From: Oceanimonas sp. GK1
Lineage (GTDB): Bacteria; Pseudomonadota; Gammaproteobacteria; Enterobacterales; Aeromonadaceae
Reading direction: 5' to 3'
Length of the DNA: 64,000 bases
Assembly: GCF_000243075.1 (NCBI RefSeq)
Contig: NC_016745.1
Span: forward strand, 2,869,001 to 2,933,000
Shown: piece by piece, positions 1 to 64,000 of the stretch
Layout: every line of letters begins with the position of its first letter
Numbering within the stretch: position 1 is the stretch's first letter
The notes under the pieces: generated by a model
Database searches by the model: none
What the model was told of the DNA's origin: nothing
The model's input: only the letters and a program-made list of their open reading frames with translations
Translations under genes and position numbers: made by a program

Positions 1-50
1 AGTCGGATTGCAGTACAATGCCCGTTTTTCGGCTCGTGACCGAGGACGCC

Positions 51-959
51 ATGTGGTTTAAGAATCTGCAAGTTTACCGTTTTACCCGCCCCTTTGAGCT
101 CAGTCTGGAAGAGCTGGAAAAACAGCTTGAAGCCATGACCTTCAGCCCCTGCGGCAGCCAGGAGCAGGCCAAATTCGGCTGGATTTCTCCCCTGGGCAAA
201 CAGGGCCAGGCCCTGACCCACAGTGCCGGCAACCAGATTTTGCTGTGCGCCAAGAAGGAAGAAAAAATGCTGCCGGGATCGGTGGTTAACGATGAAGTGG
301 CCGACAAGGTAGAGCAGCTGGAAGCCGAGCAGGGCCGGGCGCTGAAGAAAAAGGAAAAGGATGCCATCAAGGAAGAGGTGATCGTCAGCCTCTTGCCCCG
401 GGCCTTCAGCCGGTTTCAGCAGACCTGGGCCTGGATCAACCCGGAAGACGGTTTCATTGCCGTGGACGCCAGCTCCGCCAAACGCGCCGAAGATCTGCTG
501 GCACTGCTGCGCAAGTGCATCGGCAGCCTACCGGTGGTGCCCCTGGCCATGACCACGCCGCCGGAGCTGACCCTGACCGACTGGCTGAAGGAAGGTGCGG
601 CCCCCGCCGGCTTTGCCCTGGAAGACGAAGCCGAGCTGCGTTCGGCCCTGGAGCACGGTGGTATTATTCGCGCCAAGCAGCAGGATCTGCTGAGCGACGA
701 GATGAAGGCCCACCTCGATGCCGACAAGCTGGTAACCAAGCTGGCGCTGAACTGGAGCGACACCATCAGCTTTCTTCTGGGGGACGACATGAGCATCAAG
801 CGGCTCAAGTTCTCGGAAGAGCTGCGCGAGCAGAATGACGACGTGACCAGTGAGGATCACGCCGCCCGCTTTGACGCCGACTTCGCCCTGGTCACCGGCG
901 AGCTGTCCCGCTTTATTCCCGAACTGATTGAGGCCATGGGCGGCGAAGAAAACCGGTAA
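51..959 (+). CDS. rdgC: Recombination-associated protein RdgC
   Basis: Nucleoid-associated DNA-binding protein that forms a ring around duplex DNA and limits inappropriate RecA/RecFOR recombination (family knowledge). The 302-residue product opens with MWFKNLQVYRFTRPFEL, the conserved RdgC N-terminus, and matches the family's usual length of about 303. An in-frame ATG at 18 would add 11 non-conserved residues, so the start at 51 is preferred. The middle is rich in charged helices (KKKEKDAIKEEV). It stands alone in the window; whatever lies upstream is cut off by the window edge. Confidence 0.96.
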   Translation: MWFKNLQVYRFTRPFELSLEELEKQLEAMTFSPCGSQEQAKFGWISPLGKQGQALTHSAGNQILLCAKKEEKMLPGSVVNDEVADKVEQLEAEQGRALKKKEKDAIKEEVIVSLLPRAFSRFQQTWAWINPEDGFIAVDASSAKRAEDLLALLRKCIGSLPVVPLAMTTPPELTLTDWLKEGAAPAGFALEDEAELRSALEHGGIIRAKQQDLLSDEMKAHLDADKLVTKLALNWSDTISFLLGDDMSIKRLKFSEELREQNDDVTSEDHAARFDADFALVTGELSRFIPELIEAMGGEENR

Positions 960-1405
960 CTGAGCCTTCTGAAAGACAGCTGAAAATCAGGTAAAGGGGA
1001 CGACTCCCCCGACACGCCGTAAATCCATCCATGGAAGCTCCGCTGCGCCCTCCCTGGCGCAGAGGGTCGGTGGCGCTGTTACCTTTACCCTTCCCTCTTA
1101 CCCGCAATCCAGTTGTCAGACAGCCTTCAACGGGCAACGCCAAAATTTCACGAAGCAGCAGCAGGGATTGCCAGATTCGACCGTCACATGCCACGGATGG
1201 CATGTGCCGAGCGACCCATGGAGGGCTTGAAGCGTGTCGAAGAAGGCAACCCTGCTGTTGCTTCGCATTGCTGCCCCTCATATGACCAAAGCTGTCCCAC
1301 GGTTTTCGTTTTTCAGCACGTATTCGCCTGTTATCGGCGACAGCGACGGTTTCCTTCGCGGGTGGGCACTATGGTGCTGCCATCTTTCGTGAAGGGAGCT
1401 TGCCC
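960..1405. other. Gene-free interval with palindromic, repeat-like DNA
   Basis: No convincing gene on either strand. It holds several short palindromes, including CACATGCCA-CGGA-TGGCATGTG at 1185-1206 (9-bp perfect stem, 4-nt loop) and a CCATCCATGG block near 1025. The small open frames here show no recognisable protein features. It resembles dispersed intergenic repeat sequence rather than coding DNA. The promoter of the next gene probably lies at its right end but I cannot place it. Confidence 0.6.
1185..1206. repeat. Perfect inverted repeat (hairpin)
   Basis: Nine-base arms CACATGCCA and TGGCATGTG around CGGA. There is no T-run on either side, so it is not a canonical terminator; it is more likely part of a REP-like intergenic palindrome. 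Confidence 0.6.
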
Positions 1406-1819
1406 ATGCGTTACTTTTCTCTTGCCGGTCTGGTGGGTCTGTTGTGGCTGGCCGCCGGCTCCGCCTCGGCCCATGATGACAGCCGCTGGCACCGCCATGA
1501 ATATAAACGGGACTACCGTGGTGAGTATCGCAGCGAATACCGCCGCAATAATAATTTGCCCATTACCACGGTGGCCGAGGCCCGCCGCCTGGCCGACGAC
1601 AGCCGCATTATTCTCTCGGGCCATATCGTCCGGCGGCTGGACGACGACGAATATCTGTTTCGCGATGGCACCGGCACCATCAAAGTGGAAATGGACGACG
1701 ACCACTGGCGCACACTGCGCCGACACCGCCGCGACCGGCTGCTGTTATGGGCCGAGGTGGAGCGGGACAAACGCCGGGTCACGCTGGAGGTGGAACGGGT
1801 ACGGCCGGCCGGGCGATAG
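1406..1819 (+). CDS. YgiW/YdeI-like periplasmic OB-fold (BOF) protein
   Basis: A 137-residue secreted protein. Residues 1-19 form a signal peptide (MRYFSLAGLVG...SASA-HDD). A short His/Arg/Tyr-rich linker (about 20-45) follows, then a BOF-type OB-fold: TVAEARRLADDSRIILSGHI, a DDDEYLFRDGTGTIKVEMDD core and a final strand RVTLEVERV. Family members (YgiW, YdeI) are periplasmic stress-tolerance proteins of poorly defined ligand. The ATG at 1406 is preferred over the TTG at 1400 because GGGAG lies at the right distance. It is monocistronic. Exact role unknown. Confidence 0.8.
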   Translation: MRYFSLAGLVGLLWLAAGSASAHDDSRWHRHEYKRDYRGEYRSEYRRNNNLPITTVAEARRLADDSRIILSGHIVRRLDDDEYLFRDGTGTIKVEMDDDHWRTLRRHRRDRLLLWAEVERDKRRVTLEVERVRPAGR

Positions 1820-1938
1820 GGTGTGTTCCGGTACCGGAACACACCCTAAGCTCGAAATCACCGGCACATGGGAGTAAAATGCTGGCCCCGGCCGCCATCA
1901 GGTGGTGGCCTGCTGACCTGACATCAGACGAGACTCCC

Positions 1939-3575
<1,637 letters not shown>

Positions 3576-3577
<2 letters not shown>

Positions 3578-3604
3578 AAAAAACGGCCGTCAGGCCGTTT
3601 TTTA
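3576..3604. terminator. Bidirectional intrinsic terminator between yfhL and emrD
   Basis: An A-run, ACGGCC, loop GTCA, GGCCGT, then a T-run. The A/T flanks make it work in both directions, serving convergent yfhL (stop 3577) and emrD (stop 3612). Confidence 0.9.
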
Positions 3605-3611
3605 TTCGTGC

Positions 3612-4787
3612 TTATACCCCGGGTTCGGGCAGGGCTGCCTCGGCAGGCAGCAGGAACCACACCACCAACCCGGCGCAGGCCAGCAGCAGGCCACCCAAAA
3701 CCGGCTGGCTCATTTGCGGCAGCGCCCCCTGCCCCAGCAGGAACAGCCCTCCCCCCAGATTGGCACAGCCTCCCAGCAGCGCGCCGGCGGTGCCGCTGTG
3801 TTGCGGAAACGGCGCGACCGCCGCGGAGGTGGCCACCGGGAACAGCAAACCGGCCCCGGCAAAATAAAGACCCCCACCGGCCACCAGTCCGGCCAGCTCC
3901 AGCCCCGGCGCGAAACCGCCCGCCAGCACCAGTCCCGCCCCCGCCAGCAGGCTCAGGCTGGCCAGCCACTGCATGCGCCGCACCGACCACTGTGCCGATT
4001 TGCAGGACGCCACCATGGCACCGCCAAAATACAGGGGCAGCGGCAGCACAAACAACAGGCTGATCTCGGCGCTGGTCAACTGATGCCGTGCGGCCAGCAC
4101 ACTGAACACCGCCTCATAGAGGATCAGGCCGGCGAAAGTGGCGATCAGCATGCCGAGCTGACGGCGAAAGCCACCGTGATGCAATACATGCTGATAGGCG
4201 GGTAGCATGGGCTGCACATGCCGCCGCTCCCTGGGCAGGGTCTCCCGAAACCACACCACCATCACCAGCAGGATCACCAGCCCCGTTGCCAGCAGAAAAC
4301 CGTACATCGACTGCCAGCCATAATGCAGGTTGAGCCAGCCTCCGGCCAGAGGGGCCAGCACCGGCGCCAGCATGATGCCCATGGACACATAACCGTTGTA
4401 ACGCACCAGCTCGGTACCCTCAAAGCGATCCCGCATCAGGCTGCGGCACAGGCTGCCCGCCGCCGCCGTGCCCGCCCCCTGTATAAAGCTGCCCAGCAGC
4501 AGCATGGAGTAAACCGGAACCAGCAGGATCAGGGCCGAACCCAGCGCATACACCGACAGGCCAACCAACAGGACAGGGCGGCGGCCGTGGCGGTCCGACA
4601 GCGGACCGTAAACAAACTGAAAAAGGCCATAGGGAACCAGATAAAACGCCATCACCAGTGGCAGCGCCTGATGGCTCACCTGCAGGGCGTCGGCCATGTC
4701 GCCCATGGCGGGCACATACAGAGTTTGGGTCATCTGACCCGTTGCCACCATCAGCACGGTCAGCAACACCAAGGACAAGCCCGGCAT
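3612..4787 (-). CDS. emrD: Multidrug efflux MFS transporter, EmrD type
   Basis: A 391-residue inner-membrane antiporter of the Bcr/CflA/EmrD group (DHA1), with 12 predicted membrane segments. It begins MPGLSLVLLTVLMVATGQM, close to E. coli EmrD, and carries the loop 2-3 motif YGPLSDRHGRRP and a C-terminal stretch AVAPFPQHSGTAGALLGG typical of EmrD. The start at 4787 is chosen over one 25 codons upstream because GGGAGA sits 10 bases before it and the upstream residues are not hydrophobic. Expected substrates are amphipathic or uncoupler-like drugs, from family knowledge only. Confidence 0.88.
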   Translation of the reverse strand: MPGLSLVLLTVLMVATGQMTQTLYVPAMGDMADALQVSHQALPLVMAFYLVPYGLFQFVYGPLSDRHGRRPVLLVGLSVYALGSALILLVPVYSMLLLGSFIQGAGTAAAGSLCRSLMRDRFEGTELVRYNGYVSMGIMLAPVLAPLAGGWLNLHYGWQSMYGFLLATGLVILLVMVVWFRETLPRERRHVQPMLPAYQHVLHHGGFRRQLGMLIATFAGLILYEAVFSVLAARHQLTSAEISLLFVLPLPLYFGGAMVASCKSAQWSVRRMQWLASLSLLAGAGLVLAGGFAPGLELAGLVAGGGLYFAGAGLLFPVATSAAVAPFPQHSGTAGALLGGCANLGGGLFLLGQGALPQMSQPVLGGLLLACAGLVVWFLLPAEAALPEPGV

Positions 4788-4905
4788 GGACGTGTTCTCC
4801 CGAAAAATAAACAGATACGTGATAGGGCTCACATCATAATGAAGGGACGAATTCACTGGCAATGAAGATTCATGCGAGCTTTTATAATGGCCAGGATCAG
4901 TTTTT

Positions 4906-5412
4906 CTAATCGAAACGGTAGCGGTAGCTGATGCCCCAGGAAGTGAGGCCGTCGTTGGGCTTTTTCAGCCCGCCGTTGGACAGGTGCCAGGCCTCCAGGG
5001 CCAGGCTGTGGCGGCCCATGGCCAGGCCCAGCCCCGCGCGGGAATTGAACTGCAGCCGCGTGGATAACTCCCGGGAGTCCAGCCGGCTCTGGTTGATCCA
5101 GGCCGGTCCAATGCCGGCATAAGCCAGCGGCCGGATCCCCTCATTGCGCCCCTCGTAAACCACGCCCGGCACCAGACTGACCTGGGTCATGTCATCCTGA
5201 TTCAGCATCCAGTAACTGCCGTCCAGGTTCAGCGAGAAGTCCATCTGTCCCGAAAATAACCATGGCCACTCGCGCTGCCACTGTGCCCCCAGGGTATAGC
5301 GCTCGGCGTCGTCTCCATGACCACTTGATACCACCAGGGCGGGCGCGGCATGCAGGGCGGCCGGCCAGGTTAATATCAGCATCAGCCACCACCGTTTCGC
5401 TTCCTTGTTCAT
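4906..5412 (-). CDS. PagL-like outer-membrane lipid A 3-O-deacylase
   Basis: A 168-residue outer-membrane beta-barrel. It has a signal peptide to about residue 22 (ALHAA) and alternating-polarity strands through the body, and it ends in aromatic YRYRFD as barrel proteins do. The PagL active-site motif is present as HLSNGGLKKPNDG, giving His143 and Ser145 of the His/Ser pair. At the +14 position, where P. aeruginosa PagL has its catalytic Glu, this protein has Thr157. Function would be removal of the 3-O acyl chain of lipid A at the cell surface. It is monocistronic, and separated from emrD by about 120 bases. Confidence 0.8.
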   Translation of the reverse strand: MNKEAKRWWLMLILTWPAALHAAPALVVSSGHGDDAERYTLGAQWQREWPWLFSGQMDFSLNLDGSYWMLNQDDMTQVSLVPGVVYEGRNEGIRPLAYAGIGPAWINQSRLDSRELSTRLQFNSRAGLGLAMGRHSLALEAWHLSNGGLKKPNDGLTSWGISYRYRFD

Positions 5413-5467
5413 GCCGGCCTACCTCTTCCTACAAGCCTGGTTAAATTCTAGTCATTCATTTTATCCC

Positions 5468-5495
5468 TTGCCTGCCTGGTGGACGCTGGTATAAT
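5468..5495 (+). promoter_or_regulatory. Sigma-70 promoter of suhB
   Basis: TTGCCT, 16-bp spacer, perfect TATAAT at 5490-5495. This predicts a transcript start near 5502 and a leader of roughly 37 bases. Confidence 0.7.
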
Positions 5496-5509
5496 CCGCG
5501 CTCGAATTT

Positions 5510-5521
5510 TGTTCTTTAACA
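5510..5521 (+). promoter_or_regulatory. boxA antitermination element in the suhB leader
   Basis: TGTTCTTTAACA matches the rRNA boxA consensus TGYTCTTTAACA at every position and lies between the predicted transcript start and the suhB ATG. Nus-factor (NusB/S10/SuhB) binding to such a leader boxA is known to autoregulate suhB in E. coli. Its presence here suggests the same loop. Confidence 0.75.
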
Positions 5522-5539
5522 TCAAGTGGGTCTTCTCAT

Positions 5540-6343
5540 ATGCATCCGATGCTGAATATTGCGGTGCGCGCTGCGCGCAACGCCGGTCAGGTTATCGTCA
5601 AGGGTTTTGCCAATCCGGATAATCTGGAAACTCGTCAAAAAGGCCAGAACGATTTCGTTACCAATGTCGATCTTGACGCGGAAAGCGCCGTAATTAACAC
5701 CATTCGCAAGTCTTACCCCGAGCACACCATCATTGGTGAGGAGTGTGGCGAGCTGACTGGCAGCAACCCCGATTACCAGTGGATTATCGACCCCCTTGAT
5801 GGCACCACCAACTTCGTAAAGGGCATTCCCCACTTCGCGGTTTCCATCGCGCTGCAAGTCAAGGGACGCACCGAGCAGGCCGTGATTTACGATCCCATTC
5901 GTGACGAGCTGTTTACCGCCAGCCGCGGCTCCGGCGCCCAGCTCAACGGCTACCGCATTCGTACCGGCAAGGCCAAGGATCTGACCAACACCGTGCTGGC
6001 CACCGGTTTCCCGTTCAAGCAGAAGCACCAGGCCGACGCCTACCTGGCCATGTTCAAGGACATGTTCGTGCAATGCGCCGACATTCGCCGCGCCGGCGCC
6101 GCCAGCCTGGATCTGGCCTATGTGGCCGCCGGCCGGGTAGACGGCTACTGGGAGCTGGGTCTCAAGCCCTGGGACACCGCCGCCGGCAGCCTGATCGCCC
6201 GGGAAGCCGGTGCCATCGTCACCGACTTTGTGGGTGGCCACAACTTCGAGCGCAGCGGCAATGTGGTCTGCGCCAACCCCAAGGTACTGAGGGTGATGCT
6301 GTCCACCATTCGCGAGCACCTGCCCGAGTCCCTGGCCAACTGA
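5540..6343 (+). CDS. suhB: Inositol monophosphatase family protein / Nus factor SuhB
   Basis: A 267-residue SuhB, the same length as in E. coli. The IMPase Mg-binding motifs are visible: GEECGE near 67, IDPLDGTTNFVKGIP near 84 and KPWDTAAGSLIAREAG near 210. Besides weak inositol-1-phosphatase activity, SuhB acts with NusA/B/E/G in rRNA transcription antitermination (established in E. coli). The leader boxA just upstream supports that role here. It is monocistronic, with a strong terminator 20 bases after the stop. Confidence 0.97.
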   Translation: MHPMLNIAVRAARNAGQVIVKGFANPDNLETRQKGQNDFVTNVDLDAESAVINTIRKSYPEHTIIGEECGELTGSNPDYQWIIDPLDGTTNFVKGIPHFAVSIALQVKGRTEQAVIYDPIRDELFTASRGSGAQLNGYRIRTGKAKDLTNTVLATGFPFKQKHQADAYLAMFKDMFVQCADIRRAGAASLDLAYVAAGRVDGYWELGLKPWDTAAGSLIAREAGAIVTDFVGGHNFERSGNVVCANPKVLRVMLSTIREHLPESLAN

Positions 6344-6362
6344 GCCTGAGAACCGAAAAGAC

Positions 6363-6391
6363 AAAGCCCCGCCAGGTGCGGGGCTTTTTTG
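6363..6391 (+). terminator. Intrinsic terminator of suhB
   Basis: Stem AAAGCCCCGC / GCGGGGCTTT with loop CAGGT, followed by a T-run. Confidence 0.92.
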
Positions 6392-6483
6392 TGCCTGCCG
6401 TTTGACCGGCGAGCCAGAAAGGCGGAAGCAGAAACGGCGACTGCCGAACTTCTCCCTGACTTTAGTCCGGCCTGCCGGCCGGC

Positions 6484-7614
6484 TTAGTCCGCATGGTGTC
6501 GGCTGTCGTTGGCCTGGGCCAGCAGCAGCCGACTTTCCTTGAGGAAGGTGTCGGCATAATCGCCGAAAAACGCGCTCACGGTTTCGAACTGGCGTACAAA
6601 CGCCTGCCGCTGCCCGCTTTCCAGCTGTTCCAGCAGCTCGCCGAAACGACGATGATAACGGCGGATCATCGCCAGATTGCGGGGCGACGACAAGATAATA
6701 TCGGCATACAGGGCCGGATCCTGGGCAAACAGCCGCCCCACCATGGCCAGCTCCAGCCGGTAGATGGGCGAGCTCAGGCGCAGCAGCTGGGCCAGATCCG
6801 CCCCCTCGGCACAGAGGTGAGCCCCGTAGGCAAAGCTGGTGAAGTGACGCAGGGCCTGCACCAGGCTCATGGCCTCGTCGTGCTCCTCGGCGGGCACCGC
6901 CTGCAACCGGGCTCCCCAGATGCGGATTTGTGCCAGCAACCATTCATACTGCTCGGCACCGCGGCCGTCGCAATGAATGATCACCTGCTTCGCCAGGCTG
7001 GAAACATCCGGGCCAAACATGGGATGCAGCCCCAAGACCGGACCGGTATGCGCCTTCAGCATGGCCGCCAGCGGCTCGCTCTTGACGCTGGTCAGATCCA
7101 CCAGCAGGCAGTCTTCCGGCAGCGCCGGCAAGCCCTCGATCACCGCCACCGTCTGATCGATGGGCACGGCAATCATCACCAGGCCGGCATCGGCCAGCAG
7201 GGCCTCGGCGTGACCCCAGTCGTCCTTTTCCAGCACCTCGACCCGGTAACCGGACAGGGCCAGCTGATGGGCAAAGAGGCCCCCCAGCTGGCCGCCGCCG
7301 CCGATCACCACCGCCTTGCGCAGATCAGGATTCACGCATTTGAAGCCGGTGTCCTTTTCACTGGCGTAGGACTCACGCATAAAGCGGCGCAACACGTCTT
7401 CAATCAAGTCCGGCGGCACGCCCCTGGCCTCGGCCTCGGCCCGGCGCCGGGCCAGCATGTCCGCTTCCCGGTCGGGGGCATAAATGGGCACGCCGTGACG
7501 GCTTTTCACTTCGCCGACCTCGGCCACCAGCTTCAGTCGCCTGGCAAACAGCTCCACCAGTTGCTGATCGACTGCATCGATTTGATCCCGCAGGACCTTG
7601 AGTTCATCTACCAT
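6484..7614 (-). CDS. tyrA: Bifunctional chorismate mutase / prephenate dehydrogenase
   Basis: T-protein of tyrosine synthesis: chorismate to prephenate (AroQ-type helical domain, residues about 1-90), then NAD-dependent oxidative decarboxylation to 4-hydroxyphenylpyruvate. Seen are LRDQID...[15 protein letters not shown] in the mutase, the dinucleotide motif [11 protein letters not shown] near 103 and [10 protein letters not shown] near 195. The 376-residue product starts [13 protein letters not shown] like E. coli TyrA; an ATG three codons upstream lacks a usable ribosome site. It lies 80 bases downstream of aroF, and its own promoter-like sequence and a hairpin are in that gap. Confidence 0.97.
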
Positions 7615-7635
7615 TGCATTCATCCCGGAATTAAG

Positions 7636-7658
7636 ACGCCGGACCTGAGGCCCGGCGT
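7636..7658 (-). terminator. Weak terminator-like hairpin between aroF and tyrA
   Basis: On the minus strand: ACGCCGG, loop GCCTCAGGT, CCGGCGT, then CTTAATT. The T-tail is poor, so it may attenuate rather than fully end aroF transcription. Confidence 0.4.
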
Positions 7659-7661
7659 TGC

Positions 7662-7691
7662 ATTATGCCTGTTTACAGCCAAGGCTGACAA
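7662..7691 (-). promoter_or_regulatory. Possible secondary promoter for tyrA
   Basis: On the minus strand TTGTCA, 18-bp spacer and CATAAT lie just after the aroF stop. The spacer contains a TGTAAACAGG half-site that resembles part of a TyrR box. Confidence 0.4.
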
Positions 7692-7694
7692 TTA

Positions 7695-8765
7695 TCAGGC
7701 GACGCGTGTCTTCAGCGCGGCCGACAGTTGCTGATGACAGCGCGCCAGCAGCTCGGCGGTGGTGTCCCAACCGATGCAGGCATCGGTAATGGACACCCCA
7801 TATTGCATATCGGCCACCGGCTGCTCGCTGGACTGATTGCCCTCAAACAGGTGGGACTCCAGCATGATGCCCAGAATGGACTGGTTGCCTTCCTGGATCT
7901 GGTGCACCACGTTTTCGGTCACCAGCGGCTGCAGGCTGTAGTCCTTGTTGGAGTTGCCGTGGCTGCAGTCCACCACCAGCCGCGGGTTCAGGCCGGCGGC
8001 GGTCATGGCCTTCTCCGCCAGGGCAATGTTCACCGAGTCGTAGTTGGGGTGCTTGCCGCCGCGCAGGATAACGTGGCCGTCGGGATTCCCCTGAGTCACC
8101 AGCAGCGCCACCTGGCCTTCCTGATTGATGCCCATAAAGGCATGAGGCTCGGCCGCCGCCTTCATGGCGTTGATGGCGGTGCCCAGGTTGCCGTCGGTGC
8201 CGTTCTTGAAGCCCACCGGCATCGACAGCCCCGAGGCCATTTCCCGGTGAGTCTGGGATTCGGTGGTGCGGGCACCGATGGCCGACCAGGAAAACAGCTC
8301 GGCCAGGTATTGCGGGCTGATGGGATCTAGCGCTTCGGTGGCCAGGGGCAGTTCCAGCTCTGCCAGCCAGCACAGCAGCTCGCGGGCCTTATGCAGGCCC
8401 AGTTCAATGTCAAAGCTGCCGTCCAGGTGAGGATCGTTGATAAAGCCTTTCCATCCCACCGTGGTGCGCGGCTTTTCAAAATAGACGCGCATCACAATAT
8501 AAAGGCTGTCACGGTAGTCATCATGCAGTTTTTTGAGGCGGGTTGCGTACTCTTTGGCTGCGTCGATATCATGGATGGAGCAGGGACCGCAGATCACCAG
8601 CAGACGGTGATCCTTACGATGCACAATATTCGAGATGGTCTGGCGGGCCTGGCCGATGAAATCAAGCGCACGCTGGGAAATGGGCAGTTTTTCCTTGAGC
8701 TCCGCCGGGGTGATCATCACCTTTTCGGATTGAATATGAATATTGTTTAATGTGTCTTTCTGCAT
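7695..8765 (-). CDS. aroF: 3-deoxy-7-phosphoheptulonate (DAHP) synthase, Tyr-sensitive type
   Basis: Condenses PEP and erythrose-4-phosphate, the first committed shikimate step. The 356-residue product has the length and N-terminus of E. coli AroF (MQKDTLNNIHIQSEKV) and the class I motifs LLVICGPCSIHD, GARTTESQTHRE and GGKHPNYDS. Its pairing with tyrA and the TyrR-box-like site over its promoter support assignment as the tyrosine-regulated isozyme rather than AroG or AroH. Confidence 0.96.
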   Translation of the reverse strand: MQKDTLNNIHIQSEKVMITPAELKEKLPISQRALDFIGQARQTISNIVHRKDHRLLVICGPCSIHDIDAAKEYATRLKKLHDDYRDSLYIVMRVYFEKPRTTVGWKGFINDPHLDGSFDIELGLHKARELLCWLAELELPLATEALDPISPQYLAELFSWSAIGARTTESQTHREMASGLSMPVGFKNGTDGNLGTAINAMKAAAEPHAFMGINQEGQVALLVTQGNPDGHVILRGGKHPNYDSVNIALAEKAMTAAGLNPRLVVDCSHGNSNKDYSLQPLVTENVVHQIQEGNQSILGIMLESHLFEGNQSSEQPVADMQYGVSITDACIGWDTTAELLARCHQQLSAALKTRVA

Positions 8766-8779
8766 GATGACATCCTCAC

Positions 8780-8797
8780 TGTAAACTTTTTCTTACA
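8780..8797 (-). promoter_or_regulatory. TyrR box over the aroF promoter
   Basis: TGTAAA-N6-CTTACA matches the TyrR consensus TGTAAA-N6-TTTACA at 11 of 12 positions. It sits 14 bases upstream of the aroF ATG and overlaps the predicted -10, an arrangement expected for tyrosine-dependent repression. Confidence 0.75.
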
Positions 8798-8820
8798 ACC
8801 AAATAAAAAGAAAAGGTCAA
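8792..8820 (-). promoter_or_regulatory. Predicted sigma-70 promoter of aroF
   Basis: On the minus strand TTGACC (8815-8820), 17-bp spacer, TGTAAG (8792-8797). The -10 is imperfect but overlaps the TyrR box exactly where a repressor would act. Confidence 0.5.
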
Positions 8821-9000
8821 TCAGGTTTGACTTATGACTATTTCTCTTTTACGCAACCACCTTCACCTTACCAAGGCTGACGGGGCTTGCAAAGCCCGGG
8901 ATGGTGCAAAAGGCCGTTATTTTGGAGAATGCCGTTAAAATGGGCAGAAAAGCACTGCACGCGGGTCAACTCTATCATGAGCAGAAACCAGGGAGCCGGC

Positions 9001-9285
9001 ATGGCAATGAGTGAACATGACTACCGGGAGCTGGTCAGCGCCCTGCGGCGCATTCTGGATCACTACGGGGTCGACTACCGGCAAAGCCCACCGTCCTACG
9101 ACTACAACACCCTGTACGATCACCAGTGCCGGCTGATCCTGGAGGAAGTGGCGACCAGCTGGCAGCAGCATTACGGTTACCGCCCAAGCCCCGGCGCCCT
9201 GCAAAAAGCGCTGTTCGCCGCCGAGCACAGCCGCGCGTTTTCACCGCCCTGGTATAAACGCTGGTGGCAACGTCTGCGGCGCTGA
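9001..9285 (+). CDS. Small hypothetical protein
   Basis: A 94-residue protein that I do not recognise. It starts [19 protein letters not shown] and ends in a basic, tryptophan-rich tail (PPWYKRWWQRLRR). It has no signal peptide or membrane segment. GGGAG lies five bases before the ATG at 9001; upstream in-frame ATGs (8977 and 8932) lack a better ribosome site. Codon use matches the neighbours and the reading frame is clean. It stands alone between aroF and mlaA. A helical DNA- or membrane-contacting role is possible but not demonstrated. Confidence 0.55.
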   Translation: MAMSEHDYRELVSALRRILDHYGVDYRQSPPSYDYNTLYDHQCRLILEEVATSWQQHYGYRPSPGALQKALFAAEHSRAFSPPWYKRWWQRLRR

Positions 9286-9291
9286 TGCTGG

Positions 9292-9343
9292 ACGTTTAAA
9301 CGTAAGAGGTTTGACGCAAAACGTTTGACGTTTCACCTCTTAC
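9292..9343. repeat. Composite palindromic intergenic repeat
   Basis: A perfect 12-bp palindrome ACGTTTAAACGT (9292-9303) runs into an inverted repeat GTAAGAGGT (9302-9310) / ACCTCTTAC (9335-9343). Between them are several ACGTTT-like repeats. It lies between the convergent genes 9001-9285 and mlaA, so it may double as a terminator, but no clean T-run is present. Confidence 0.6.
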
Positions 9344-9355
9344 ATCTCACGTCAT

Positions 9356-10150
9356 TCAGCCGTCGATCTCGTCCATAAAGGCGTCGAGCTCTTCGTCTGA
9401 GGCGGGTTCGAATTCCTTGCCCACCTTGGCGTCCTGGTATTGCAGGTACAGATCCTTGGTCAGGCCATAAGGATCGAGGGAATTGTCGATAATGGCTTCC
9501 CGGTCGATAAGCTCACTGCGCTGATAGAGCCCGTCCATCACCCATTTGCCGGTACGCATGGCCAGGGTCATGACGTCATAGGGAAAATACAGGCTGTCCA
9601 CCATGTCGCCGGAGAGCTGGCGCAAGGTGGTGGGGCCATAAAGAGGGATCATCAGGTAAGGGCCGTCGTTTATCCCCATCTGTCCCAGCACCTGGCTGAA
9701 GTCCTTGGATCCGGGTTCAAACGAAAACTTGCTGGCCACATCAAAGTAACCCAGCACACCCACTGTGCTGTTCACGCCAAAGCGCACCAGGTTGTTGCCG
9801 GCGCCGGGAAAGTCACCGGTCACCAGGTGGTTGACGAAGCTGGCCGGCTCTTCCAGGTTGAGCACCACATTCTGAATGCCCACCCGCACCGGACGGGGGA
9901 CATAGTCGGCGTAGGCGTGGGCCGCCGGACGCACCACATAAGGCTCCGCCACATCGTAGTTGATCACCCAGCTGGCCCGGTTTACCGGCTCAAAAGGATC
10001 CCGGGCGTCGGCCGCGGTGGATTTGGCGTAGTCTGCCGGTATGGCCGGGGAAAACGGATCGTTCACCCGCTCCTGCTTCACGCCCTGGTGTGCCGCACAG
10101 CCGGTCAGCAATATGCCGGCAGCGGGCATCAGCACTCGATGCCACATCAT
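9356..10150 (-). CDS. mlaA: Phospholipid-binding lipoprotein MlaA (VacJ)
   Basis: Outer-membrane lipoprotein that extracts mislocalised phospholipids from the outer leaflet and passes them to the MlaC/MlaFEDB retrograde pathway. The 264-residue product has a lipobox LTGC (Cys18) and the conserved MlaA segment DPFEPVNRASWVINYDVAEP, followed by PRPVRVGIQNVVLNLEEP and GYFDVASKF. The C-terminus is acidic (SDEELDAFMDEIDG). It follows ccmI on the same strand after 67 bases. No other mla gene is in the window. Confidence 0.96.
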   Translation of the reverse strand: MMWHRVLMPAAGILLTGCAAHQGVKQERVNDPFSPAIPADYAKSTAADARDPFEPVNRASWVINYDVAEPYVVRPAAHAYADYVPRPVRVGIQNVVLNLEEPASFVNHLVTGDFPGAGNNLVRFGVNSTVGVLGYFDVASKFSFEPGSKDFSQVLGQMGINDGPYLMIPLYGPTTLRQLSGDMVDSLYFPYDVMTLAMRTGKWVMDGLYQRSELIDREAIIDNSLDPYGLTKDLYLQYQDAKVGKEFEPASDEELDAFMDEIDG

Positions 10151-10217
10151 CTGTTGCTCGTTGTTGTTATTGAAGATCCAAGTCTACCGAGGGCCGGCCA
10201 TTACGGCCAGCCGCAAT

Positions 10218-11432
10218 TTACAGAGGCGTGTCGATCAGCACGCTGAGCTGGCTGTCTTCATCGGTAGCCAGCTTGCCGCTGCGCCCTTCCCAGGCATTGG
10301 TGGCGTCGGTCACGTTGCCGCTGGGAGCAATGCGCGCCTTGATGATCACCGCCTCACGGCTGCTCAGGTTGTTCTCGGGCACCATGGCGTCGGCATTCGA
10401 CAGGGTAATGCTCATGGGAAAGGCCGGCTGCTCGATGCGCCGCGCCGCCAGGGGCATTTCTCCGCCGTTGGCATCCACCGCAAACACAAACAGCACGGCG
10501 CCGGGATGATAAGGCACATTGCTTGAGGTATTGATCTCCACCTGGTAGCGGGGGCCGGTCACCGGCGCCTGCTGGCGCTCGGCCAGCTGTTGCTCGGCAA
10601 AGGCGATGGAGCGCTGCACCATGGCATAGCGCGGATTGTCGGCGGGCATGATGGCGAGCATCTGCTGCCAGCGGGCAATGGCCAGGGCGTAATCGTCCTG
10701 CTGCAGCGCCATAAAGGCAAACACCGACCAGGCTTCCAGATTGCCCGGCTGGCGACTCAACACCTGCTGCACCAGTTGCTCGGCGCGCAGGCTTTCTCCG
10801 GTCATGGCCAGGGCTTCGGCATAGGGCACGCGTACTGCATCGGGTTCATCGGCCAGCTTCAGGGCCTTTTCCAGGGCGTCCCGGGCGGTTTCACCGTCCC
10901 GCAGCTCCAGGGCCAGCCGGCCCAGCAGCAGCCAGCCGCGATAGTCGTCGCCGTCTTGATGCAACCGGGTACGCAGCGACAGCATCAGCTCGCGCACGTC
11001 CTGATCGGTCACGGTTGCATCGGGTTCAATCAGCACGCGGCGGGACAACTCCGGCAGCTCGGCTGACACCTGTTGCCATTCCGCCACCTGGCGGTGGGCG
11101 CCCAGTTGCCAGTAAACCCCGTAACTGACCAGCACCACCAGCGCCAGGGCGGAGATCAGCACCAGCGGGCTGCGACCGCGGCGTGCCACCGGCTGGTCGC
11201 TGACCACGTCGTCCAGCAGGCTTTTCTGCAGCTCCTGCTGCAATGCCTCGTCGTCTTCCAGCAGGCCCAGTTCGCTGTCCTGCTCCAGTTCTTGCAAACG
11301 CTGGCGATACAGCCGGGTATTGAGCTCGTTACGGCTCTGGCTCGATTCGGCCCGGCCCCGGGTCAGGGGCAGAATTATCACCAGTGCCAGCAGCGCCACC
11401 AGGGCGACGCTGAGGATCCAGAATACGGTCAT
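10218..11432 (-). CDS. ccmI: Cytochrome c biogenesis protein CcmI
   Basis: Inner-membrane apocytochrome c chaperone of System I. In 404 residues there is a first membrane helix (about 4-24), a cytoplasmic loop with a leucine-zipper-like RLYRQRLQELEQDSELGLLE, a second helix (about 91-110) and a periplasmic TPR-containing domain. The C-terminal region (PRYQVEINTSSNVP...) matches the second half of fused E. coli CcmH. It is the last gene of ccmABCDEFGHI, separated by one base from ccmH. Confidence 0.93.
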   Translation of the reverse strand: MTVFWILSVALVALLALVIILPLTRGRAESSQSRNELNTRLYRQRLQELEQDSELGLLEDDEALQQELQKSLLDDVVSDQPVARRGRSPLVLISALALVVLVSYGVYWQLGAHRQVAEWQQVSAELPELSRRVLIEPDATVTDQDVRELMLSLRTRLHQDGDDYRGWLLLGRLALELRDGETARDALEKALKLADEPDAVRVPYAEALAMTGESLRAEQLVQQVLSRQPGNLEAWSVFAFMALQQDDYALAIARWQQMLAIMPADNPRYAMVQRSIAFAEQQLAERQQAPVTGPRYQVEINTSSNVPYHPGAVLFVFAVDANGGEMPLAARRIEQPAFPMSITLSNADAMVPENNLSSREAVIIKARIAPSGNVTDATNAWEGRSGKLATDEDSQLSVLIDTPL

Positions 11433-11433
11433 G

Positions 11434-11907
11434 TCAGCTCTCTTTGTTCTTGTTCAGCAGGCGATCAAGGCGTTGTTTTTCCTCATCGCTGAGACTCTCG
11501 TCGGCCGCCGTGCGCCCCCGCCGGGTGCGCAGCAGCACCACCACAACACCGATCATCAGCACCAGCACCGGGCCGGCCCAGAGGATCAGGGTGGAGGCCA
11601 TAAAGGGCGGCTTGTAGAGAATGAAGTTGCCGTAGCGGGCGACCATGTAGTCGACGACTTCGTCCTTGCTGCTGCCTTCCTGCAGCATCTGGTAGGTCTT
11701 TTCCCGCAGATCCTTGGCCAGCTCCGCATTGGAGTCGGCAATGTCCTGGTTCTGGCACTTGGGACAACGCAGTTCCCTCAGCAGCTCGCGGAACACCTCT
11801 TCCTGCTTTGGGTCGTCAAACTCGTACACGTCGATGGCCGCCTGGGCCGCCGGCAGCCACAGCAGGGCCGCCAGCATCAGCACGAGCATCCGCATTTTCA
11901 TCCACAT
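11434..11907 (-). CDS. ccmH: Cytochrome c maturation thiol oxidoreductase CcmH
   Basis: Membrane-anchored periplasmic protein that keeps the apocytochrome CXXCH thiols reduced for heme ligation. It is 157 residues, with a signal sequence (MLVLMLAALLWLPAAQA), the redox motif LRCPKCQNQ and a C-terminal membrane helix. This is the short CcmH form, with CcmI separate, unlike the fused E. coli protein. The start at 11907 is preferred because GGAG lies about eight bases upstream; a longer frame reaching back into ccmG has no family support. Confidence 0.95.
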   Translation of the reverse strand: MWMKMRMLVLMLAALLWLPAAQAAIDVYEFDDPKQEEVFRELLRELRCPKCQNQDIADSNAELAKDLREKTYQMLQEGSSKDEVVDYMVARYGNFILYKPPFMASTLILWAGPVLVLMIGVVVVLLRTRRGRTAADESLSDEEKQRLDRLLNKNKES

Positions 11908-11912
11908 GGGGC

Positions 11913-12446
11913 TTACTCCATTTGCTCGAAAATGGGCTTCAGGGTCTGGGTCCACACCTGCTCATTCACATCTCCCACATGGCGGTAGCGGATCACGCCC
12001 TGACTGTCGATGAGGAAGGTCTCGGGAGCACCATACACTCCCAGATCCAGCCCCAGCATGCCGCGGGGATCGTACAGGTCGATGGCGTAGGGATTGCCCA
12101 GGTTGCTGAGCCAGCGCAGGGCCTTTTCCCGCTCGTCCTTGTAATTCATGCCGATGATGTAAACGCCTTCCTTCGCTTTCAGCTCGTTAAGGTATTCATG
12201 CTCGGCATAGCAGGTGGGGCACCAGGTGGCCCACACATTGAGCAGCATGGGCTGGCCGGTGAAAATGGCCTTGTCGTGCTGCTTGTTCGAATCGTGCAGA
12301 TCATGCAGGGTGAATTCGGGAATGGGCTGGTCGATCAGCACCGACTCCAGTTTAGTGGGGTCGGAGAACAACCCCTTGTACAGAAACACGCTGGCCGCCA
12401 GAAACAGCACCAGCGGAATGGACAGGATCAGAATGCGGCGGTTCAT
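11913..12446 (-). CDS. ccmG: Thiol:disulfide interchange protein CcmG/DsbE
   Basis: A 177-residue membrane-anchored periplasmic thioredoxin with one N-terminal helix (ILSIPLVLFLAASVFL) and the active site WATWCPTCYAEH. It passes electrons from CcdA/DsbD to CcmH and apocytochrome. The cis-Pro loop GVYGAPETFLI is present. Its start overlaps the ccmF stop by four bases. Confidence 0.96.
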   Translation of the reverse strand: MNRRILILSIPLVLFLAASVFLYKGLFSDPTKLESVLIDQPIPEFTLHDLHDSNKQHDKAIFTGQPMLLNVWATWCPTCYAEHEYLNELKAKEGVYIIGMNYKDEREKALRWLSNLGNPYAIDLYDPRGMLGLDLGVYGAPETFLIDSQGVIRYRHVGDVNEQVWTQTLKPIFEQME

Positions 12447-14401
12447 GCGGCCTCCTCCCCGGCCTGGCGGCGGCCAAACCGGTAGCGCTTGTCAACGATG
12501 GCAATGACACCGCCAATGGCCATCAGCAGGGCACCGAACCAGATCCAGCGCACAAAGGGCTTGTAATAAAGCCGCACCGCCCAGGCGCCGTCGTCCAGCT
12601 CCTCACCCAGGGCGGCGTACAGATCCCGAGTAATGCCGGCATCGATGGCCGCCTCGGTCATGGCCATGCGCTGCACCACATACATGCGTTTTTCGGCGCG
12701 CAGCTCGGTCAGCGGCCGGCCGTTTTTGGCCACACTGATCACCCCTTCAAAGCCTTCGAAATTGGGGCCGTCCGCCTGGCGGGTGCCCTCAAAGGTAAAG
12801 GTGTAATCGGCAAAGGTCACGGTGTCGCCCTTGCTCATGCGCACGTCCCGCTCAATGCTGTAGAGCTGGGTGCAGGCAATGCCGATAATGGACACCGCCA
12901 GGCCGATATGACCGAGGATCATGGCCCAGTGGCTGTTGCCGAGCTTGCGGACACCGGTCAAGAAGCTGTGCCGGTGCGTGGCCCGAACCCAGGTTTCCTG
13001 CAGGCTGGTAATGGTGATAAACACCCCCAGGCCAATACCCACCGCCGCCCAGGGCTCGAAATGATCCGAGAACAGCACCGGCAGGGCAATGCCCAGCACA
13101 ATGCTCAGTACCAGCGCCAGCAGCAGCTTGCCGTTCACTTCCTTCATCGGCTGGCGGCGCCAGCGGAACAGCGGCCCGGCGCCCAGCAGCAGGGCGAAGG
13201 GAATGATCAGCCAGGCGTAGAGGCTGTTAAAGAAGGGCGCACCGATACTGATGCTGCCCATGCCCAGCTCCTTGTGTACCAGCGGCAAAAGCGTGCCAAT
13301 CAGCACCACCACCAGGCCGGCCATCAGCACAATATTGTTGCCCAGCAGCAGGCTTTCCCGGCTGGCCAGTTCGTGCTTGCCATGGCTGCGCACCTCGGCG
13401 CCCTTGATGGCATACAGCAGCAGGGACGAGCCCACCACCAGCAGCAGGAAGATAAGGATAAACAAGCCCCGGGTGGGATCGGAGGCAAAGGCATGCACCG
13501 ACACCAGCACCCCGGAGCGCACCAGGAAGGTGCCGAGCAGGCTCAGGGAAAACGCCATGATCGCCAGCAGCACCGTCCAGGCCTTGAAGCTGGCCCGCTT
13601 TTCGGTCACCGCCAGGGAGTGGATCAATGCCGTGCCCGCCAGCCAGGGCATAAAGGAGGCGTTTTCGACCGGATCCCAGAACCACCAGCCGCCCCAGCCC
13701 AGCTCGTAATAGGCCCACCAGGAGCCCAACGCAATCCCCAGGGTCAGGAAGATCCAGGCGGCCATGGTCCAGGGCCGGGACCAGCGGGCCCAGGCCGCAT
13801 CCAGCTTGCCGGTCATCAGCGAGGCGATGGCAAAGGCAAAGGCCACCGAGAAGCCCACGTACCCCATGTACAGCATGGGCGGATGGAAAATCAGCCCCGG
13901 ATCCTGCAACAGCGGGTTCAGATCCCGGCCGTCCACCGGAAAGAACGGCAGGGTGCGTTCAAAGGGATTGGAGGTAAACAGCACAAACAGCAGAAAGCCG
14001 ATGGCAATCATGCCCATCACGCTCAGCACCCGGGCCACCGCATCCAGCGGCAATGCCCGGCTGAAGCGGGCCACCGCGGCGGTCCAGCCGGCCAGGATCA
14101 GCACCCACAGCAGCAAGGATCCCTCATGGGCGCCCCATACCGCCGAGATACGGTAGGCCAGGGGCAGCAGGCTGTTGGAATTGGACGCCACATAGAGCAC
14201 GGTGAAGTCGTGCTCCACAAAAGCCCAGGTCAGGCACAGAAAGGAAATGAACAGAAAGCCGAACTGGGCGTAGGCCAGGGGCCGGGCCAGCAGCATCATG
14301 GCGGTGTTGCCACGGACCGCGCCCAGCAGCGGATAAATACTCAGCACCAGGGCACTGGCCAGGGCCAGCACCAGGGTAAATTGTCCAAGCTCGGGGATCA
14401 T
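12443..14401 (-). CDS. ccmF: Heme lyase subunit CcmF
   Basis: Core of the cytochrome c synthetase with CcmH/I, transferring heme from holo-CcmE to apocytochrome. It is a 652-residue polytopic protein with about 15 membrane segments. The tryptophan-rich WWD domain is visible ([20 protein letters not shown] near 230), along with conserved periplasmic histidines. Length matches E. coli CcmF (647). It overlaps ccmE by four bases. Confidence 0.97.
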
Positions 14402-14892
14402 AGGTTGCTACCTTTGAGCTGCGCCTCCGTGTATTCGGGTTTGAAGTGCTCCATTCCCTTGAGCGCTTCCGCCACCTCCGGTGGCATGTATTCTTCGTCG
14501 TGCTTGGCCAGTACCTCAAAGGCGTCGATGGTGCGGGCGTCCGCCAGGGTGCCCTGTGCGACAATGCCCTGCCCTTCCCGGAACAGGTCCGGCAGTATGC
14601 CGTCAAAGCGCACCGTGACCTGTTCGCCGCCGGCATCCACCAGCCCGAAACTGACCTTGAGGCTTTGCTGATCCCGCTCCACCGACCCCGGTACCACCAG
14701 GCCGCCAATACGCAGCCGCTGGCCCACTTCCGGCTTGAGCTGCTCCTTGCCCTTGCCCTGCACCAGCTCGGTGGGGGTATAGAACAGATCGATGTTCTGC
14801 TGCAGGGCGTAAAGCACCAGTCCAATCATCACCGACAGCCCGGCCACCACGGCCAGCACCAGGGTCATTCGCTTTTTACGTCTGGGGTTCAT
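14398..14892 (-). CDS. ccmE: Periplasmic heme chaperone CcmE
   Basis: A 164-residue OB-fold protein anchored by one N-terminal helix ([20 protein letters not shown]). The heme-attachment region [14 protein letters not shown] contains the histidine that covalently binds heme and the following tyrosine ligand. It receives heme from CcmC and delivers it to CcmF. Four-base overlaps on both sides indicate translational coupling. Confidence 0.97.
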
Positions 14893-15095
14893 AGGGTGTT
14901 CTCCAACTTGCGGGCGGCCTCGCGTCGGGCGGCCCGGGCCTGTTTTTGGCTAACCTCGCGCAGCAAGCGTTTCTTCGTTGTTATGGTGGCCACCACCAGC
15001 CCCAGCAGGGCCAGCAGGGTCACGGCAAAGGACAGCCAGACGTAAAAGCCGTAGCCACCCATGGCCCAGAAGGCGGACCAGCTATCAAATTTCAT
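14889..15095 (-). CDS. ccmD: Heme exporter accessory protein CcmD
   Basis: A 68-residue single-pass membrane protein ([20 protein letters not shown]) with a basic cytoplasmic tail ([20 protein letters not shown]). It is needed for release of holo-CcmE from the CcmABC complex. It begins [16 protein letters not shown], typical of the family, and overlaps ccmC by 11 bases. Confidence 0.95.
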
Positions 15096-15840
15096 TGCGT
15101 TTCTCCGCCAGTTTCAGCACCCAGGGGCGATGGGATTCGCGCCGGATCAGCTCGTTGCGCAGCCGCATCAGGGTGACCGCGCCCAGGAAACAGATGAAGG
15201 CAAAAATCATGAGAAGCAGCGGCCAGAGCATGTCGTTGGAAATGGACGGCCGGTCAAACTTGGTAATGGTGGCGCCCTGATGCAGGGTATTCCACCACTC
15301 CACCGAATAGTGAATGATGGGCAGGTTGATGACCCCCACCAGCGCCAGAATGCCGGCGGCACGCCCCGCCAGCACCTTGTCGGAAATGGCGTTGTAAAGG
15401 GCAATCACGCCAAGATAGAGGAACAGCAGAATAAGCTCGGAGGTCAGGCGGGCGTCCCACACCCACCAGGTGCCCCACATGGGCTTGCCCCAGGCGGCAC
15501 CGGTAAAGAGCGCGATAAAGGTGAACACCGCCCCCACCGGGGCGATGGCCGCCACCGCCATGTCGGCGGTTTTTATCTGCCACACCAGGCCGATAAAGGC
15601 GGCAATGGCCATGGAGGAATAGGCCCCCATCGACATGATGGCCGCCGGCACATGAATGTAGATGATGCGAAAGGCGTCACCCTGCTGATAATCGGCGGGT
15701 GCAAACGCCAGCCCCCAGGCCAGCCCTATGGTAAAGGAGACCAGGCTGAACACGGCAAACCAGGGCAGCCACAGGCCGGCAATTCGGTAGGCGTCTTCCG
15801 ACCTGGCGTAAGGATGTAACCATTTCCACATCTTGCTCAA
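15085..15840 (-). CDS. ccmC: Heme ABC transporter permease / CcmE heme loader CcmC
   Basis: A 251-residue, six-helix membrane protein that loads heme onto CcmE. The WWD motif WGTWWVWDARLTSELILL is near residue 120, with conserved periplasmic His (YIHVPAA). A TATACA-like -10 at 15849-15854 with a poor -35 19 bases upstream hints at an internal promoter in the 98-base gap after ccmB. Confidence 0.97.
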   Translation of the reverse strand: MSKMWKWLHPYARSEDAYRIAGLWLPWFAVFSLVSFTIGLAWGLAFAPADYQQGDAFRIIYIHVPAAIMSMGAYSSMAIAAFIGLVWQIKTADMAVAAIAPVGAVFTFIALFTGAAWGKPMWGTWWVWDARLTSELILLFLYLGVIALYNAISDKVLAGRAAGILALVGVINLPIIHYSVEWWNTLHQGATITKFDRPSISNDMLWPLLLMIFAFICFLGAVTLMRLRNELIRRESHRPWVLKLAEKRNEI

Positions 15841-15938
15841 AGACCTTTTGTATACTACGCATTGTTCGGGCGGACTTAAGATACCCCAAATCCGCCCCCT
15901 TTAAAAACCTTTGCCACCTCAGACAGCGTCAGCCGAGG

Positions 15939-16607
15939 CTAGTTCACGCTCACCCGCAACGCCGCCGCAATGGCAAAGGGCGCCAGGGTGACACTGCCCG
16001 CCAGCATGGCGCCCAGTATCGCCAGCTGGCCGCTGTAGGGCAGCCCCAGGCCGGCGGTTTCAATGGCCGAGGTGGCAAAAATCAGCACCGGAATATACAG
16101 CGGCAGGGTCAGCAGGCTGAGCAGCACGCCGCCCTTGCCGATGCCCACGGTCAGCGCCACGCCAATGGCACCGAGCAGGCTGAGAATGGGAGTGCCCAGC
16201 AGCAGGGTCCAGAACATGCCCCAGAAACCGGCCAGATCCAGGCTCAGCAGCACCGCCACCAGGGGCGACAGCAGCAGCAGCGGCAGGCCGGTCAGCAGCC
16301 AGTGGGCCAGCACCTTGGCCAGCACCACTACCCCCAGAGGACAGGGCATCAGCATCATTTGTTCCAGGGTACCGTCAATAAAATCATCCCGGAACAGCCG
16401 CTCCAGCGCCAGCAGGGAGGCCAGCAGCGCCGCCACCCACACAATGCCGGGGGCAATGCGCGCCAGCAGGGCCGGCTCCGGACCCACGCCCAGGGGAAAC
16501 AGGGTAATGACGATCACGAAAAACCACAGCGGGTTAAGAATGTCGGCGCGCCGGCGCAGGGCGCTGACCAGCTCCCGACGCACCACGCCGGTAAAGGCCT
16601 GCATCAT
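15939..16607 (-). CDS. ccmB: Heme exporter permease CcmB
   Basis: A 222-residue, six-helix ABC permease. Hallmark stretches are [20 protein letters not shown] and [21 protein letters not shown] start at 16607 (MMQAF) overlaps the ccmA stop as ATGATG; an 18-residue longer form would lie wholly inside ccmA and is unlikely. It works with CcmA and CcmC to release heme-loaded CcmE. Confidence 0.95.
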
Positions 16608-17236
16608 TGGGCGTCCTCCCGGGGCGGTGCCAGGTGAAGAATGCGCGCCCGGTCGGCGCACAGGTTGAGATCCTGGTGGGTGGTGATCAGCACCATGCCG
16701 CCGGCGTCGGTGTGCTCGATAAAGAGCCGCTCCAGCACCTTGACGCCGTGTTTGTCGATGGCGGTAAAGGGTTCATCGAGGATCCACAGTTTGGGCCCGC
16801 CCAGCCACAACCGCGCCAGGGCCACCCGCCGCTTCTGGCCGGCGGAGAGCTGGCCGGCATACTGATCTTCCAGCCCCGCCAGTCCCACCCGGGCCAGCAC
16901 GTCCCACAGGTTGGCGGTGCTGCCGGCATGATGCATACGGCGAAAGAAAGCCAGGTTTTCATAGGCGGTCAGCTCGTGCTTGATGCCCGCCTGGTGTCCC
17001 AGATAAAACAGCTCCTGGTGGTAGCTGTCGCGGCACTGCTCGATGTTTTCTCCCTGCCAGTGCACCTCGCCGCCATAGGGCCGGGACAGGCCCGCCAGCA
17101 ACCGCAGCAGGCTGGTTTTGCCAGCGCCGTTGGGGCCGGCAATCTGCACCAGCTCGCCGGGCGAAACGGCAAGCGACAGCTCGCTGAACAGGGTGCGTTC
17201 CTCGCGAACGCAGGTCAGGGCGTTGGCTTCAAGCAT
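16604..17236 (-). CDS. ccmA: Heme exporter ATP-binding protein CcmA
   Basis: A 210-residue ABC ATPase: Walker [11 protein letters not shown], signature [16 protein letters not shown], Walker [14 protein letters not shown]-loop TTHQD. The start at 17236 ([17 protein letters not shown]) matches family members; the 27 upstream in-frame residues are not conserved. It is first in the ccm operon. It is not a true heme exporter but powers CcmE release (family knowledge). Confidence 0.95.
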
Positions 17237-17455
17237 AGGTAAGGTTTCAGGCCATTCAAAAATGGCCGCCAGTCTAGCACAAGGTACCGACGCAGACTCG
17301 CCCCTTGGGGGCATCAAGCTGAATTAACGAAGGTTTATTGCGCTGAAACAAACTTCGGGGTGGGTGCGCGGGTCTGGCTCCCGAATGGGGCAGCGTACCC
17401 GTAACTCTACGCCATGCGGCAACCCGGTAAAGCAAGCGTCCTGGCGGACGCTAAT

Positions 17456-17477
17456 GCAGGCTGGCAGCCTGCGCTCC
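17456..17477. repeat. Dispersed palindromic repeat, copy 1
   Basis: GCAGGCTGGCAGCCTGCGCTCC, identical to 34255-34276 and 20 of 22 identical to the reverse complement of 34295-34316. It lies 7 bases after the DUF2802 stop (minus strand), in the otherwise gene-free 17237-17483 interval. Confidence 0.75.
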
Positions 17478-17483
17478 CATCGG

Positions 17484-17888
17484 TTACCGCTGGCGGTGCA
17501 GCGACAGCAGCAGCTCGGCCTCGGCACGGGGCATGTCGCACTCGGCCATGATCTCCTCGATGTCCGCGCCCAGCTGCACCATGCGGGCGGCGCGGCTGTA
17601 GAGCTTGCTCTGGGGATCCTTGAGCGCCAGCTCCTGCTGTTGCTCGCGCAGGCTCAGCTGCTGGCGGCCCAGCTCGGTGAGCTTTTTGCCCAGACCGATG
17701 TTGGCCGCCTGCAGCTCTTCCAGCTGTTTGCGGTAGCTGTCCCGGCTGCGGGACAGTTCCCGCATCAGGGTGCTCATGGCCTCCAGCTTGCGCTGACTGC
17801 GGCGCCACATCATCCAGGCGAGCCCCATGGCGGCCATGGCCAATACCAGCGCCATCACCGCCAGGATCAGTGCGGTTTCACCGACCAT
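17484..17888 (-). CDS. DUF2802 membrane protein at the end of the chemotaxis operon
   Basis: A 134-residue protein with one N-terminal membrane helix (about 4-27, LILAVMALVLAMAAMGLAWM) and a long coiled coil (about 32-95). A C-terminal helical domain ends DIEEIMAECDMPRAEAELLL, reminiscent of a small HTH-like fold. It begins at an ATGA overlap with the cheW stop, which fixes the start. DUF2802 genes commonly follow cheW in polar-flagellar gammaproteobacteria; function unknown, possibly linked to polar array or motor assembly. Confidence 0.8.
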   Translation of the reverse strand: MVGETALILAVMALVLAMAAMGLAWMMWRRSQRKLEAMSTLMRELSRSRDSYRKQLEELQAANIGLGKKLTELGRQQLSLREQQQELALKDPQSKLYSRAARMVQLGADIEEIMAECDMPRAEAELLLSLHRQR

Positions 17889-18376
17889 CAGAGCTGGCTC
17901 AGCTCTTCCCACTCGTCGTCGGACAGCAGCTTGTCGAGATCCACCAGGATCAGCAACTCGTTTTCCCGGTTGCACACGCCCTGAATAAAGCGGGCACTTT
18001 CGCTGGTGCCCACATTGGGCGCGCTCTCGATCTCCGACGACTTGAGGTAAACCACCTCGGCCACACTGTCGACCAGAATGCCGATCACCTGCTTTTCCGC
18101 TTCGATGATCACAATGCGGGTGTTGTCACTGATCTCCGCCGGCATCAGACCAAAGCGCAGCCGGGTGTCGAGCACGGTCACCACGTTGCCACGCAGGTTG
18201 ATAATGCCCAGCACATAGTCCGGGGCACCGGGTACCGGGGCGATATCACTGTAGCGCAGCACCTCCTGCACCTGCATCACATTGATGCCGTAGGTTTCGT
18301 TGTCGAGGCGAAAGGTCACCCACTGCAACACTTCGTCTTCAGCCAGATTTTCCGCCAGATTGCGATGATTGCTCAT
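17888..18376 (-). CDS. cheW: Chemotaxis coupling protein CheW
   Basis: A 162-residue CheW adaptor that links chemoreceptors to CheA. It covers one CheW SH3-like domain: LQWVTFRLDNETYGINVMQV, then VLGIINLRGNVVTVLD, and a terminal LLILVDLDKLL. The start at 18376 follows AAGGGTGAG; a 22-residue extension lacks support. It is 19 bases after parP and overlaps DUF2802 by one base. Confidence 0.96.
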   Translation of the reverse strand: MSNHRNLAENLAEDEVLQWVTFRLDNETYGINVMQVQEVLRYSDIAPVPGAPDYVLGIINLRGNVVTVLDTRLRFGLMPAEISDNTRIVIIEAEKQVIGILVDSVAEVVYLKSSEIESAPNVGTSESARFIQGVCNRENELLILVDLDKLLSDDEWEELSQL

Positions 18377-18395
18377 ACACTCACCCTTATGTCTC

Positions 18396-19196
18396 TCAGA
18401 CCCTATGTCCGTCGATATTTTTGCCCTGCTCCAGCAATGCAATCAATGCATCCACGTGCAGCAGGGCGCACATTTTTTCTTTTACCATGCCCGCCAGCCA
18501 GGGCCGGGAGCCGGGCGTGGTGCGCCACTTCACCTGCTCCCGGGTGAGCTGGACGGTGCCTTTCAGCTGATGGCAGGCCAGCCCCCAGTGGCTCTCCCCC
18601 AGGGTCACCACATACTGGTAGACCTCGTCCTGGGTATGGCCGGGCATGGCCCAGCGCGCCGTGTCCACCACGCTGAGCTGGCGTTCCCGTTCGGTCATGA
18701 TGCCGGAAAACCAGGCCGGCTTGCCAAACAGGCTGGTCAGCTTCGATAGCTGATAAATGCCTCCCAGGTGGGTCAGCGGCACGGCAAAGGTCATGCCCGC
18801 CACTTCAAAGAACAGCGCCTGAAAACGCGGCTCGGTGTCCATGTTGCGCCAGGCCGGCGCGGGCGATACCGCCTCGGGCGTGACCGCCCTCGCCGCCACC
18901 GGCGTAACCTCGGGCTCAAAGGCAGGGGCGTCGGCCGGGATCGTCGGCGCGATCTTCAGCTCCGGCTCGGGAGCCCGGCTCGCCGGCGCGGCAGCGGCTT
19001 CCTCCTCCTTCAGCTCGGCCACCGTGGCCAGCAATGACTCCAGCGCCCGGCGACGGGCGTCTTCTTGCGGATCCGCATAGGCCAGGGCCGGCGGCTCGGG
19101 CCGTGCGGGCTCAGCCGCGACCTGGGGGGCCGGGCCGGCCTCTTCCAGCAGGGCGTCGAAGTAGTCGTCGAGGGCCGCAAACTGACGTTGATTCAT
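18396..19196 (-). CDS. parP: ParP: CheW-domain chemotaxis array partner of ParC
   Basis: A 266-residue protein in three parts: an N-terminal helix (MNQRQFAALDDYFDALLEEA), an Ala/Pro/Glu-rich linker (about 22-120), and a C-terminal divergent CheW-like (AIF) domain (RFQALFFEVAGMTFAVPLTH onward). In Vibrio, ParP ties chemotaxis arrays to the pole by binding ParC and the CheA LID region. Identity rests on domain order and on its place between parC and cheW, with a four-base overlap with parC. Confidence 0.85.
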   Translation of the reverse strand: MNQRQFAALDDYFDALLEEAGPAPQVAAEPARPEPPALAYADPQEDARRRALESLLATVAELKEEEAAAAPASRAPEPELKIAPTIPADAPAFEPEVTPVAARAVTPEAVSPAPAWRNMDTEPRFQALFFEVAGMTFAVPLTHLGGIYQLSKLTSLFGKPAWFSGIMTERERQLSVVDTARWAMPGHTQDEVYQYVVTLGESHWGLACHQLKGTVQLTREQVKWRTTPGSRPWLAGMVKEKMCALLHVDALIALLEQGKNIDGHRV

Positions 19197-19978
19197 AAGG
19201 GCTGTTCTCCTCCGTCGAGACGCCACAAATAGCGCAGCAGGGTCTGGTAGGCATACACGCCCCGGCTGCCCCTGGCAAAATAGGAGGGAGGCTCGTGGCG
19301 CAGGCTGGCGTCACGAAACTTGGTGTCCACCGGGATCACCGCCGGCCACACCCGCTCGCCGTACTGTTGTTTCAGGCTATCGAGGCTCTGCACCGAGGCC
19401 CGAGTGCGCTGATCATACATGGTCGGCACCACGGTGTAATTAAATCCGTCCTTGCGCGCCTTGTGCATCAGTTTAAAGGTGCTGACCATGCGCTCCAGCC
19501 CCTTCAGCGCCAGAAATTCGGTCTGCACCGGCACCAGGATGCGATCGCAGGCGGCCAGGGCGTTGACCATCATCACCCCCAGCACCGGCGGGCAGTCGAT
19601 AATGGCCACATCGAAGTCGTCTTTCACCTGTGCCAGCAGGCGCTTGAGCACCAGCCCCATGCCTTCCCGGCTGCTGGAGGTACGCTCCAGGGTCGCCAGG
19701 GAAATGGATGCCGGCAGCAGAGTGATGCCCTCAAAACGGGTCGCCAGCGCCACTTCACCGAACTCGGCCCGTCCCGCCCCGGGGGCCTGGAACAGGTCAA
19801 ACAGGGTGGCGGGCAGGGCATCGGAGTTGTAGTCCAGGTAGGCGGTCAGCGAGCCGTGGGGATCGGTGTCGATCAGCAGGACCCGCTTGTTGTGCTGTGC
19901 CAGCAGGCCGGCCAGGGCCACCACCGAGGTGGTCTTGCCCACGCCGCCTTTCTGATTTGCTACTGTCCAGACTATCAC
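19193..19978 (-). CDS. parC: ParC: ParA-like ATPase for polar chemotaxis arrays
   Basis: A 261-residue MinD/ParA ATPase with deviant Walker A NQKGGVGKTTS near residue 8, a switch region LLIDTDPHGSLT and IIDCPPVLG. It positions chemotaxis arrays at the cell pole in Vibrio and Pseudomonas relatives. It lies between motD and parP with four-base overlaps on both sides, which argues against it being a chromosome-partition ParA. Confidence 0.88.
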   Translation of the reverse strand: MIVWTVANQKGGVGKTTSVVALAGLLAQHNKRVLLIDTDPHGSLTAYLDYNSDALPATLFDLFQAPGAGRAEFGEVALATRFEGITLLPASISLATLERTSSSREGMGLVLKRLLAQVKDDFDVAIIDCPPVLGVMMVNALAACDRILVPVQTEFLALKGLERMVSTFKLMHKARKDGFNYTVVPTMYDQRTRASVQSLDSLKQQYGERVWPAVIPVDTKFRDASLRHEPPSYFARGSRGVYAYQTLLRYLWRLDGGEQPL

Positions 19979-20817
19979 GGGTTCATCCTGTCGTTGGTAA
20001 TGCGAATGCCGCCACCCGGCAGCTCATACACCTGTATGCCACCTTCGTTGCCGGCCGGCAGGGTGCGGACCGGGGCCGGCGCCTCGGGCGGTTGCCAGCG
20101 CCGGCTGGAGACCGCGATCTCCACCCGCCGGTTCAGGGCGCGCCCCGCCTCTCCCCGCCCGCGCTCGGCCGGACGATACTGCCCATAAGCTTCCAGCCCC
20201 AGCCGCTGGGACGCCACGCCCCCCGCGGCCAGCCGCTCCAGCACCACCCGGGCCCGCTCGGCAGAGAGCTGCCAGTCGGATACATACAGCTCGTTGCTCA
20301 CCGCGATATTGTCGGCATAGCCGCGTATTTTCAGGTAATGGCTGTCCTGCACCAGCAGCGGCAGCAGGGCCGCAAACACCGCCTCGCTGTTGCCCCCGAG
20401 CAGGGCGCTGCCCTCGGCAAACAGCAGGCTGCCGTCCAGGGTCAGCACCAGCTCATCCTCTTGCTGCTCGACGCTGGCCAGTTGCCGCTCGGTCAACGGC
20501 GCCAGCCGTTCACCCAGGCCGACGGAGAGTTCATGCAGACGGTTGGCGGAGGCGTCCGCCGCCGGCTGCTCGCTCACCGGCAGTGCCGGCTGTCCCTGAC
20601 GTTCCAGGGCGCCCTGGTGCTCAGGGCGGGCCCCCAGCTGGCCCAGCGCCTGCTGTACCCCTTCCACCACCGGCTGGCGCAGCTCGCTGCGGGAAGCATG
20701 CACCGCGTACAGCATCACAAACAGCGCAAAGGCCAGGGTCATGTAATCGGCGTAGGACACCAGCCAGCGTTCGGTATGCTGATCGCGGTGAACCGGCAGC
20801 AGGGAACGCCGTTTCAT
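19975..20817 (-). CDS. motD: Flagellar stator protein MotD (MotB family)
   Basis: A 280-residue stator subunit with a single N-terminal helix whose cytoplasmic end holds the proton-binding Asp (SYADYMTLAFALFVMLYAVH, Asp24), a plug/linker, and a peptidoglycan-binding OmpA-like domain (GYADNIAVSNELYVSDWQLS...NRRVEIAV). Placement downstream of cheB matches the Pseudomonas motCD locus, so this set is probably MotCD rather than MotAB or sodium-type PomAB. Confidence 0.9.
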   Translation of the reverse strand: MKRRSLLPVHRDQHTERWLVSYADYMTLAFALFVMLYAVHASRSELRQPVVEGVQQALGQLGARPEHQGALERQGQPALPVSEQPAADASANRLHELSVGLGERLAPLTERQLASVEQQEDELVLTLDGSLLFAEGSALLGGNSEAVFAALLPLLVQDSHYLKIRGYADNIAVSNELYVSDWQLSAERARVVLERLAAGGVASQRLGLEAYGQYRPAERGRGEAGRALNRRVEIAVSSRRWQPPEAPAPVRTLPAGNEGGIQVYELPGGGIRITNDRMNP

Positions 20818-21557
20818 TGCCGGCCTCCCTGGTACTGGCTGAGCTGGCGGCTGACCGCCAGGCTGCCCTCGCCCCGGGCGATGGCCAGCAGGCCGATGGC
20901 GGTCAGCTCCCGGTAGCGCAGCTCCAGCCGGTAAATGGCCCGCAGCCGGTTGGCCAGGGGCAACAGCAGCAGGTTGGCCAGCCCCACGCCATACAGGGTG
21001 GCGACAAAGGCCACGGCAATGCCGCTGCCGAGGCGAGCGGGATCTTCCAGGTGCGACATGGCCTGAATAAGCCCCAGCACGGCGCCGATAATGCCGATGG
21101 TCGGGCTGTAGCCGCCCATGGCCTCAAATACCCGCGCCTCCAGCTCTTTTTGCTCTTCGATGCGCGCCAGCTCGTTGTCGAGCAGTTGCTCCATCATCGC
21201 CGGCTCGGTGCCGTCCACCAGCCAGTGCAGGCCCTGGCGGGTAAAAGTGTCGAGCTGATCCGAATGCAGCCGTCCTTCCAGCGCCAAAAAACCGCCCTGA
21301 CGGGCCTCGTGAGACCAGCGCAACAGCCGTGCACTCTGCTCCTGAAAGGGCCAGGCCGGCTGCGCAAACAGCGCGCCCAGCGCGCCCAGGGCGGCACGGA
21401 ACTGAAACCAGGGGGTCTGCAGCCACACTGCCCCCAGGCTGCCGCCCAGCACGATCAGCAGGGCCGGGCCGTCCAGCAGCACCGACAGTTCACCGCCGTG
21501 CCACCACTGGGCCAGGAGAATGCAGCCGAGGGCGAGCAGCAGGCCGGCCAGCGCCAT
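20814..21557 (-). CDS. motC: Flagellar stator protein MotC (MotA family)
   Basis: A 247-residue, four-helix proton channel subunit. The conserved segments GGYSPTIGIIGAVLGLIQAM and GSGIAVAFVATLYGVGLANL correspond to helices 3 and 4, with the charged cytoplasmic loop between helices 2 and 3 that contacts FliG. It pairs with motD by a four-base overlap and starts one base after cheB. Confidence 0.92.
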   Translation of the reverse strand: MALAGLLLALGCILLAQWWHGGELSVLLDGPALLIVLGGSLGAVWLQTPWFQFRAALGALGALFAQPAWPFQEQSARLLRWSHEARQGGFLALEGRLHSDQLDTFTRQGLHWLVDGTEPAMMEQLLDNELARIEEQKELEARVFEAMGGYSPTIGIIGAVLGLIQAMSHLEDPARLGSGIAVAFVATLYGVGLANLLLLPLANRLRAIYRLELRYRELTAIGLLAIARGEGSLAVSRQLSQYQGGRQ

Positions 21558-21558
21558 C

Positions 21559-22698
21559 TCAGCCCGCCATTTCGTTGACGATGGCGTCGCCGATCAGCGG
21601 CAACGGCAGCGACTCGGTGGCAATGCCGGCTCGGGCCACCGCCTGGGGCATGCCGTAGACCACGCAGGTTTCCTCATCCTGGGCCCAGACACTGGCGCCC
21701 TGCTCCTTGAGCAGGCGGGCGCCATCGCGGCCATCGGCCCCCATGCCGGTGAGCACCACCGCCAGCACCTTGCCGCCATACACCTTGGCGGCGGAGGCAA
21801 AGGTAATGTCGACACAGGGCTTGTAGTTGACCTTGTCATTGCCGTCGAGAATGCGCAGCCGAGCCGCCCCGGGACGGCCTTCAAACATCATCTGCCGGCC
21901 GCCGGGCGCCAGGTAGGCGTGGCCCGGACGCAGCACGTCACCGTCTTCCGCTTCCTTCACCCGAATCTGGCACAGGCCGTCAAGGCGGGCGGCAAAGGCG
22001 GTGGTAAAGGTGCCCGGCATGTGCTGGATCAGCACGATGGGATGGGGAAAGTTGGCCGGCAGTTTGGTGAGCACCGCCTGCAGCGCCACCGGCCCCCCGG
22101 TGGAGGTGCCGATGGCCAGCAGCTGGTAGCTCTTGCCGCTGCGCCGGGGCAGGCTGCGCCGCTCGGTCGCGGCGGGCACCGCCGGCGCCGGCTCGGTCCG
22201 GTTGAACCGGCTCAGGGCCGGGGCCGGGCTGCGCGCCGGGGCGGGCCGGGACGACAACGACGACAGCACCGATGACGGACGCGGGCTCAGCGCCCCCGGA
22301 CGACGGCGGGCAATGGCCCTTACCCGCTGCTGCAGTTGCTGAATGGCTTCTTCCTTGCTGCGGGCAATGTCTTCAAAGCGCTTGGGCAGAAAGTCCAGGG
22401 CGCCGGCCTCCAGCGCCTCCAGGGTGGCCCGGGCCCCTTCGTGGGTCAGGGAAGAAAACATCAGCACCGGCGTGGGCGTGGCCTTCATGATCTCGCGCAC
22501 CGCGGTAATGCCGTCCATCACCGGCATTTCAATATCCATGGTGATCACGTCCGGTCGCAGCGTTTTCACCTTGTCGATGGCTTCTCTGCCGTTGGCGGCG
22601 GTGTCGATCACCTCAAGCTGGGGATCCTGCGCCAGGATCTCGCTGACCCGCCGGCGGAAAAAGCTGGAGTCGTCGACCACCAAAACCCGAATAGTCAT
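21559..22698 (-). CDS. cheB: Chemotaxis protein-glutamate methylesterase CheB
   Basis: A 379-residue receptor demethylase/deamidase. It has a receiver domain ([12 protein letters not shown], phospho-acceptor Asp55 in [13 protein letters not shown]), a long Ser/Arg/Pro linker (about 140-195), and a methylesterase domain with catalytic Ser (AIGTSTGGP), His (LIQHMPGTF) and Asp ([11 protein letters not shown]). The start at 22698 is chosen by the receiver N-terminus ([10 protein letters not shown]). It follows cheA closely; a 16-residue longer form would overlap cheA. Confidence 0.95.
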
Positions 22699-22726
22699 TG
22701 TTATTGTCGTGCTCCCTGTTATGGCG

Positions 22727-24748
22727 TCAGATGTAGCGACGCGCATAGGCCTTGATCAGGCCGGCGATGTCGAGAATGAGGGCAATGCCGCCGTCACTGG
22801 TAATGGTGGCGCCGGCCATGCCGGGGGTGCCGTGCAGCAGCTGGTCGAGGGGCTTGATCACCACCTCTTCCTGGCCGATCAAGCCATCGACCACAAAACC
22901 CACCTGCTGGTTGCCGATCATCACAATCACCACATGGCCATGGGCCTTGCGATCGCGCTTGCCGCCGCGCAGCAGCCAGTCCTGCAGATAGAACAGGGGG
23001 ATGGCCCGGTTGCGCACCACCACGGTGAGCTGGCCGTCCACCATGCTGGTCTTGGTCAGGTCCAGGTGGAAGATTTCGTTGACGTTGGTCAGCGGCAGGG
23101 CGAAGGTCTGCTGCCCCACCACCACCATCAGGGTAGGCAGAATGGCCAGGGTCAGGGGGACCTTGATCTGCAGTTTGGTGCCCCTGCCCTTTTCCGAGTC
23201 GATGACGATGGAGCCATTGACCGAGCTGATGCCGGTCTTGACCACGTCCATGCCCACGCCCCGGCCGGACACGTCAGTGATCTCCACCTTGGTGGAAAAA
23301 CCGGGGGCAAAGATCAGGTTATAGGCCTCGTTGTCGCTCATGCGGGCGGCACCGTCGGCATCGAGAATGCCCCGCTTGATGGCGATGCTCTTGAGCTTTT
23401 CCGGATCCATGCCGGCGCCGTCATCCTCGATGCCCAGCAGAATATGGTCTCCTTCCTGGGACGCGGTCAGCCGGATCACGCCCTTGCGCGGCTTGCCGGC
23501 GGCTTCCCGCTCTTCCGGCAACTCAATGCCGTGGTCACAGGAGTTGCGCACCAGGTGCACCAGGGGATCGGCCAGGGCCTCGACCAGGTTCTTGTCGAGA
23601 TCGGTCTCCTCCCCCACCATTTCCAGCTCGATTTCCTTTTTCATATTGCGGGCAATGTCGCGCACCACTCGGGGGAAACGGCCAAACACCTTTTTGATGG
23701 GCTGCATGCGGGTTTTCATCACCGCCCCCTGCAGATCCCCGGTCACCGCATCCAGGTTGGTCACCGCCTTGGTGATCTCTTCGTTCTCGTGACCGGACTG
23801 CAGGCTGAGCAGGCGGTTACGCACCAGCACCAGCTCGCCCACCATGTTCATGATGCTGTCGAGGGTTTTGGTATCCACCCGCACCGTGGTATCGGCGGGA
23901 GGCGGCTGGTGCGCCGCCGGCTTGGCGGCGGGCGGGGCGCTCGCCGGTGCGGGCTTGACGGCCGGTGCCGGTTTGGCCGCCGCGCTGGCCTCACTGGGCG
24001 CCGCCGTGACCGTGGGCCCCTTGCCGGCACCGTGCAGCTGATCGAGCAGGGCTTCAAATTCACTGTCGTCGATCAGCTCATCATGCTCCTTCCCGGCGGC
24101 CTTCGCCTCGGGCTCGGAGGGAGATCCGGCGGCGCTCTGGGGCACGCCACCGTGTTTGCCGGCACCGTGCAGCTGATCGAGCAGGGCTTCAAATTCGTCG
24201 TCGGTAATGTCGTCGCTGTCCCCTGCCGCCGGCTCACTCTCAAGCTCGCCCAGCATTTGCCGGTATTCCTGCTCGTTGAGAGACTCGATGGAATCAGGTT
24301 CGGCGGGCGTTCCGGCCACGGCGTCAACGGCCTGCACCGGCGGGGTTTCGTCTTCCCGCTCGGGCTGGCAGTAGAATCCCAGCTCCTCCAGCAGGGCCGG
24401 ATCCGCGGGGGTGGGCTCCTGGCGGCTCTGAATTTCGGCGAACATAGCGTTAACCGTGTCCAGCGCCCGCAGGATCACGTCCATCAACTCGGAGGTGACG
24501 CGGCGCTGACCGGTACGCAAAATGTCGAACACGTTTTCCGCCTTGTGGCAGGTGTCTACCAGGGCGGTCAGCGACAAAAAGCCGGCACCGCCCTTGACGG
24601 TGTGAAAGCCGCGGAAAATGGCGTTGAGCAGGTCCTTGTCGTCGGGCTGACGCTCCAGGGTTACCAGTTGCTCCGACAGCTGCTCCAGGATTTCCGATGC
24701 TTCCACCAGAAAGTCCTGCAGAATATCCTCGTCTACCTCAAAGCCCAT
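22727..24748 (-). CDS. cheA: Chemotaxis histidine kinase CheA
   Basis: A 673-residue CheA: HPt/P1 domain with His49 ([13 protein letters not shown]), a long variable linker (about 110-280), dimerisation/P3 ([20 protein letters not shown]), HATPase/P4 ([28 protein letters not shown]) and a CheW-like P5. No globular P2 is obvious. Instead the linker holds two near-identical acidic peptides, [14 protein letters not shown], 45 residues apart, which probably dock CheY or CheB (inference). Confidence 0.96.
24021..24196 (-). repeat. In-frame duplicated linker segment inside cheA
   Basis: A 41-base perfect direct repeat at 24021-24061 and 24156-24196, 135 bases (45 codons) apart, encoding the repeated [14 protein letters not shown] peptide with DD before it. 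Confidence 0.85.
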
Positions 24749-24757
24749 GCTTGCTCC

Positions 24758-25519
24758 TTAAAATCCCAGACTGGACAGCAGATCGTCCACTTCATCCTGA
24801 TCCGAGACCACGTCATCACGCTGTTCCCTGTTGATGATGGGCCCCTCGGCCTCGGTGGCCTTGGCCGTGCTGCTGGCCGACGAGCCGCCGCGGTGGCCGC
24901 TATGCTGCTGATCTCCGGTCAGGCGGCCAAATACCGACAGAATGTCCACCAGCTTGGCTTCCACTTCCTGCACCAGCTTGATCACCCGGCGAATCACCTG
25001 GCCGGTCAGATCCTGGTAATCCTGGGCCATCAGGATCTCGGTCAGCAACTGGCGCAGCCGGTCGGCATCCTGCTCGGAATCCCGGAGAAAATCGTCGAGC
25101 TGGTAGCAAAGTTCCTTGAACTTGCCCAGCTCCAGCTGCCGCTGCATCAGTCCGCGCCAGCCCGGCATCACCTGCTGAATGCGATCATTCAGGCGGTCGG
25201 CAATGGGCAGGCTGGCTTCCACCGCATCCATGGTGCGGTTGGCCGCCTTGTCGGTCATGTCGATGACGTAATTCAGGCGCTCGCGGGCATCGGGAATATC
25301 GGTCTCGGCCAGCTCCGGCAGGCGGGGATCGTTGCGAAACTCCTGCAGCGCATCGTGCAGCTGACGGGTCAGCTGCCCTACCTGATCCAGCAGCGCATCG
25401 GCGTGAGGCATGCAGACGTCGGTCATAAAGCGATCGGCCCCGGCCTGATCTCCCCGCTCCAGCAGGGCCACCAGTTCACGGGCCTGTTCCAGACTGATCA
25501 GTCCTTGTGGTTGTGTCAT
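24758..25519 (-). CDS. cheZ: CheY-P phosphatase CheZ
   Basis: A 253-residue four-helix-bundle phosphatase. The active-site helix reads LMAQDYQDLTGQVIRRV, holding the Asp and Gln used for CheY-P hydrolysis. The acidic C-terminal peptide DEVDDLLSSLGF is the CheY-tethering tail. It lies between cheY and cheA with short gaps, in the usual polar-flagellum order. Confidence 0.95.
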   Translation of the reverse strand: MTQPQGLISLEQARELVALLERGDQAGADRFMTDVCMPHADALLDQVGQLTRQLHDALQEFRNDPRLPELAETDIPDARERLNYVIDMTDKAANRTMDAVEASLPIADRLNDRIQQVMPGWRGLMQRQLELGKFKELCYQLDDFLRDSEQDADRLRQLLTEILMAQDYQDLTGQVIRRVIKLVQEVEAKLVDILSVFGRLTGDQQHSGHRGGSSASSTAKATEAEGPIINREQRDDVVSDQDEVDDLLSSLGF

Positions 25520-25528
25520 GTGAGACCC

Positions 25529-25912
25529 TTATCCGATGCGCTCGAAAACCTTCTCGAGTTTTTCCTTGAGGGTGCCGGCGGTAAACGGCTTGACCACATA
25601 GCCGTTCACCCCCGCCTGGGCGGCGGTGATGATCTGCTCGCGTTTGGCTTCGGCGGTGACCATCAGCACCGGCAGGTGCTTGAGCTTGTCGTCGGCGCGA
25701 ATGGCCTTGAGCAGGTCAATGCCCTGCATGCCCGGCATGTTCCAGTCGGTCACCACAAAATCGAAATCACCGTTCTTGAGCATGGGCAGGGCCGTCAGTC
25801 CGTCGTCCGCCTCGTGCGTGTTGTTAAAGCCCAGATCTCTGAGCAGATTTTTTATAATCCTGCGCATGGTGGAAAAATCATCCACGATGAGGATTTTCAT
25901 GTTCTTGTCCAA
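25529..25912 (-). CDS. cheY: Chemotaxis response regulator CheY
   Basis: A 127-residue single receiver domain that, when phosphorylated, binds FliM and reverses rotation. It has [20 protein letters not shown], phospho-acceptor Asp in [10 protein letters not shown], and Lys in YVVKPFT. The start is probably the TTG at 25912: GGGAGGA lies about five bases before it but about 18 bases before the first ATG (25900), which would give a 123-residue protein. It is the first gene of the promoter-proximal che segment, behind a sigma-28-type promoter. Confidence 0.94.
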
Positions 25913-25976
25913 CCCATTCCTCCCGTTCCGCTGAACCAACAGCCGCTGAACACGATAAGAGATACCCACTGTTAAC

Positions 25977-26003
25977 TAGTCGGCAGAAACGCCGGCTTCT
26001 TGA
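25977..26003 (-). promoter_or_regulatory. Sigma-28 (FliA) promoter of the cheY operon
   Basis: On the minus strand TCAA, 15-bp spacer, GCCGACTA, against consensus TAAA-N15-GCCGATAA. It lies in the fliA-cheY gap, 65 bases before the cheY start. Confidence 0.7.
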
Positions 26004-26045
26004 GCGAGAATATGTCGTTTATGTAACTTAACTTGTTGTCGCAAA

Positions 26046-26768
26046 TCAAATTTGCCAGTCTTTCAGGCGAGATTTCAGCCGTAGCATGGCCTGGCTGTGG
26101 ATCTGACTCACCCGAGACTCCGATACCTCCAGGATCTGACCGATTTCCCGCAGGTTGAGCTCTTCGTCGTAATAGAGCGACAGCACCAGGGCTTCCCGCT
26201 CCGGCAGCTTGCGAATGCCCTCGGCCAGGGCGCGCTGAAAACGGTCCCTGGCCATGCCCTCAAAGGGGCTGCCGGCGTGGGCCGAGGGAGCGGCCTGGTA
26301 CTCCACTCCCTGCTCGAACTCGTCCATTTCCAGCAGCTTGCCGTGGTTCACGTCCGTCAGCATGGCATGGTACTGGCTAAGGGAGACGCCGAGCTCGTCG
26401 GCGATTTCCCGGTCCTGCGCCGGGCGCCCTTCCCGGCGCTGAATGCTGTGCATGGCCTCGGCAATTTGCCGGCCATTGCGGTGCACCGAGCGCGGTACCC
26501 AGTCGCCCCGGCGAATTTCGTCGAGCATGGCGCCGCGAATGCGAATGCCGGCAAAGGTTTCGAAACTCGCCCCCTTGGAGGCATCGAAATTTTTCGCCGC
26601 TTCCAGCAGTCCCACCATGCCCGACTGGATCAGATCGTCCAGCAAGACGCTGTCGGGCAGGCGCGCCAGCAGGTGCTGGGCAATGCGCCGCACCAGGGCG
26701 GCGTGGCGCTCCACCAGCCCCTGGGTATGGTGCCGGGCGTAGGCCTGCGCCTTGCTACTGCCGAACAT
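26046..26768 (-). CDS. fliA: Flagellar sigma factor FliA (sigma-28)
   Basis: A 240-residue sigma-28. Region 2 (DLIQSGMVGLLEAAKNFD, then FETFAGIRIRGAMLDEIRRG) and region 4 (LREIGQILEVSESRVSQIHS) are intact. The start at 26768 (MFGSSKAQAYARH) overlaps the flhG stop by 14 bases. It drives late genes such as fliC and the che genes, whose promoters are visible here. Confidence 0.96.
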   Translation of the reverse strand: MFGSSKAQAYARHHTQGLVERHAALVRRIAQHLLARLPDSVLLDDLIQSGMVGLLEAAKNFDASKGASFETFAGIRIRGAMLDEIRRGDWVPRSVHRNGRQIAEAMHSIQRREGRPAQDREIADELGVSLSQYHAMLTDVNHGKLLEMDEFEQGVEYQAAPSAHAGSPFEGMARDRFQRALAEGIRKLPEREALVLSLYYDEELNLREIGQILEVSESRVSQIHSQAMLRLKSRLKDWQI

Positions 26769-27636
26769 CCTGCTCTGCGACCGGCTTGGCCAGCAGCCTC
26801 TCAACGAAGAATTGCAGGTGCCCTTCCGCCCGGTGGGGCGTGGGCCAGTTCATGGCCTTGGCGGCCAGGGCGCGGATGGCCATGGCCGAGGGCGACTTGG
26901 GATACTGGTTCACCACCAGGCTCTGGCGGCGCACCGCCATGCGCAGATTGCCATCAAAGGGTATGCAGGCCACCAGTTCCAGGGAGGCATCGAGGAACTT
27001 GTCGGTCACCCGGGTGAGCTTGGCGAACAGCTCCATGCCTTCCCGCTGGCTGCGTACCATGTTGGCCACTATCTTGAAGCGGAACACGCCATGCTCCCGG
27101 GACAGCAACTTGATCAGGGCATAGGCGTCGGTGATCGAGGTGGGCTCGTCGCACACCACCACCAGCACCTCCTGGGACGCCCGGGAAAAGCTCAGCACCA
27201 TGTCGGAAATGCCGGCGGCGGTGTCCACCAGCAACACATCCACCGGGGTGCGCATTTCGCTGAAGGCGCGGATCAGGCTGACGTGCTCCAGGGGCGACAG
27301 CTCGGTCATCGACTGGTTGCCGGAGGTGGCGGGAATGATGCGAATGCCCTGCGGCCCCTCCACCATCACCTCGTCCAGGGTGCACTCGCCCCGCAGCACG
27401 TGAGACAGGTTATGGCGCACGCGAATGCCGAGCAGCACGTCCACGTTGGCCAGCCCCAGATCCGCATCCAGCACCATCACCCGCTTGCCCTGGGCCGCCA
27501 TGGCCGAGGCCATGTTGAGGGTGATGTTGGTCTTGCCCACCCCGCCCTTGCCGCCGGTGACAGCGATCACCTGCACTCTGTTCATTTTTTGCATAAGCCG
27601 CAGTCCGCTTGCCTGGTCCTGAAACCAATTATTCAT
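26755..27636 (-). CDS. flhG: Flagellar number regulator FlhG (FleN/MinD-like ATPase)
   Basis: A 293-residue MinD-family ATPase with Walker A TGGKGGVGKTNITLN, VLDADLGLANVDVLLG and LLVDTAAGIS. It limits polar flagellar number by antagonising FlhF and FlrA/FleQ. N-terminal DQASGLR is the activation helix for FlhF GTPase. The start at 27636 (MNNWFQDQASGL) is favoured by GAGG upstream; MRMRV is an alternative nine bases or so earlier. It overlaps flhF by eight bases. Confidence 0.93.
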   Translation of the reverse strand: MNNWFQDQASGLRLMQKMNRVQVIAVTGGKGGVGKTNITLNMASAMAAQGKRVMVLDADLGLANVDVLLGIRVRHNLSHVLRGECTLDEVMVEGPQGIRIIPATSGNQSMTELSPLEHVSLIRAFSEMRTPVDVLLVDTAAGISDMVLSFSRASQEVLVVVCDEPTSITDAYALIKLLSREHGVFRFKIVANMVRSQREGMELFAKLTRVTDKFLDASLELVACIPFDGNLRMAVRRQSLVVNQYPKSPSAMAIRALAAKAMNWPTPHRAEGHLQFFVERLLAKPVAEQDVRQ

Positions 27637-28990
27637 AAAAACGCGCATCCTCATGATCGGCATCGGAAGCTTCCCAGTAATAAGGCTCTTCCCGCTGCTG
27701 CTCTACCGTGCCCAGGGCCTGGCGTACCAGCTCGTCGGCCCGGGCCAGGCGCAGGTCTTCCGGCACCCGCTGGCCGTCGGTGACATAACTGATGGGCAGG
27801 CTGTTCTGAATGCTGATGTCGAGCACATCCCCCAGCGACAGGCTCTCGTCGAGCTTGGTCAGAATGCAGCCGGCCAAGGGAATGCGGCGAAAGTGCTCCA
27901 CCGCTTCCTGCAGCACACGGCGCTGGGCGGTGGACGGCAGCACCAGGTAATTGCGAATGCGGATCTGGCGATCCCCCACCAGGTTGTCGAGCTGCTCGTT
28001 GAGGCGCATGTCCCGCTGGCCCATGCCGGCAGTGTCAATCAGCACCAATCGGCGGTGGCGCAGCTGATACAGGGCCTGAGCCAGCTCCTGGTAGGTACGC
28101 GCCTGCTTCACCGCCACCCCCATGATGCGGCCGTAAGTCTGCAACTGCTCGTGGGCACCGATGCGGTAATGATCCGTGGTGATCAGCGCCAGCTGGTCGG
28201 CGCCGTAACGGGCGGCGAAGCGGGCCGCCAGCTTGGCGATGGTGGTGGTTTTACCCACGCCGGTGGGTCCAAGCAGCGCCACGGCCCCCCCCTGGCGCAT
28301 GATTTCGTCTTCCCCGGTCACCAGCAGCTCGTTCAGGGAGGCTTCAATCTGGGCCCAGGCCTCGTGAGGTGCGGCCCGCTCGTGCACCCGCATGGCCAGC
28401 ATGTCGGCAAAGCCGTCGCTGAAGCCCAGCTGGTTGAGCTGCTTGATCACCATGGCCCGCACCGGCTCGCGCCGCTCCACTTCCTGCCACATCAGCCCCG
28501 ACACCTGGTGCTCCAGCAGCCGGCGAATGCTGGCAATTTCCTGACGCATGGCGTTGAGCTCTTTGTCCTTGGCGTTTTCCTTCTGCCGCCCGGCGCTTTT
28601 GCCGCCACCGGCAAACAGGGGTGCCGGCTGGCTCAGCACCGGTTCACGACGCGCTTCTGGCTGCCCCCAGTCCACCTGCTCGGCCAGGGTTTTGGGGGAA
28701 GGGTCCGTTTTGCCGCGGCTCAGCAGCGCCTGCAGCGAATCCGTCTGCTGCGCCTGGCTCAGGGGCGGAACAAATTGACGGGCCTGCGACGAGATTCTGA
28801 CATTGTCGTCACTCAGAGCCCGTGAGGCGGTCTCGACCGGCGCACTGTCGTCGTCGTCCACGGCGGCCACGATTTCGATGCCCCCGGAGACCTTCTTGTT
28901 GGACATGATCACCGCGTCTGCACCGAGCACTTCTTTTACCTCGGCCAGGGCCGTTCTCATGTCCTTGGCGAAAAACCGTTTAATTTTCAT
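27629..28990 (-). CDS. flhF: Flagellar placement GTPase FlhF
   Basis: A 453-residue SRP-type GTPase that sets the polar site of flagellar assembly. It has an N-terminal basic domain (MKIKRFFAKDMRTALAEVKE), a variable linker (about 55-140), and an NG domain with G1 LLGPTGVGKTTTIAKLA, G3 LIDTAGMGQRD and G4 TKLDES. FlhF here with FlhG fits a polar monotrichous or lophotrichous cell. Confidence 0.96.
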   Translation of the reverse strand: MKIKRFFAKDMRTALAEVKEVLGADAVIMSNKKVSGGIEIVAAVDDDDSAPVETASRALSDDNVRISSQARQFVPPLSQAQQTDSLQALLSRGKTDPSPKTLAEQVDWGQPEARREPVLSQPAPLFAGGGKSAGRQKENAKDKELNAMRQEIASIRRLLEHQVSGLMWQEVERREPVRAMVIKQLNQLGFSDGFADMLAMRVHERAAPHEAWAQIEASLNELLVTGEDEIMRQGGAVALLGPTGVGKTTTIAKLAARFAARYGADQLALITTDHYRIGAHEQLQTYGRIMGVAVKQARTYQELAQALYQLRHRRLVLIDTAGMGQRDMRLNEQLDNLVGDRQIRIRNYLVLPSTAQRRVLQEAVEHFRRIPLAGCILTKLDESLSLGDVLDISIQNSLPISYVTDGQRVPEDLRLARADELVRQALGTVEQQREEPYYWEASDADHEDARFYE

Positions 28991-29004
28991 TCAATCCTCT
29001 CCCG

Positions 29005-31104
29005 CTACTGCTGCCCAACCGACGCCACGATGCGGATTTGGCGATCATCCGGCACTTCCTGGTAAGACAGTACCCGCAGACTGGGAATGGTATGTTTCAC
29101 AAAGCGCGCCAGGGTGGTACGCAACATGCCCGAGGTCAGCAATATCGCCGGCTGCCCCTCCAGCTCCTGATTGGCGGCGGCCTGGGTCAGGGACTGCTGC
29201 ATGCGTTCCGCCAGACCCGGCTCTATGCCGCTGCCTTGAGCGCCACCGGCCTGCAAAGAGTTCTGCAAAATCTGTTCCAGTTCTGGCGCCAGGGTAATAA
29301 CCGGTAGCTCGCGCTCGGTGCCGGCAATTTCCTGCACCAGGAAACGACGCAGGGCAATACGGCAGGCGGCGGTGAGTACCTCCGGATCCTGGCTCTTGGG
29401 CGCGTACTCGGTGAGGGTCTGCAAAATGGTGCGCGTGTCTCGAATGGAGACGCCCTCGTTCAGCAGGCTCTGCAGTACCTTGGTGACCAGGGCCAGACTC
29501 AGGGTATTGGGCACCAGCCCCTCCACCAGCTTGGGCTGGCTGCGGCCCACCTGATCGATCAGGTTCTGTACCTCTTCATGACCCAGCAGCTGGGAGGCAT
29601 TGTTGGTCAGCAGCTGGCTTAAGTGAGTGGCCACCACGGTGGCGGCATCCACCACCGTGTAACCCAGGCTCTGGGCATGCTCTATCTGATCCCGGCCAAT
29701 CCAGGTGGCTTCCAGGCCAAAGGCCGGATCCCGGGTGTCGATGCCCGACACCGGGCCGAACACCTGGCCCGGATTGATGGCCAGTTCCCGTTCGGGGTAG
29801 ATATCGGCCAGCCCGGAGCTGACCCCCATCAGGGTGATCTGGTACTGGTTGGGCCCGAGCTCCAGGTTGTCGCGAATGTGCACCGCAGGAATCAAAAAAC
29901 CCAGCTCCTGAGAGAGCTTCTTGCGCACCCCCTTGATGCGGCTGAGCAGCTCGCCCCCCTGGGACACGTCCACCAGGCTGATCAGGCGGTAGCCCACTTC
30001 CAGCCCAATGGTGTCCACCTGACTGACGTCGTCCCAGCTCAGCTCCCGGCTTTCGTTGCCGGCCACCGCCGGCGGCTGGGCGGCGGCGTCCTGTTGCTGT
30101 TGCTGGCGTTCGTCCTGGCGTTTGTGCATCCACCAGGCGCCGGCGGCAGACAGCCCTCCCAGCAGCAAAAAGGCAAAATGGGGCATGCCCGGCACCAGCC
30201 CCATGGCGATCAGAATGCCGGCGGCAATGGTCAGGGAGCGCGGGTTGTCAAAAAGCTGACCCAGCATGGCCTGGCCCATGTCTTCCCGAGTGTTTTGCCG
30301 CGTCACGATAATGGCGGCGGCAATGGACAACAGCAAGGACGGGATTTGCGCCACCAGGCCGTCACCGATGGTGAGCAGGGTATAAACCCGGGCCGCGTCG
30401 CCAAAGCTCAGCTCATGCTGGGCCATGCCGATGATGAAGCCCCCGATGATGTTGATAAAGAGGATCATGATGCCGGCGATGGCATCGCCCTTGACGAACT
30501 TGGAGGCACCGTCCATGGAGCCGTAGAAGTCCGCTTCCCGGGTCACTTCATCCCGGCGGGTGCGGGCTTCATCCTGATTAATCAGGCCGGCGTTGAGATC
30601 GGCGTCGATGGCCATCTGCTTGCCGGGCATGGCGTCCAGGGTAAAGCGGGCGCTCACTTCCGAAATACGGCCGGCGCCCTTGGTGACCACCACGAAGTTG
30701 ATGATCATCAAAATCAGAAACACGATAAGACCGACCGCGTAGTTGCCGCCGATCACCACAGAGCCAAAGGCCTCGATCACGTTACCGGCGGCGTTGCCCC
30801 CTTCATGGCCTTCCAGCAGCACCACCCGGGTGGAGGCCACGTTGAGCGCCAGCCTGAGCAGGGTGGCCACCAGCAGCACGGTGGGAAAGGCGGCAAAGTC
30901 CAGCGGCCGCTGGGTATATACCGCCACCAGCAGCACCACCAGGGCCAGGGAGATATTGAAGGAAAACAGCACGTCCAGTATCAGTGCCGGAATGGGCAGC
31001 ACCACCATGGCCAGTGCCGCCAGCACCAGCAGCGGCGTGCCTATGCCCTTGTTGACCCACCGGGACCACTGTTTCGCCTGAGAAAGCCTCGCCCTTAACT
31101 CCAT
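29005..31104 (-). CDS. flhA: Flagellar export gate protein FlhA
   Basis: A 699-residue core of the flagellar type III export gate: eight N-terminal membrane helices (about 20-320) and a large cytoplasmic C-domain that docks chaperone-substrate complexes. The FHIPEP-family signature is seen in RFTLDAMPGKQMAIDADLNA, and the RREADFYGSMDGASKFVKGD region is present. A sigma-54 promoter lies 38 bases upstream, so flhA starts its own operon running through the che genes. Confidence 0.97.
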   Translation of the reverse strand: MELRARLSQAKQWSRWVNKGIGTPLLVLAALAMVVLPIPALILDVLFSFNISLALVVLLVAVYTQRPLDFAAFPTVLLVATLLRLALNVASTRVVLLEGHEGGNAAGNVIEAFGSVVIGGNYAVGLIVFLILMIINFVVVTKGAGRISEVSARFTLDAMPGKQMAIDADLNAGLINQDEARTRRDEVTREADFYGSMDGASKFVKGDAIAGIMILFINIIGGFIIGMAQHELSFGDAARVYTLLTIGDGLVAQIPSLLLSIAAAIIVTRQNTREDMGQAMLGQLFDNPRSLTIAAGILIAMGLVPGMPHFAFLLLGGLSAAGAWWMHKRQDERQQQQQDAAAQPPAVAGNESRELSWDDVSQVDTIGLEVGYRLISLVDVSQGGELLSRIKGVRKKLSQELGFLIPAVHIRDNLELGPNQYQITLMGVSSGLADIYPERELAINPGQVFGPVSGIDTRDPAFGLEATWIGRDQIEHAQSLGYTVVDAATVVATHLSQLLTNNASQLLGHEEVQNLIDQVGRSQPKLVEGLVPNTLSLALVTKVLQSLLNEGVSIRDTRTILQTLTEYAPKSQDPEVLTAACRIALRRFLVQEIAGTERELPVITLAPELEQILQNSLQAGGAQGSGIEPGLAERMQQSLTQAAANQELEGQPAILLTSGMLRTTLARFVKHTIPSLRVLSYQEVPDDRQIRIVASVGQQ

Positions 31105-31141
31105 GACACTCGCTGAACCTCAACAATCATGGGGGGGACAA

Positions 31142-31157
31142 TGCAAGAAGTGAGCCA
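31142..31157 (-). promoter_or_regulatory. Sigma-54 promoter of flhA
   Basis: On the minus strand TGGCTCACTTCTTGCA: GG-N10-GC spacing exact and close to TGGCAC-N5-TTGCA. It is 38 bases before the flhA ATG. Confidence 0.8.
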
Positions 31158-31167
31158 ATCGTTTTGA

Positions 31168-31224
31168 GGATTGGGGATTGGGGATTGGGAGAATTCTAGT
31201 CCCTACTCCCCAGTCCCTAATCCC
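31168..31224. repeat. GGATTGG heptamer repeat and imperfect hairpin between flhB and flhA
   Basis: Three perfect GGATTGG heptamers (31168-31188) face a CCC(TA)-rich arm (31201-31224), giving an imperfect inverted repeat upstream of the flhA promoter. It could end or attenuate read-through from flhB. Confidence 0.55.
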
Positions 31225-31235
31225 TTTAAGTAAAC

Positions 31236-32369
31236 CTACACCCGGTATTCATCCGGTATGGGCAGGTCGTCCTTCAGCGGCACCGGCTTGTTGCCCTGGC
31301 CCTTGCGCCAGGCGTTCAGCTGGAACACATAGGCCAGCACCTGGGCCACCGCCACAAACAGACCGTCGGGAATTTCCCGCTCCAGCTTGGTGGAGAAGTA
31401 CACCGCCCGGGCCAGGGCCGGAGAAGAGATCACCGGCACTTGGTACTCCCGGGCGATTTCCCGAATCTTGAGGGCAATTTCGTCCAGTCCCTTGGCCACC
31501 ACCACGGGGGCGGCGCCGGGTTTGTCCTTGTCGTAACACAGGGCCACCGAGAAGTGGGTCGGGTTCACCACCACCACATCGGCGGTGGGCACCTCGGCCA
31601 TCATGCGCCGGTTGGCCATTTCCTGTTGCAGGCGGCGAATGCGGCTTTTCACCTCGGGCTTGCCCTCGGTGTTCTTGTATTCGTCCTTGATCTCCTGCAG
31701 CGTCATCTTCAGCTGACGGGTGTGGTTCCACACCTGAAAGGGCACGTCGATGGCCACGATGGGCAACAGAGCCAGGCACAGCCCCAGCCCCATCCACAGC
31801 AGCAGCTCCAGGGCGTCCTTCATGGCCAGGTTCAGGGTCTCATTGCTCAGGCGCAGAATATGGTCGAACTGGCCCCACAACAGCCAGATGGCAATGGTGG
31901 CGATAAACACCACCTTGGCGATAGACTTCAGCAGTTCCACCAGTGCCTGCACGCCAAACATCCGCTTGAGGCCCTTCATCGGGCTCATGCGACTGAATTT
32001 TGGCATCATCGCCTGGGTACTGAAGTTAAAGCCGCCGAGCAGGCAGTTGCCCACCAGGGCCGCCACCAGTACCACCGCAAACAGCCCCAATAGCGGCCAA
32101 ATCAGGCCGCCGATGGCTTCGGCCAGCGCCGGCATCATGGCGGCGGGGTCAAAAATGGCTTCCCGCTCCAGCCGGAAACTCTGCTCAAACACCGTGGACA
32201 GGGCCGCACCCAGTGAATCCCCCAGCATCAGCAGGGCGGCGGTGGCACTGAGCAGCACCGCCGCCGTGCCCAGTTCCTTGGAGCGGGGGATCTGGCCTTT
32301 TTCCCGGGCCTGACGAAGTCGCTGCTCCGTGGGCTGTTCTGTTCTTTCCTGACCGTCCGACTCTGCCAT
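31236..32369 (-). CDS. flhB: Flagellar export switch protein FlhB
   Basis: A 377-residue export-specificity switch: four membrane helices, then a cytoplasmic domain with the self-cleaving NPTH motif (VVVNPTHFSVALCYDKD). The N-terminus ESDGQERTEQPTEQRLRQAR is typical. Cleavage after Asn switches export from rod/hook to filament substrates together with FliK. One base separates it from fliR. Confidence 0.97.
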   Translation of the reverse strand: MAESDGQERTEQPTEQRLRQAREKGQIPRSKELGTAAVLLSATAALLMLGDSLGAALSTVFEQSFRLEREAIFDPAAMMPALAEAIGGLIWPLLGLFAVVLVAALVGNCLLGGFNFSTQAMMPKFSRMSPMKGLKRMFGVQALVELLKSIAKVVFIATIAIWLLWGQFDHILRLSNETLNLAMKDALELLLWMGLGLCLALLPIVAIDVPFQVWNHTRQLKMTLQEIKDEYKNTEGKPEVKSRIRRLQQEMANRRMMAEVPTADVVVVNPTHFSVALCYDKDKPGAAPVVVAKGLDEIALKIREIAREYQVPVISSPALARAVYFSTKLEREIPDGLFVAVAQVLAYVFQLNAWRKGQGNKPVPLKDDLPIPDEYRV

Positions 32370-32370
32370 G

Positions 32371-33159
32371 TCAGCCTCCTTCGCAGGTCAGTCTGAGGCT
32401 GTCGCACATCACCTGTTGCAGGCGCAGCCACTGGTTGACAAAGTGATCCATAAAGCCGCCCAGGGTCAGCCACATGATAAAGAGGCCACACACCATGCTG
32501 ATGGCAAAGCCCACGCTGAAGATATTGAGCTGGGGAGCGGCCCGGGTCATCACGCCGAAGCTGAAGTTGATCAACAGCATGGCGACGATGGCCGACAGCG
32601 ACATGGCCACCGCCGCCTGAAACAGCAGGGTCAGCAGGCCGGCAAGGTTCTGCCAGTCTCCTACGGTAAAGCCGCTGGCCGCCACCGGCACCGAGGTAAA
32701 GCTGAGCACGATGGCTTCGATCATCACCAGATGACCGTCGAGGCCGAGAAACAACAGGGTGCCCAGCATCAGATACAGTTGGCCCACCACCGGCGCCGAC
32801 TGGCCGTTGAGCGGATCCACCATGGAGGCAAAGCCCAGACTGGTCTGCATGGCGATGATCTGGCCGGCGGTGACAAAGGTTTGCAGCAAAAACTGGGACA
32901 GCAGGCCAATCACGGCGCCGATCAGCACCTGCTGAACGGTGATCAGAAAGCCCTGCACCGAGAACAATTCCACCGCCGGCATGGCCGGCAGTACCGGCGC
33001 CACCGCAATGGTAATGGCCACCGCCAGCAACAGCCGAGTATAGACCGGCGTAAGATTGGCGCCAAACATCACCATGGTCATCATCAGACCGGCAATGCGG
33101 AACAGGGGCCAGAGGTAGGACGCCAGCCATTGCATCAGCTCGGCGGTGGTGTAGTTCAC
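32371..33159 (-). CDS. fliR: Flagellar export gate protein FliR
   Basis: A 262-residue integral membrane component of the FliPQR export gate, with about six hydrophobic helices. Conserved stretches are FRIAGLMMTMVMFGANLTP and LQTFVTAGQIIAMQTSLGFA. Length matches E. coli FliR (261). Confidence 0.96.
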   Translation of the reverse strand: MNYTTAELMQWLASYLWPLFRIAGLMMTMVMFGANLTPVYTRLLLAVAITIAVAPVLPAMPAVELFSVQGFLITVQQVLIGAVIGLLSQFLLQTFVTAGQIIAMQTSLGFASMVDPLNGQSAPVVGQLYLMLGTLLFLGLDGHLVMIEAIVLSFTSVPVAASGFTVGDWQNLAGLLTLLFQAAVAMSLSAIVAMLLINFSFGVMTRAAPQLNIFSVGFAISMVCGLFIMWLTLGGFMDHFVNQWLRLQQVMCDSLRLTCEGG

Positions 33160-33160
33160 C

Positions 33161-33430
33161 CTAACCCACCACCTGCGGAATCAGCTCCATCAGCTCGTAA
33201 AAATAATCTATCAGCATGCCAAAGCCCCAGTGGGCCCCCACGGCCAGGGCTCCCAGGGTCACCAGCAGGCGGGGCAGAAAGCTCAGGGTCTGCTCGTTGA
33301 TGGAAGTGGCCGCCTGAAAGATGGACACCAGCAGGCCCACCGCCAAGCTCGGAAAAATCACCGCCGACACCAGCACCGTCACCAACCAGAGGGCGCTGCG
33401 AAACAGGTCGACAAAGGTTTCCGGGCTCAT
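33161..33430 (-). CDS. fliQ: Flagellar export gate protein FliQ
   Basis: An 89-residue, two-helix subunit of the export gate. It begins [20 protein letters not shown] and carries the conserved GLLVSIFQAATSINEQTLSF. It overlaps the fliP stop by one base. Confidence 0.96.
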   Translation of the reverse strand: MSPETFVDLFRSALWLVTVLVSAVIFPSLAVGLLVSIFQAATSINEQTLSFLPRLLVTLGALAVGAHWGFGMLIDYFYELMELIPQVVG

Positions 33431-34179
33431 TAGCTTGCTCCCAGTCCGAAGCTGGTGGCCAGCGTGCCCATGATCAGGTTCCAGCCATCCACCAGCACAA
33501 ACAGCATCAGCTTGAAGGGCAGGGAAATCAGCATGGGCGACAGCATCATCATGCCCATGGCCATCAGTATGCTGGCCACCACCAGATCGATCACCAGAAA
33601 CGGCAGAAACAGCATAAAGCCGATTTGAAAAGCGGTTTTCAGCTCGCTGGTCACAAAGGCCGGGATCAGCACCCTGAGCGGCACCTCGGCCTCGCTGTCC
33701 ACCTGCACATTGGCAATATTAAGAAAGGTGTCGAGATCTTTGACCCGGGTCTGGGCCAGCATAAAGTCGCGAATGGGCAGCTCAGCCCGGGCCAGGGCCT
33801 CCCTGGAGCCGATTTCTTCCGCCAGGTAGGGCTGCAGCGCCTCAGCGTTCACCCGGTCCAGTACCGGCGCCATGATAAAAAACGACAGGAACAGGCTGAT
33901 GCCGATCAGCACCTGGTTGGACGGGCTCTGCTGCAGGCCCAGGGCCTGCCGCAGAATGGACAGCACCACAATAATGCGGGTAAAGGAGGTCATCATGATG
34001 ACCACCGCCGGCAGGAACGACAGCGCCGTCATCAGCGCCAGCACCTGCAGGGTGAGGCTGTATTCCTGGCTGCCGTCCGGGTTGGTGGTGACCGTCACCG
34101 CCGACATGCCCTGTTGGGCGAAAGCCGGACTAGCCAGCAGCAGCAGCAACAGCGGTAATAGGCAACGAACTCGGCTCAC
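33430..34179 (-). CDS. fliP: Flagellar export gate protein FliP
   Basis: A 249-residue gate subunit with a cleavable signal peptide (residues 1-21, [12 protein letters not shown]) and four membrane helices. Hallmarks are [40 protein letters not shown] and [15 protein letters not shown]. It is preceded by a 186-base repeat-bearing gap after fliO, unlike the tight spacing elsewhere in the cluster. Confidence 0.97.
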
Positions 34180-34254
34180 CCGTTATTCCTTTTCATATAA
34201 ATTTGCTCCAACCTGTGCGGCAGATACCATTTTGGTAGCGCCTGAGGCGCTAAG

Positions 34255-34316
34255 GCAGGCTGGCAGCCTGCGCTCCACCGAAGCGTGTCGTCCTGGAGCG
34301 CGGGCTGCCAGCCCGC
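34255..34316. repeat. Dispersed palindromic repeats, copies 2 and 3, between fliP and fliO
   Basis: GCAGGCTGGCAGCCTGCGCTCC at 34255-34276 is identical to 17456-17477. An inverted variant, GGAGCGCGGGCTGCCAGCCCGC, is at 34295-34316. Two more small palindromes (TAGCGCCTGAGGCGCTA, TTGCCGCTGAAGCGGCAA) flank them. Confidence 0.75.
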
Positions 34317-34365
34317 ATATTGCCGCTGAAGCGGCAACCTAGTCCCGACTGCGGAAAATACCCGC

Positions 34366-34881
34366 TTATTTTTTGCCCTCGGGCATGTCCAATGGCTGCT
34401 CCAGCTTGCCCAGACGATTGATATTCTGAGGGGTGATGCCCAGCAGCCACTGTTCCTCGCCCACCTGCACCACCACCAGTTTTTCCTTGTGGCCGAGCGC
34501 CAGGCTGGTGACCACCCGCAATTGCCGGTTGCCGCCCAATGCCGGCAGTTTCAGCCGACGCAGACCCCAGCCCAGAGCCAGCAGCAGACCAATCACCAGG
34601 GCCGACGACAGCGCCCAGGACCCCCACTGGATCTCCGGGCCGCCCTGAGCGTAAACGGGGGACGTCACTATTAAACAAAACAGGGTAGCTGCCGCTTTAG
34701 CCGGCAGGGCCTGTGCAACAGGCCTTGAATCCCCAGCCGCTTGCCGGTTTGCGCCGGCTAAAGCGGCGCCTACAACAGGCCGTGAAGACTCAGCCGTTTG
34801 CGGACTTGCTCCAGCTAAAGCGGCGCCTACCGCAGGCAATAAATGCCGACATGCATTCATGATGAAACCGGCGGATATCAT
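34366..34881 (-). CDS. fliO: Flagellar biosynthesis protein FliO with repeat-derived N-terminus
   Basis: A 171-residue accessory protein for FliP assembly. The C-terminal part is a typical FliO: one membrane helix (ALSSALVIGLLLALGWGLRR) and a basic cytoplasmic domain (LRVVTSLALGHKEKLVVVQV). The first 70 or so residues are unusual: two tandem 19-residue repeats starting VGAALAGA (18-35 and 37-54), then PAKAAATLFCLIVTSPVYA resembling a signal peptide. The start at 34881 overlaps the fliN stop as ATGA, supporting translation through the repeats; an internal start cannot be excluded. Confidence 0.82.
   Translation of the reverse strand: MISAGFIMNACRHLLPAVGAALAGASPQTAESSRPVVGAALAGANRQAAGDSRPVAQALPAKAAATLFCLIVTSPVYAQGGPEIQWGSWALSSALVIGLLLALGWGLRRLKLPALGGNRQLRVVTSLALGHKEKLVVVQVGEEQWLLGITPQNINRLGKLEQPLDMPEGKK
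34685..34830 (-). repeat. Three copies of a REP-like element inside fliO
   Basis: Core GCCGGCTAAAGCGGCGCCTAC at 34751-34773 (with flank) and a close copy at 34808-34830, exactly 57 bases apart, plus an inverted copy at 34685-34707. The same core recurs in tandem at 63853-63942. All three copies are read in frame by fliO. Confidence 0.8.
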
Positions 34882-35273
34882 CTGAGCTTTTTGATCCGTT
34901 CGGTCTGGCTGATCACGTCGGTCAGGCGAATGCCAAACTTGTCGTTCACCACCACCACCTCGCCGTGGGCGATCAGGGTACCGTTGACCATCACGTCCAG
35001 GGGCTCGCCGGCCAGCCGGTCCAGCTCCACCACGGATCCCTGGTTCAGCTGCAGCAGGTTGCGAATGCTGATCTGGCTCTTGCCCACTTCCATGGAAATG
35101 GTGACCGGAATATCCAGTATGGTGTCGAGCTTGCGCCGCTCCTCCTGGGTGATGGGGGTCTGGCCGTCGGCACTGAAGTCGTCCAGCTCCGCGGGCTTGA
35201 CGCCCCCCTCCTGCTCCGCCATGGCATCGCCCCAAATATCATCCAGCTCGCTTTGATCGTTCTGCTCGCTCAT
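34878..35273 (-). CDS. fliN: Flagellar switch protein FliN
   Basis: A 131-residue C-ring protein. An acidic N-terminus leads to a SpoA domain (LDTILDIPVTISMEVGKSQI, then NQGSVVELDRLAGEPLDVMV and DKFGIRLTDVI). It overlaps fliM by one base and fliO by four. Confidence 0.97.
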   Translation of the reverse strand: MSEQNDQSELDDIWGDAMAEQEGGVKPAELDDFSADGQTPITQEERRKLDTILDIPVTISMEVGKSQISIRNLLQLNQGSVVELDRLAGEPLDVMVNGTLIAHGEVVVVNDKFGIRLTDVISQTERIKKLR

Positions 35274-36328
35274 TATGCGTCCTCAATGGTTCTTTCCAGT
35301 TCTTCCAGCTCGGCTTCGCCATCAATGCGCACGCCGCGGCGGGTCACTTCATGCAGTTCGGTTTTCACGGTTTCCGGCCGCTTGATTTTTTCGGTAATGC
35401 GAATGGCCATTTTTTCCTGAGTGCGCCCCAGCTGGGCTCTGAATGTGGGCAGCTCCTCCACCGACACCAGCAGATGCTCGGGCATTTCGACGGGAATAAT
35501 ATCCCCGGCCTGCCATTCCATGATGTCCCCCAGGGTGACCTGCTTTTCCAGCAGCCGGGTGGTCATTTCCACTTCCACGTCGAGAATTTCGTCCCGCAGG
35601 GCCTTGCCCCAGCGCAGATCGTTCTCGCCCTTGTCGCTCTGCACCCCGGCGTCCAGCAGCTCACGAATGGGCTCCAGCATGCCGTAAGGCAGGGTGACGT
35701 GAAAGTCGCCGCCACCGCCGTCGAGATCGATATGAAAGGAGCTCACCACCACCACCTCGGTGGGGCTGACGATGTTGGCCATGGTGGGGTTGACCTCGGA
35801 GTCCAGGTATTCAAACTCCACGTCCATCACCGGCGCCCAGGCTTCCTTGTAATCCTCAAACACCAGTTTCAGCAGCAGCTGGATCACCCGGCGCTCGGTG
35901 GGGGTGAACTCCCGCCCTTCAATCTTGGCGTGGCGGCCGTCGCCGCCAAAAAAGTTGTCCACCAGAATAAACACCAGCCGGGCTTCCATGGTCACCAGGC
36001 CAATGCCCTTGAGCGGACGAAAACGCACCATGTTGAGACTGGTGGGCAAAAACAGCGAATGCACGTATTCGCCGTACTTGATCACCTGCACGCCATTGAT
36101 GGACACCTCGGCGGTGCGGCGCATCATGTTGAACAGGCTAATGCGCATATGACGGGCAAAGCGCTCGTTCACCATCTCCAGGGTCGGCATGCGCCCCCGG
36201 ACAATGCGATCCTGGGACGAGAAGTCAAAGGAGGCTACCCCCCCTTCCGACTTGGCTTCCTCTTCCTTGACATCGTCCACCCCGTGCAGCAGGGCATCGA
36301 TTTCATCCTGGGATAACAGATCGCTCAC
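35273..36328 (-). CDS. fliM: Flagellar switch protein FliM
   Basis: A 351-residue C-ring protein. The extreme N-terminus MSDLLSQDEIDALLHGVD is the CheY-P docking peptide. The middle domain contains LEMVNERFARHMRISLFNMM, and a C-terminal SpoA domain follows. It binds CheY-P to reverse rotation and stacks between FliG and FliN. Confidence 0.97.
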   Translation of the reverse strand: MSDLLSQDEIDALLHGVDDVKEEEAKSEGGVASFDFSSQDRIVRGRMPTLEMVNERFARHMRISLFNMMRRTAEVSINGVQVIKYGEYVHSLFLPTSLNMVRFRPLKGIGLVTMEARLVFILVDNFFGGDGRHAKIEGREFTPTERRVIQLLLKLVFEDYKEAWAPVMDVEFEYLDSEVNPTMANIVSPTEVVVVSSFHIDLDGGGGDFHVTLPYGMLEPIRELLDAGVQSDKGENDLRWGKALRDEILDVEVEMTTRLLEKQVTLGDIMEWQAGDIIPVEMPEHLLVSVEELPTFRAQLGRTQEKMAIRITEKIKRPETVKTELHEVTRRGVRIDGEAELEELERTIEDA

Positions 36329-36335
36329 AACTCAC

Positions 36336-36815
36336 CTATTGCATCACTATGCTGGTAAACAACACTTTTTCGAACAGCCGCTTTTCCAGCACCTCGGCGG
36401 TGGCATGGTTCAGCTCGTTCAGGGCTTCCTGGCGCAACGCCTTTTTATTGGCGGCAGTCAGGTAATTGTCGGCACTCTGGCGGCTGAACACCTCCAGCAG
36501 GGTGCTCTCCAGCAGGGGCAGGTGCAGCTTGGCCAAGGCTTCGTTCGACTCACCCCTTACCATCAGCTGGGCTTCTATCTGCACCAGCCGGTCTCGGGTG
36601 CCGCCGGGCACGCTGAAAATAAAGGGCTGAGACAGGCTGACGTAAATGGCCCGGTTGCTGGTGTCTTCCGGCCCGGCGTTTTGGGCCGGCTCGGCCGGGC
36701 TCATCAGCCACCAGGCCGCACCGCCACCGGCGCCGGCCAGCCCCACCAGCAGCAATATCCAGACCAGTTTGCGTTTGTACCATGCCACCCTGGGAATGGT
36801 GAGATTCTCTGCCAT
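36336..36815 (-). CDS. fliL: Flagellar basal body-associated protein FliL
   Basis: A 159-residue protein with one N-terminal helix (LVWILLLVGLAGAGGGAAWWL) and a periplasmic stomatin-like domain (IYVSLSQPFIFSVPG...). FliL ties the stator to the basal body and raises torque or stabilises stators. The C-terminus VLFTSIVMQ is typical. Confidence 0.94.
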   Translation of the reverse strand: MAENLTIPRVAWYKRKLVWILLLVGLAGAGGGAAWWLMSPAEPAQNAGPEDTSNRAIYVSLSQPFIFSVPGGTRDRLVQIEAQLMVRGESNEALAKLHLPLLESTLLEVFSRQSADNYLTAANKKALRQEALNELNHATAEVLEKRLFEKVLFTSIVMQ

Positions 36816-36846
36816 GGCGTGTCCTTAAAGGTTTGGCCCGTTATAT

Positions 36847-38808
36847 TCAGGCAAAAAAGTCGATGCGGCCATCACTGGCAGACGAGCCCGCAGAATAAGT
36901 GCCGTAGGCCGGCTCGCCTTCACCGGCATCCGCTTCAAACGGGGAAGAATTATGCCCATTTTCCCGGCCCGTTGCACCCTGTCCCGAGGCGCCGTTCTGG
37001 GCCGAGCCCTGCTGGCTGGCAAAGCCGCCCACCTGGCCCTGGCCCAGCTGAATGCCCTGCTGGCTGAGCAGATCCCGCAGCCGCGGCATGGCCTGCTCCA
37101 GCATGTCCCGGGCCTGGGTGTGCTGGGCCTGAATCTGCAGGCTGACCTCGCCCTGCTCAAATTTAAGCTGAATGCGCATGCCTCCCAGCTCGGAAGGATT
37201 GAGGCGAATATCCGCCTCCTGCAGGTCCTGGTTCACCATCACCTGCACCTGCTGGCTGAGCTGGCGGGCATTCTGCTCCGGCGCCCCCTGGTGCAGGTTA
37301 AGCTGCCGCTCCCCCTGGGGCTGAGGCGCCCGCTCGGCCGCGGTGGCACCGGCTTCGCGACCAGCGGTCACCGCCGCCAACGGCTGTTGCCCGTCCGGTG
37401 TCACCGGCGGCTGGCCGCTGGCGTCACGGGTCACACTGCCCTGAGTCTGGGTCATGGCATCGCTCAGCTGCTCGGTGCGGGAAGCATTATCTTCAGGCTC
37501 CGCCGACTCGTCTTTCGCCTCGGCGGCGTTATCCATCACCGGCAGGTCGGTATCGGGAGAATCGGTGTTGCTCACCAAGGCCTGCTCGGTGGCCATGCCG
37601 GACTGCTGGGCCTGTTGCCAGCGGCGGCCATGCTCAATCTGGGCCAGCCACTCCGGGGTGGCCGGCTGGCGCTGGCTGTCCTGGCGAGTGATAGCGGCAT
37701 CCTGTCTGGGCTGAGCGGCCTGCACATCACCCTCGGCGGCCGATGGGTCATCAGGCACCGGGGCGGAAGACACCGAGCGGACGGAGGAAGACTCGGCCAC
37801 CGCGCCTTGGAAGGATGCCCCGGTCTGACGGGGATTGATGCTGTCCGCCGGGCGTTCACCGGCCGGTTTGCCCTCGATAGCCTCCTCTCCGCCAGCGGCG
37901 GGCAGGGTTTGCTCACCGGTTGGGAGCCCCGCCGCTTTTTCAGAAACCTGGGGGGTCACCGGCGCGCGTTCGGCTCCGCTGACCGGCGACATGGTGAGGG
38001 TGGAAAGGGATATTCCCGCGGCCCGGCCCGCGTTGTTTGATTCAAGTTTGTCTGACTCAGGCTTGCCGGCATCGGGCTTGCCGGGCACCGGTGGTGCCTC
38101 GGTCTGGTCGGCAGAAGACGACGGCGCGGCCACGCCCCGGCTCGGCGTGTGTGCCACGGGGCTTTCCTGCGCCACACCCTCAACCACCGTTTTCCCCTCA
38201 CCGGACGACGCTTTCCCATCGGCGGCCGGCGGCGTCTCAGGCTGGGCCGCGGACATTAAGGGCTTTTGCAACGCATTGCCGCCCTCGGTGGCGGCAGCCG
38301 GTGGCTTGCTGGCCGGCTGCCCGGCAGCCTCCTGGACACCGGACACGGGGTTACCCTGCCGGGACAGGGAGGGCTCGTTTTCCGGCGGCTCACTGAGAGT
38401 ATTTGCCGCCTCCGGCAGCGCCTTGCCGCCCGGCACCACTACCGGCACTACCACCGGCACAACGGCGTCATCGGGCAAAGCGGCGCCGGTGTCAGCTAGC
38501 TGCTCCCCGGCGTCAGGCTCACTCTGCGGCTGGTCGGCATCGGTCTTTGAAAGGGGGGCCGTTGACGGCGTCTCGGCACCGGAGTCAGCCTGGGCAGAAG
38601 GCTCAACCCCGGCAGGTTCGGCGTTGCCGCCGTCGGCGGGCGCTGCCGCGGCAAGGGTGCCGGCGGACTTTTCCGCGCCGGTGTCGGCCTCGGTGGCGGC
38701 CTGCGCCAGCAGCTCGGCAAAGCCGGAGGACTTTGCCGCGTCGCCCACCGGCGAAACGGCCCTTGCTGAACCCATGCCGCCGGACAGGGCGGGAATGACT
38801 GTGGTCAT
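36847..38808 (-). CDS. fliK: Flagellar hook-length control protein FliK
   Basis: A 653-residue secreted ruler protein. Long Ala/Pro/Glu/Ser/Gly-rich disordered regions fill about residues 20-470. The conserved C-terminal Flg_hook domain holds DLQEADIRLNPSELGGMRIQ and the switch segment that contacts FlhB. The start at 38808 (MTTVIPALSGG) follows AAGGGA; a 29-residue longer frame lacks a ribosome site. A sigma-54 promoter precedes it. Confidence 0.92.
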   Translation of the reverse strand: MTTVIPALSGGMGSARAVSPVGDAAKSSGFAELLAQAATEADTGAEKSAGTLAAAAPADGGNAEPAGVEPSAQADSGAETPSTAPLSKTDADQPQSEPDAGEQLADTGAALPDDAVVPVVVPVVVPGGKALPEAANTLSEPPENEPSLSRQGNPVSGVQEAAGQPASKPPAAATEGGNALQKPLMSAAQPETPPAADGKASSGEGKTVVEGVAQESPVAHTPSRGVAAPSSSADQTEAPPVPGKPDAGKPESDKLESNNAGRAAGISLSTLTMSPVSGAERAPVTPQVSEKAAGLPTGEQTLPAAGGEEAIEGKPAGERPADSINPRQTGASFQGAVAESSSVRSVSSAPVPDDPSAAEGDVQAAQPRQDAAITRQDSQRQPATPEWLAQIEHGRRWQQAQQSGMATEQALVSNTDSPDTDLPVMDNAAEAKDESAEPEDNASRTEQLSDAMTQTQGSVTRDASGQPPVTPDGQQPLAAVTAGREAGATAAERAPQPQGERQLNLHQGAPEQNARQLSQQVQVMVNQDLQEADIRLNPSELGGMRIQLKFEQGEVSLQIQAQHTQARDMLEQAMPRLRDLLSQQGIQLGQGQVGGFASQQGSAQNGASGQGATGRENGHNSSPFEADAGEGEPAYGTYSAGSSASDGRIDFFA

Positions 38809-38878
38809 GCTGATCCCTTGATTGTCGCTGTGGCCACCGTGGCCCGAATGCTGGTCAACTGCCAGAGCAGGTGATGAA

Positions 38879-38894
38879 AGCAAGTTATGTACCA
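38879..38894 (-). promoter_or_regulatory. Sigma-54 promoter of fliK
   Basis: On the minus strand TGGTACATAACTTGCT: exact GG-N10-GC spacing, with one mismatch in the -24 block. It is 70 bases before the fliK ATG. Confidence 0.72.
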
Positions 38895-38972
38895 ACTTTG
38901 CGGTTTCCTGCCCCCCCCTTCACGCCCTTCACCCTTGGTAAGGGGAGGTGCACAAGGGCTCGGTCATGTATT

Positions 38973-38995
38973 CCCTCCCCTTTGCAAGGGGAGGG
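38973..38995. repeat. Perfect hairpin in the fliJ-fliK gap
   Basis: CCCTCCCCTT, loop TGC, AAGGGGAGGG. There is no T-run on the minus side, so it is terminator-like at best. It lies between the fliJ stop (39015) and the fliK promoter. Confidence 0.6.
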
Positions 38996-39014
38996 TCAGG
39001 GAGGGATTGGAAAC

Positions 39015-39452
39015 CTACAGCGGCTTGCGGTGAAAGCGGTAAATGGCGAGGTTGTCGAGCATCTTCTGCTCCTGACGGGCGGCTTCCTGTTGCTTGCGCT
39101 CGCTTTCGCGCTCCATTAACTTGCCAATGGCCTGCTTGCGGGCGCGCACCGCCAACCAGGCATCGCGGCTTTGGGCCAATTGATCCCGGGCCTGCTGCAG
39201 GCCCTGCTGTTGCTGTTGCTGGGCCACTTCCAGCTTGTCGATAAAGCCACGGAAATGGCCGAACTGGTGGGCTTCCAGCCCGCTTCGGCCGCGCTGCTGA
39301 AAGGTCTGCACATACTGGCGCTGATACTGGCTGAGGGTCTGCAACTGCTGCTCCATCTGCTGCAGCTGCAACTGGGCGATATTGAGCTCCGCCGCCGCCT
39401 TGCGCTCTTCCCCCTCCAGCTGCTCCAGCAACAGGGTCAATGCCCGGCTCAT
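39015..39452 (-). CDS. fliJ: Flagellar export chaperone FliJ
   Basis: A 145-residue antiparallel coiled-coil protein, almost all helix and rich in Gln/Arg/Leu ([20 protein letters not shown]). FliJ is the stalk-like partner of the FliI ATPase and recycles chaperones. It overlaps fliI by four bases. Confidence 0.92.
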
Positions 39453-40783
39453 CCGCCAGCCCTCAGCAGCGGCATGGCCACTACCGCCAGCTCCTTGAGG
39501 CAGGACTCGAAGTCAAACACCTCGGTCATGGTCTGGGTCAGGAAACGATCCAGGCGCGGACGAATGGTAATGGCCATGTCGAGCCTGGGATCGGCGCCGC
39601 TTTTGTAGGCCCCCAGGTTGATCAGATCGTGGTTCTGCTGGTAGAGGGCATAGGCCTGCTTGAGCACCCTGGCCTGCTGCTGATGCTCCGGGGTGGTGAC
39701 CGCCGTCATCACCCGGCTGATGGACTTTTCAATGTCGATGGCCGGGTAATGTCCGCTGTCGGCCAATTGACGCGACAGCACGATATGGCCGTCGAGAATG
39801 GCCCGGGCGGCATCGGCAATGGGATCCTGCAGGTCGTCGCCCTCGGTGAGCACGGTAAAAAAGGCGGTAATGCTGCCCTGGCCTTCGCCGCCGTTGCCGG
39901 CCCGCTCCACCAGCGCCGGCAATTTGGCGAACACCGAGGGCGGATAGCCCTTGCTCGCCGGCGGCTCCCCCACCGCCAGGGCAATTTCCCGCTGGGCTTG
40001 GGCATAGCGGGTGAGCGAGTCCATCAGCAGCAACACGTTCAGCCCCTGATCCCGATAATACTCTGCCAGGGTCAGGGCGGTTTCACAGCCCTTGAGCCGC
40101 ATCAGCGGCGAGGCATCGGCCGGGGCCGCCACCACCACGGCGCGGGCCCGGCCTTCGTCCCCCAGGATCACGTCGATGAACTCCTTGACCTCCCGGCCCC
40201 GCTCGCCAATAAGCCCCACCACCACCACATCGGCCCTGGCGCCCCGGGTCATCATGCCCAGCAGCACACTCTTGCCCACCCCGGAGCCGGCAAACAGCCC
40301 CATGCGCTGGCCCTGGCCTACGGTAAGCACCGAGTTGATGGCGCGCACCCCCACGTCCATGGGCGCCTCAATGGGCTTGCGGGCCATGGGGTTGATGGGG
40401 CGGGAGACAAAATCGGCGGTGGTGGCGGTGTGAATGGGGCCGAGGCCGTCCAGGGGCTGGCCAATGCCGTCAATCACCCGGCCCAGCAGCGCCATGCCCA
40501 CGGGCACGCCGGTGCCCTCGCCGGCCGGGGTGACCCGAGCGCCGGGGATCACCCCTTTCAGGGATTCGCTCGGCATCAGGTAGAGCTTGTCGTCGGCAAA
40601 GCCGACCACTTCCGCGTCCATGTCGCCGAACTGGGTTTGTACCTTGCACTGGCTGCCCACGGCGGCGGTGCAGCCCACCGCCTCCAGGGTCAACCCCACC
40701 ACTCGGGTAAGCTTGCCGCTGGCGGCCATGGGTGGCGTCAGGCCGGCGGTCTGGTAGCCGGCCAGCCGCTCAGCCAGCGTCAT
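39449..40783 (-). CDS. fliI: Flagellar export ATPase FliI
   Basis: A 444-residue F1-beta-like ATPase. Walker A is [19 protein letters not shown], Walker [21 protein letters not shown], with catalytic Glu in [15 protein letters not shown]. It powers docking and unfolding of flagellar substrates at the FlhA/FlhB gate. It overlaps fliH by 14 bases. Confidence 0.97.
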
Positions 40784-41561
40784 GGAAGCGGCTCCAGTTG
40801 GCCTTGATAAAGTTGGCCATCAGGGCATCGATACGGCCGGCCAGGCTGATATCCAGCTCCGACATGGCGGTGGTGAGCCGAAGCTCGCCCCGCTCCAGCC
40901 CGGGCTCGGCCACAAACTCCCAGCCCCGTTTGGCCTGGGCTTGCTCGTTGTAATGTTCGGCCAGCAGCGCCAAATCCTCGGCGTGCAGGTAAAAGGTCAG
41001 CGGGCCGTCGTGACGGGGCAGCGCCTGCAGCGCTTCCTGTACCGTGGCCAGCAACAACTTGGGCGAAACGCTGGCCTCGGCTTTCAGCAGGTTGCGGGCC
41101 AGCTCCATGGCCAGGGTAACCAGGCTTTGCTCCACCACCTGATCAACCTGCGCCAGGGGTGCCTGCAGCCGTTCGACCAAGGTATTCAGTCGCGCCAGCT
41201 GCTGTTGAATCTGCTCGCGCCCTTCTTCCAATCCCTGCTCCAGCCCCTGTTGCAGGCCGGCCTCATGGCCTTGCTGCATGCCCTGCAGCCGGCCTTCTTC
41301 CCGGCCCTCGGCCAGGCCCTGCTCTTTGCCCTCGGCATGGCCTTCCTCAAAAGCGGCCTGACGAATGGCTTCCAGCGTTTCGGCGGTAAGGGGCTCGGGG
41401 GCAGGCTCTTCATCGGGCTCGGGAGGGGGCGGCTCGGGCTCGTGGCTGCGCAGGTGCAGGGCCGCGTGCTCTTCCCGGGGCGCACGGGCCGGCTCCAGCT
41501 CGGGCCACTGCCAGGCGGCCTGGCCGGCGGGAATACGGCCCTTGGCGTTATAGCCACTCAT
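40770..41561 (-). CDS. fliH: Flagellar assembly protein FliH
   Basis: A 263-residue regulator of FliI. A proline/glutamate-rich N-terminal third (about 25-60) is followed by a run of GxxxG-type heptads ([20 protein letters not shown] onward, about 74-115) typical of FliH/V-ATPase E-like stalks, then the FliI-binding C-terminal domain. It overlaps fliG by four bases. Confidence 0.94.
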
Positions 41562-42604
41562 ACGTAATCATCTCCGCCGCCCTTGGACAGCATGAGATCA
41601 CCGCTGTCGGACAACCGCCGGGCCACCGCCAGGATCTCCCGCTGGGCCGCCTCCACATCGCTGACCCGCACCGGCCCCATGGCCTCGAGGTCTTCCTGCA
41701 GCATTTCCGCCGCCCGTTTCGACATGTTGCCGAAAAACTTCTCCTTGAGCTGATCGTCGGCGCCCTTGAGGGCCCGCTGCAGCAGATCGGCGTTAACCTC
41801 GCGCAACAGCACCTGAATGCCGCGGTCGTCCACGTCGATGAGGTTTTCAAACACGAACATCAGATCCTGGATCTTCATGCTCATTTCCTCGTCCTGATCA
41901 CGAATGGAGTCCATCAGCGCGCCTTCCACCGAGGTGTCGAGGTAGTTCATGATGTCGGCGGCGGTCTTCAGGCCCCCCATCTTGGCGGCCTTGGCGTTGC
42001 TCTTGCCGACAAACTGTTTCTCCATGATGTCGTTGAGCTCCTGCAACGCCGCCGGCTGCACTTCTTCCAGCTCGGCAATGCGCATGATGAGATCCAGCCG
42101 CATGGGCTCGGGAAACTGCTGCAAAATGGCCGCGGCCTGATCGGCATCGAGGTAGGACAGCACGATTGTCTGAATTTGCGGATGCTCGTTGTGAATGATG
42201 CCGGCCACCTGGCGGGCGTCCATCCACTTGAGGGAATCGAGGCCGCGGGAGCCGGCGCCAGCGGCAATCTGGTTCACCAGCCGGCCCGCCTTGTCTTCCC
42301 CCAGGGCCGCCACCAGGGCGTTGCGCACAAAGTCCTGGCTGCCCACGCCGATTTTGGTGAAACGCTGAATGTCTTCAATGAACAGCCGGTGCACGGCACT
42401 GACCCGCTCCGGGCTGAAATCCCCCATGGCGGCCATTTTCATGCCCAGGCGCTGCACCTGCTTCGGGTCCAGGTGGCGAAAAATCTGGGCGGCGTCGTCC
42501 TCCCGCAGGCTCAGCATCAGCAGCGCCGCCTTGTCGGTGCCCGTCATGCGCGACAGCAGCTGCCGCTGCGCGTCGGTAATTACCAACTCCTGTTCATTAC
42601 TCAT
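41558..42604 (-). CDS. fliG: Flagellar motor switch protein FliG
   Basis: A 348-residue rotor protein. It has an N-domain that binds FliF, a middle domain with the EHPQ motif (IIHNEHPQIQTIVLSYL), and a C-terminal torque helix with charged residues (DLMFVFENLIDVDDRGIQVL) that meets the stator. It overlaps fliF by eight bases. Confidence 0.97.
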   Translation of the reverse strand: MSNEQELVITDAQRQLLSRMTGTDKAALLMLSLREDDAAQIFRHLDPKQVQRLGMKMAAMGDFSPERVSAVHRLFIEDIQRFTKIGVGSQDFVRNALVAALGEDKAGRLVNQIAAGAGSRGLDSLKWMDARQVAGIIHNEHPQIQTIVLSYLDADQAAAILQQFPEPMRLDLIMRIAELEEVQPAALQELNDIMEKQFVGKSNAKAAKMGGLKTAADIMNYLDTSVEGALMDSIRDQDEEMSMKIQDLMFVFENLIDVDDRGIQVLLREVNADLLQRALKGADDQLKEKFFGNMSKRAAEMLQEDLEAMGPVRVSDVEAAQREILAVARRLSDSGDLMLSKGGGDDYV

Positions 42605-44303
42605 CGCTCTGTACCCAGTCTTTGATCACCTGAGCCGCCAGATCCGGCTCGTTGGCCACCAGCGCCCGTACCGCCGCCAGCAGGTCTTCATCCTTATTGA
42701 GGTTGGGCAGGCGGAGCTGGCCGTCCTTGATGCCGAACATGCCGTCTTCCAGCTCCGCCTGCTGGGCCAGCAGCTCCAGATCGTCACTGCCCGCCAGGGC
42801 ACTCTGACCATCGAGATCCAGCTCGTCGGCCTTGTCATCGATGTTGAGCAGCCGTTTCACCATGGGCCGCACCAGCGCCAGCAGCAGCACCACCAGCACC
42901 AGCACGGCGCCCAGAATGCGGGCCAGCCGCCAGAACCAGGCCTGCTCGTAAAAGGGAATGTCGGCCACGGCGTCGAGATCGGGCCGGTTGAACGACATGC
43001 TCACCACCTCGATGGCATCGCCCCGGCTGACGTCAAAGCCCAGGCCGCCTTTCAGCAGGCGTTCGATACGGGCCAGCTCCGACGCTTCGAGCGGCACGCG
43101 ATCGAGAGCGCCATCGGCCTGGGTGACGGTCTTGTAATCCACCGCCACCGACACCGTCAGCCGGCGGATGTCGCCCACGGCGCTTTCGGTGTGGCTGATG
43201 GTGGTGTCGAGCTCAAAGTTGCGGGTGGCCTCACGCCGGCTGCGCTCGGTGCCGGTTTTTTCCGAGGCCTGGCCCGCTTCTTCGGGAATATCCGCATCCA
43301 TGGGCGGCTGATTGGTGAGCGCCCCGGGAATGCCGATGGCGCCCATGCCGGAGGTGTTGTCTTCCATCACCATTTCCGAGCGCACCGCCGGCATGTCGGG
43401 ATTGTAGGTTTTCACCGTTTGCTGACGACGGCGAAAATCGAGGCTCAAATCCACCTCGGCGGTGTAGTTGCCCAGCCCCAGCACCGGGCTGAGAATGGCG
43501 TCAATCTTCTGGCGGTATTCCTCTTCCTGCTGCTGCTGCAGCTCGAACTCGCGCCGGTTGCGGGCGGCCAATGGATCCTGAGAGCCGGAGTTGAGCAAGC
43601 GGCCGTTCTGATCGGTGACCGTGACCCGGCCCGGGGTCAGATCCGGCACCGCCGAGGCCACCGTATCCACAATGGCGTCCACTTCTTCCTGACGCAGGCT
43701 GCTGCCCCGGCGCAGGTTCAGCACCACGGTGGCGCTGGGCTTGCGCTTGTCGCGCACAAAGACGTTTTCCCGGGGAATGGCCAGCAGCACCTGGGCCCCG
43801 GCCACACTGTTGTACTGCTCAATCACCCGGGCCAGCTGACGCTCCCGGCTGAGGTTGAGGCGTTCGCGCTCCAGCCGCTGGCTAATGCCAAAACCGGGGT
43901 CGGACAGCAAAATGCTGTCGCCTTCCGGCGGGCTCTGGGTCAGCCCGGAGCGACGCAGGCTGAGCTGAATGTCGGGGTATTGATCGGCGCGCACCAGCAC
44001 GCTGTTGCCGTCGATTTTGTATTCGATTTTCTGGGCGTCGAGAAAGTCGAGGGTTTCGATCAGTTCCTGATTGCTGTACACCCCCAGCGGCCGCATTTCG
44101 GGCTCCTTGCCCCACAGCAGAACGAACACCGCCATGGCCAGACAGATGGCCAGGGCCAGCACAATCACAATCTGACGCAGTACATCGGCATTGCCCAGCA
44201 GGGCAAAGGGCGTGCTCTTGCGCTCCTGGGCCTCCATGGCGGCGCCATCATTATTGGCAGGAAGCGTGCTCTTGTCGGTTTCCGCCAGCGGATTGTCAGC
44301 CAC
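42597..44303 (-). CDS. fliF: Flagellar MS-ring protein FliF
   Basis: A 568-residue ring protein with two membrane helices (about 33-53 and 448-470), between which lie ring-building motifs (VFVRDKRKPSATVVLNLRRG, and GNYTAEVDLSLDF). The C-terminal tail (LVANEPDLAAQVIKDWVQSD) is the FliG-binding helix. It is the scaffold on which the export gate and C-ring assemble. Confidence 0.97.
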   Translation of the reverse strand: MADNPLAETDKSTLPANNDGAAMEAQERKSTPFALLGNADVLRQIVIVLALAICLAMAVFVLLWGKEPEMRPLGVYSNQELIETLDFLDAQKIEYKIDGNSVLVRADQYPDIQLSLRRSGLTQSPPEGDSILLSDPGFGISQRLERERLNLSRERQLARVIEQYNSVAGAQVLLAIPRENVFVRDKRKPSATVVLNLRRGSSLRQEEVDAIVDTVASAVPDLTPGRVTVTDQNGRLLNSGSQDPLAARNRREFELQQQQEEEYRQKIDAILSPVLGLGNYTAEVDLSLDFRRRQQTVKTYNPDMPAVRSEMVMEDNTSGMGAIGIPGALTNQPPMDADIPEEAGQASEKTGTERSRREATRNFELDTTISHTESAVGDIRRLTVSVAVDYKTVTQADGALDRVPLEASELARIERLLKGGLGFDVSRGDAIEVVSMSFNRPDLDAVADIPFYEQAWFWRLARILGAVLVLVVLLLALVRPMVKRLLNIDDKADELDLDGQSALAGSDDLELLAQQAELEDGMFGIKDGQLRLPNLNKDEDLLAAVRALVANEPDLAAQVIKDWVQSDE

Positions 44304-44314
44304 CCGTCAGCTCC

Positions 44315-44629
44315 TTAAACCGGCATGTTCATGATGGTTTTGTAGGCATCCACCAGCTTGTTGCGCACCTGTACGGTGGCCTCAAAGGCAATGCTCGACT
44401 TCTGAGCCGAGATCATCACCTGCTCCAGGCCCACGGCAGGATCCCCCAGCTCAAAGCGGGTGCGCAGCTCACCGGTGGTTTGCTGCAGGCCGTTGACCTT
44501 GTTCACGGCCTGGCCCAGCAGCTCGGCAAAGTCCTGACGAGGACCGGTGCCCTGCACCGGGGCCAGGTTTTGGGCCTCGCCCTGCATTGACTGCATTTCG
44601 GCCAGCAGCGCGGCGGCTTTAATCTCCAT
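44315..44629 (-). CDS. fliE: Flagellar hook-basal body adaptor FliE
   Basis: A 104-residue protein that links the MS ring to the rod. Conserved C-terminal helices include GDPAVGLEQVMISAQKSSIA and FEATVQVRNKLVDAYKTIMN. It is the first gene of the fliEFGHIJ operon, behind a near-consensus sigma-54 promoter. Confidence 0.95.
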   Translation of the reverse strand: MEIKAAALLAEMQSMQGEAQNLAPVQGTGPRQDFAELLGQAVNKVNGLQQTTGELRTRFELGDPAVGLEQVMISAQKSSIAFEATVQVRNKLVDAYKTIMNMPV

Positions 44630-44679
44630 CAGGTTGGCTCCTCAATCAGTAAACTCATATCACCAGGCACGCATCTTAA

Positions 44680-44695
44680 TGCAAAGGCCGGGCCA
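44680..44695 (-). promoter_or_regulatory. Sigma-54 promoter of the fliE operon
   Basis: On the minus strand TGGCCCGGCCTTTGCA: exact GG-N10-GC, TTGCA perfect, 50 bases before the fliE ATG and just after flrC. Confidence 0.85.
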
Positions 44696-44711
44696 GTTCA
44701 TCTTTTCAGCG

Positions 44712-46040
44712 TCAAGCGGGTACTTCAATGCCCGCCTCCCGCATGCGGGCCAGCTTGTAGCGCAGGGTGCGCGGGCTGATGCCCAGCAGCTCCGCCACCT
44801 CCCGCCGGCTGCCGCCGCTGCGGCGCAGCGCCTGCAAAATAATGCGGTGCTCCTGGCTTTCCAGCTCTTCTCCCAGCTCCTGAGCCGGGCCAGGGGGCAC
44901 CGGTACGGCAGCCGGGCTGCCTTCATCCAGCAGAATATCGCCGGCGGCGATGTCACTGCCAGCGGCGAGGATCAGCGCCCGCTGCATCACGTTATCCAGC
45001 TCGCGCACGTTGCCCGGCCAGTGCCAGGCCAGCAGGCGCTGTTCGGCCCTGGCGGAAAGCACCACGCCATGCCGGCCCTGAGCATGAGCGTGACGAGCCA
45101 GCAGAAACCGGGCCAAAGGCAGAATGTCGGCGGGGCGTTCTGCCAGTGCCGGCCAGGCCAGCGGAAACACGTTCAGCCGGTAGTAGAGATCTTCCCGAAA
45201 ACGCCCCTCATTCACCGCCTGGCGCAGATCCCGGTTGCTGGTGGCCAGCACTCGCACGTTGAGCCGCAGGGTTTTACGACTGCCCAGGCGCTCCACCTCC
45301 TGCTCCTGCAGCACCCGCAACAGCTTGGCCTGAAGAGCGACGTCCATTTCGGTGATTTCATCCAGCAGCAGGGTGCCCTCGTGGGCCTGCTCAAACTTGC
45401 CCGGGCAGGCCTGCACCGCACCGGTAAAGGCGCCCTTTTCGTAACCGAACAGGGTGGCTTCCAGCATGTTGTCGGGAATGGCGGCGCAGTTGATGGCCAC
45501 AAAGGGCCGTTCGGCCCGGTTTGAACGGCGGTGAATATAGCGCGCCAGTACCTCCTTGCCGGTGCCGCTGGAACCTGTGATCATCACGCTGGCATCGGTG
45601 GCCGCCACTCGACCCGCCAGTTGCAGCAGTTGGCGGCTGGCGGCGTCTTCGGCAATGGGGTCTTCATCCTGTTGCAGCGCCGGGCGCACAAAACGGCGCA
45701 CCCGCTCCAGCAGGACATCGGGGGTAAAGGGTTTGGCCAGGTAATCCACCGCGCCGGCGCGCATGGCGGCCACCGCCCCCGACACCTGGGCGTGGGCGGT
45801 GATCACCAGCACCGGCAGCCCGGGCAGGCGCTCACTAATCCAGCCAAGCAGCTCCAGGCCGTTCATGCCCGCCATCTGCACGTCGGTGATCACCATGCGC
45901 ACCGGCCTTTGCTGCAGGTAGATAATGGCGTCTTCGGCGCTGGCCACGCACGCACAAGGAAGGCCGGCCAGCTCCAGGGTATCCTGCAATGCCTGCTGCA
46001 GACCGGTGTCGTCTTCCACAATCAGAATATCGGTATTCAT
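44712..46040 (-). CDS. flrC: Sigma-54 response regulator FlrC (FleR)
   Basis: A 442-residue NtrC-type activator: receiver domain (ILIVEDDTG; phospho-acceptor Asp53 in ITDVQMAG), AAA+ domain (Walker A ITGSSGTGKEVLAR; sigma-54 loop GAFTGA), and a Fis-type HTH (SRREVAELLGISPRTLRYKL). Phosphorylated by FlrB, it activates class III promoters such as fliE and flhA. It overlaps flrB by four bases. Confidence 0.95.
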   Translation of the reverse strand: MNTDILIVEDDTGLQQALQDTLELAGLPCACVASAEDAIIYLQQRPVRMVITDVQMAGMNGLELLGWISERLPGLPVLVITAHAQVSGAVAAMRAGAVDYLAKPFTPDVLLERVRRFVRPALQQDEDPIAEDAASRQLLQLAGRVAATDASVMITGSSGTGKEVLARYIHRRSNRAERPFVAINCAAIPDNMLEATLFGYEKGAFTGAVQACPGKFEQAHEGTLLLDEITEMDVALQAKLLRVLQEQEVERLGSRKTLRLNVRVLATSNRDLRQAVNEGRFREDLYYRLNVFPLAWPALAERPADILPLARFLLARHAHAQGRHGVVLSARAEQRLLAWHWPGNVRELDNVMQRALILAAGSDIAAGDILLDEGSPAAVPVPPGPAQELGEELESQEHRIILQALRRSGGSRREVAELLGISPRTLRYKLARMREAGIEVPA

Positions 46041-47065
46041 GGGGATTCCTCATGCCTTGCCAGTGGCAGCCACAGGCTGAAACAACTGCCTTGTTCCGGT
46101 ACGGAGCTGACCCCCACCCGGCCCTGATGGGCGCGCAGCACCGATGCCACCGCCGCCAGCCCCAGCCCCGTGCCCTGGTTGCGGGTGGTAAAGAAGGGGG
46201 TAAAAATCTGCGTTTGCAGGGCCGCATCCATACCCTTGCCATTATCGGTAAGCCGAATCAGGGCCCAGTCTCCTTCCCGCTCAGCATTCAGTTCAAGCGC
46301 ATCGGCGCCCGCCTCCACGGCGTTTTCCAGCAGATTGAGCAAAATGCCCTTCAGGCTGTTGCCGTTACCCAGCACGTTCAGCCCACTCTCGCTCTGGCAA
46401 TCAAGGCGGGCTTTGCCCGCCAGCAGGGCCGTGGCGGCCTCGGCAGCGCTGTGCAGCAGGCGTTCCACGCACAGCGGCTCGGCCAGGGTGGCCTGATCGG
46501 GCCGGGCATAGAGCAGAATGTCGCTTATTTGACGCTCAATGTCGGTGAGCCTGTCCATCAGCCGCTGCTGAAAGCGCTGCCGCTGCGCCGTATTCAGCGC
46601 CGGGTTCGCCAGGTTGGCGCCATAGAGCATGGCGCCCGACAGCGGGGTACGGATCTGGTGCGCCAGCGTCGCCGCCATGCGGCCCAAGGCTGCCAGCCGC
46701 TCGGCGTGGCCCTGCTGCTCGGCCCAGGCCCGGGTGGGAGTGAGATCGGTAAGCTGCACCAGCTGGCCGGGCTGGCCTTCCAGGTGAGAGGTGGCCAACT
46801 GCACCCTGCGGCCATCTTTAAGGGAGACTTGCAGGCCGTCGTCGGGCCGGGGGGCAAAGGCCCGGTTGATCACCTCAAGCCAGGGCATGTTCAGCAGGGG
46901 CTCGCCCAGCAGCGCCCGGGCGGCGGCATTGGCCCGACTGACGGTGCCCTGGCCATCCACCCACAGTAATCCCCCGGGCATGGTATGAAGAATTTCTTCA
47001 AGGCGCTCGGGGCCCAGCAGGGGAAGCCAATGGGTGTTGGTTTGGGTTGGCGTAGATATGCTCAT
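46037..47065 (-). CDS. flrB: Sensor histidine kinase FlrB (FleS)
   Basis: A 342-residue soluble kinase with no membrane helix. It has a PAS-like N-terminus (about 25-110), an H-box MAATLAHQIRTPLSGAM near residue 135, and an HATPase with N-box LLNLLENAVEAGAD and G-boxes LTDNGKGMD and GTGLGLAAV. FlrB senses assembly of the MS-ring/C-ring complex in related species. The start at 47065 is three codons inside the longest frame; neither start has a strong ribosome site. Confidence 0.93.
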   Translation of the reverse strand: MSISTPTQTNTHWLPLLGPERLEEILHTMPGGLLWVDGQGTVSRANAAARALLGEPLLNMPWLEVINRAFAPRPDDGLQVSLKDGRRVQLATSHLEGQPGQLVQLTDLTPTRAWAEQQGHAERLAALGRMAATLAHQIRTPLSGAMLYGANLANPALNTAQRQRFQQRLMDRLTDIERQISDILLYARPDQATLAEPLCVERLLHSAAEAATALLAGKARLDCQSESGLNVLGNGNSLKGILLNLLENAVEAGADALELNAEREGDWALIRLTDNGKGMDAALQTQIFTPFFTTRNQGTGLGLAAVASVLRAHQGRVGVSSVPEQGSCFSLWLPLARHEESP

Positions 47066-47076
47066 GGCACCCATTA

Positions 47077-47092
47077 TTCAAAATGCGTGCCA
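47077..47092 (-). promoter_or_regulatory. Possible sigma-54 promoter of flrBC
   Basis: On the minus strand TGGCACGCATTTTGAA: perfect -24 TGGCAC, but the -12 reads GA instead of GC. It would start transcription almost at the ATG, so this is a tentative call. Confidence 0.35.
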
Positions 47093-47182
47093 GTCGCAAT
47101 ATGCATGGGCAAGGACACAAGGGCAAAGGTGCTGTCATTCCGGCCACCGAGCCGGAATCTTGTGGCACCCAGGGTCGCATTG

Positions 47183-47209
47183 AAAAAGATGCCGGCTCAA
47201 GGCCGGCAT
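47183..47209 (-). terminator. Intrinsic terminator of flrA
   Basis: On the minus strand ATGCCGGC, loop CTTGA, GCCGGCAT, then CTTTTT, starting 27 bases after the flrA stop. A second hairpin (ATTCCGGC/GCCGGAAT) follows at 47137-47158. Confidence 0.88.
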
Positions 47210-47235
47210 GACTGATCTACGCGCAAATGAGCCGG

Positions 47236-48684
47236 TCAGTCCCGCCCTATGCCGTATTTCTTCATTTTTTCCACCAGGGTGGTGCGGCGCATGCCCAGGT
47301 GCTCGGCGGCCCGGGCCACCACGCCATCGTGGGCGTCCAGCGCCTTGCCAATCATGTCCACCTCAATCGTGGCCAACATTTCCTTGAGGTTGACCCCCTC
47401 GCTGGAGAAGTCGGGCACTTGCCAGTCGCCGTTGCTGGCGGGGGTATCTTCTTCTGAATCAAAATCAAAGAAGGTGGCGCCTTCTTCATCGAAAGTGGCG
47501 GGTTCATCGGCAAAAATAGAAGCCAGCGCCGCTTGCTCGTCCATTTCATCGAACGACTCGGGCACATAGTCGCCCCGGTATTTTTCCGGCAGATCGCCCG
47601 GCTCTACTTGCTGATTCGGGCGAAGGATCATCATGCGCTCTACCAGGTTCGACAGCTCGCGCACATTGCCGGGCCAGCGATAGCCCTGCAGGGTCTGAAC
47701 GGCCGCCGGTGAAAAGCCAAGCTCCACCCTGTGCTCGCTGCGGTGGCGGGACACCAGCTCCGTCAGCAGCAGCGGCAGATCCTCCCGGCGCTCGCGCAAT
47801 GGCGGCGCCGTGATCGGAAACACATTCAGGCGGTAATAGAGATCTTCCCGAAAACGCTGTTCACCGATCATCACCTCCAGATCCCGGTGAGTGGCGGCAA
47901 TCACCCGCACGTTGGCCTTGATGGGCCGGGTGCCCCCCACCCGCTCAAAACTGCGCTCCTGCAACACCCGCAACAGCTTGACCTGCATGGGCAGGGGCAT
48001 ATCACCGATTTCATCCAGGAACAGGGTGCCGCCGTCCGCCAGCTCAAAGCGCCCTTTACGGGCCGACACCGCCCCGGTAAAGGCGCCTTTTTCATGACCG
48101 AACAGCTCGCTTTCCAGCAGTTCTGCCGGAATGGCACCGCAGTTGATGGGCACAAAAGGGCCATCGGCCTGTTGCGACAGCGAGTGAATGGCGCGGGCAA
48201 TCACTTCCTTACCGGTACCGGACTCCCCCAGCAGCAATACATTGGCCTGCTTGTCGGCCACCTGGCGGATCAATCCCTTTACCGACTGCATGGCAGGGCT
48301 CTCCCCTACTAGGAACTCCTTCAGGCACCGCTCGTGCTGCTGGCTTTCGGCCTTCGGCCGCCATTGCTCAGCCAGCCCCAGCAGCCGGGTAAGCTCGTCG
48401 TAGGTCAGTTCGCTCAGGGTGCCCAGCAGATTGGCCGCCTTGCTGCGGCAGGGACTCAGGGTAATGAAGACATGATGGCCGTGGTTTTTCATTAACTCGT
48501 CGGGCGGAAAGTCCGTTTCCCCCAGCAATACCGTCATGGTGTGCAGCTGCTCCCGCAACCACGCCAGATCGTTGGCGCGACTGCCACTGCGCCACTGCAC
48601 CTGCATAAAGGAAAGGATAGCTTCCAGTCTTGACCGCCGTTCCTGGTTATGATCCATGATCAAGACACAGCCGTTAAAGCCCAT
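47236..48684 (-). CDS. flrA: Flagellar master activator FlrA (FleQ)
   Basis: A 482-residue sigma-54 activator at the top of the flagellar cascade. The N-terminal FleQ domain lacks the phospho-acceptor pattern of true receivers. The AAA+ domain has Walker [24 protein letters not shown] and [10 protein letters not shown], and there is a C-terminal Fis-type HTH ([20 protein letters not shown]). An acidic insert (about 380-425) precedes the HTH. Related proteins bind c-di-GMP and FlhG. It is monocistronic between a terminator and the divergent leg operon. Confidence 0.95.
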
Positions 48685-49018
48685 AGGGTAAATATCCTTT
48701 TAATTCAGTTAGTTATTGATTTGACTTGAGAGCTTATCCCTGGCTCGGCACCAGCTTAACATTGAAGCGGTACAGACGTGAAACCAAATAAGTCGTAATT
48801 CTGACACAAGCGTCAAAACAACTCGACAAAGATAGACGTAAAAAACCGGATAATGTTGATCTAGATCAAACTTGAGAAAGTGGGTAAGTGGTTTTCAACC
48901 TAAAGCAGAGCAAACGAGTCAAGATTGGAGCCCGGCTGTGGCGGGAAAATGGCGCTTACACTTGGCATGGAATATGATATTCCAATGCCTTAGCAATTAT
49001 AATCACGCACTCACCTCC
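48685..49018. other. Divergent regulatory region between flrA and the leg operon
   Basis: 334 bases with no supported gene. On the flrA side, an AGGA ribosome site lies about 11 bases before the flrA ATG. On the leg side, a perfect TATAAT (48998-49003) follows a palindrome at 48964-48989. The region is AT-rich in its first half. An in-frame upstream extension of legB through 48872 reads as non-conserved residues. Confidence 0.6.
48964..48989 (+). promoter_or_regulatory. Operator-like palindrome upstream of legB
   Basis: GGCA-TGGAATAT, centre G, ATATTCCA-ATGCC: 12-13-base arms with a one-base bulge. It ends 8 bases before the TATAAT (48998-49003), in the position of a -35 region, whose own sequence is poor, so activator or repressor control is plausible. 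Confidence 0.5.
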
Positions 49019-50227
49019 ATGTGTTCGGAGTCGTCCTTGAAGACCATACTGCAACTTGTTGGAAGACAAAAACCGCTTTTTTGCAAGGATCTTACTGCCA
49101 ATGAACAAGCTTTGCTCGATTCTGTTCGAACTTCCCGTTTCCTCGTTCTCGGCGGTGCTGGCTCCATCGGCCAGGCGGTAACCAAAGAAATATTCAAGCG
49201 CAACCCGGTCAAACTGCATGTAGTCGACATCAGCGAGAACAACCTGACCGAGCTGGTGCGTGACATTCGCAGCAGCTTCGGTTACATCAATGGTGATTTT
49301 CGCACCTTTGCATTGGATATTGGCTCAGTCGAGTACGATGCCTTTTTCAAGGCGGACGGCGGATATGACTATATTCTGAATCTGTCCGCGCTCAAGCATG
49401 TACGTAGCGAAAAAGATCCCTACACCCTGATGCGGATGATCGATGTCAACGTGTTTAACACCGATAAGACTCTGCAACAAGCCATTGACGCCGGGGTGAA
49501 GAAATATTTTTGCGTATCCACCGATAAGGCAGCCAACCCGGTTAATATGATGGGGGCTTCCAAGCGTATTATGGAAATGTTCCTGATGCGCCGTAGTCTG
49601 GAAATTGATATTTCCACCGCTCGTTTTGCCAATGTTGCCTTTTCCGATGGCTCCTTGCTGCACAGCTTCAACCAGCGACTGGAAAAACGTCAGCCAATCG
49701 TGGCCCCGAATGATGTCCGCCGATACTTCGTAACGCCGCAGGAGTCTGGCGAGCTGTGCCTGATGTCATGCATCTTTGGTGAAAACCGGGATATTTTCTT
49801 CCCAAAGCTCAGTGAAGCATTACATCTGATCACCTTCGCCGATATCGCCATTAAATATCTGGAGCAAAAGGGACTAGAGCCGGTGCTGTGCAGCAGTGAG
49901 GAAGAGGCCCGCGAGCTGGCCAAAACCCTGCCGGACCAAGGCAAATGGCCCTGCCTGTTTACCGGCAGTGACACCACGGGCGAGAAGGACTTCGAGGAGT
50001 TCTTTACCGAGCAGGAAACCCTGGACATGGAACGCTTTGTCAATTTGGGGATCATCAAGAACGATCCTGTTTTTGATGCCGAACGTTTGCAGATGTTTGA
50101 GCGCCGTATCAGCGAAATGAAAGGTAATCTGGCCTGGAGTAAACAGGAGCTGGTAGAGCTCTTCTTTGAGATGATCCCCGATTTTGACCACAAGGAAACC
50201 GGCAAATATCTCGATGGTAAAATGTGA
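49019..50227 (+). CDS. legB: Nucleotide-sugar 4,6-dehydratase (LegB-type, polysaccharide biosynthesis SDR)
   Basis: A 402-residue extended SDR of the FlaA1/CapD group, expected to convert NDP-GlcNAc to its 4-keto-6-deoxy form. NAD motif VLGGAGSIGQAVTKEIFKR is near residue 45. The active-site stretch STDKAANPVNMMGASKR has Met where many SDRs have Tyr, as in long PglF/WbpM-type enzymes. The start at 49019 (MCSESSLKTILQLVGR) is chosen by similarity of layout to homologues; no good ribosome site is visible. First gene of the leg operon. Could also feed another 6-deoxy sugar, but the neighbours point to legionaminic acid. Confidence 0.82.
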   Translation: MCSESSLKTILQLVGRQKPLFCKDLTANEQALLDSVRTSRFLVLGGAGSIGQAVTKEIFKRNPVKLHVVDISENNLTELVRDIRSSFGYINGDFRTFALDIGSVEYDAFFKADGGYDYILNLSALKHVRSEKDPYTLMRMIDVNVFNTDKTLQQAIDAGVKKYFCVSTDKAANPVNMMGASKRIMEMFLMRRSLEIDISTARFANVAFSDGSLLHSFNQRLEKRQPIVAPNDVRRYFVTPQESGELCLMSCIFGENRDIFFPKLSEALHLITFADIAIKYLEQKGLEPVLCSSEEEARELAKTLPDQGKWPCLFTGSDTTGEKDFEEFFTEQETLDMERFVNLGIIKNDPVFDAERLQMFERRISEMKGNLAWSKQELVELFFEMIPDFDHKETGKYLDGKM

Positions 50228-50234
50228 GGTCACC

Positions 50235-51380
50235 GTGCATCAGCAACTAATCGACTTTATTCGGGATACTTACGCCACCAGCGATTTTATCCCGCTGCAT
50301 GCCCCTACCTTTGCCGGCAATGAAAAAGCCTATCTGGCCGACACCATCGACAGCACCTTTGTTTCCAGCGTGGGCAAATTCGTTGATGAATTTGAAGTGA
50401 AAGTGCGTGAGTTCACCAACACGGGTCGTGCGGTGGCCACCGTTAATGGCACCGCCGCGCTGCATGCTGCTCTGCACTTGGCCGGGGTACGGACGGGCGA
50501 TCTGGTGATCACCCAGGCGCTGACCTTTGTCGCCACCTGCAATGCTCTGCATCATATGGGCGCCAGGCCAGTGTTTGTTGATATTGAGCCCGATGCCTAT
50601 GGGCTCTGCCCGGTGGCCACGGCAACCTGGCTGGCGGAACATGCCGAGCTGGATAATGCCGGCGTTTGCCGCCATATAAACAGCGGCGCAGCTATCAAGG
50701 CCCTTATGCCCATGCATACTTTTGGTCATCCGGCCAGGCTGGATGAACTGATGGCGCTCTGCCAGCAGTGGAATCTTTGTCTTATAGAGGATGCTGCCGA
50801 AAGTCTGGGCTCTTTCTACAAGGGCCGGCACACCGGTACACTGGGTCGGTTCGGGGCGCTCAGTTTTAACGGCAACAAGGTGATCACCACCGGTGGTGGT
50901 GGCATGCTGCTGTGCCAGGATGCTGAAGACGGTGCCAGGGCCAAGCATGTGACGACCACCGCCAAGGTGCCGCATCCCTACGAGTTCTATCACGATGAAC
51001 CCGGCTTCAACTATCGTATGCCCAATCTCAATGCCGCCCTGGGCTGTGCTCAGATGGAGCGACTCAACACCATACTGGCGAGCAAGCGGCAGCTGGCTGC
51101 GCGCTATGCCGACTTTTTTCAGAGCACCGATTACCGTTTTATCAAAGAGCCGGCCTACGCCCGCTCCAACTATTGGCTGAATGCAGTGCTGTGCCCGAAT
51201 GTAGAAAGTCGCAATGCCTTGCTGGAAATCACCAATGCCCGGGGGGTGATGATACGTCCGGTATGGCAGTTGATGCACCGGCTGCCGATGTTTGCTGATG
51301 CACTGCGTGGAGACCTGGCTCACTCCGAATGGGCCGAGGCTCATTTGGTGAATCTGCCCAGCTCACCAACAGAGGCCTGA
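50235..51380 (+). CDS. legC: PLP-dependent aminotransferase (LegC)
   Basis: A 381-residue DegT/DnrJ/EryC1 aminotransferase that adds an amino group at C4 of the 4-keto sugar. It has TVNGTAALHAALHLAGV near 75 and a PLP-binding segment EDAAESLGSFYKGRHTGTLG. The Schiff-base Lys lies in SFNGNKVITTGGGG. The start is a GTG at 50235 with GAGGT just before it, eight bases after legB; longer frames run inside legB. Confidence 0.88.
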   Translation: MHQQLIDFIRDTYATSDFIPLHAPTFAGNEKAYLADTIDSTFVSSVGKFVDEFEVKVREFTNTGRAVATVNGTAALHAALHLAGVRTGDLVITQALTFVATCNALHHMGARPVFVDIEPDAYGLCPVATATWLAEHAELDNAGVCRHINSGAAIKALMPMHTFGHPARLDELMALCQQWNLCLIEDAAESLGSFYKGRHTGTLGRFGALSFNGNKVITTGGGGMLLCQDAEDGARAKHVTTTAKVPHPYEFYHDEPGFNYRMPNLNAALGCAQMERLNTILASKRQLAARYADFFQSTDYRFIKEPAYARSNYWLNAVLCPNVESRNALLEITNARGVMIRPVWQLMHRLPMFADALRGDLAHSEWAEAHLVNLPSSPTEA

Positions 51381-51381
51381 C

Positions 51382-52530
51382 ATGCGAAACATTGCGGTAT
51401 TTACCGGGACCCGGGCCGAATATGGATTGCTGTATTGGTTGCTGAAGGATATTCAGCAGGAACCAGAGCTGAGATTACAGTTGCTGGTGGCTGGTATGCA
51501 TTTCTCGCCAGAATTCGGCATGACTTACCAACAAATAGAAGCAGACGGCTTTCGTATCGACGAAAAAGTCGAAATGCTGCTGTCTTCCGATTCAGCAGTC
51601 GGCACGGCAAAAAGCATTGGTCTGGGCGTGATTGGCTTCGCAGATGCGCTGAGCCGCATGGCACCCGATGCGTTGGTGATCCTCGGGGACCGGTTTGAGG
51701 CACTGGCAGCGGCCCAGGCGGCGATGATCCTGCGCATTCCCGTTGCCCATATCCACGGGGGCGAAATCACCGAAGGTGCCTATGATGATGCCATTCGTCA
51801 CGCCATTACCAAGCTGAGCCTGCTGCATTTCACCTCTACTGCCGAGCACCGGCAGCGAGTGATCCAGCTGGGCGAACATCCTGACCGAGTACATAACGTG
51901 GGTGCCATTGGGCTTGACCATTTGCAGCGTAGCAACATGATGACGGTGGCCGAGCTGTCAACGTCATTAGGCTTTGCGCTTGAGCGCCCTTATTTTCTGG
52001 TGACCTATCACCCGGTGACATTAGCGTCCGAGCCCGCCAGAGCGTCATTTAAGCAGTTGCTAAAAGCCCTGGATTATTTTCCTGAGCATCAGGTTATTCT
52101 GACCTACCCCAATGCCGATGACGGTGGCCGTGACATTATTCCGCTGCTGGAAACCTATGCCAGTCAGCAAGCCAGCCGGGTGCTGGCGATCCCCTCTCTT
52201 GGGCAGCAGCGTTATCTGAGTGCGGTAAAGCACGCCGCCGCCGTGGTGGGGAATTCATCCAGTGGCCTGATTGAAGTGCCTTCATTTGGCGTGCCAACAG
52301 TAAACATTGGTGCTCGCCAGCGCGGTCGGCTGGCAGCAGACAGCGTCCTGCATTGCGACGCCATCACCCCTGCGATTGTTGACGCGCTGCAGGTGGCGCT
52401 GGCAACAGATGTGAGTCAGGTACGGAACCCGTACGGCCAGGGGAATACCAGTCAGTCCATTGTCAATACACTCAAGACGGCGGAGTTGTCAGTGATTAAA
52501 ACCTTCTACGATATCCACAAGGAAAGCTAG
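51382..52530 (+). CDS. legG: Hydrolysing NDP-sugar 2-epimerase (LegG/NeuC family)
   Basis: A 382-residue NeuC-family enzyme that inverts C2 and removes the nucleotide, yielding 2,4-diacetamido-2,4,6-trideoxy-mannose. It has an N-terminal FTGTRAEYGLLYWLL, GDRFEALAAAQAA, the HIHGGEITEGAYDDAIRHAI signature and C-terminal GNSSSGLIEVPSFG. It starts one base after the legC stop. A NeuC-like rather than a PseG-like enzyme argues for legionaminic over pseudaminic acid. Confidence 0.9.
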   Translation: MRNIAVFTGTRAEYGLLYWLLKDIQQEPELRLQLLVAGMHFSPEFGMTYQQIEADGFRIDEKVEMLLSSDSAVGTAKSIGLGVIGFADALSRMAPDALVILGDRFEALAAAQAAMILRIPVAHIHGGEITEGAYDDAIRHAITKLSLLHFTSTAEHRQRVIQLGEHPDRVHNVGAIGLDHLQRSNMMTVAELSTSLGFALERPYFLVTYHPVTLASEPARASFKQLLKALDYFPEHQVILTYPNADDGGRDIIPLLETYASQQASRVLAIPSLGQQRYLSAVKHAAAVVGNSSSGLIEVPSFGVPTVNIGARQRGRLAADSVLHCDAITPAIVDALQVALATDVSQVRNPYGQGNTSQSIVNTLKTAELSVIKTFYDIHKES

Positions 52531-52532
52531 GC

Positions 52533-53606
52533 ATGATCAAGATTATCGCGGAGGCGGGTGTTAATCATAACGGCAGTGCCGAGCTGGCGTTTAGGCTGGT
52601 GGAAGCAGCACACGCCGCCGGTGCCGATATCGTCAAGTTTCAGACGTTCAAAGCTAAAAATCTGGTCACCAGGACAGCACAGCAAGCAGAATACCAAACT
52701 CGTAATACCGGTGTTGCAGAGTCTCAGTTTGATATGCTCAGTCGGTTAGAGCTGGGCTTCGATACTCATAAAGCTCTGATTGCTCGTTGTCATGAGTTGG
52801 GCATCGAGTTTATGTCCACGGCGTTCGACTCCGAAAGCCTGATATTTCTGGTTAAAGAGCTCGGCCTGACCACCCTGAAAATTCCGTCTGGTGAGCTGAC
52901 CAATGCGCCCTTTGTACTTGAGCATGCTCGTACAGGCTGTGATCTGATTGTCTCTACCGGCATGGCAAGCCTGGCTGAAGTAGAAGCCACGCTGGGTGTT
53001 ATTGCCTTTGGGCTAACAGCGGACGAAGCAGCCTTCCCCAGTGAACAGGCCTTTACGGAAGCGTATGCCAGTGAAGCTGGCCAATCGGCACTGAAGCGCA
53101 GGGTGACGCTGCTGCACTGCACCACCGAATACCCGGCACCCATAAATGAAATCAACCTGCGGGCTATGCAGACCATGGCCACCGCCTTTGGGTTAACGCC
53201 GGGCTACTCCGATCACAGTGCAGGAATCACCATTCCGGTGGCGGCGGCGGCACTGGGCGCCCGTTTGATTGAAAAACACTTCACACTCGACAAAAGCATG
53301 GAGGGGCCGGATCACAAAGCCTCTCTGGAGCCCGATGAACTGGCCGCCATGGTGCAGGCGGTACGCGATGTGGAGCTGGCCCTTGGCAATGGCATCAAGG
53401 GGCCTCAACCCTCTGAAGTCAAGAACAAGGCTGTAGCACGCAAGAGCCTGGTGGCAGCGGCCCCCATCCGCACCGGTGAGCTGTTTACTGAGAATAATCT
53501 GGCGGTAAAACGCCCTGGCGATGGTCTTTCTCCCTATGGCTACTGGGCCTGGCTAGGGAAACCGGCAGGGCGCGATTATCAGGAAGGGGAGCTGATCCGT
53601 GACTAA
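52533..53606 (+). CDS. legI: Nonulosonic acid synthase (LegI/NeuB family)
   Basis: A 357-residue PEP-condensing synthase producing N,N'-diacetyllegionaminic acid. TIM-barrel motifs are IIAEAGVNHNGSAELAFRLV, KFQTFKAKNLV, LKIPSGELTN and HCTTEYPAP. The C-terminal SAF/antifreeze-like domain (KNKAVARKSLVAAAPIRTGE) covers about residues 290-350. It overlaps legH by eight bases. Confidence 0.93.
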   Translation: MIKIIAEAGVNHNGSAELAFRLVEAAHAAGADIVKFQTFKAKNLVTRTAQQAEYQTRNTGVAESQFDMLSRLELGFDTHKALIARCHELGIEFMSTAFDSESLIFLVKELGLTTLKIPSGELTNAPFVLEHARTGCDLIVSTGMASLAEVEATLGVIAFGLTADEAAFPSEQAFTEAYASEAGQSALKRRVTLLHCTTEYPAPINEINLRAMQTMATAFGLTPGYSDHSAGITIPVAAAALGARLIEKHFTLDKSMEGPDHKASLEPDELAAMVQAVRDVELALGNGIKGPQPSEVKNKAVARKSLVAAAPIRTGELFTENNLAVKRPGDGLSPYGYWAWLGKPAGRDYQEGELIRD

Positions 53607-54237
53607 GCCGCTGGTGATCCTGGGGGCTGGTGGCCATGCCGCCGGTCTTGCCGAGATCCTGAAAAAACAAGGACATATCCTGTTGGGCGTGGTATCGCCT
53701 CACCCGTTGGCTCCTCGTGGACCTCTGGCAGATGTGCCTCATATCAACGATGATGAAGCATTACTAGAGCAGTTCGGCCCGGAGCAGGCTGAACTGGTAA
53801 ACGGTGTGGGGGCCCTGCCAGGCCAAGACCTGAACTGGAGATTGTTTCAGCGCTTTACCGGCCTTGGATACCGTTTTGCATCAGTGATATCACCTCATGC
53901 CATCCTGTCCGAGTATGTCACCCTGGGACAGGGCGTTCAGATCATGGCCGGTGCGATTGTACAGGCAGGTGTGCAAATCGGTGGCAACACCCTGCTTAAC
54001 ACCGGTTGTATTGTTGAGCACGATTGTTGTATTGGTGCTCACAATCATCTGGCCCCAGGAGCAACATTAAGCGGTGGAGTAATCACTGGTGAACAGGTGC
54101 ATGTAGGAACTGGGGCCAATATTATTCAAGGGATAACCATCGGTAAGCATGCAACCATTGGTGCTGGCACAACTATTGCCAGAGATGTAATTCCTTACCA
54201 AAAGTTGATACCGGCACCAAGCCGTATCATTAGCTAA
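53599..54237 (+). CDS. legH: Sugar O/N-acetyltransferase (LegH/NeuD family)
   Basis: A 212-residue NeuD-type protein: an N-terminal nucleotide-sugar-binding fold (VILGAGGHAAGLAEILKKQG) and a C-terminal left-handed beta-helix of hexapeptide repeats (VQIGGNTLLNTGCIVEHDCC, IGKHATIGAGTTIARDV). The conserved EHDC has the catalytic His. It probably acetylates the 4-amino group. GTG start at 53599, with GGGGAG eight bases upstream. Confidence 0.88.
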   Translation: MTKPLVILGAGGHAAGLAEILKKQGHILLGVVSPHPLAPRGPLADVPHINDDEALLEQFGPEQAELVNGVGALPGQDLNWRLFQRFTGLGYRFASVISPHAILSEYVTLGQGVQIMAGAIVQAGVQIGGNTLLNTGCIVEHDCCIGAHNHLAPGATLSGGVITGEQVHVGTGANIIQGITIGKHATIGAGTTIARDVIPYQKLIPAPSRIIS

Positions 54238-54247
54238 GGGGTAACCT

Positions 54248-55294
54248 ATGGCCGAATGGAAAAGTATTGTTTTAGAACCCCATGCCACCATCCGCGATGC
54301 CATGAGAGTAATTGACCAAGGTGCACTGCGTATTGCCTTGGTCTGTGACGCACAGAAAAGATTGCAGGGCACGTTAACCGATGGCGATATTCGCCGTGGT
54401 TTACTCATCGACTGTAATATGGAAGACTCGGTTTTAAGAGTTATGAATAGCAATCCCAAGACCGTCAAAGTCAGTGATAGCAGAGAAAAACGACTATCAG
54501 TTATGAATAAACACGGTTTATTGTCACTTCCTATAATTAATGACCAGAACATTCTTGCTGGTCTTGAAACATTACAAAATGCTTTAATTCCAAAAGTACG
54601 TGACAATCCTGTATTTATCATGGCAGGTGGATTTGGCACCCGTTTGAGGCCGCTCACCGACTATTGCCCCAAACCTATGCTACGAGTAGGCGATAAACCT
54701 GTACTGGAACATTTAATTGAACGTTTCATCAGCCAGGGGTTTTATCGATTTTTTATATCTACCCACTTTATGCCAGAGATAATCCGTGATTATTTTGGTA
54801 ATGGCGAAGAGCTGGGTATCAACATCCAATATGTTCATGAAGAATCACCTCTGGGAACAGGTGGTGCACTGGGTTTGTTACCAGTTGATTTACCGGAATT
54901 ACCCTTAATCATGGTAAACGGCGATGTAATGACCAAGGTTGATTTTAATCATCTTCTTGCACACCACGAGCAACATACATTTGATGCAACCATATGTGTG
55001 CGGGAACTTGAACACCAAGTACCATTTGGTGTAATAGAAAGTAATGACTACCTGATTACTCGTATGGTGGAAAAGCCCACTTTTCGTTATCGTATCAATA
55101 CTGGCATTTACGTACTCAGTCCTGCCTGTGTGGCAGCAGTGGAGTACGGTACCAAAATAGATATGCCTTCCCTTCTTGAGCAGCGTTTAGCTCTCCACGA
55201 AAAGGTTGGTATCTATACCAGCCATGACTACTGGCTGGACATCGGAAGGATGGATGACTTTCAAAAGGCTCAGCAAGACATAAAAGGTTTCTAA
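54248..55294 (+). CDS. CBS-domain nucleotidyltransferase (PtmE-like, GDP-glucosamine route)
   Basis: A 348-residue protein with two N-terminal CBS repeats (LQGTLTDGDIRRGLL; GLLSLPIINDQNILAGLET) and a C-terminal sugar-1-phosphate nucleotidyltransferase (FIMAGGFGTRLRPLTDYCPKP near 120, LIMVNGDVMT near 220). This is the PtmE architecture, which in Campylobacter makes GDP-glucosamine for legionaminic acid. Its presence suggests a GDP-linked pathway here. From this gene onward, base composition turns AT-rich compared with legB-legH. Confidence 0.85.
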   Translation: MAEWKSIVLEPHATIRDAMRVIDQGALRIALVCDAQKRLQGTLTDGDIRRGLLIDCNMEDSVLRVMNSNPKTVKVSDSREKRLSVMNKHGLLSLPIINDQNILAGLETLQNALIPKVRDNPVFIMAGGFGTRLRPLTDYCPKPMLRVGDKPVLEHLIERFISQGFYRFFISTHFMPEIIRDYFGNGEELGINIQYVHEESPLGTGGALGLLPVDLPELPLIMVNGDVMTKVDFNHLLAHHEQHTFDATICVRELEHQVPFGVIESNDYLITRMVEKPTFRYRINTGIYVLSPACVAAVEYGTKIDMPSLLEQRLALHEKVGIYTSHDYWLDIGRMDDFQKAQQDIKGF

Positions 55295-55296
55295 TC

Positions 55297-55998
55297 ATGA
55301 ATATTGCCATTATCCCTGCCAGGGGCGGAAGTAAGCGTCTACCGAATAAAAATATAAAACTAATGGCTGGGAAGCCTATGATCTGTTGGACAATTGAAGC
55401 TGCGCTTACCTGCAATATATTTGATCACATTTTTGTAAGTACAGACAGTGAAGAAATTGCCAAAATAGCAATAGAGTCGGGTGCAGTAGTACCGTTTTTA
55501 AGGCCTGCTAGTCTTTCAAGTGATGAAGCCTCTACCTATGACGTCGTGTCTCATCTGATAGACTGGTTTGAATCAGAGCATGAAGAAAAGGTAAACACCA
55601 TCACCATTCTTCAACCAACATCACCATTAAGGACAGCTGAAGATATTAAAAATGTCTTCGGGATAATAAACAATCACACTGCCAACGCTGTTATCTCTAT
55701 ATGCCCATTAGAGTACCCACTTGAGTTCTGTAATACATTAAATAAAGGTAACACCATGAAAGACTTCATAAAGCCAGAGAACATCAAGCGCTCACAGTTA
55801 GTGAGGCCCGCATATAGAGTGAATGGCGCTATCTACTTAATGAAAAGAGAAATGATAAATAACGGTAAAAACATTTATAGCGAGTCTACATTACCCTATA
55901 TCATGAGTGCGAAATCATCAGTAGACATAGACACCCTAGATGATTTTGAGTATGCCGAGTATTTGATGAAGAAATCACTCGGCACACTGTACAAATAA
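55297..55998 (+). CDS. legF: CMP-legionaminic acid synthetase (LegF/NeuA family)
   Basis: A 233-residue cytidylyltransferase that activates the nonulosonic acid with CTP. Motifs are IIPARGGSKRLPNKNIKLMA at the N-terminus, TILQPTSPLRTAEDI and a terminal SVDIDTLDDFEYAEYLM. The start is two bases after the previous stop. The stop lies seven bases from the convergent glycosyltransferase stop, with no clear terminator between. Confidence 0.9.
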   Translation: MNIAIIPARGGSKRLPNKNIKLMAGKPMICWTIEAALTCNIFDHIFVSTDSEEIAKIAIESGAVVPFLRPASLSSDEASTYDVVSHLIDWFESEHEEKVNTITILQPTSPLRTAEDIKNVFGIINNHTANAVISICPLEYPLEFCNTLNKGNTMKDFIKPENIKRSQLVRPAYRVNGAIYLMKREMINNGKNIYSESTLPYIMSAKSSVDIDTLDDFEYAEYLMKKSLGTLYK

Positions 55999-56005
55999 TT
56001 TAGCA

Positions 56006-58087
56006 TCAAATATTGAGCAGCTTCCTGACACTATCCACAATACCATCAATGGCTTGAGCCCTTTTGGCACTGTTGTTTACCGGCAAACTGATATGAGGTG
56101 TCCCGGGATAATTAAGTGACTCTTTTACCAGCTCACCATTTTCTGGTAGATAATCGGCACCATAGATAACTGTTCTAGTCCCAACCGCTTCAGCCAAAAT
56201 AATTGGAGCAATATGAGCCCCTAAAACCAGATCAAGGTTAGATAACATGGCGGCAGTGTTCTCAAAATCATCTCTTTGATCAAGCTCATCAATGTTATAA
56301 ACTACTCTGCCAGTAAGTTTTTCAATTTTATCAAGCTCTTCACTACACTCAGCATACATGCAGTTAATGAATTCGACCTCAGGTAATTTTGAGATAACAA
56401 TAGCCATTTCATCAGCAGAAAGATAGTAAGTAGCTCTGGAGCCATAAACCAAGCCACTTCGCCAGGCAATTCCTACTCTGGGCCTATCTGTCGCTATTAT
56501 TGAATCAAGTTTTCTCTTCCACTTTTTCTTCAGAGAATGTTCAACCCAATAGTAGTCTTTATTGAACAAAGCGTGACCATAGGCTTGATAGTGCAGTGCT
56601 GGCAAGTCACCGGACAGCACAATCACATCAGCGTCAGCAAGTACAGAAGCATCCATATTTTTCAATGTACGTGCATTTTTTTCATTCATGGGAATAAATG
56701 AAATTTCAGGAAAAAGACGCTCGAAAGGTACTAACAAACGCTCTCTGCAGTAAGCTTTTACAATAGCACCTTGCTCTATTAGCCACTGATAATTGCTGGC
56801 AAAGTAAAGCTCATCACCAATACCTTGCTCTCTTAAAAGAAAAACTTTCTTTCCCGCTATGGGCTCACCATTCCAGATTCTTTTCTTGAAAGAGTCAAAG
56901 TTACTCTTGAATCTTAAGCTACGACCGCAAAGATACGCCTTATAAAAAGAATCTTTATCTCGAAGAGCAAGATAATAGAAATGTTTATTCCATTCATTTT
57001 CTTTATGAGAGGATATATATTTATCCAGGCTACAGCTAACTTCATATGACTTCCTGATCTCGCCAATATTCATATAAAAACGGACCAAATCAGCGGCAAT
57101 CTCAGTATCACGGGGCATCAGTTTAAAGAGAGTGAACAATTCGTTCGCTGCTGCAACAAGAGCATTTTTATCAAACCACTGCTTACTTTCATCCACTGAT
57201 TTATATCTGGCCAGCGCTTTATATTTTCTAAAGACAATGTCACTATCATCATCTTCAACTACTGCGGAGAAGTATTCATATGCTTTATGAAAGCTATCAT
57301 TTTTGTAATTAAAATATCCCAAGTATTTCTTAATCACATTGTCATCGGGGAATTTCTTTGATAGCTTTTCTAAATAGTAAATGAAAGCAGGAGTGCCATA
57401 ACTCTCTTCTATTACTTCCGCCAGAATATCCAAACAGTCGAAGAAACCTTGGCTTACAGCTTTATCGAGATAATGAAAAGCCTGTTCAAACTCTTCATTC
57501 TCTCTCAACACATATCCAAATAATGCATTGGCTCTGGCATTTCCTGAGTCTATCAGTAGTACACCATTCAATAATTTTGAGGCCTGGTCTCCTTTGTCTT
57601 GCTTAATCATCTTGGAGCAAGTGAATACAACTGAGTCGATAAGCTCGTTTGTTGATTCTATAGCCCATATATCGGACTCATTATTATCGCCTTCGGAAAG
57701 CTCGTACAGAGCTTCGTAGATTGAAGATAACCTTGCCAACACATGAATTTCTGCAGGGTGCGACTCTTGGAGTTTGAGGTAAAGAGGAAGTGCTGATTCG
57801 TAACATTGAAGATAGTAATAATTTTCTGCCTGAGATAACATAAAGTCTGAATTATCTGGAGAAAGAGAAAGCAGCTTTTCACCATACTCTACAGCCTTGC
57901 CAAAGTCTTTCATCTCCTGCAGCAATTTAACCAGGGTATGCAACAGCTCAATATTATTATTATCGATTTCAAGGAGTTGCTCAAAAACCACCAAGGCCCC
58001 ACTCAGGTTACCCTCGTGATAACAATGCAGCCCTTCATCGATAAGCTGATCGACTTTTTTGATATTTTCATTCATATTATGCTGCAT
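56006..58087 (-). CDS. TPR plus GT-B glycosyltransferase, candidate flagellin nonulosonic acid transferase (FlmG-like)
   Basis: A 693-residue protein. Residues 1-about 400 are TPR-like helical repeats (ALVVFEQLLEIDNNNIELLH, SALPLYLKLQESHP, AFHYLDKAVSQGF). The C-terminal 280 residues form a GT-B fold of the TPR-linked type: GKKVFLLREQGIGDELYFAS at 412, RPRVGIAWRSG near 535, and DFENTAAMLSNLDLVLGAHI near 606. This order resembles Caulobacter FlmG, whose TPR part binds flagellin and whose GT part adds nonulosonic acid. It is downstream of fliS in the flaG-fliD operon and convergent with legF. No Maf (DUF115) protein is in the window. AT-rich. Substrate is inferred. Confidence 0.75.
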   Translation of the reverse strand: MQHNMNENIKKVDQLIDEGLHCYHEGNLSGALVVFEQLLEIDNNNIELLHTLVKLLQEMKDFGKAVEYGEKLLSLSPDNSDFMLSQAENYYYLQCYESALPLYLKLQESHPAEIHVLARLSSIYEALYELSEGDNNESDIWAIESTNELIDSVVFTCSKMIKQDKGDQASKLLNGVLLIDSGNARANALFGYVLRENEEFEQAFHYLDKAVSQGFFDCLDILAEVIEESYGTPAFIYYLEKLSKKFPDDNVIKKYLGYFNYKNDSFHKAYEYFSAVVEDDDSDIVFRKYKALARYKSVDESKQWFDKNALVAAANELFTLFKLMPRDTEIAADLVRFYMNIGEIRKSYEVSCSLDKYISSHKENEWNKHFYYLALRDKDSFYKAYLCGRSLRFKSNFDSFKKRIWNGEPIAGKKVFLLREQGIGDELYFASNYQWLIEQGAIVKAYCRERLLVPFERLFPEISFIPMNEKNARTLKNMDASVLADADVIVLSGDLPALHYQAYGHALFNKDYYWVEHSLKKKWKRKLDSIIATDRPRVGIAWRSGLVYGSRATYYLSADEMAIVISKLPEVEFINCMYAECSEELDKIEKLTGRVVYNIDELDQRDDFENTAAMLSNLDLVLGAHIAPIILAEAVGTRTVIYGADYLPENGELVKESLNYPGTPHISLPVNNSAKRAQAIDGIVDSVRKLLNI

Positions 58088-58113
58088 TGACTATATCCTA
58101 CTTCATAAAATCG

Positions 58114-58500
58114 TTATTTCTGATACTCAACCGGGATGGAATCCCAACCCTCTTTTATACCCCTCAGTAAACTACTGACCGATTCCAAACGCTCAGCATC
58201 ATTGTTACTGTTAGCCTGAACCAGTTCATTCATCATAAATTCATAAAGATTCTCAAGATTGTTAGCTATCTCACCACCAGCTTCATGATCTAATGACATT
58301 CGCAGCTCAGCCAATATTAACAAAGTCGCAGTCAACAACTCACCACGCTCGGCATAGTCTTTATTTTCAATAGCCACTCGCGCCTTTGCCATACGCTCCA
58401 GTGCACCCGCCAGTAACATCTTTACAACCTGGTACGGGCTGGCTACTTGTTTTTGACTGTCCAACGCCACAGATTTGTATGCTTTCATTGAGCCACGCAT
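58114..58500 (-). CDS. fliS: Flagellin export chaperone FliS
   Basis: A 128-residue helical chaperone that binds the flagellin C-terminus. It begins MRGSMKAYKSVALDSQKQVA and has SPYQVVKMLLAGALERMAKA and the C-terminal NLYEFMMNELVQAN. The start at 58500 has AGAGGT six bases upstream; longer frames would overlap the preceding gene. It precedes the glycosyltransferase by 26 bases. Confidence 0.93.
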   Translation of the reverse strand: MRGSMKAYKSVALDSQKQVASPYQVVKMLLAGALERMAKARVAIENKDYAERGELLTATLLILAELRMSLDHEAGGEIANNLENLYEFMMNELVQANSNNDAERLESVSSLLRGIKEGWDSIPVEYQK

Positions 58501-58504
58501 AGCA

Positions 58505-58816
58505 TTACCTCTCATTATACTTAATACTATTATACGCCTTAACAAGACGCTTTCCTTTATTAATTTCTTTTAATTTATTACCTAGCTTATTCTGTAACTT
58601 CTCAGATTTATCTTTTAAATTTTTAGAGCGTTCAATTAACTTGCTTACATCAGATACAGGGATTGCACCAGATGTTATTAGAATATTCAACTCATCCAGG
58701 ATCCTGGCTCTGGATGAAAGCTCACTCTGAATTAGAGTCTCATCCAGCTCTTCTTCTTTATCCAGCTCCTGAACTAACCGCTCGTCAATCAGCTCTAAAT
58801 CCCTAAGCAAACTCAC
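58505..58816 (-). CDS. FliT-like small helical flagellar chaperone
   Basis: A 103-residue charged helical protein (MSLLRDLELIDERLVQELDK) with no clear sequence identity to E. coli FliT. Its place between fliD (four-base overlap) and fliS is where fliT, or flaI in Vibrio, occurs, so a FliD-export chaperone role is likely from context. It is AT-rich and lysine-rich at the C-terminus. Confidence 0.65.
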   Translation of the reverse strand: MSLLRDLELIDERLVQELDKEEELDETLIQSELSSRARILDELNILITSGAIPVSDVSKLIERSKNLKDKSEKLQNKLGNKLKEINKGKRLVKAYNSIKYNER

Positions 58817-60198
58817 TGGTTATCACCCATTCCTGGCATATTAGAAAAAGCAGCCATAACGGAATTCAACTGCTGATTCATTTTTGCAACCATCATATCC
58901 ATGGATGAAAACTGCTTATATACTCTCGCTTCAAAACCTGCCATATACTCCTCAAACTTATCGGCATCCGTCTCTAAGCGACGCATTTGTTGATTTAAGG
59001 ATTCATTTCTCTTGGTTAAAACACCATCTCGACCTGTGTAGCTATCAATTAGATCATTAAATTTATTGCTGATTCCGCTTTCGGATGAAAACAAAAAACC
59101 TACTTCATCGAAGTTTGCTGTTAGCTGTTCTTTCAGTACACTTTCATCTAGCTCTAAAGTGCCATCTTTTTTCGTTTTGACACCAAAATCATTCAGGCTT
59201 GTCATTGATCCTGATGCACCTGATACAGCTTCACTCAGCATGTCTCTCATTTTTGACTTGAGGCCACGGGTTGTGCTATCACCATTCAATGGGCCAGCCT
59301 TTTCACTTACAGCATTATATTCACTCAGGTTGTCAACAACGTTAATAACTTTATTATAGGCCGTTACAAATTCCTTGATGCTTTCCTCAACAGCCTTTTT
59401 ATCGTAACCTATGGTCAAGGTCGTATTTGGATTAGATCCCGTGGCATCATTTACTTTTTTAAGATCAAATGTAACATCGGCAATTGCATCTTTTATTTCA
59501 TTGGACTGACTGGTAACTACAGCGCCATCTATTGAAACCTTGGCATTTTTAGCAGCCTGAATCTCGTATGTTGTTCCAAGATTATTTAGGCTAAACCCAC
59601 CCTCACCATCATTGTTGCTGCTGGCTGCTACAGAGATTTTACTGTCTTCCCCGGTTTTATCAGAGAAATAGACTAATCGGGAACCAAGGTCATCGGTGAT
59701 GACAGTGGCTCGTACTCCTTTGTTATCTTCAGCGTTGTTGATGGCAGCCGCCACCTCTGCCAGGGTACTTTTTTCTTTATCTATATTGACGGTAAAAGAT
59801 TCGCTACCGACCTGCATGGTCAGACTGCCTGAGCCTAACGCCTTGTCCGCAGCTACAGCATCAGAGCCAAGCTTATGAGCCTGTGCCAACTGCATTACTT
59901 GTATAGAGTAGCTACCGGCCACGGCACTACTTCCAGCTCTGGCAGTAATATAATCATCCTTATCCAGCGTGACTGAGCGCTTTTGAAAGTCTCCATTATC
60001 ACCCAGTTTTTTCAGAGCACTATTAAAGCTATCAAGCGCACTTTTGATAGAGCCGTAGGAAGATAATTGAACATCAATAGTATCGGCACGTCGCGACAGC
60101 TGTTGATCCTTGGCCGCACGCTCACCGGCTACGGTTGCATCAACAAAGGCCTGAATTGGAAAACCGGAGCCTACGCCGGGTAACTTTAAATCAGCCAC
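58813..60198 (-). CDS. fliD: Flagellar filament cap protein FliD
   Basis: A 461-residue cap protein (HAP2) on which flagellin subunits fold. It has the N-terminal LKLPGVGSGFPIQAFVDATV, TLDKDDYITARAGSSAVAGS, and a C-terminal coiled coil (LNQQMRRLETDADKFEEYMA, then MDMMVAKMNQQLNSVMA). Length is in the usual range. It lies eleven bases after flaG. Confidence 0.96.
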   Translation of the reverse strand: MADLKLPGVGSGFPIQAFVDATVAGERAAKDQQLSRRADTIDVQLSSYGSIKSALDSFNSALKKLGDNGDFQKRSVTLDKDDYITARAGSSAVAGSYSIQVMQLAQAHKLGSDAVAADKALGSGSLTMQVGSESFTVNIDKEKSTLAEVAAAINNAEDNKGVRATVITDDLGSRLVYFSDKTGEDSKISVAASSNNDGEGGFSLNNLGTTYEIQAAKNAKVSIDGAVVTSQSNEIKDAIADVTFDLKKVNDATGSNPNTTLTIGYDKKAVEESIKEFVTAYNKVINVVDNLSEYNAVSEKAGPLNGDSTTRGLKSKMRDMLSEAVSGASGSMTSLNDFGVKTKKDGTLELDESVLKEQLTANFDEVGFLFSSESGISNKFNDLIDSYTGRDGVLTKRNESLNQQMRRLETDADKFEEYMAGFEARVYKQFSSMDMMVAKMNQQLNSVMAAFSNMPGMGDNQ

Positions 60199-60209
60199 AG
60201 TGGTTTCTC

Positions 60210-60587
60210 CTATGCTTTGGTATCAATCAAGCCCCTGCTTGCTTCACTCAGACGGGTGATCACATCCAGCAGTTCTTCCGATGGGATCTGACGAACCACA
60301 TCACCAGTATCGCTGTCTAGCACAGTCACTATATGCCGGCCGGAGTCTTCGTCTACTCTGAATTTGAGGCCACGGTTAAAAGTACTGACAAATGACTCAA
60401 CCTGCTCTGCCATCTCTTCCAGTTGCTTAGCCGTCAGTTCAGTTTCCTGAGGTTTGCTCACCCCTTGTACTGCCTGGGCGGTTTGAGTAACTTCGTTACC
60501 GACAGGTTTAGTTGCCACAGGAAGCTGTTTATTTAGTGCATCAGCTGTTGTGGTTTGCACCCGTTGGGAAGGGATATGCGTGTTCAT
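60210..60587 (-). CDS. flaG: Flagellar protein FlaG
   Basis: A 125-residue FlaG-family protein that influences filament length in Vibrio, Campylobacter and Aeromonas. The N-terminal 55 residues are polar and disordered; the C-terminal domain is GLKFRVDEDSGRHIVTVLDS, then VVRQIPSEELLDVITRL. It is first in flaG-fliD-fliT-fliS-GT. Confidence 0.93.
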   Translation of the reverse strand: MNTHIPSQRVQTTTADALNKQLPVATKPVGNEVTQTAQAVQGVSKPQETELTAKQLEEMAEQVESFVSTFNRGLKFRVDEDSGRHIVTVLDSDTGDVVRQIPSEELLDVITRLSEASRGLIDTKA

Positions 60588-60615
60588 GTTTGAGCCCTCA
60601 TCACCAAAACTAAGA

Positions 60616-60664
60616 CGCCGTTCAGCTTAACGACCTATTATCTATGGCATTAAGCTCAACGGCG
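60616..60664. repeat. Long inverted repeat upstream of flaG
   Basis: Arms CGCCGTTCAGCTTAA (60616-60630) and TTAAGCTCAACGGCG (60650-60664) pair at 14 of 15 positions around a 19-base loop. It overlaps the predicted sigma-28 promoter of flaG. Confidence 0.75.
60627..60653 (-). promoter_or_regulatory. Possible sigma-28 promoter of flaG
   Basis: On the minus strand TTAA, 15-bp spacer, GTCGTTAA: 3 of 4 and 6 of 8 matches to TAAA-N15-GCCGATAA. About 40 bases before the flaG ATG. Confidence 0.4.
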
Positions 60665-60669
60665 AACAA

Positions 60670-60689
60670 ACCGGGGGAATGCCCCCGGT
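60670..60689 (-). terminator. Intrinsic terminator of fliC
   Basis: On the minus strand ACCGGGGG, loop CATT, CCCCCGGT, then TTGTT, 12 bases after the fliC stop. Strong stem, short T-tail; it separates fliC from flaG. Confidence 0.8.
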
Positions 60690-60700
60690 AAATATCAGGC

Positions 60701-61519
60701 TTAGCCCAGCAGAGACAGGGCAGCCTGCGGAATTTGCTTGGCCTGAGCCAGAATGGAAGTACCGGCCTGCTGCAGAATCTGCTGTTTGGTCAGGTTAACG
60801 GTTTCGGCGGCAAAGTCCACATCCTTGATACGGCTCATACCGGCTGCAGCATTTTCCCGAATGTTGGCCAGGTTGTTGATGGTGCTGTCCATCCGGTTTT
60901 GGAATGAGCCCAGCTTGGCGCGTTGTGAATCAATGGTGCCAATCGCATTATCAATCAATGAAATAGCACTACCAGCCGCACTGTTATCAGCGACAGTAAT
61001 CGTTTTTACTATCAATGCACTAGCATCCAAGGCGTCGATGCTCAAGCTTACGGTTTCGCCTTCATTAGCACCGACCTGAAAAATTTTACCGGCGAAGGAG
61101 CCGTTCAGCAGGTTCTGGCCACCAAAGGTGGTCTTTTCTGAAATCCGATCCAGCTCCGCTTTCAATTGGGTCAATTCTTCCGAAATTGCTTCTCGGTCTT
61201 TAGTGTTGTTTGAATCGTTAGCACCCTGCACAGCCAGATCCCGCATCCGCTGCAGAATATTGGTGGACTCATCCAGTGCACCTTCAGCGGTTTGCGCCAG
61301 AGAAATACCGTCCTGAGCGTTTTTAATCGCCACCCCCAAGCCACGAACCTGAGAGTTCAGACGGTTGGAGATTTGCAGGCCGGCCGCGTCGTCCTTGGCG
61401 GAGTTGATGCGGCTACCGGTGGACAAACGCTCCATGGAGGTAGCCAGGGCGTTGGAAGACTTGTTCAGGTTGCGCTGGGCACCCATTGCAGTGACGTTAG
61501 TGTTGACTGTAATCGCCAT
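60701..61519 (-). CDS. fliC: Flagellin FliC (compact, D0/D1 only)
   Basis: A 272-residue flagellin, near the minimum for the family. The N-terminal D0/D1 ([40 protein letters not shown]) and C-terminal helix ([20 protein letters not shown]) are complete. The central region is only about 50 residues, so outer D2/D3 domains are absent. It holds several Ser/Thr (for example NSAAGSAIS, near 180) that could carry glycan. It is monocistronic, with a perfect-type sigma-28 promoter and a terminator. Confidence 0.97.
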
Positions 61520-61578
61520 AATAAACTCTCCGTTGAGGTTTGTTCCGGCCCGTGCCGGTAGTGCGTTGTTATCTTAAG

Positions 61579-61605
61579 GTATCGGCGAGGTTTTCGGCTT
61601 CTTTA
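61579..61605 (-). promoter_or_regulatory. Sigma-28 (FliA) promoter of fliC
   Basis: On the minus strand TAAA, 15-bp spacer, GCCGATAC against TAAA-N15-GCCGATAA: one mismatch. It lies 60 bases before the fliC ATG. Confidence 0.92.
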
Positions 61606-61773
61606 GCGTTTTTTCGCTGTGTTCTGACCAGTACCACCCTGCCTTTCATAAGGGCTATCGGCCTCGTTTGACCAAGCTTTAGAGTGTTTTTTGGTAAGGG
61701 GAATTATTGCCGCTTCGCGGCAAGTCGCGGGCATTCGCCCGCATGCCCCCCCTTCGCGGGGGTGACGTCAGGT

Positions 61774-63813
<2,040 letters not shown>

Positions 63814-63852
63814 TCAGATTTCACTTAAAAAATTAAAGGCCTGCTGCGCAGG

Positions 63853-63942
63853 CCCTGCCAGCTAAAGCGGCAGCTACAAAATCCCTGCCGGCCATAGCCG
63901 TCGTTACAAGATCCTTGCCGGCAGAAGAGGCAGTTGCAAAGG
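63853..63942. repeat. Three tandem 30-bp units of the REP-like element
   Basis: Units at 63853-63882, 63883-63912 and 63913-63942, each beginning CC(C/T)TGCC(A/G)GC. The first contains the GCTAAAGCGGC core seen three times in fliO. The units decay progressively from the first to the third. Confidence 0.75.
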
Positions 63943-63962
63943 GCCCGGTATGCCGGGCCCTT
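63939..63962. terminator. Strong palindrome after the probable zipA end
   Basis: AAGGGCCCGG, loop TATG, CCGGGCCCTT. It is 11 bases past the stop codon of the partial gene; the T-tail on the minus strand is short (TTTGC), so termination is likely but not certain. Confidence 0.55.
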
Positions 63963-63973
63963 GTTGAAAGAAG

Positions 63974-64000
63974 TTACCGGGCCTGGCTGTCGTAGTCGCG
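63974..64000 (-). CDS. C-terminal end of a truncated gene, probably zipA
   Basis: Only eight codons and a stop (RDYDSQAR) lie inside the window. The position immediately upstream of ligA on the same strand is where zipA, the FtsZ membrane anchor, is found in gammaproteobacteria. The call rests on synteny alone. Confidence 0.4.
   Translation of the reverse strand, partial: RDYDSQAR

Follow-up and report, generated by a model that had tools for sequence, protein, structure and literature searches.

How is a nonulosonic acid attached to flagellin when the genome yields no Maf protein? The question is raised by a locus of Oceanimonas sp. GK1 in which the gene of a 693-residue protein is placed between a flagellar gene cluster and an operon for legionaminic acid (Leg), a bacterial sugar that resembles sialic acid. 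The window referred to below is the whole stretch of 64,000 nucleotides that was analysed (NC_016745.1), and coordinates are given in its numbering. An original prediction had proposed that the protein transfers the sugar to flagellin independently of Maf, and the sequence comparisons made in the current analysis support that reading. We consider the protein, with a probability of about 0.75, to be a Maf-independent flagellin nonulosonic acid transferase of the FlmG class that would use CMP-Leg, in a lineage where the enzyme is retained and its sugar exchanged. Its donor, acceptor and catalysis are what we infer from sequence.

A two-part protein between flagellar and sugar genes

The gene (56006..58087, minus strand) is an open reading frame present in a single copy in the genome. 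The two-part plan read earlier from its product is upheld, with an N-terminal TPR half (residues ~1-390) and a C-terminal glycosyltransferase (GT) half (~396-693) that belongs to the GT family of proteins encoded in flmG context. Residues ~15-210 are matched by Pfam TPR models, and the matches of the whole protein to solved structures are confined to the TPR half. In the C-terminal half no Pfam model is found at E<=0.1, GT9 included; a whole-length GT9 domain is absent from the protein at this threshold, as is the MptE-like/Maf domain (PF01973) in the Pfam search. A profile of 38 GT halves gave no match to solved structures.

The GT half is alignable with homologues of Gamma-, Beta- and Alphaproteobacteria, the residues E420, Q421, G422, G424, D425, W542 and Y578 being invariant in 44 rows. 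In hhalign comparisons it is matched in its C-terminal part by a GT9 heptosyltransferase profile of four rows (probability 94.7, E 6e-8, 48 columns), while control profiles of two to three rows for GT4, GT8 and Maf each have a probability below 1 (Maf 0.3). Weak Pfam matches to GT9 are seen in 5 of 38 members of the GT family, the best with an E-value of 0.0027. On family membership and this remote link the C-terminal domain is predicted to be a glycosyltransferase, the GT-B label leaning on the remote 48-column match. A match to an LPS heptosyltransferase had been named beforehand as an argument against transfer to flagellin. Such a link does exist, but it extends over the family as a whole, with the members encoded in flmG context, and therefore does not discriminate between flagellin and LPS; it is compatible with a GT-B fold and alone would be no pointer to LPS. 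The GT9 LPS heptosyltransferases (WaaC, WaaF, WaaQ and WaaU) have another genomic context and no whole-length match to the window protein. They have no TPR half, and the donor of the known GT9 members is ADP-heptose. Ile626, in a loop aligned with a GT9 loop, was considered as an unusual residue and rejected, as Ile, Val, Met or Leu occupies this place in 58 of 172 GT domains, with many Azospirillum copies among them. The same GT domain is also encoded in two phage genomes, MW980061 (24146-24877) and MW202512 (23714-24418), and PHROG family 36377, of unknown function, matches all the 38 GT halves.

The flagellar genes are read in one direction in the order fliC-flaG-fliD-fliT-fliS, and the transferase gene follows 26 bases after fliS. 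The polar flagellin gene fliC (60701..61519, minus strand; Pfam Flagellin_N and Flagellin_C) encodes a protein of 272 residues that is the presumed acceptor. It is followed on the same strand by flaG (60210..60587; Pfam FlaG), the filament cap gene fliD (58813..60198; Pfam FliD_N and FliD_C), a fliT-like chaperone gene (58505..58816) assigned from its position and a weak FliT match below the cut-off (E 0.068), and the flagellin chaperone gene fliS (58114..58545; Pfam FliS, E 7.6e-35), the true start of which may fall within the listed reading frame. The position of the transferase gene as the last of this series, noted in the original prediction, is thus confirmed by Pfam for flaG, fliD and fliS and weakly for fliT. 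Two FliA-like promoter sites are present upstream of fliC (61579-61681; 0 of 200 shuffles as good) and another upstream of flaG (60627-60652; 1 of 200), with coordinates computed from the offsets of the promoter scan. Upstream of legB and of the flmG-like gene there is no FliA or sigma-54 promoter signal above that of the shuffles. By inspection, the reading frames between 40 and 64 kb are flagellar genes, Leg genes and LigA, ten of them tested against Pfam; the gene names fliE-I, flrA-C and ligA are those we presume for the window. Elsewhere the genome carries a second, probably lateral-type flagellar locus (L091, G000:C1:3020001-3040000) with a flagellin of 283 residues (trimmed) that is 44% identical and could possibly be a second acceptor.

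On the other side lies a run of seven genes on the plus strand, from legB-like to legF-like, which constitutes a complete Leg operon and ends (55998) 7 bases from the convergent transferase gene, just as had been described. The legB-like dehydratase gene (49019..50227; Pfam Polysacc_synt_2) probably starts with the ATG at 49019 (402 residues) and not at the listed 48872. It is followed by legC, an aminotransferase gene (50184..51380; NCBIfam LegC family, 519.4 bits against a cut-off of 420), legG for a NeuC-type epimerase (51382..52530; NeuC_NnaA, 477.2 against 235.9), legI for a NeuB-type synthase (52533..53606; NeuB_NnaB, 476.5 against 399.65) and a legH-like gene for a NeuD/PglB-type acetyltransferase (53599..54237; NeuD_NnaD, 199.7 against 160.8). 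These four are over the NCBIfam cut-offs, LegI is under that of PseI (252.8 against 340.25), and legI encodes the only strong NeuB of the genome (protein query, E<=1e-10; PF03102, E<=1e-40), so that the sugar-supply operon postulated for the transferase is borne out. The last two genes encode a sugar nucleotidyltransferase (54248..55294), matched by nucleotidyltransferase models all under cut-off and called ptmE-like after Table 5 of PMC4481668, and a legF-like CMP-nonulosonate synthetase (55297..55998) with 202.2 bits for NCBIfam PseF against a cut-off of 205.7. For LegB, PtmE and LegF the assignment follows domain content, gene position and resemblance to Leg operons elsewhere rather than a curated Leg model. 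The legF-like product is 36% identical to the PseF of G009 (see below), 46-57% to its counterparts in six Leg operons of the family and 31% to that in a seventh, and 34-40% to those of G242, Solimicrobium and Photobacterium jeanii. With its score just below the PseF cut-off no curated model calls it Leg-type, and it is considered probably Leg-type mainly from the company of its operon.

Orthologues in the genus and their paired sugar

The genus set comprises 23 genomes, including those of Oceanimonas sp. CHS3-5 (G009) and Zobellella iuensis (G020). No Maf (PF01973) was found in any of the 23, the genome of the window included, and the same search, applied to 14 genomes from sister genera, identified Maf in nine of them. 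A profile built from the Maf proteins of three relatives gave the same counts, 0 of 23 and 9 of 14. The earlier remark that Maf is absent here therefore extends, in a genome-wide search with two profiles, to the entire genus set.

Full-length relatives of the transferase are encoded in three of the 23 genomes, namely the window's, G009 and G020, with fragments in G017. In G009 and G020 the gene again comes after fliC-flaG-fliD-fliT-fliS, and the neighbour survey suggested by the original prediction thus finds orthologues in the same flagellar position in other species. In all the three the transferase is faced by a nonulosonic acid operon, which is for Leg in the window and for a stereoisomer of Leg, pseudaminic acid (Pse), in the other two, where PseI and PseC are over cut-off in both and PseG and PseF also in G009. 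In G020 the gene next to the transferase, in the same direction, encodes 316 residues with no Pfam match, and two more genes are placed ahead of PseI. As two congeners have the orthologue facing a Pse operon, the Leg pairing in the window looks like a swap. From other congeners 16 regions were taken, 14 of them centred on a polar-type fliD; gene calling gave nothing Leg- or Pse-like around the flagellin cluster, with pse-like fragments in G017. The latter has a decayed system (L064, G017:C1:1284001-1304000), in which pieces of pse-like genes precede the flagellin gene and fliS is followed by a TPR remnant, at a place with transposase and integrase-core genes.

FliD is 72% identical in all three pairs of the trio. 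The transferases of G009 and G020 share 54% identity with each other and 42-48% with that of the window, the largest gap being in the N-lobe of the GT half, where the window protein has 38-39% identity to the Pse-paired pair against 51% within the pair. Their flagellins are 84% identical, and 78-79% to that of the window. The genes from ptmE-like through fliD (54248-60198) have a G+C content of 0.36-0.43 against 0.60 for the window, and the flmG genes of G009 and G020 one of 0.35, which suggests an acquired or exchanged segment. Polar flagellins of the genus (60701-61519 in the window, and loci L058, L061, L064 and L075-L088) have 272-273 residues in the three species with the transferase and 313-860 in the 15 examined that are without an intact one; the short flagellin and the transferase are possibly one event in the genus. 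Short flagellin as a general correlate of the enzyme was rejected, since it is true in the genus and fails in Vibrionaceae, where flagellins mostly have 370-405 residues in the presence of the enzyme.

Congeners that have no transferase also carry Leg operons, the genes of which reach 95% identity to those of the window. The operons of G021, G010 and G015 adjoin Wzx-type flippases, which indicates that Leg can serve surface polysaccharide; that of G002 adjoins a sub-threshold flippase, and G001 was outside the test. The Leg cassette of the window may derive from a polysaccharide-type Leg locus like those of the congeners.

The wider family and its co-occurrence with sugar synthesis

Searches with the GT-half profile (E<=1e-8) identified homologues in the order (26 of 394 genomes) and in the phylum (68 of 398). 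A flagellin gene adjoins the homologue, and no sugar operon lies within 10 kb, in 15 loci from the genera Enterovibrio, Grimontia and Salinivibrio and from Photobacterium jeanii. The protein has 698-714 residues in 13 of these loci, 568 as called in L152, and is split in L159; on its other flank are flgL-like and flgK genes, as checked by Pfam in L151. NeuB is present in each of the 14 Vibrionaceae genomes tested. By BLAST typing, not by curated models, 13 of them have Pse-type genes at a separate place, and P. jeanii has a Leg operon. The 2.1-Mb genome of Candidatus Enterovibrio luxaltus has kept a six-gene Pse-type run. The Leg operon of P. jeanii lies away from the transferase, adjoining a GT4-type transferase and a UDP-sugar dehydrogenase, so that Leg pairing there is by genome only. 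In ten Vibrionaceae regions (L244, L246-L249, L253-L255, L258 and L259) genes of ~200, 245, 257 and 210 residues, by size like his genes, precede the Pse genes.

Family f8 has two loci in which the transferase and a sugar operon are in line and divergent from flagellin; the operon is for Leg in G242 and for Pse in G281. Two copies are present in Solimicrobium silvestre, a betaproteobacterium, where they separate a Leg operon from fliC-flaG-fliD-fliS. The alphaproteobacterial members adjoin FlbT-, FlaF- and flagellin-like genes (BLAST), FlbT and FlaF being confirmed by Pfam in L233. The family profile matches proteins in flmG context (L162, L164, L223, L231-L233 and others), which agrees with the FlmG-like plan proposed at the outset; they are on other branches than the window protein in a tree of 63 rows. 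The window protein shares its GT family with them, and the tree gives no sign that they are its nearest orthologues. The GT half of the window protein is 22-29% identical to those of the flmG-context members, with L223 (597 residues, FlbT/FlaF-like neighbours) serving as a stand-in for the Caulobacter FlmG sequence. FlmG-like proteins of 1109-1992 residues, some with two GT domains, were observed in L217, L170, L173 and L174, and in the last three the long gene comes after an FlbT-like gene (32-34% by BLAST).

A clade of 17 rows (SH-aLRT 95) in the tree of 63 GT domains unites the Vibrionaceae group and the f8/f4 group with G046 and the window trio. Its branch was kept in a more careful tree of these rows and three outgroup rows (96/96). 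At least three changes of the paired sugar between Leg and Pse are counted within this gammaproteobacterial clade, one of them (P. jeanii) judged by genome, and a single Leg clade is rejected among the 17 rows (p-AU 1.5e-9), with groups named after inspection of the first tree. No alignment column separates five Leg-paired from 19 Pse-paired rows as donor-specific. Among the gammaproteobacterial rows alone nine columns are disjoint, within the 0-10 of eight control triples, and none has one residue common to the Leg rows.

Within 10 kb of 74 named homologue loci, flagellin or FlbT/FlaF is encoded in 48, a nonulosonic acid gene in only 15 and neither in 22; the genes are longest-frame calls typed by BLAST against those of the window, G009 and L233, by which distant flagellins and sugar genes can be missed. 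The 22 loci indicate that the family is wider than flagellin glycosylation and that part of it probably does something else. NeuB is encoded in each of 37 hand-picked genomes with a homologue, 14 taken via named loci and 23 from the G-numbered set, unlinked cases included; a Maf was found in six of these and not in the other 31. Among the 398 phylum genomes, flagellated or not and with relatedness ignored, NeuB (E<=1e-40) is present in 148, distributed as 56 of 68 with a homologue (E<=1e-8) against 92 of 330 without. For homologues of at least 70 bits, a threshold chosen after inspection of the list, the counts are 26 of 28 against 122 of 370. Two strong matches, G466 and G548, are among the 12 of the 68 genomes that have no NeuB at this E-value. 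The 148 NeuB genomes have a homologue only in 25 cases, Maf only in 41, both in 31 and neither in 51, and Maf and a homologue occur together in 32 of the 398. Maf (PF01973) and FlmG-like proteins would have the same job, NeuB being present in 72 of 75 genomes with Maf and in 56 of 68 with the FlmG-like protein, whereas no sequence relation is seen between Maf and the window protein. In L239 (G320) a Maf-like and a short FlmG-like protein (468 residues) are encoded by neighbouring genes, near fliC and together with pse-like genes, and are possibly both transferases of one system.

Known systems, alternative readings and meaning

The name flbA we take to be equivalent to flmG. A unit of flaF, flbT and flbA-flaG is named in the title of a reference of the FlmG paper (PMC7591256), and the loci of the alphaproteobacterial members match it. 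FlmG of Caulobacter crescentus (CCNA_01524; 596 residues) has a TPR N-half and a GT-B C-half, and no Maf is encoded in that genome, according to the same paper (eLife 2020). The window protein shares with it the two-part plan, the absence of Maf from the genome and the presence of genes for nonulosonic acid synthesis. Caulobacter FlmG is, however, linked with Pse, whereas the window protein is paired with Leg, gammaproteobacterial, and encoded after fliS beside its own sugar operon. As the only strong NeuB is Leg-type and two orthologues are Pse-paired, the protein has been filed as a variant of the FlmG class. A Leg-paired or gammaproteobacterial FlmG was not found in the FlmG literature searched, including the accessible parts of PMC7591256, PMC11339370 and PMC12645811, though the 2022 review of Kint, Unay and Viollier may report such members; nor did the literature searched yield biochemical data on a gammaproteobacterial member of the family. 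The class is already known, and the features of the variant are the Leg pairing, the gammaproteobacterial host and the repeated exchange of the paired sugar.

A similar case has been described in Plesiomonas shigelloides 302-73. According to the available part of PMC4481668, its polar flagella as well as its lateral ones carry a Leg derivative, the formation of flagella requires the Leg genes, and the ions in the mass spectra are typical of nonulosonic acids, for example Pse or Leg. A protein Gt of 691 residues, filed there as a flagellar frame, is encoded between the Leg genes and flgL, and the homologues listed for it are proteins of Azospirillum and Bradyrhizobium. Azospirillum loci belong to the GT family of the window protein. 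Gt is likened to the latter by description, not by sequence, from similar size and adjacency to Leg genes; Leg on the flagella together with Gt beside Leg genes would be as the FlmG-class reading predicts. The same portion of PMC4481668, which yielded no functional test of Gt, describes in the lateral locus a gene named maf-5 that bears minimal similarity to Maf-5.

Other readings of the locus have been considered. The transferase may act on flagellin with another donor, such as a neutral sugar, the Leg operon feeding LPS or capsule and its adjacency being incidental. Such a division of labour would be in keeping with the Wzx-type flippases beside the Leg operons of three congeners, the family members with no nonulosonic acid genes nearby and the remote GT9 likeness, yet we consider it unlikely: an operon for one or the other of two such sugars faces the gene in each of three species, NeuB accompanies the homologue in 37 of 37 picked genomes even when unlinked, Candidatus Enterovibrio luxaltus included, and the frames at 40-64 kb have been read as flagellar, Leg and LigA. 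That the protein is instead a legionaminyl transferase of LPS or capsule, found by chance in a flagellar locus, might be suggested by the same GT9 link and by the polysaccharide-type setting of the congener Leg operons. We regard this as highly improbable, given the TPR half, the place after fliS in three species and next to flagellin in 15 Vibrionaceae loci, and the lack of the protein in the Leg-bearing congeners that have Wzx-type neighbours.

We see an equally slight chance that the protein only binds flagellin as an accessory factor, or is an enzyme that has lost its activity, with Leg added by an unknown transferase encoded elsewhere. Its divergence from the Pse-paired pair, which is greatest in the N-lobe of the GT half, could be read in that way, but the invariant motifs of the family are retained and no Maf was found to take over the task.

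The preferred reading is therefore that of a FlmG-class nonulosonic acid transferase. Its TPR half, by analogy with FlmG, would bind newly made flagellin in the cytoplasm; the adjacent operon would supply CMP-Leg; and the GT half would transfer Leg from it to Ser/Thr residues of the 272-residue polar flagellin before export, the FlmG-like protein taking the place of Maf. The transferase would be retained in the flagellar locus as the sugar pathway is exchanged between Pse and Leg, a pairing seen in the genomes from which the use of the sugar is presumed. We would give even odds to a broader proposal, in which the transfer of nonulosonic acid to flagellin is the task of FlmG-type enzymes, and not of Maf, across a broad lineage of Gammaproteobacteria (the Oceanimonas/Zobellella group, Enterovibrio, Grimontia, Salinivibrio, Photobacterium jeanii and probably Plesiomonas), the donor having been switched between the stereoisomers Pse and Leg two or three times and an exchange of cassettes giving the flagellum a new sugar while the enzyme is retained.

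The question of what lets a flagellin transferase distinguish Pse from Leg could be approached with the sister enzymes of the genus. These are 42-48% identical, are placed in the same locus with flagellins 78-79% identical, are paired with different sugars and offer a natural swap experiment, and the sugar choice of FlmG-type enzymes is directly testable through such Leg- and Pse-paired relatives. The finding may also name the enzyme for flagella reported with Leg where no clear Maf has been described, and the absence of Maf should not be taken as absence of nonulosonic acid from flagellin.
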